Below, piece by piece: positions 1-15,175 of a DNA stretch of 15,175 nucleotides. The notes beneath the pieces are model-generated. The model was given only the letters and a program-made list of their open reading frames with translations, did no database searches and was not told the DNA's origin. Source of the stretch: Bacteroidales bacterium. GTDB taxonomy: Bacteria; Bacteroidota; Bacteroidia; Bacteroidales; Azobacteroidaceae. Positions within the stretch are counted from its first letter, which is position 1. Each line of letters starts with the position of its first letter. Location of the stretch: the NCBI GenBank assembly GCA_020860885.1, contig JAJBTS010000262.1:4687-19861 (forward strand), given 5' to 3'. Both the position numbers and the translations under genes were made by a program.

Positions 1-741
1 GCAACCGTGTTTAATAATCCAATCTACCTCTTTGGAATGTCCTTTCCATCTTTTCGCTAAAGCAATCACTATTTCAGGATTATCTTTCGCAATATCATTT
101 AAATTATTGCTAACACTTAAGCGTACGGATCTTGCCGGATCGTTTTTAAGATTTTCTAAAACGGGAAGGATTGGAGCCGGATTTTCTTTTAAATTAGGCA
201 AAGTAATCGCCCAGGGTAAACGTGGACGGCAGCCCTCGGATGCAAGCCGTCTTACTCCCCAATGCGCATGTTTCGACCAAACCAACATTTGTTCCATCAT
301 CTTCTCCGGATATTTTATAATAAACGAATGAGTAACAAATTCGCAACTTGTAAACTGGGTGATTTTCTCTATGGCTTTTATAGAAGTTTCGTAATCGTCT
401 AGCCCATATTGTTCCACATAATTATCCAGAATCGCCCCATATTCCAAAGTTAAGCCGAACTTCGTATCGTCTATTACCGAGTAATCAGGGTGTATTCTTT
501 CAATATAATCCAACAGTTCGAGTATCTTGGCAATTGCATCTTTGTAATCTTGAGGTAGAAACTTTTTCAAAACGGTTGTAATATGTGCCACACGTTGTTT
601 AAGTTCTCTTCTTTCCCATTCATCATCCATAACCTGGGAAATAAACCCACAAGCATCAAAATCGTGAATTACAACTTTCAGGTCTTTTGAAAACCGATTG
701 AGAAACTGTTCGTTATACATATTTTTGAATGGTTCTGCCAT
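1..741 (-). CDS. DNA alkylation repair protein, AlkC/AlkD HEAT-repeat superfamily (3' end cut by window edge)
   Basis: Proteins of this superfamily are cytoplasmic DNA glycosylases that remove alkylated bases such as 3-methyladenine, gripping DNA with HEAT-like helical repeats. The visible 247 codons are helical and include VRRLASEGCRPRLPWA (roughly residues 150-165) and SVRVSVSNNLNDIAKDNPE (roughly 205-223), which I associate with the AlkC-type group (COG4335). I place the start at 741: it reads MAEPFKNMYNEQF and is preceded by GGGAGGG with a three-base gap, whereas the internal ATG at 720 would cut off seven conserved-looking residues. The reading frame stays open to base 1, so the C-terminus lies outside the window. 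The first 64 bases overlap the end of the upstream acetyltransferase gene on the same strand, which implies translational coupling. The superfamily is clear; the choice of AlkC over AlkD is less certain. Confidence 0.85.
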   Translation of the reverse strand, partial: MAEPFKNMYNEQFLNRFSKDLKVVIHDFDACGFISQVMDDEWERRELKQRVAHITTVLKKFLPQDYKDAIAKILELLDYIERIHPDYSVIDDTKFGLTLEYGAILDNYVEQYGLDDYETSIKAIEKITQFTSCEFVTHSFIIKYPEKMMEQMLVWSKHAHWGVRRLASEGCRPRLPWAITLPNLKENPAPILPVLENLKNDPARSVRLSVSNNLNDIAKDNPEIVIALAKRWKGHSKEVDWIIKHGC

Positions 742-1277
742 ATACCCTCCCATTCTCCTGTTGCATAATACACCTGTTCTTTTATCTTAAGCAGGTAATG
801 TTTTAAATCATCGATTTCCTGCGTTCCCATAAGCCACAAGGGATGACCCCCTCTGCGGACATCAGCAAGAAAATCAGGATCATTTGCTAACTCCTTAAAG
901 CCATTCCTCTTATAAAAATTTAACCGACGGGCAGTGATTGCATCATAAGGTATTTCCGATTCCAGGAACACAGGAAGACGAAAATTCTCTGAAACCCAGT
1001 TCAGTACCTTTTGTCCTATCTTTCGATTTCGCATCTCTGGAAAAACAGTAATAAAATGGATATAATAGGAATCTTCCAAATCCCAATAAATAAAGAATCC
1101 AGCTAACTTATTATCTTCATAGATGCCGTTAAAATGCATGGATTGTGCATTATCAATTAAATTTGATAACAATGGCTTTTCCCGGAATCTTTCGTATTCC
1201 GGGAATGTTTCACTATGAAGAGTTATAAGCCTTTGTGCATCCTCGTTGTTACTGTTTGTTATGCGTTTGAGTTTCAT
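678..1277 (-). CDS. GNAT family N-acetyltransferase
   Basis: A 199-residue GCN5-related acetyltransferase, expected to transfer an acetyl group from acetyl-CoA to an amine on an unknown small molecule or protein in the cytoplasm. The core strand and pyrophosphate-binding motif A are seen as HFITVFPEMRNRKIGQKVL (residues 74-92), although the usual R-x-x-G-x-G/A signature is imperfect here (RKIGQK). The AxxFYxxxGF-type motif B is RRLNFYKRNGF (117-127). There is no signal peptide or membrane segment. The last 21 codons run into the start of the alkylation repair gene in another frame, so the C-terminal tail IWQNHSKICITNSFSIGFQKT may be poorly conserved. The pairing with a DNA repair gene is probably a simple two-gene operon; the sequence gives no clue to the substrate. 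Confidence 0.85.
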   Translation of the reverse strand: MKLKRITNSNNEDAQRLITLHSETFPEYERFREKPLLSNLIDNAQSMHFNGIYEDNKLAGFFIYWDLEDSYYIHFITVFPEMRNRKIGQKVLNWVSENFRLPVFLESEIPYDAITARRLNFYKRNGFKELANDPDFLADVRRGGHPLWLMGTQEIDDLKHYLLKIKEQVYYATGEWEGIWQNHSKICITNSFSIGFQKT

Positions 1278-1299
1278 AAATTATTCAATAAAAGGACTA

Positions 1300-1307
1300 C
1301 AAAATTA
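1300..1307 (-). promoter_or_regulatory. candidate Bacteroidetes -7 box for the acetyltransferase/repair gene pair
   Basis: On the minus strand this reads TAATTTTG, a match to TAnnTTTG, 23 bases upstream of the acetyltransferase ATG. No TTTG-like -33 element is seen about 20 bases further upstream, so the call rests on the -7 box alone. Confidence 0.3.
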
Positions 1308-1311
1308 TTAA

Positions 1312-1336
1312 AAAAACCGATTATTGCTTGGTTTTT
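1312..1336 (-). terminator. weak hairpin after cysK
   Basis: AAAAACC and GGTTTTT form a 7-bp stem around an 11-base loop. On the minus strand the stem runs into a T tract, about 70 bases past the cysK stop codon. The stem is short and AT-rich, so it may be only a partial terminator between cysK and the acetyltransferase gene. Confidence 0.35.
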
Positions 1337-1405
1337 AGACTGGTATTCTATTTTATAATCTGACGTGGTCAAAGCATAAACATCCGTTATAGGAAATAAA
1401 ACGGG

Positions 1406-2353
1406 TTATAGCGGATATTCGTCGAAAGCGTAGAGAACCGTCGATAAATAACGTTCCCCGGTATCAGGCAGTATGACTATAATATTTTTTCCTTCATTCT
1501 GCGACTCCCTGGCAAGTTCAGTTGCAGCATAGACAGCCGCCCCCGATGAGATACCTACTAAAAGTCCCTCCGTTTTCGCCAATTCACGGCTGGTTCTTAT
1601 AGCATCGTCATTGGTTACGGTAATCACCTTATCGACCACAGATGCATTATAGGTTTCGGGCACAAATCCGGCACCGATTCCTTGTATTTTATGGGGTCCT
1701 GCATTTCCTCCCGATAAAACAGGCGATTCGCTGGGTTCTACTGCTATCACCTGTATCGCCGGGTTTAGTCCTTTAAGTCTTTTGCCCACTCCGCTTACGG
1801 TTCCTCCCGTACCTACTCCTGCTACAAATATATCTACTTTCCCATCGGTATCCCGCCATATCTCCTCGGCTGTTGTACGGATATGTACGGCGGGATTTGC
1901 AGCATTCTCAAACTGCTGCAAGATAATCGAACCTTCAATTTCTTGCTGTAAGGATTTTGCTTTAGAGATTGCCCCCTTCATCCCTTCATTGCCAGGTGTC
2001 AGTACCAGGGTAGCTCCCAATGCTTTTAATAAATTACGCCGCTCAAGGCTCATGGTTTCCGGCATGGTAAGAATTAAGTTGTAACCCTTCGTTGCAGCAA
2101 CAAATGCTAATCCCACTCCTGTATTACCGCTGGTGGGTTCAATAATGGTGGCTGCCGGCCGTAAGATTCCTTTTGCTTCGGCATCTTCTATCATTGCCAG
2201 CGCAATGCGGTCTTTAACACTTCCCAACGGATTGAAGTATTCCAGCTTCCCTATCAGGTTAGCTGTGAAAGAATATGATTTACTGTATGATTCCAATTTT
2301 AATAAAGGGGTATTCCCGATTAATTCTGTTAATTTACTTGCAATTTTAGCCAT
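1406..2353 (-). CDS. cysK: cysteine synthase A (O-acetylserine sulfhydrylase)
   Basis: A PLP enzyme that makes L-cysteine and acetate from O-acetyl-L-serine and sulfide in the cytoplasm, the last step of cysteine synthesis. At 315 residues it is full length for the family. The PLP lysine lies in NPLGSVKDR (K47). The substrate-binding loop is PTSGNTG (73-79). The phosphate-binding glycine loop is GVGTGGT (179-185). The C-terminal GISSGAA motif is at 267-273, where the serine contacts the PLP ring nitrogen. No key residue is missing. The start at 2353 gives the expected [17 protein letters not shown] beginning. The gene is transcribed away from the LuxR-type regulator and shares its promoter region, which makes that regulator a possible partner (inference). 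CysM is the alternative, but length and motifs fit CysK better. Confidence 0.95.
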
Positions 2354-2375
2354 ATTATTGTTTTTTTAGTTGGTA

Positions 2376-2383
2376 CAAATTTA
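2376..2383 (-). promoter_or_regulatory. -7 promoter box for cysK
   Basis: On the minus strand this reads TAAATTTG, fitting the Bacteroidetes consensus TAnnTTTG. A T-rich stretch lies about 20 bases upstream where the -33 TTTG is expected, but it does not contain the G. It lies 23 bases upstream of the cysK ATG inside the 137-bp divergent spacer. Confidence 0.5.
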
Positions 2384-2445
2384 GATGGATAATTCTTATA
2401 AAAAAATAACACATTTATGGTATATTTACTTTCCTGCCTAATCAT

Positions 2446-2453
2446 TACTTTTG
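2446..2453 (+). promoter_or_regulatory. -7 promoter box for the LuxR-type regulator
   Basis: TACTTTTG matches TAnnTTTG, 37 bases upstream of the regulator ATG at 2491. A TTTAC about 21 bases upstream is a degenerate -33 element. With the cysK box on the other strand this makes the spacer a divergent promoter pair. Confidence 0.5.
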
Positions 2454-2490
2454 CAAAAGGATACCTAAATTTACCCTAATTATTTTTTAG

Positions 2491-3136
2491 ATGAAAGTTT
2501 GTATATTAGCCGATAAACAATTTATTACCAGCGAGGGGATTGCTGCTGTTCTCCGGAGAATGGGGATAGACACCTTTTTTCGGGTAGAAACAGTAAAAGA
2601 ATTGCAGGATAAATTAATGTCTTACCCGGATGCTTTGGTGATACTTGATTATACTTTGTTCGACTTTGTGTCCGTACAGCAAATGTTGAACCTCAAATAT
2701 GCCTCGAAATATTCTGCATGGCTCCTTTTTTCGGAAGAACTGGGGAAACATTTTTTACGTTATATCCTTATTACAGAGCCTTCAATAAGCATAGTGATGA
2801 AACATGATTCCCGGAAAGAGATAGAAAGCGCTTTGAGGCATCTTATCGATAACATACCTTATATATGCGAATCGGCTGAAATGATTTTGAATGATGTACC
2901 CCCCAGTTGACGATACGTCTTCTATTGTTCTTACTGCATCAGAAAAAGTGGTTTTGCATGAAATTGCTTTAGGGAAAACGACCAAAGAGATTGCCTATGA
3001 GAAGAACCTGAGTTTCCATACCGTAAATACGCATCGGAAAAATATATTCCGTAAGTTGGAGATCAACAATATGCACGAAGCTATAAAATATGCTATCCGG
3101 GCAGGAATTATCGATGTAGCGGAGTACAACATATAA
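2491..3136 (+). pseudogene. LuxR/NarL-type response regulator, split by a +1 frameshift in a C6 tract
   Basis: The first frame (2491-2910, 139 aa) is a complete receiver-like domain with acidic D8, a phospho-acceptor candidate D53 in LVILDYTLFDF, and a conserved-type lysine in IVMKHDS. The second frame (2891-3136) encodes a full LuxR helix-turn-helix: LTASEKVVLHEIALGKTTKEI, then the recognition part SFHTVNTHRKNIFRKL. Both domains look intact, but the first frame stops just after GTA followed by six Cs at 2899-2904. Removing one C gives VPPVDDTSS and a single protein of 215 residues, the usual size for this family. The second frame also has its own ATG at 2891, overlapping the first by 20 bases, so separate or coupled translation is possible. 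A sequencing error, a real mutation, slipped-strand phase variation and +1 slippage at CCC-CCC-A all fit. No sensor kinase is adjacent. The target is unknown; divergent cysK is one candidate. Confidence 0.8.
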
Positions 3137-3197
3137 TAAAGGTTCCTCCCTGACGAAGTCCATCTACGAGATATCTCTTTTCCATCCTATAAAATAT

Positions 3198-3231
3198 AAA
3201 ATCCTATGAATCATTATATCCATAGGATTTT
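3198..3231. terminator. bidirectional hairpin terminator between convergent genes
   Basis: AAAATCCTATG (3198-3208) and CATAGGATTTT (3221-3231) form a perfect 11-bp inverted repeat with a 12-base loop. On the minus strand the stem is followed by the T-rich ATATTTTATAGG, so it suits the end of the ten-gene minus block (DUF362 ends at 3279). On the plus strand its own TTTT arm can end the regulator transcript. Confidence 0.75.
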
Positions 3232-3278
3232 AAAACACCAACTCTAACTATTATTATTTATGAAAAATTGCTCTTAAT

Positions 3279-4265
3279 TCAATCTATACTTACCAGTTCA
3301 TAATTTTGGCTACCCATACCTATATTTTCGGCATGCACCAATGTATGAATACCGTTTCGTGATTCCATACGTTCAATCAGATGGATTTTACCATGATCGT
3401 TTGAAGCATATACCTGATCTACGCAAGCCTTGTCGAGAGCTACCGGATCGAGTGAAGCAAGTATGCCCACATCGTGCATTTCGGGGTCTGCCGGACTGCT
3501 GTCGCAGTCGCAATCTACTGAAAGGTTGTTCATTACGTTGATATAAAGTATTCTGTCGCCTGCATGGTCAGCAACGGCTTTAGCGGCTTCTGCCATGGAT
3601 TCCAGAAAATCTTCCTGCTTGGGGTTTCCCCAATCGGTATCGCTGGCTCCGGCCGAGTGGATGCGTACCTTGCCTCTTGATGATGCTATACCAATGGATA
3701 TATTCTTAATGGCTCCTCCAAAACCGCCCATGGCATGTCCTTTGAAATGGGATAGTACTACTGTAAAATCGTAGTTGAGGTAGTTTTTACCTATCATATC
3801 TTCTTTTAAATGCTTTCCGCCAACTACCGGAATACCTACATCTCCGTCGGCATCCATGATATCCACGTCGGCAATATCAAAGAAACCATGGTCACGTGCA
3901 GCTTTGAGATGAAGTTCGGTTGTAGCCCGGTTGCCGCCGTAAGCGGTGTTACATTCGATGATGGTGCCGTTGACGGATTTAACGAGGTCGCCGATAAGGG
4001 CCGGTTTCAGGTAATTCTTACCGCCGGGTTCACCTGTGCTTACTTTAATGGCCACATTATTGCCTTTGGCTTCACGACCCAGAGCTTTATAGATTTTCAT
4101 CAAAGCTTCGGGTGTTATTTCTTTCGTAAAATATACTTTTGGCATATCCGTTTCTTGATTGGTTTGGCCGTTTCCGGCTTCTTCTGTATTTTTGGATGAG
4201 CATCCGTAAGCTGTAAATACACAGAGTGCAAACAGCGTAGCTAAAAAAATACTTGTCTTTTTCAT
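3279..4265 (-). CDS. DUF362 domain lipoprotein
   Basis: A 328-residue protein with a lipoprotein signal peptide: KK charge, a hydrophobic core, then TAYGC with the lipid cysteine at C22, followed by a polar acidic tail SSKNTEEAG. The rest is a DUF362 domain (PF04015). It carries the family-typical GGFGGAIKNISIGIAS, the Cys/Asp cluster VDCDCDSSPADPEMHD and the segment GILASLDPVALDKACVD. Some DUF362 proteins carry ferredoxin-like iron-sulfur domains; I see no CxxCxxC set here, only the short DCDCD cluster. The biochemical role of the family is not established. The gene follows the TonB receptor after 45 bp and is probably cotranscribed with it, so an envelope function with that receptor is plausible (inference). 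It is the last gene of the block and is followed by the hairpin terminator. Confidence 0.85.
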   Translation of the reverse strand: MKKTSIFLATLFALCVFTAYGCSSKNTEEAGNGQTNQETDMPKVYFTKEITPEALMKIYKALGREAKGNNVAIKVSTGEPGGKNYLKPALIGDLVKSVNGTIIECNTAYGGNRATTELHLKAARDHGFFDIADVDIMDADGDVGIPVVGGKHLKEDMIGKNYLNYDFTVVLSHFKGHAMGGFGGAIKNISIGIASSRGKVRIHSAGASDTDWGNPKQEDFLESMAEAAKAVADHAGDRILYINVMNNLSVDCDCDSSPADPEMHDVGILASLDPVALDKACVDQVYASNDHGKIHLIERMESRNGIHTLVHAENIGMGSQNYELVSID

Positions 4266-4310
4266 TACTTTTTAATTTATAATTTACTCTATATATGAAT
4301 TATTTGAATA

Positions 4311-6185
4311 TTAAATATTCAGACTTATACCACCCATCACCGTAGCCCGTGGCATCGGATAACCTAGGATGGTTTCGTAGCTTCGGGCTGTCAGGTTATC
4401 ACCTTTGACAAAAATATCGAGCCATTTCAAAGCTTTGTACGAGGCACGTGCATCTACAAGTATGTAACTGCTGGTCTGCGGATTGTCTCCGATGGTCAGA
4501 TAGAGTTTGTTAATTGCCTGTGTACCTGTACTGAAAGAAAATTTGCCTGGGTTGTAAGTGATGCCTGCATAGAATTTATGACGAGGTGCGCCGATTATCA
4601 CGTTATCCATGTGCAGGTAGCTGTAATTGCTATGTACGGCAAGGTTATCGAGTATTTGATAATTCAGGCTGAATTCTACGCCTTTGTTGGTGAATTCGCC
4701 TGTATTTCTCAGTTCACTAAATCCTTCAGTGATCTGTGTGCTTGTTATAATATTATCACCTTTCATATAAAACACGGTGAGTTCGGTATTTATACGGTTT
4801 TCCAGAAATCCCTGCGATACAGTGAAATCGTAACTCCAGCTATTTTCGGGATCGAGTTCCTCATTGGAGGTAGGATACATATACAACTCGCGCATATTCG
4901 GGGTACGGAAACCTTTTGATACGGATAGTTTCAGATTGGTGTTGTCGGCAGCTTTCAAGGAAAAGCCTGCCTGTGGAATAAATTCTGTGCCGTATAGTTT
5001 ATGGTTTTCCACACGCAATCCTACTTCAAACATAGATCTGCCGAGTTTTTGCTGTGCAAGGACGTATCCTGCTATTTCGTGCAGCTTTACATGATCGGCA
5101 TAAATGCGTTCGCCACGATAAGCATTGCCCCCGTAAAGTTTCATATCGAAACCTCCGGTTAGTACGATATTGTCATACACATTATACGTCTGATAAATAT
5201 TCACTCCGGCCATATAATCTGTGGACATAAAAAGGTATTGCTGCGGGTTCTCTCCGGTTGAATACCCGTCATTTATCTCATGATCGCCCCAGTTATAGAA
5301 AAAGTTAGCAGCTCCGCTGGTAGCGCCATAATTATTTTCGATGGAGAGCCCCGACATACCTCTAAGAACATCGGCTTTCGCATCAAAAACAGGTTCGTTT
5401 ATTCTTCCGGGGTTCTGGGATTTGGACTTGGCTATATTTACATTTCCGGTAATTTTCCATTCTTTGTTTAATTCATAACCCAATTTTCCATATCCGCTAA
5501 ATGACTTAAAACCCATATCGGAACGGTGTCCGTCGGTTTGTTCGTAATTACCGCTGAATACCCCTGAAAATCGTCCGTTGCGATAGCTGTCGGTTAAAGT
5601 ATACCGTTGTGTACCGTAAGAACCTCCCATTAAACGGGCGGAAAGTCGGTTTCCGTCTTCCAACGCCCTGCGGGTGATAATGTTAATAGCTCCTCCCATA
5701 GCATTTGAGCCGTACAGGATAGATGCCGAACCGCGCGAAACCTCTACCCGTTGGGCTTCGGATGCAATATAAGCATCCGCCACCGGATGCCCGTATATGG
5801 TGGCATATTGCGGATGTCCGTCAATGAGGATGAGTACACGTCCTGCACCACCGGAAAAACCATGCAGGTTAATTCCGCCTGCCGAACCTTCCGAGACGCC
5901 ATATCCGGTTATACCCCGCGATGTTACAAACAGGCTGGGTACATGCTTCATCAGTACCGGGAGTAGGTTTGTTTCATCGCTGCGTTCAATGGTTGTGCGG
6001 TTTATAACGCTTACGGGAACAGGAATGATCTCTCTTTCAACAGGTATTCTTGACCCTGTTACTACCACTTCATCAAGATTGTAAGAACTTGCTGTACGGG
6101 TGGTATCGGGTTGATGCCCATTCTGGGCATGTGAAATCGATGTTATTAAAACTAAACTGACTATTGTAATAATTATTCTTTTCAT
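4311..6185 (-). CDS. TonB-dependent outer membrane receptor (BtuB/CirA-like size)
   Basis: A 624-residue outer membrane transporter with a signal peptide (1-20, cleavage after SHA) and a TonB box at DEVVVTGSR (38-46). The plug domain ends in the typical SILYGSNAMGGAINIITR, followed by a beta-barrel with alternating aromatic strands and the usual SKGFRTPNMRELYMYP segment. It ends ATVMGGISLNI, so the last residue is isoleucine rather than the common phenylalanine. It lacks the carboxypeptidase-like N-terminal extension of SusC proteins and there is no SusD partner, so it belongs to the simple siderophore/cobalamin/metal-type class; the substrate cannot be told from sequence. AAGGAG abuts the ATG directly with no spacer, which is unusual. 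It pairs with the DUF362 lipoprotein downstream. Confidence 0.93.
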   Translation of the reverse strand: MKRIIITIVSLVLITSISHAQNGHQPDTTRTASSYNLDEVVVTGSRIPVEREIIPVPVSVINRTTIERSDETNLLPVLMKHVPSLFVTSRGITGYGVSEGSAGGINLHGFSGGAGRVLILIDGHPQYATIYGHPVADAYIASEAQRVEVSRGSASILYGSNAMGGAINIITRRALEDGNRLSARLMGGSYGTQRYTLTDSYRNGRFSGVFSGNYEQTDGHRSDMGFKSFSGYGKLGYELNKEWKITGNVNIAKSKSQNPGRINEPVFDAKADVLRGMSGLSIENNYGATSGAANFFYNWGDHEINDGYSTGENPQQYLFMSTDYMAGVNIYQTYNVYDNIVLTGGFDMKLYGGNAYRGERIYADHVKLHEIAGYVLAQQKLGRSMFEVGLRVENHKLYGTEFIPQAGFSLKAADNTNLKLSVSKGFRTPNMRELYMYPTSNEELDPENSWSYDFTVSQGFLENRINTELTVFYMKGDNIITSTQITEGFSELRNTGEFTNKGVEFSLNYQILDNLAVHSNYSYLHMDNVIIGAPRHKFYAGITYNPGKFSFSTGTQAINKLYLTIGDNPQTSSYILVDARASYKALKWLDIFVKGDNLTARSYETILGYPMPRATVMGGISLNI

Positions 6186-6294
6186 CTCCTTATACTAACT
6201 GTTTACTGACTTGCCCGTAAGACAGGGATTAAATTATTGTCAACTATTTTTTTACTGATAATGCGATAATGCGGATGATTTCCATTCGTACGTT

Positions 6295-7341
6295 TTATTT
6301 CAGGTACTGCTTAAAGAAAGAATCCAGTTTATCGAACGGAATAATGTCCGTACGATCGTACAGATCCACATGACTGGCTCCGGGAATAATCATCAGTTCC
6401 TTGTTGTCGCCTTTAAGCTTTTTATATGCATCTTCTCCGAAATAACGGGAATGGGCTTTTTCTCCGTGAACGATAAGTACGGCGTTACGGATTTCTCCCG
6501 CATAAGTGAGTTGCGGCATGTTGATAAAAGAGAGTGGCGATGTCACGTTCCAGCCGTTATTGGAATTAAGCGAACGGGGATGATAGCCGCGCTCGGTCTT
6601 GTAATAGCTGTGATAGTCTTTTACGAACTGCGGAGCATCGTCGGGCAACGGGTCTACCACACCGCCGCCCAGTGCATAGGTCCCGTTTTTAGCATCTATT
6701 GTACGTTGTGCATTAAGCTGCTCGCGGAGTTGATAACGTTGATCGGCATCCATTGCGTCGAAATAACCGTTTGCATTCACACGGCTCATGTCGTACATGG
6801 TCGATGCTACGGTTGCTTTGATGCGAATGTCCATGGCAGCAGCATTGATTGCCAGACCTCCCCATCCACAAATACCGATGATTCCAATCCGGTTGGGATC
6901 TACATTATCCTGCAGGGAAAGGAAATCTACCGCTGCGCTGAAATCTTCGGTGTTGATATCCGGCGAGGCTACATAGCGGGGTTCTCCGCCGCTTTCTCCT
7001 GTGTAAGAAGGATCAAAAGCCAATGCTATAAATCCTCGTTCGGCCATCTGATTGGCATACAATCCCGAAGGCTGTTCTTTTACCGCACCGAAAGGTCCAC
7101 TTACGGCGATTGCAGCTAATTTACCTGAAGCGTTTTTAGGTGTATACAAATCTCCGGTCAATGTAATTCCATACCGGTTCTTAAAAGTTACTTTCTGGCG
7201 GGTAACCTGATCACTTAACTGGAAAGTGTATTCTTCTGCTGTTCTCATATTTACTGAATTTTGATTGTTGTTATTATTTTGAGCGTAGGCTTGCCCTAAA
7301 ATCATAAGAGCGGCGGCTACTAAAAGGCTTATTTTTTTCAT
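6295..7341 (-). CDS. exported alpha/beta hydrolase, dienelactone-hydrolase-like
   Basis: A 348-residue alpha/beta hydrolase with an N-terminal signal peptide (1-20, ending AYA before QNNNNNQN), so it is periplasmic or otherwise exported. The strand with the oxyanion region is AAIAVSGPFGAVKEQPSGLYA. The nucleophile elbow is GICGWGG with a cysteine nucleophile (C158) instead of serine, as in dienelactone hydrolases. The catalytic histidine is probably H324 in IPGASHVDLYD. The usual acid position is ambiguous, because VLIVHGEKAHS has no aspartate at the common place. The family acts on esters, lactones or similar carbonyl compounds; the substrate is unknown. A low-complexity asparagine run (22-26) follows the signal peptide. 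The gene has its own upstream operator-like element and -7 box, so it probably starts a transcript that may continue into the receptor gene 109 bp downstream. Confidence 0.88.
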   Translation of the reverse strand: MKKISLLVAAALMILGQAYAQNNNNNQNSVNMRTAEEYTFQLSDQVTRQKVTFKNRYGITLTGDLYTPKNASGKLAAIAVSGPFGAVKEQPSGLYANQMAERGFIALAFDPSYTGESGGEPRYVASPDINTEDFSAAVDFLSLQDNVDPNRIGIIGICGWGGLAINAAAMDIRIKATVASTMYDMSRVNANGYFDAMDADQRYQLREQLNAQRTIDAKNGTYALGGGVVDPLPDDAPQFVKDYHSYYKTERGYHPRSLNSNNGWNVTSPLSFINMPQLTYAGEIRNAVLIVHGEKAHSRYFGEDAYKKLKGDNKELMIIPGASHVDLYDRTDIIPFDKLDSFFKQYLK

Positions 7342-7384
7342 ATTTTTATTTTATTGTAAATCTAACTTCTTTTTATTGATAATG

Positions 7385-7392
7385 CAAAGTTA
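7385..7392 (-). promoter_or_regulatory. -7 promoter box for the exported hydrolase
   Basis: On the minus strand this reads TAACTTTG, an exact TAnnTTTG match, 43 bases upstream of the ATG. No TTTG occurs at -33. A 22-bp element shared with another promoter of the block starts 21 bases upstream, which suggests activator-dependent initiation. Confidence 0.6.
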
Positions 7393-7413
7393 GAGATAAT
7401 TGATAATTGATTG

Positions 7414-7435
7414 TTTGTTGAGAGGTTCAAATTCT
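7414..7435 (-). promoter_or_regulatory. operator-like 22-bp element, copy 2 (upstream of the hydrolase)
   Basis: On the minus strand the element fits AGWATTTGAMCCT, two variable bases, CARCAAA. It matches the copy at 11013-11034 at 17 of 22 positions and has the same 21-base distance to its -7 box. AraC-type activators commonly bind asymmetric sites just upstream of the -35 or -33 region, so a regulator of that class is the natural candidate (inference). Confidence 0.6.
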
Positions 7436-7452
7436 TTCGTTGAAAAGCTCAT

Positions 7453-8946
7453 TTAATACCAATCGTGTTTTTCATTTTTATTAAGCGCATTAATTCTGTT
7501 CATTTCATCTCCTGTCAGTTCAAAATCGAATATGGAAATATTTTCCTCAATGTGGGCCGGATTGCTTGAGCCCGGAATGACAACTACACCTTTCTGCAAA
7601 TCCCATCTTAAAATCACTTGAGCGGAAGATTTGCCATGGGCTTTCGCTATTCCCGTTATCACGGGATCATTGAATAAGGCTGCCGTATACCCTCTGCCGC
7701 CCAGTGGATACCATGCTTCGACCACAATTCCTTCTTTGTGCATATATTCGATTACCTTTGTATCCTGATAATAGGGATGAATCTCGTTTTGTACGAGTGC
7801 CGGACGAATGCTTATTTGCGGCAGGAATTCGCTCATTTCTTTAATGTAATAATTCGAGAGTCCGATAGAGCGGATCTTCCCTGCTGCTACAGCTCTTTCC
7901 ATTGCTTTATAGGCTGCAACGTCATTTGAGCCGGGATGATGAAGAAGCATCAGGTCGATATATTCAAGGTCAAGTTTCTGCAATGCCAGCTCGATAGCGT
8001 TTTCCGCATCGGCAAATTGGTTGGGGTAGAGTTTGGTGCAGACAAATATCTCTTCGCGGGGAATGCCTGACTCACGTACGGCTTTGCCGACGCTCTCTTC
8101 GTTGTGATACATATTAGCGGTATCAATCTTGCGGAAGCCCCTTTGCAAGGCTGCTTTTATGGAACTAACGCATACATCTCCCAAAAGGCTGTATGTACCT
8201 AGTCCGACAATCGGCATATCATATCCGCTACTTAGCCTTATAGTGGGGGCTTTTCCGTTTTCTTCTTTCGATAAGTCAAACATTCCTGAGTTATTTTGAT
8301 TATTATTTAATTCGAGTGTTTCAAGCCATGTTTTTACCAAACCCTGAGCGCTTGCAACCTGGGATGCTCTTATCCAGAGGGCTTCGCCTGTATAGGTGGA
8401 GCCGGAACATAAGCGTTTGGCATCGGCAACAACGGATGAAATTCCACTGCTGTTGCTGGTTACCGCCAGGGCTATCTGTTTTCCTTTGAGTTTCTCGCTG
8501 TGGCTGTTCAGGAAAGACTGCATAGGTGTTGCCATACGGGTGTACCACAACGGAACGCAAATAAATACTATGTCGTAATCGTCGAAGTTGTCGACTGTTG
8601 TCGTAATGGACGGATAAGTACCATTGCTATCAATTGCGCTTATTTCTCCGCGTGCCCTTATAAGAGTTTCGTCGTAATCAGACGGGTAGGCGGTTGTAGG
8701 TACTACTTCGATGATTGTACCGTCTGTTTGCGTCTGGATTTCGTTTGCCACACTTCTTGTATTTCCACTGCGTGAAAAATATAGAATGAGAGAACTTCTG
8801 TTACCGGGTTGGGGTTCAGGTTCAGGCGCCGGCTCCGGATTCGGTGCCGGTATTTCCGTACCTAAGGGATCATCGTCGGTACTACAGGCTCCGGCTGTCA
8901 ACGCAAAACCCGTGAATAAAATGATGTACAACATACGAACTTTCAT
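7453..8946 (-). CDS. lipoprotein fusion: flavodoxin domain + aldo/keto reductase
   Basis: A 497-residue fusion. Residues 1-21 are a lipoprotein signal with lipid cysteine C21, followed by STDDDP, close to the acidic Bacteroidetes surface-export signal. Residues 27-48 are a Pro-Glu-rich tether. A flavodoxin-like domain spans about 52-212, with the FMN phosphate loop FSRSGNTR (57-64) and aromatic contacts in VPLWYTRM (131-138). From about 232 comes an aldo/keto reductase with tetrad D275, Y280, K305 and H336, plus the NADPH-site region IPGSSNP. The reductase needs cytoplasmic NADPH, which conflicts with surface anchoring. The linker ELNNNQNNSGMFDL looks like an old spacer: AAT-rich, then AGGA directly before M222 at 8283. 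Starting there would give a 276-residue soluble reductase, the normal family length. Both domains are certain; how the fusion is expressed is not. A likely role is reduction of reactive carbonyls or quinones. Confidence 0.9.
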   Translation of the reverse strand: MKVRMLYIILFTGFALTAGACSTDDDPLGTEIPAPNPEPAPEPEPQPGNRSSLILYFSRSGNTRSVANEIQTQTDGTIIEVVPTTAYPSDYDETLIRARGEISAIDSNGTYPSITTTVDNFDDYDIVFICVPLWYTRMATPMQSFLNSHSEKLKGKQIALAVTSNSSGISSVVADAKRLCSGSTYTGEALWIRASQVASAQGLVKTWLETLELNNNQNNSGMFDLSKEENGKAPTIRLSSGYDMPIVGLGTYSLLGDVCVSSIKAALQRGFRKIDTANMYHNEESVGKAVRESGIPREEIFVCTKLYPNQFADAENAIELALQKLDLEYIDLMLLHHPGSNDVAAYKAMERAVAAGKIRSIGLSNYYIKEMSEFLPQISIRPALVQNEIHPYYQDTKVIEYMHKEGIVVEAWYPLGGRGYTAALFNDPVITGIAKAHGKSSAQVILRWDLQKGVVVIPGSSNPAHIEENISIFDFELTGDEMNRINALNKNEKHDWY

Positions 8947-9017
8947 AAATCTTTTTATTTTTAATGTATAAATTTATTGCAGTGAAATACATACCTTCCT
9001 GGTTGCATTTCCATTCT

Positions 9018-9042
9018 AAGTTTCAAGCATAAACTGAAACTT
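9018..9042. promoter_or_regulatory. 8-bp inverted repeat in the spacer before the flavodoxin-reductase gene
   Basis: AAGTTTCA and TGAAACTT are perfect 8-bp arms separated by 9 bases, starting 14 bases past the EamA stop codon. No T tract follows on the minus strand, so it is a poor terminator. It could be an operator for the fusion gene or an mRNA hairpin. No convincing TAnnTTTG box is seen downstream of it. Confidence 0.35.
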
Positions 9043-9055
9043 TCGGCTTATAATC

Positions 9056-9985
9056 TTACTTTGGCTTGATAGCATTTCGATTGTAATTAAATTTATTTAT
9101 TAGCATCACACTTAAAAGGATTACAATCAAACCGGCAATCTGTATCCATGTTACGTCTTCCTTTCCAAGAAACATTCCCAGGAACACAGCTATAAAAGGA
9201 TTAACGTAGGCATGTGTGGCGACTTCCGTTGCAGGACGCACTTTGAGCAGCCATACGTAGGCGGAATATGCCATAATGGAACCGAATGTTATTAAATAGG
9301 CCAAAGAAAGCCATGATGTTGTCGGAACGGCCTTTAAATCTGTATTCATTATATCACCATTCATCGTTGCACATATCCAGAATGCAGCGCTTGCAAAAAG
9401 CATTTGCCATGCCGAACCGGCAAAAGCATTTATTTCTTCCTCACCCGAGGAACGGTATTTGGCATACAGTGTTCCTAATGCCCAGGAAATGCAACCGATA
9501 AGAAGTAACAATACTCCATATTCCCGGTGATTCTCTTCAGCACTGTCGTAACTAAACTGTTCGATATAAAGCATCATCACTCCCAGAAAACCGATAACGA
9601 TACCGAGGATAACCGCAGGACTGCGGAAGTTTTTCTTCCACATCGGAACGTCCAATGCCATAATCCAAATAGCGGTGGAACTGGCAATAATAGCCACAAG
9701 GCTGCTACTGACGTATTTTTGAGCCAGCATGACTACCGCCATATCAATAAATAAAAGTACGATGCCGCTGACGGCTGATTTCTTAACCAGGCTTTTTTTG
9801 AATACGGGTTCTCCCTTGTGCCAGCACCAAAGTAATAATATTAATCCCGCAGTGGTAAAACGGAAAGCGCCCAATAGAAATGGCGGTAGTCCTTTCAAAG
9901 CTACCCCTATAAAGTAATAGGTGGACCCCCAGACTACATAAATCAGGAAATAGGCAATGATGATATTTAATTTCCGCGCTTCCAT
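9056..9985 (-). CDS. EamA/RhaT family inner membrane transporter (drug/metabolite exporter)
   Basis: A 309-residue member of the drug/metabolite transporter superfamily, with about ten hydrophobic segments arranged as two EamA repeats (about 10-140 and 157-298). The first helix carries the family-typical VVWGSTYYFIGVALKGLPPFLLGAFRF region, and the second repeat ends TWIQIAGLIVILLSVMLINKF. The closest type I recognise is the YedA/RhaT-like group; substrates of such proteins include amino acids and other metabolites and cannot be assigned here. It is preceded by AGAGGA immediately before the ATG. In the context of two reductases and a hydrolase it most likely exports a product or toxic metabolite (inference). 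The gap to the DUF3737 gene upstream is 84 bp. Confidence 0.9.
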   Translation of the reverse strand: MEARKLNIIIAYFLIYVVWGSTYYFIGVALKGLPPFLLGAFRFTTAGLILLLWCWHKGEPVFKKSLVKKSAVSGIVLLFIDMAVVMLAQKYVSSSLVAIIASSTAIWIMALDVPMWKKNFRSPAVILGIVIGFLGVMMLYIEQFSYDSAEENHREYGVLLLLIGCISWALGTLYAKYRSSGEEEINAFAGSAWQMLFASAAFWICATMNGDIMNTDLKAVPTTSWLSLAYLITFGSIMAYSAYVWLLKVRPATEVATHAYVNPFIAVFLGMFLGKEDVTWIQIAGLIVILLSVMLINKFNYNRNAIKPK

Positions 9986-9999
9986 TCCTCTTTTTAAGT

Positions 10000-10068
10000 T
10001 TATTCTCCGAATTGGGTTCTTATTTTCTTTAATGCTCGTATTAACCGGTCGCGTTGGGTGGCAATGAT
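10000..10068 (-). other. possible coding remnant without a start codon between DUF3737 and EamA genes
   Basis: In the minus-strand frame ending at TAA 10000-10002 the spacer reads as a basic amphipathic helix, IIATQRDRLIRALKKIRT followed by QFGE and stop. No ATG lies in frame; the frame opens at a TTG inside the DUF3737 3' end. It could be the tail of a deleted gene or chance. I do not recognise the family. Confidence 0.2.
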
Positions 10069-10069
10069 T

Positions 10070-10936
10070 TTACGATGCGATACACGCTTCTTTCTTCGTG
10101 CTGATTTTACAACCTTCAGGATTCTTACAGTTCTTGTCAATAATTACTTCACCTACGCTATTGCATATCACCCATCCGTTTGTTGGGTTCTTGATGCTGG
10201 TGATGTTGCTGTTTACCTGAGCTTCTAACGTGCTGTACTCGAATGCCAGGTCACAGTCTTCAGCCATGGTACAGTTCTCCATTATCAGGTTGGTACAGTA
10301 ACACAGTGGTTGAGTTCCGGATATCTTGCAGTTCACGAGTTTGAGATTTTTGGAGTGCCAGCCGAGGTATTCACCGTTCAGTTCGGAATCGTACACAGTA
10401 ACATTTTCTGTTTTCCAGAAAGCATCTTTGGAATCTAATCTTGCGTTGCGGATTACTACATTCCTGGCATCCTGGAAAGAATAATTTCCTTGCAAGTAAA
10501 AACCATCGATGTCGATGTTGATACCATTCATAAAGATATAATCCCCACCACGGGCTTCAACATTGTGAAGTTTCATGTCCCGGCAATTCCAAAGGGTTTC
10601 TCCTGCTGAAGTCAGTTTAACGTTTTCTAAGTACAATCCGTCTATTTCGCGGAACATTTTAGGAGCTTCTACTTTTGAGTTTATCATACTCACATTCTTC
10701 GAATACCAAATAGCCGCACGGCTGTAAACCGTAAACAAACAATCTTCGATCTGTGCATTCTCATTGTGCCAGAAGGGGTATTTGCACATGAATTCGCTTT
10801 TGTATGCCTGAATGTTCTTACATTCTTTTAATGCCGATTCGCCAGGATAGAATTTAACGTTTTCAAGGCGGATATCGTTGGTTGCAAATAGGGGTCTTTC
10901 TCCCTCAAAAAAGGTGTCTTTAATTACTTCTTTCAT
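10070..10936 (-). CDS. DUF3737 family protein (right-handed beta-helix type)
   Basis: A 288-residue DUF3737 protein (PF12541). The sequence is a series of roughly 19-22 residue turns with recurring patterns such as LENVKFYPGESALKECKNI, AIWYSKNVSMINSKVEA and AFWKTENVTVYDSELNG, as expected for a parallel beta-helix. There is no signal peptide or membrane segment, so it is probably cytoplasmic. The family has no proven biochemical function. From general knowledge of gene neighbourhoods it is often found near flavodoxin, aldo/keto reductase and AraC- or MerR-type regulator genes, and the layout here repeats that link. The C-terminal tail NCKNPEGCKISTKKEACIAS, with three cysteines, looks like an extension beyond the repeat region. 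The gene has its own promoter element upstream. Confidence 0.9.
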   Translation of the reverse strand: MKEVIKDTFFEGERPLFATNDIRLENVKFYPGESALKECKNIQAYKSEFMCKYPFWHNENAQIEDCLFTVYSRAAIWYSKNVSMINSKVEAPKMFREIDGLYLENVKLTSAGETLWNCRDMKLHNVEARGGDYIFMNGINIDIDGFYLQGNYSFQDARNVVIRNARLDSKDAFWKTENVTVYDSELNGEYLGWHSKNLKLVNCKISGTQPLCYCTNLIMENCTMAEDCDLAFEYSTLEAQVNSNITSIKNPTNGWVICNSVGEVIIDKNCKNPEGCKISTKKEACIAS

Positions 10937-10983
10937 CTTATTAATTTTTTATTGTTATTCAGATCAATCTTTTATAGATTATA

Positions 10984-10991
10984 CAAATGTA
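10984..10991 (-). promoter_or_regulatory. -7 promoter box for the DUF3737 gene
   Basis: On the minus strand this reads TACATTTG, an exact TAnnTTTG match, 47 bases upstream of the ATG. A TTTG at the standard -33 spacing is lacking. The operator-like element starts 21 bases upstream. Confidence 0.6.
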
Positions 10992-11012
10992 GGGGTAACT
11001 GATTAGATATAA

Positions 11013-11034
11013 TTTGCTGTCAGGGTCAAATACT
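11013..11034 (-). promoter_or_regulatory. operator-like 22-bp element, copy 1 (upstream of DUF3737)
   Basis: This minus-strand element matches copy 2 (7414-7435) at 17 of 22 positions: AGTATTTGACCCT, GA, CAGCAAA here. The 51-base span from element to the end of the -7 box is exactly the same length at both sites, and the bases between are not conserved. That pattern fits a regulator site selected at fixed helical phase. It lies in the 130-bp spacer after the DUF418 gene. Confidence 0.6.
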
Positions 11035-11066
11035 TTTGTTCTTAAGCTCACAGTAACTTTATCACA

Positions 11067-12287
11067 TTATTTAACGAGCCTGAGCCATTTGCCGTAAGTA
11101 AGCATGCGCCATCCCCATTCAAACGGGCCGAAACGGTTGAAGTGCAGCCACAGGTAGCTGTAACCTATCTGGATAGCGAATACCGTAGCCGCAATAAGTT
11201 CTACATACACAAGCCCCGTGCGTGCACCAAGCTGGAAGCCTATGCCATAAAATATAATCATTCCGAAAAGAGACTGCATCAGGTAATTTGTAAGAGCCAT
11301 CCGTCCGGGAGCAGCAAATACTCTGAAAACTTTTCTTTCTTTGTTTTTGATATACCAGAGGCAGATAGCTGATATGTAGAAGAAACTGAAAGGAACAACA
11401 CTTACAGCATAGATAGCAGAATGTGCTGCTAATCCGAAAGGCCGTCCGTTTATGGCGCTCCACGCATATAATAACGTGGCCGGAAAGCCAATGATAAAGC
11501 CATATCTGATTGTTTTTTTCAGAAGACTGGTGTTTTCCTGCAAATGAGCATAGATTCCTTTCCTGCCGATATAGAGTCCGAGTAGGAACAATCCGAGTAC
11601 TTTAAATGCGCGGTTTCCTTCCATAAATTCCTGCATACGGATAAAGGACCCTGCCAGATTGAATTTAAGGACATCCGGATAAGTTTGGCTTTCAGCCAAC
11701 CATACCGGGAAATTAGTATCGTTTATTCCGAACCGACCATGAAAGTATTGGGTCGCTGAAATGGCAGGTGCAGCCAGATTCCACCGGAAGATTTCAACCC
11801 CTGCATCGATGGCAACCGGTATTAAAAGCATGATTACAGCCCAGGCAATGAGTTTCTTATCCGAAATATTACGGAACGAAGGTAGAAAGAAACCCACAAA
11901 AGCATAGAGTATCAATATATCGCCTGCCCACAAGAACAGGAGATGAAACAGCCCGATAATAAACAGGATGGACATCCGGCGGTAAAAAACTTTAATGCCG
12001 TTGCGACCGTTTTGTTTTGAATTAGACAGGATGATTGAAAAACCGATACCGAACAACAGGGAGAAGATAGTATAAAACTTACCATCCACAAATATATATT
12101 GCAGGTATTTAACTACAGTATCTACAGCCGCTGTAGGCATAGCTTGTTGAGTATCCGTGTCGAGAAAAGAATAAAGTGAAAACTCAGAGAAATTAGCAAG
12201 GCAGATGCCGAATAAAGCAAACCCTCTGAGTGTATCAAGAATGATATGTCTTTGTTTGGGAGTTACCGGGATAATAGAGTCTGTCAT
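11067..12287 (-). CDS. DUF418 family integral membrane protein (YeiB-like)
   Basis: A 406-residue inner membrane protein with about nine or ten hydrophobic helices. It starts with the family-typical ILDTLRGFALFGICLANF (residues 16-33). The C-terminal third is the DUF418 domain (PF04235), ending in HFNRFGPFEWGWRMLTYGKW, a hallmark of the family. Related proteins share an acyltransferase-3-like N-terminal motif, and a transport or lipid/cell-surface role has been proposed for the wider group, but no function is proven. Its spacer to the MFS gene (124 bp) is occupied by a remnant of another gene, so MFS and DUF418 were probably not direct neighbours originally. No clear promoter box is seen just upstream; it is probably read from the upstream transcript. 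Confidence 0.9.
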   Translation of the reverse strand: MTDSIIPVTPKQRHIILDTLRGFALFGICLANFSEFSLYSFLDTDTQQAMPTAAVDTVVKYLQYIFVDGKFYTIFSLLFGIGFSIILSNSKQNGRNGIKVFYRRMSILFIIGLFHLLFLWAGDILILYAFVGFFLPSFRNISDKKLIAWAVIMLLIPVAIDAGVEIFRWNLAAPAISATQYFHGRFGINDTNFPVWLAESQTYPDVLKFNLAGSFIRMQEFMEGNRAFKVLGLFLLGLYIGRKGIYAHLQENTSLLKKTIRYGFIIGFPATLLYAWSAINGRPFGLAAHSAIYAVSVVPFSFFYISAICLWYIKNKERKVFRVFAAPGRMALTNYLMQSLFGMIIFYGIGFQLGARTGLVYVELIAATVFAIQIGYSYLWLHFNRFGPFEWGWRMLTYGKWLRLVK

Positions 12288-12301
12288 GAAGTGATTATTT
12301 G

Positions 12302-12415
12302 TTATTCTAATTTAAATTTAACCGTAAGGCTACCTGATCCGGGTATAGCTTCAAGTTTTGAAGGATTATCGATTGTTCCGATACGTGCATAACTATACGA
12401 GGTCGAATTAGTTAA
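12302..12415 (-). pseudogene. 3'-terminal remnant of a cyclophilin-like fold protein gene
   Basis: On the minus strand, directly after the MFS stop codon, a frame with no start codon encodes TNSTSYSYARIGTID, then NPSKLEAIPGSGSLTVKFKLE and a stop at 12302-12304. The end pattern (tyrosine-rich segment, ARIG-I turn, then a short strand closing with FKLE) resembles the C-terminus of cyclophilin-like fold proteins (PF18050), which I have seen listed beside flavodoxin and aldo/keto reductase genes in such clusters. The frame opens at 12415, overlapping the MFS stop by a few bases, which suggests a deletion joined the MFS end to the tail of this gene. That it is coding is fairly likely; the family assignment is tentative. 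Confidence 0.5.
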
Positions 12416-13605
12416 TTATCTTTCGTAACGGTTTGGTTTGATTTCCTTTCATTATATTGTCTCAGGAATACAAATAGGATTCCCAGAATTAAGAATATAA
12501 ATGTTCCCATCAGGGCATAGCGTGTACCTAACTGGGTTATAAACATTCCGCAGAAGGCTGTTCCGACTGCTGTTCCGAGATTGGTAGAAGTCAGAAACAA
12601 ACCATTGGCAAAATCGGGCGCTTCGGGTGCCGCTTGTGTTATCATATACTGGCAGTTGTTGCTGGCTATTCCAGCGAGGATTCCCAGTATCAGGAGGATG
12701 GTTCCCATAGCAAGCATATACTCGCCTAAAAAGAATAATGCCACATATACGGCTATCATCAGAAAGGGAATTGTTTTGATGGTTTTCGAGGGTATCTGCA
12801 CAAGGAGTTTACCTGCAATAAGATTACCGATAATATTAGCCCCGCCGTAGATAAACAACATGATACTGATAACTTTGAATGACAAACCGGTGATATTATT
12901 CAGATAATCAGACATAAAACTAAAGAATCCGAACATGGCTCCGTTGATAAAGGTTACGGCAATGATGGAGTTCCATGTAATAGCTTTTTTCAATACACGG
13001 AGTTGCGCTCCGTAGGAGAGTCTTTCTTTTACCGGAATAGAAGGTATTAAAAATATAGTTGCAATGAATACGAGTGCATTGACTATTGCAAAGAAAAGCA
13101 TGGCCACGGAGAAACTGGTTTCGCTGGCTATCAGGCTGGTTACGGGTACACCAAGCACCATTCCGGCAGATACGCCGATAAAGATTTTTGAAACCGCTTT
13201 CGGCGCCTGTTCTTTGGGAACGGAAGAGGCCGCAACGGAAAAAGCCATAGATACATAAATAGGGTGGAATATGGCGGGAATGATGCGGGCAATCAATATT
13301 ACTGTAAAGTTGGTGGTAACCATCGAGATAATGTTACTGATAACAAATACGGCCAGTGCAAGCAGCATCACCTTTTTACGGTTGATACCCGAGAAAAGCA
13401 ACGGCATAATGGGGCCTGCTATGGCTACCATAAAGGCAAAGGCGCTGACTGTCCATCCGGCCTGGGGTACGGTAACGTTGAAGGTTTCTGCGATAAGCGG
13501 TATGATGCCGACTACACCCATCTCCGTGTTGATGATACCGAAGACTCCGACGGTTAATATAAATACGAGTAAGCTGCTACGCTTGTGTTCTAAAAGCTTT
13601 TCCAT
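12412..13605 (-). CDS. MFS transporter, AraJ/DHA1-type efflux
   Basis: A 397-residue major facilitator with twelve predicted hydrophobic helices in two halves. The first half has the DHA1/AraJ-like start EMGVVGIIPLIAETFNVTVPQAGWTVSAFAFM (residues about 28-59), then GINRKKVMLLALAVF as the loop 2-3 motif. HPIYVSMAFSVAASSVP is the helix 4-5 region seen in the sugar-efflux/purine-efflux group (AraJ, PbuE, YdhP). It should be a proton-driven exporter of small molecules in the inner membrane; the substrate is unknown. It begins 41 bp after the RibD-C-like gene and 83 codons-scale spacing is absent, so these two and the AraC gene probably form one operon. The polar end RKSNQTVTKDN may be its native tail or may have been altered by the adjacent deletion junction. 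Confidence 0.92.
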   Translation of the reverse strand: MEKLLEHKRSSLLVFILTVGVFGIINTEMGVVGIIPLIAETFNVTVPQAGWTVSAFAFMVAIAGPIMPLLFSGINRKKVMLLALAVFVISNIISMVTTNFTVILIARIIPAIFHPIYVSMAFSVAASSVPKEQAPKAVSKIFIGVSAGMVLGVPVTSLIASETSFSVAMLFFAIVNALVFIATIFLIPSIPVKERLSYGAQLRVLKKAITWNSIIAVTFINGAMFGFFSFMSDYLNNITGLSFKVISIMLFIYGGANIIGNLIAGKLLVQIPSKTIKTIPFLMIAVYVALFFLGEYMLAMGTILLILGILAGIASNNCQYMITQAAPEAPDFANGLFLTSTNLGTAVGTAFCGMFITQLGTRYALMGTFIFLILGILFVFLRQYNERKSNQTVTKDN

Positions 13606-13646
13606 TGTTCTTATTTTTTCTTATGTGTGATTACTTCTCTATACAT

Positions 13647-14363
13647 TTATTTAAGCGTATGGAATTTATACAATAACCAGACAACTCCGTCGCTTAATTC
13701 TTTGACTGATAGCAGTTCCAAAGCCTGATTTTGTGCAGGTAGTTCACCGGGTTCCCCTTTATATTCGATGATAGAAGAGACACCCGATAAACCGTCTATA
13801 CCGGGATATATCAACAGGCTAAGTTCGTCGATAAGACCTGCTTTGAGGAACATACCGTTGATAACCCCTCCTCCTTCGAGCAGTAAGTGGTTGAAGCCAA
13901 ATTCCGAATGAAGTGTTTCAACAGCTTTGTCGAGGTCATAGCCGTTTTTTCCTGCGAACAGATAGGATATACCTTTTTCTCTCAAAAGCGACAAATATTC
14001 TTCCGAGACGCCTTCACCCAATACGGCTATTATATTACTGTCTCCCAGCTTACCGCTTTGGTAAAGTGTTTTACCTTTGGCATCGAACACAATACCGGTC
14101 TGGCGACTGTCGCGGTTGCCTATGTAGGTCTTAAATTCTGCGGCAGGCTGGTATTTTTCGTAATCGAAAATGCCGTCTTCAAAATCTTCCTGAATGGTGT
14201 TACGTCCTACGATCCAGCCGGATATGTCTAATTCCTTTTCGATATGGTAATAAGACTCAATAATTTTATCCTGTTCGGTTCCGTCAAAAGGTTTACTCCA
14301 ACGGTCTGCTATCAGCCTGCCGTCGACAGAACTGATCATATGACAAATAATTTTCGGTTTCAT
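13647..14363 (-). CDS. RibD C-terminal / dihydrofolate reductase-like oxidoreductase
   Basis: A 238-residue cytoplasmic protein of the RibD C-terminal domain family (PF01872), related to the NADPH-dependent reductase part of riboflavin synthesis and to dihydrofolate reductase. It starts with the expected first strand ICHMISSVDGRL (6-17). The GRNTIQED motif follows in the middle, and the NADPH-binding glycine loop is LLLEGGGVINGMFLKAGLIDEL (160-181; EGGG 163-166). No RibD deaminase domain is present and there are no riboflavin genes nearby, so it is one of the stand-alone homologues of unknown substrate. In this cluster it is likely another NAD(P)H-dependent reductase for a small carbonyl or heterocyclic compound (inference). 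It lies 37 bp after the AraC gene. Confidence 0.9.
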   Translation of the reverse strand: MKPKIICHMISSVDGRLIADRWSKPFDGTEQDKIIESYYHIEKELDISGWIVGRNTIQEDFEDGIFDYEKYQPAAEFKTYIGNRDSRQTGIVFDAKGKTLYQSGKLGDSNIIAVLGEGVSEEYLSLLREKGISYLFAGKNGYDLDKAVETLHSEFGFNHLLLEGGGVINGMFLKAGLIDELSLLIYPGIDGLSGVSSIIEYKGEPGELPAQNQALELLSVKELSDGVVWLLYKFHTLK

Positions 14364-14400
14364 ATATTCATTTTTATTATAAATTATTGTTTTTGTTTTT

Positions 14401-15165
14401 TTAATTTAGAGGTGAAAATCCGTATTGTCTTTCGAAGGCTTTTATAAAACGTACTACATCTTTGTAGCTCACTTCAATATAAATATCGGCCACCTTTTCT
14501 CCCTGCTGCATTTTTGTGTAAGCCGTTTCCAGTTTTTTAGATATAATCCATAAGGAATGGGAGGCCCCTTCATTTTCGCCCAAACGAACCATACTTGTAT
14601 AATTCTGGTTCAGAAATTTCATGATGTCGTCTTTCCAGAGCTTGCAGCAGTCGAACAGACAAGGGTAAAAACGCTCGTCGAGCAATAATAATCCCAGTAC
14701 GGCTTCCATCATTTTTATTTCCAGTATGGGCTGCATGGGTTTGAGATTGTCTTTCAGGTAAGGCAACATCGATATATAGATACTATCGAGATAGGGGTTT
14801 TTCGTTAGTTCAATCACATTTTTCTGAAATTTTTCGTTAGTTTCCGGCATTTTGTTTTTATTCATGTTCCGGTAGAACTCCCGCAGAAAACTAATACTGA
14901 GTCCCATAAATACACTGCGAAAGGGTTCGTTCTTCAGTGATTTCCTGACCAGCAAGGTATTTACATCTTTCCGGAGAAAGATATACTCTCCCTTGCCGAC
15001 CGTTACTGTAAGGTCGTGATAATATACGGTTAGTTCGCCTGAAAAGACAAATATTAGTACATGCTCGGGGCAGTTGCGTAAATTATCCGTATCCTTTTGA
15101 AAGAAATATTTTGAAAAAATATCTGAATAGTTGTATATCGGATATTCTCTGTTATCCGGCTTCAT
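14401..15165 (-). CDS. AraC family regulator with an aberrant first helix-turn-helix
   Basis: A 254-residue transcription factor and first gene of the block. The N-terminal part (about 1-110) is a cupin-like effector domain: strands HVLIFVFSGELTVYYHD and GKGEYIFLRKD. The second helix-turn-helix is normal, VADIYIEVSYKDVVRFIKAFERQYGFSP (225-252). The first one is not: between FLNQNY (184-189) and WIISKKLETAY (206-216) only 16 residues remain, SMVRLGENEGASHSL, without the usual LA-x3-G-x-S-x-x-x-F-x-R-x-F pattern. From memory of the family about 34 residues are expected there, so roughly 18 are missing, in frame; 254 residues is correspondingly short. DNA binding may be weakened or rely on the second motif. 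It probably controls, or once controlled, the downstream genes and could bind the 22-bp elements. The promoter lies outside the window. Confidence 0.85.
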   Translation of the reverse strand: MKPDNREYPIYNYSDIFSKYFFQKDTDNLRNCPEHVLIFVFSGELTVYYHDLTVTVGKGEYIFLRKDVNTLLVRKSLKNEPFRSVFMGLSISFLREFYRNMNKNKMPETNEKFQKNVIELTKNPYLDSIYISMLPYLKDNLKPMQPILEIKMMEAVLGLLLLDERFYPCLFDCCKLWKDDIMKFLNQNYTSMVRLGENEGASHSLWIISKKLETAYTKMQQGEKVADIYIEVSYKDVVRFIKAFERQYGFSPLN

Positions 15166-15175
15166 ATCTTTAACT

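Follow-up and report, generated by a model that had tools for sequence, protein, structure and literature searches.

The stretch of Bacteroidales DNA analyzed here, 15,175 nucleotides in all (the window), contains two promoters with a shared upstream element, which raises the question of what this element is and which protein reads it. The initial annotation had described a 22-mer in each promoter, and both copies were found where it had placed them, AGAATTTGAACCTCTCAACAAA (7435-7414, minus strand) and AGTATTTGACCCTGACAGCAAA (11034-11013, minus strand), with 17 of 22 positions identical and exactly 21 bases between each copy and the -7 box TAnnTTTG. The element is real but incomplete. The 22-mer is one half of a tandem, the half nearer to the promoter, and the distal half lies directly upstream at a pitch of 22 bp in both promoters, so that TGARCYTNNNARCRAA stands there twice in the same orientation, followed by a 21-base gap and TAnnTTTG (Table 1). 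In the available excerpt of PMC7366714, the sigma-ABfr promoter is described as TAnnTTTG at -7 with TTTG near -33. Compared with this arrangement, both window promoters have the -7 box and neither 21-base spacer contains TTTG, in agreement with the absence of a -33 box reported initially. The window's host is a gut-type bacterium.

Table 1. Positions of the operators, -7 boxes and associated genes in the window
Feature	Position	Strand	Basis
Hydrolase operator, distal half-site TGAGCTTTTCAACGAA	7436..7451	-	tandem scan, perfect match to the 38-mer pattern
Hydrolase operator, proximal half-site TGAACCTCTCAACAAA, core of the initially described 22-mer	7414..7429	-	tandem scan
Hydrolase -7 box TAACTTTG, 21 bases from operator	7385..7392 (read 7392-7385)	-	
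DUF3737 operator, distal half-site TGAGCTTAAGAACAAA	11035..11050	-	tandem scan
DUF3737 operator, proximal half-site TGACCCTGACAGCAAA	11013..11028	-	tandem scan
DUF3737 -7 box TACATTTG, 21 bases from operator	10984..10991 (read 10991-10984)	-	
Exported alpha/beta hydrolase (PETase/dienelactone hydrolase-like), target gene	6295..7341	-	Pfam
DUF3737 gene, first downstream of its operator	10070..10936	-	Pfam PF12541
RibD_C-type reductase, neighbour of the HTH1-less AraC gene here and in L035, L130 and L202	13647..14363	-	Pfam
AraC-like protein: ExsA_N, without HTH1 (~19 residues missing), degenerate HTH2	14401..15165	-	Pfam, alignment, model

The tandem is far beyond chance by both pitch and reversed-pattern controls. 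In related loci, a scan allowing up to 6 summed mismatches gave 31 tandem matches at pitch 22 and 0-2 at any other pitch from 17 to 32, while a limit of 4 gave 25 and 0; one place was counted in three overlapping loci, so that the distinct places number 29 and 23; the consensus for the half-site was drawn by eye, partly from the same sites that it then scored. Genomes were then scanned blind with a 38-base tandem pattern that left out the -7 box. The reversed pattern, used as control, matched nowhere in 45 family genomes, once in 393 order genomes and nowhere in 395 phylum genomes. At 17 of the 20 blind non-own places TAnnTTTG followed exactly 21 bases downstream of the operator, compared with a background of 0.00083 per position, extending the fixed distance first noticed in the window. 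Two family matches with 3 mismatches, in genomes G015 and G034, lack the -7 box, neither genome has an AraC match, and both were taken as chance. On its own, the 22-mer is only moderately specific, because a search of the window's own genome with its consensus, although finding no other match below 3 mismatches, found 5 more at 3 mismatches compared with 4 for the reversed control; of these 5, only the match on contig C355 belongs to a tandem. As in AraC/XylS operators, the two direct half-sites are about two helical turns apart and the proximal one would occupy the -33/-35 promoter position, judged from the -7 box offset at the same 17 of 20 places.

Genomes carrying the tandem also tend to carry one subfamily of AraC proteins. 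The tandem, at 2 mismatches or fewer, was present in 14 of 393 Bacteroidales genomes, and 13 of these 14 have a member of the ExsA_N-type AraC subfamily, compared with 30 of 393 overall; these counts use an AraC cut-off (1e-15) and a mismatch limit that were both our own choice and at most six scored AraC candidates per genome, and they ignore kinship, with sites in 9 and AraC in 19 of 206 genera. In the remaining tandem-bearing genome, G102, no AraC of this subfamily was found. The family scan gave a similar picture, with AraC present in 5/5 genomes with sites at up to 2 mismatches and 5/7 at up to 3, relative to a background of 8/45. A full-length member was encoded in the flanking sequence retrieved for 13 of the 20 non-own sites, and in four loci (L032, L115, L116 and L119) the TGA stop codon of the AraC gene doubles as the operator's first TGA. 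A half-site followed by 21 bases and TAnnTTTG was located upstream of 17 of 41 AraC-family genes, as opposed to 29 of 940 other ORFs, leaving 24 of the 41 without a half-site before themselves. For genomes lacking a strict site, weaker ones were sought in 17 AraC loci, one per genome (L153 was left out, its genome already having a site). Nine of these scored above the best of 44 reversed loci, six with TAnnTTTG at +21 and three without, and the other eight gave nothing above the reversed control. On this sequence evidence the tandem is very probably an AraC-type activator site, as the initial annotation had supposed for these promoters.

The same annotation named the AraC protein heading the cluster as the obvious candidate for the operator binder, and here the data point elsewhere. 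In place of the two HTH units of a DNA-binding AraC/XylS member, this protein has no HTH1, recognition helix included, in either the alignment or the predicted model, and only a DIYxEVxYK-like remnant of HTH2. Pfam HTH_18 is weak in it (25.8 bits vs a cut-off of 33.6); among its 21 closest kin, 3 have a precomputed HTH_18 entry, the window protein itself aside. Solved structures searched by sequence with the window protein yielded no match. It is probably not the operator's DNA reader. Full-length AraC paralogues are encoded on contigs C346, C355 and C94 of the same genome, each beside a tandem site. The C346 protein has ExsA_N, HTH_18 and HTH_AraC above the Pfam cut-off and two HTH units in its predicted model, as in AraC/XylS proteins generally. 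A fold search with the full-length AraC model returned ToxT as best match (E 7.6e-12) and also Rns, and comparison with the ExsA regulatory domain (4zua) gave a TM of 0.77 by target. The AraC proteins are 254-285 aa and align end to end, with only ExsA_N and HTH in those scanned. Locus L202 gives the order full-length AraC, tandem operator, HTH1-less protein (81% identical to the window protein), RibD and then two more operators, one 0.5 kb before an MFS gene and one before a hydrolase gene. The C346 paralogue is the window genome's orthologue of the L202 full-length AraC (84% identical). Several AraC paralogues with similar HTHs share one genome, which clouds the pairing of paralogue to site; from sequence, the activator in the window's genome is most likely the C346 paralogue and not the window's AraC-like protein. 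The case cautions against taking the nearest AraC-annotated gene for the regulator.

What the window's AraC-like protein does instead is suggested by its relatives. In the tree the HTH1-less AraC proteins form one clade of 28 rows (support 100/99) beside the activator. No HTH is present in its short branch of 176-198 aa (Pfam for 10 proteins; four of these plus L035 and L130 aligned), while ExsA_N (PF22200) was detected in the window protein, L026 and the short L035 and L130 proteins. Outside the clade's known members, no HTH1-less gene was recognized among the matches listed for 12 genomes of G378's family, G378's own aside, and a literature search on AraC proteins without a DNA-binding domain gave no relevant title among those listed. 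In L035, which comes from the isolate Prevotella sp. 10(H), and in L130 and L202 the kin of the window protein are themselves preceded by the operator and followed by RibD. Since the DNA-reading part is lost, the window's AraC-like protein is less likely to be the activator than to act as a brake on the true one or as its partner. More tentatively, though quite conceivably, the clade may have lost HTH1, probably once, and kept the N-terminal sensing/dimerizing domain. Under the control of the operator it would now partner its full-length sister and, as a heterodimer or a ligand sink, act as an inbuilt brake on a regulon for redox and detoxification functions. The activator would then switch on its own disarmed copy from the tandem operator directly downstream of the activator gene, making this clade a possible built-in feedback device.

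Other explanations were weighed for both the reader and its partner. Direct regulation by the window's own AraC-like protein, binding through its remaining HTH2 or as a heterodimer, would fit its place at the head of the cluster, the HTH2 remnant and the weak HTH_18 signal in it and its kin, but it is very unlikely for a protein that lacks HTH1, belongs to a clade with an HTH-free branch and shares its genome with full-length paralogues beside tandem sites. The HTH1-less proteins might instead be decaying pseudogenes without function. Conservation at the HTH1 place is 0.26 vs 0.66-0.68 in the N-terminal domain, and the L057 copy is broken across frames; however, the high value for the N-terminal domain itself, the 28 rows in one clade, the whole proteins predicted (window, P0002-P0022 and P0023-P0032) and the recurring order of operator, HTH1-less gene and RibD in three loci make decay doubtful.

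That some other, unlinked regulator reads the tandem, with the AraC subfamily merely co-inherited with the cluster, is suggested by the 7 of 20 non-own sites with no AraC of the ExsA_N subfamily within the fetched flank. We consider this unlikely in view of the subfamily's presence in 13 of the 14 tandem-bearing genomes, the enrichment of the proximal half-site before AraC-family genes (17/41 vs 29/940) and the form of the repeat, two helical turns being described for AraC-type sites in the available parts of the Bacteroides literature cited below. The proximal repeat could also be mainly an arm of the upstream gene's transcription terminator rather than a place where a protein binds: at 14 of the 41 sites its pairing with the real spacer exceeds that with 200 shuffled ones (p<0.05). 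The other 27, both window sites among them, fall short of p 0.05, and a terminator leaves the 22-bp direct repeat and the constant 21-base distance from the -7 box unexplained, so that we regard this as extremely unlikely. An additional protein site, inverted and placed between operator and box, was rejected; in several stem-bearing sites the unconserved bases pair too, and the upstream gene's terminator therefore fits better.

We consider it likely that the tandem is the operator of ExsA_N-type AraC activators, with a full-length reader (probably C346) and the HTH1-less protein as feedback partner. From the tandem, its pitch, box distance, conservation and AraC co-occurrence, all read from sequence, we infer AraC binding and activation as follows. 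Two monomers of the full-length protein would bind the two direct repeats, which, being 22 bp apart, would lie on about the same helix face. With the -7 box set at about -11 to -4, the proximal half-site would fall at about -48 to -33 and replace the missing -33 TTTG, so that the bound activator could bring RNA polymerase to TAnnTTTG (class II activation). The HTH1-less protein, with its N-terminal domain kept, may pair with the full-length activator or compete for its ligand.

This scheme resembles ExsA of Pseudomonas aeruginosa, an AraC/XylS protein, in the ExsA_N domain and the model's fold match. As PMC12648661 describes it, ExsA occupies a site that overlaps -35 and uses its N-terminal domain to bring a second monomer to an upstream site of lower conservation. 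Unlike ExsA, the system described here has another half-site sequence, a Bacteroidales promoter that has a -7 box but lacks a -33 box, and an HTH1-less paralogue under the operator in related loci; the type III secretion control typical of ExsA has no counterpart among the 27 downstream proteins scanned. The initial annotation knew of no operator of this form. For the sequence this agrees with the literature searched; for the form it does not, as the available parts of two reports describe AraC-type HTCS/RhaR operators of Bacteroides as direct repeats of 21 bp on average (PMC3878776) or with 21-bp periodicity (PMC3870299). The likeness is one of spacing, about two helical turns. Relative to what those excerpts describe, the pitch here is exactly 22, the targets are non-sugar genes and the regulators are one-component proteins with ExsA_N and no membrane sensor; the HTCS fusion of membrane sensor, histidine kinase and receiver to an AraC domain is absent from the subfamily proteins that were aligned or scanned. 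The role of the HTH1-less proteins is proposed by analogy with that of the ANR family (Aar of enteroaggregative E. coli), which the available text of PMC4038620 describes as switched on by an AraC-type activator that it then turns down. The HTH1-less proteins differ from ANR in being paralogues of the very activator, a single clade next to it in the tree, and their action is putative. Tandem direct-repeat operators of AraC type are thus known; the sequence of this one and the co-regulated HTH1-less partner clade, with its putative feedback role, appear to be new, and the literature searched showed no operator or regulon for the ExsA_N-type AraC subfamily of Bacteroidales.

The analysis provides this one-component subfamily with a 38-base operator sequence, a promoter geometry and a candidate regulon of small oxidoreductases and other proteins, whose downstream genes encode flavodoxin, aldo/keto reductase, SDR, alcohol dehydrogenase, CMD, cupin, alpha/beta hydrolase and DUF3737 proteins. 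Pfam searches of the 27 first downstream proteins, from some sites only, gave oxidoreductases, hydrolases, DUFs and others, one protein without a family and no secretion family. With these three elements in hand, DUF3737, on which no paper was found in the literature searched, and its neighbours can now be placed in a regulatory setting open to testing. DUF3737 itself was found in 1 of 45 family genomes, 43 DUF3737 upstream sequences compared by eye had no common element, and the tandem (up to 3 mismatches) is present in only 9 of 44 DUF3737 loci, which implies that the operator goes with the regulator and not with the gene. The L202 orthologue of the hydrolase (92%) likewise has a tandem operator upstream, and both half-sites are kept in the orthologous promoters of L202, L040 and L042, where 31-33 of 38 operator positions are identical to the window and only 17-20 of the 60 bases upstream; conservation is partial elsewhere in the footprint too, at 12-14 of 21 in the spacer and 24 of 40 after the box.

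The initial annotation described a shared 22-mer before two minus-strand genes of the window, and both copies (7414-7435 and 11013-11034) agree at 17 of 22 positions, with TAnnTTTG exactly 21 bases downstream of each. The box is frequent across the window, at 24 matches versus 15.3 expected (sigma-ABfr consensus from PMC7366714), and in a search of the window's own genome the 22-mer on its own proved barely specific. In both promoters, a second repeat copy lies one repeat length upstream, at a pitch of 22 bp. Together the two copies form a tandem operator, TGARCYTNNNARCRAA - N6 - TGARCYTNNNARCRAA.

Features of the window and of fetched related loci (L numbers), with the items of L202 in order
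Locus	Position	Strand	Feature
Window	2491-3136		Two ORFs in different frames, 20-base overlap; by eye, they resemble a single response-regulator-type gene (LuxR-like end) that a frame change has divided
Window	7414-7451	-	Tandem operator before hydrolase
Window	7453-8946		Flavodoxin domain and aldo/keto reductase fused in one gene; in related loci the two functions sit in distinct genes after the operator
Window	11013-11050	-	Tandem operator before DUF3737
Window	13647-14363	-	RibD_C-type reductase
Window	14401-15165	-	AraC-like protein without HTH1
L202	item 1		Full-length AraC
L202	item 2		Tandem operator, TAATTTTG at +21
L202	item 3		HTH1-less AraC (81% orthologue of window protein)
L202	item 4		RibD (69%)
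L202	item 5		Tandem operator, TAATTTTG at +21, ~0.5 kb before MFS gene (90%)
L202	item 6		Tandem operator, GAACTTTG at +21, before hydrolase (92%)
L202	items 7-8		TonB receptor (77%), then DUF362 (92%)
L203 (G833)	2251-2832		Another AraC-like protein without HTH, 193 aa, immediately ahead of a full-length AraC gene
L057	7560-8200		Broken AraC-like gene, same subfamily, read in more than one frame
L111	2029-2507		Broken AraC-like gene, same subfamily, read in more than one frame

Genomes were scanned blind with a 38-base pattern that excludes the -7 box. The 45 family genomes gave 13 places in 7 genomes at up to three mismatches (reversed control 0), the 393 order genomes 25 places in 14 genomes at up to two (control 1), and the 395 phylum genomes 10 places in 6 genomes, including five in the window genome itself (control 0). 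At the 20 order places outside the window genome, TAnnTTTG stood at exactly +21 in 17 and at +23 in one more (background 0.00083 per position); of the last two, one carried TAATTTTA at +21 and the other no box. The five other phylum places had the box at +21 in three, at +22 in one and not at all in one.

The pitch is specific in the related loci. Tandems with at most six summed mismatches numbered 31 at pitch 22 versus 0-2 at each other pitch from 17 to 32, and those with at most four numbered 25 versus 0; one place is present in three overlapping loci, leaving 29 and 23 distinct places, and the half-site consensus was made by eye from some of the same sites. In 23/23 sites the first half has TG, C and AA, and the second half has G, C and AA. 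The A and first T of the box, aligned 21 bases beyond the tandem, occur in 22/23.

The AraC gene heading the cluster had been proposed as the regulator, a role that its product probably does not have. About 19 residues with the HTH1 recognition helix, present in 33/33 aligned kin, are missing, HTH2 deviates at otherwise near-invariant positions, and the open reading frame runs through the gap. Its structure prediction (mean pLDDT 80.6; below 50 at residues 191-200) shows an N-terminal domain, a linker helix and an HTH2-like pair, with HTH1 absent. For a full-length paralogue on contig C346 of the same genome, the model (pLDDT 87.9) contains the two HTH units, and a fold search matched it to ToxT, Rns and the ExsA domain 4zua. 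Protein searches returned 21 more window-like proteins (217-270 aa) and 10 shorter ones (176-198 aa) with ExsA_N alone by precomputed Pfam. In the tree, 28 HTH1-less rows (the window protein, the 21, four from the shorter set, and the short proteins of L035 and L130) form one clade versus the 33 kin with HTH1, with support 100/99. Conservation in the window-like group (22 rows) is 0.66-0.68 in the N-terminal domain and 0.26 at the place of HTH1. The L203 protein joins the 28-row clade weakly (support 40), and its HTH loss may be a separate event.

The tandem, judged from sequence, reads as the operator of the ExsA_N-type AraC subfamily, a domain that the window protein retains. Kin of this protein occur in 8/45 family genomes (E <=1e-3; some partial, weakest 7.6e-4) and 30/393 order genomes (E <=1e-15; at most six candidates scored per genome). 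Family genomes with sites of at most two mismatches all fell among the eight (5/5, p = 5e-5), as did 5/7 at up to three; order genomes with sites fell among the 30 in 13/14 cases (p = 2e-15), or 12/13 minus the own genome (p = 3e-14), in tests that ignore kinship. A subfamily AraC lay within the fetched flank of 13/20 non-own sites and of none of the other seven, some on short contigs. In L032, L115, L116 and L119 the first TGA of the operator is the AraC gene's stop codon. AraC-bearing genomes that lack a strict site contributed one AraC locus each, 17 in all; nine of these had site-matrix scores of 9.0-51.6 (44 reversed loci, at most 2.3), and six of the nine had TAnnTTTG at +21. The proximal half-site, 21 bases and TAnnTTTG preceded 17/41 AraC-family genes, a share biased upward because some of the loci had been retrieved by way of their sites, versus 29/940 other ORFs (at least 150 aa). 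Two of the 17 are HTH1-less genes, and the distal copy is degraded in 14 (at least five mismatches of 13); this weaker version would read as serving autoregulation.

The orthologous locus L202 comes from G833 (titled Bacteroides sp. isolate MO.1_1; also the genome of L036). L035 and L130 show the same order of full AraC, operator, HTH-less AraC and RibD. The C346 protein is 84% identical to the L202 full-length AraC, and upstream of its gene lies a tandem site with CATCTTTG at +21. The predicted operator of the window HTH1-less gene is out of view because the contig ends 10 bases upstream. At the promoter of the orthologous hydrolase, the window matches L202, L040 and L042 at 31-33/38 operator bases, 12-14/21 spacer bases and 24/40 bases after the box; just upstream of the operator, 17-20/60 are identical. 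Pairing between proximal half-site and spacer was seen in 14/41 sites (p <0.05 versus shuffled spacers; near-copies counted separately), among them L032, L035, L116, L122 and L130, and in several a T-rich stretch comes next; neither window site reached p <0.05. Such pairing probably marks a terminator that belongs to the upstream gene and overlaps the operator.

The claim that no operator of this form had been described holds for this sequence within the literature searched; Bacteroides HTCS regulators and RhaR are known to use AraC-type direct repeats of ~21 bp (PMC3878776, PMC3870299), a likeness in repeat spacing. Within that search the tandem operator is new as such, its direct-repeat form already described. 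According to PMC12648661, the site bound by ExsA overlaps the -35, and ExsA places a second monomer at an upstream site through its N-terminal domain. Proteins that an AraC activator induces and that act in feedback are known as ANR (PMC4038620). A literature search, at title level beyond the cited works, found no paper on the tandem operator or on HTH1-less AraC clades. An HTH1-less clade under its sister activator's operator adds a variation to a known kind; that it acts as a partner we infer.

At up to three mismatches, the own genome has two tandem places in the window and a single one on each of contigs C346, C355, C370 and C94. Among 20 downstream genes covered by Pfam scans are aldo/keto reductases, flavodoxins, SDR, Zn-alcohol dehydrogenase, CMD, cupin, alpha/beta hydrolases, hexapeptide transferases and a cyclophilin-like protein; five more encode DUF418, a hydrolase, an aldo/keto reductase, an Fe-alcohol dehydrogenase and a protein that matched no family. 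The regulon resembles a response to redox stress or a detoxification system. The tandem (at most three mismatches) occurs in only 9/44 DUF3737 loci, which ties the operator to the regulator rather than to DUF3737. The DUF3737 protein of L067 (contig titled Vibrio sp. HA2012) is 64% identical to the window's, which suggests transfer between phyla.
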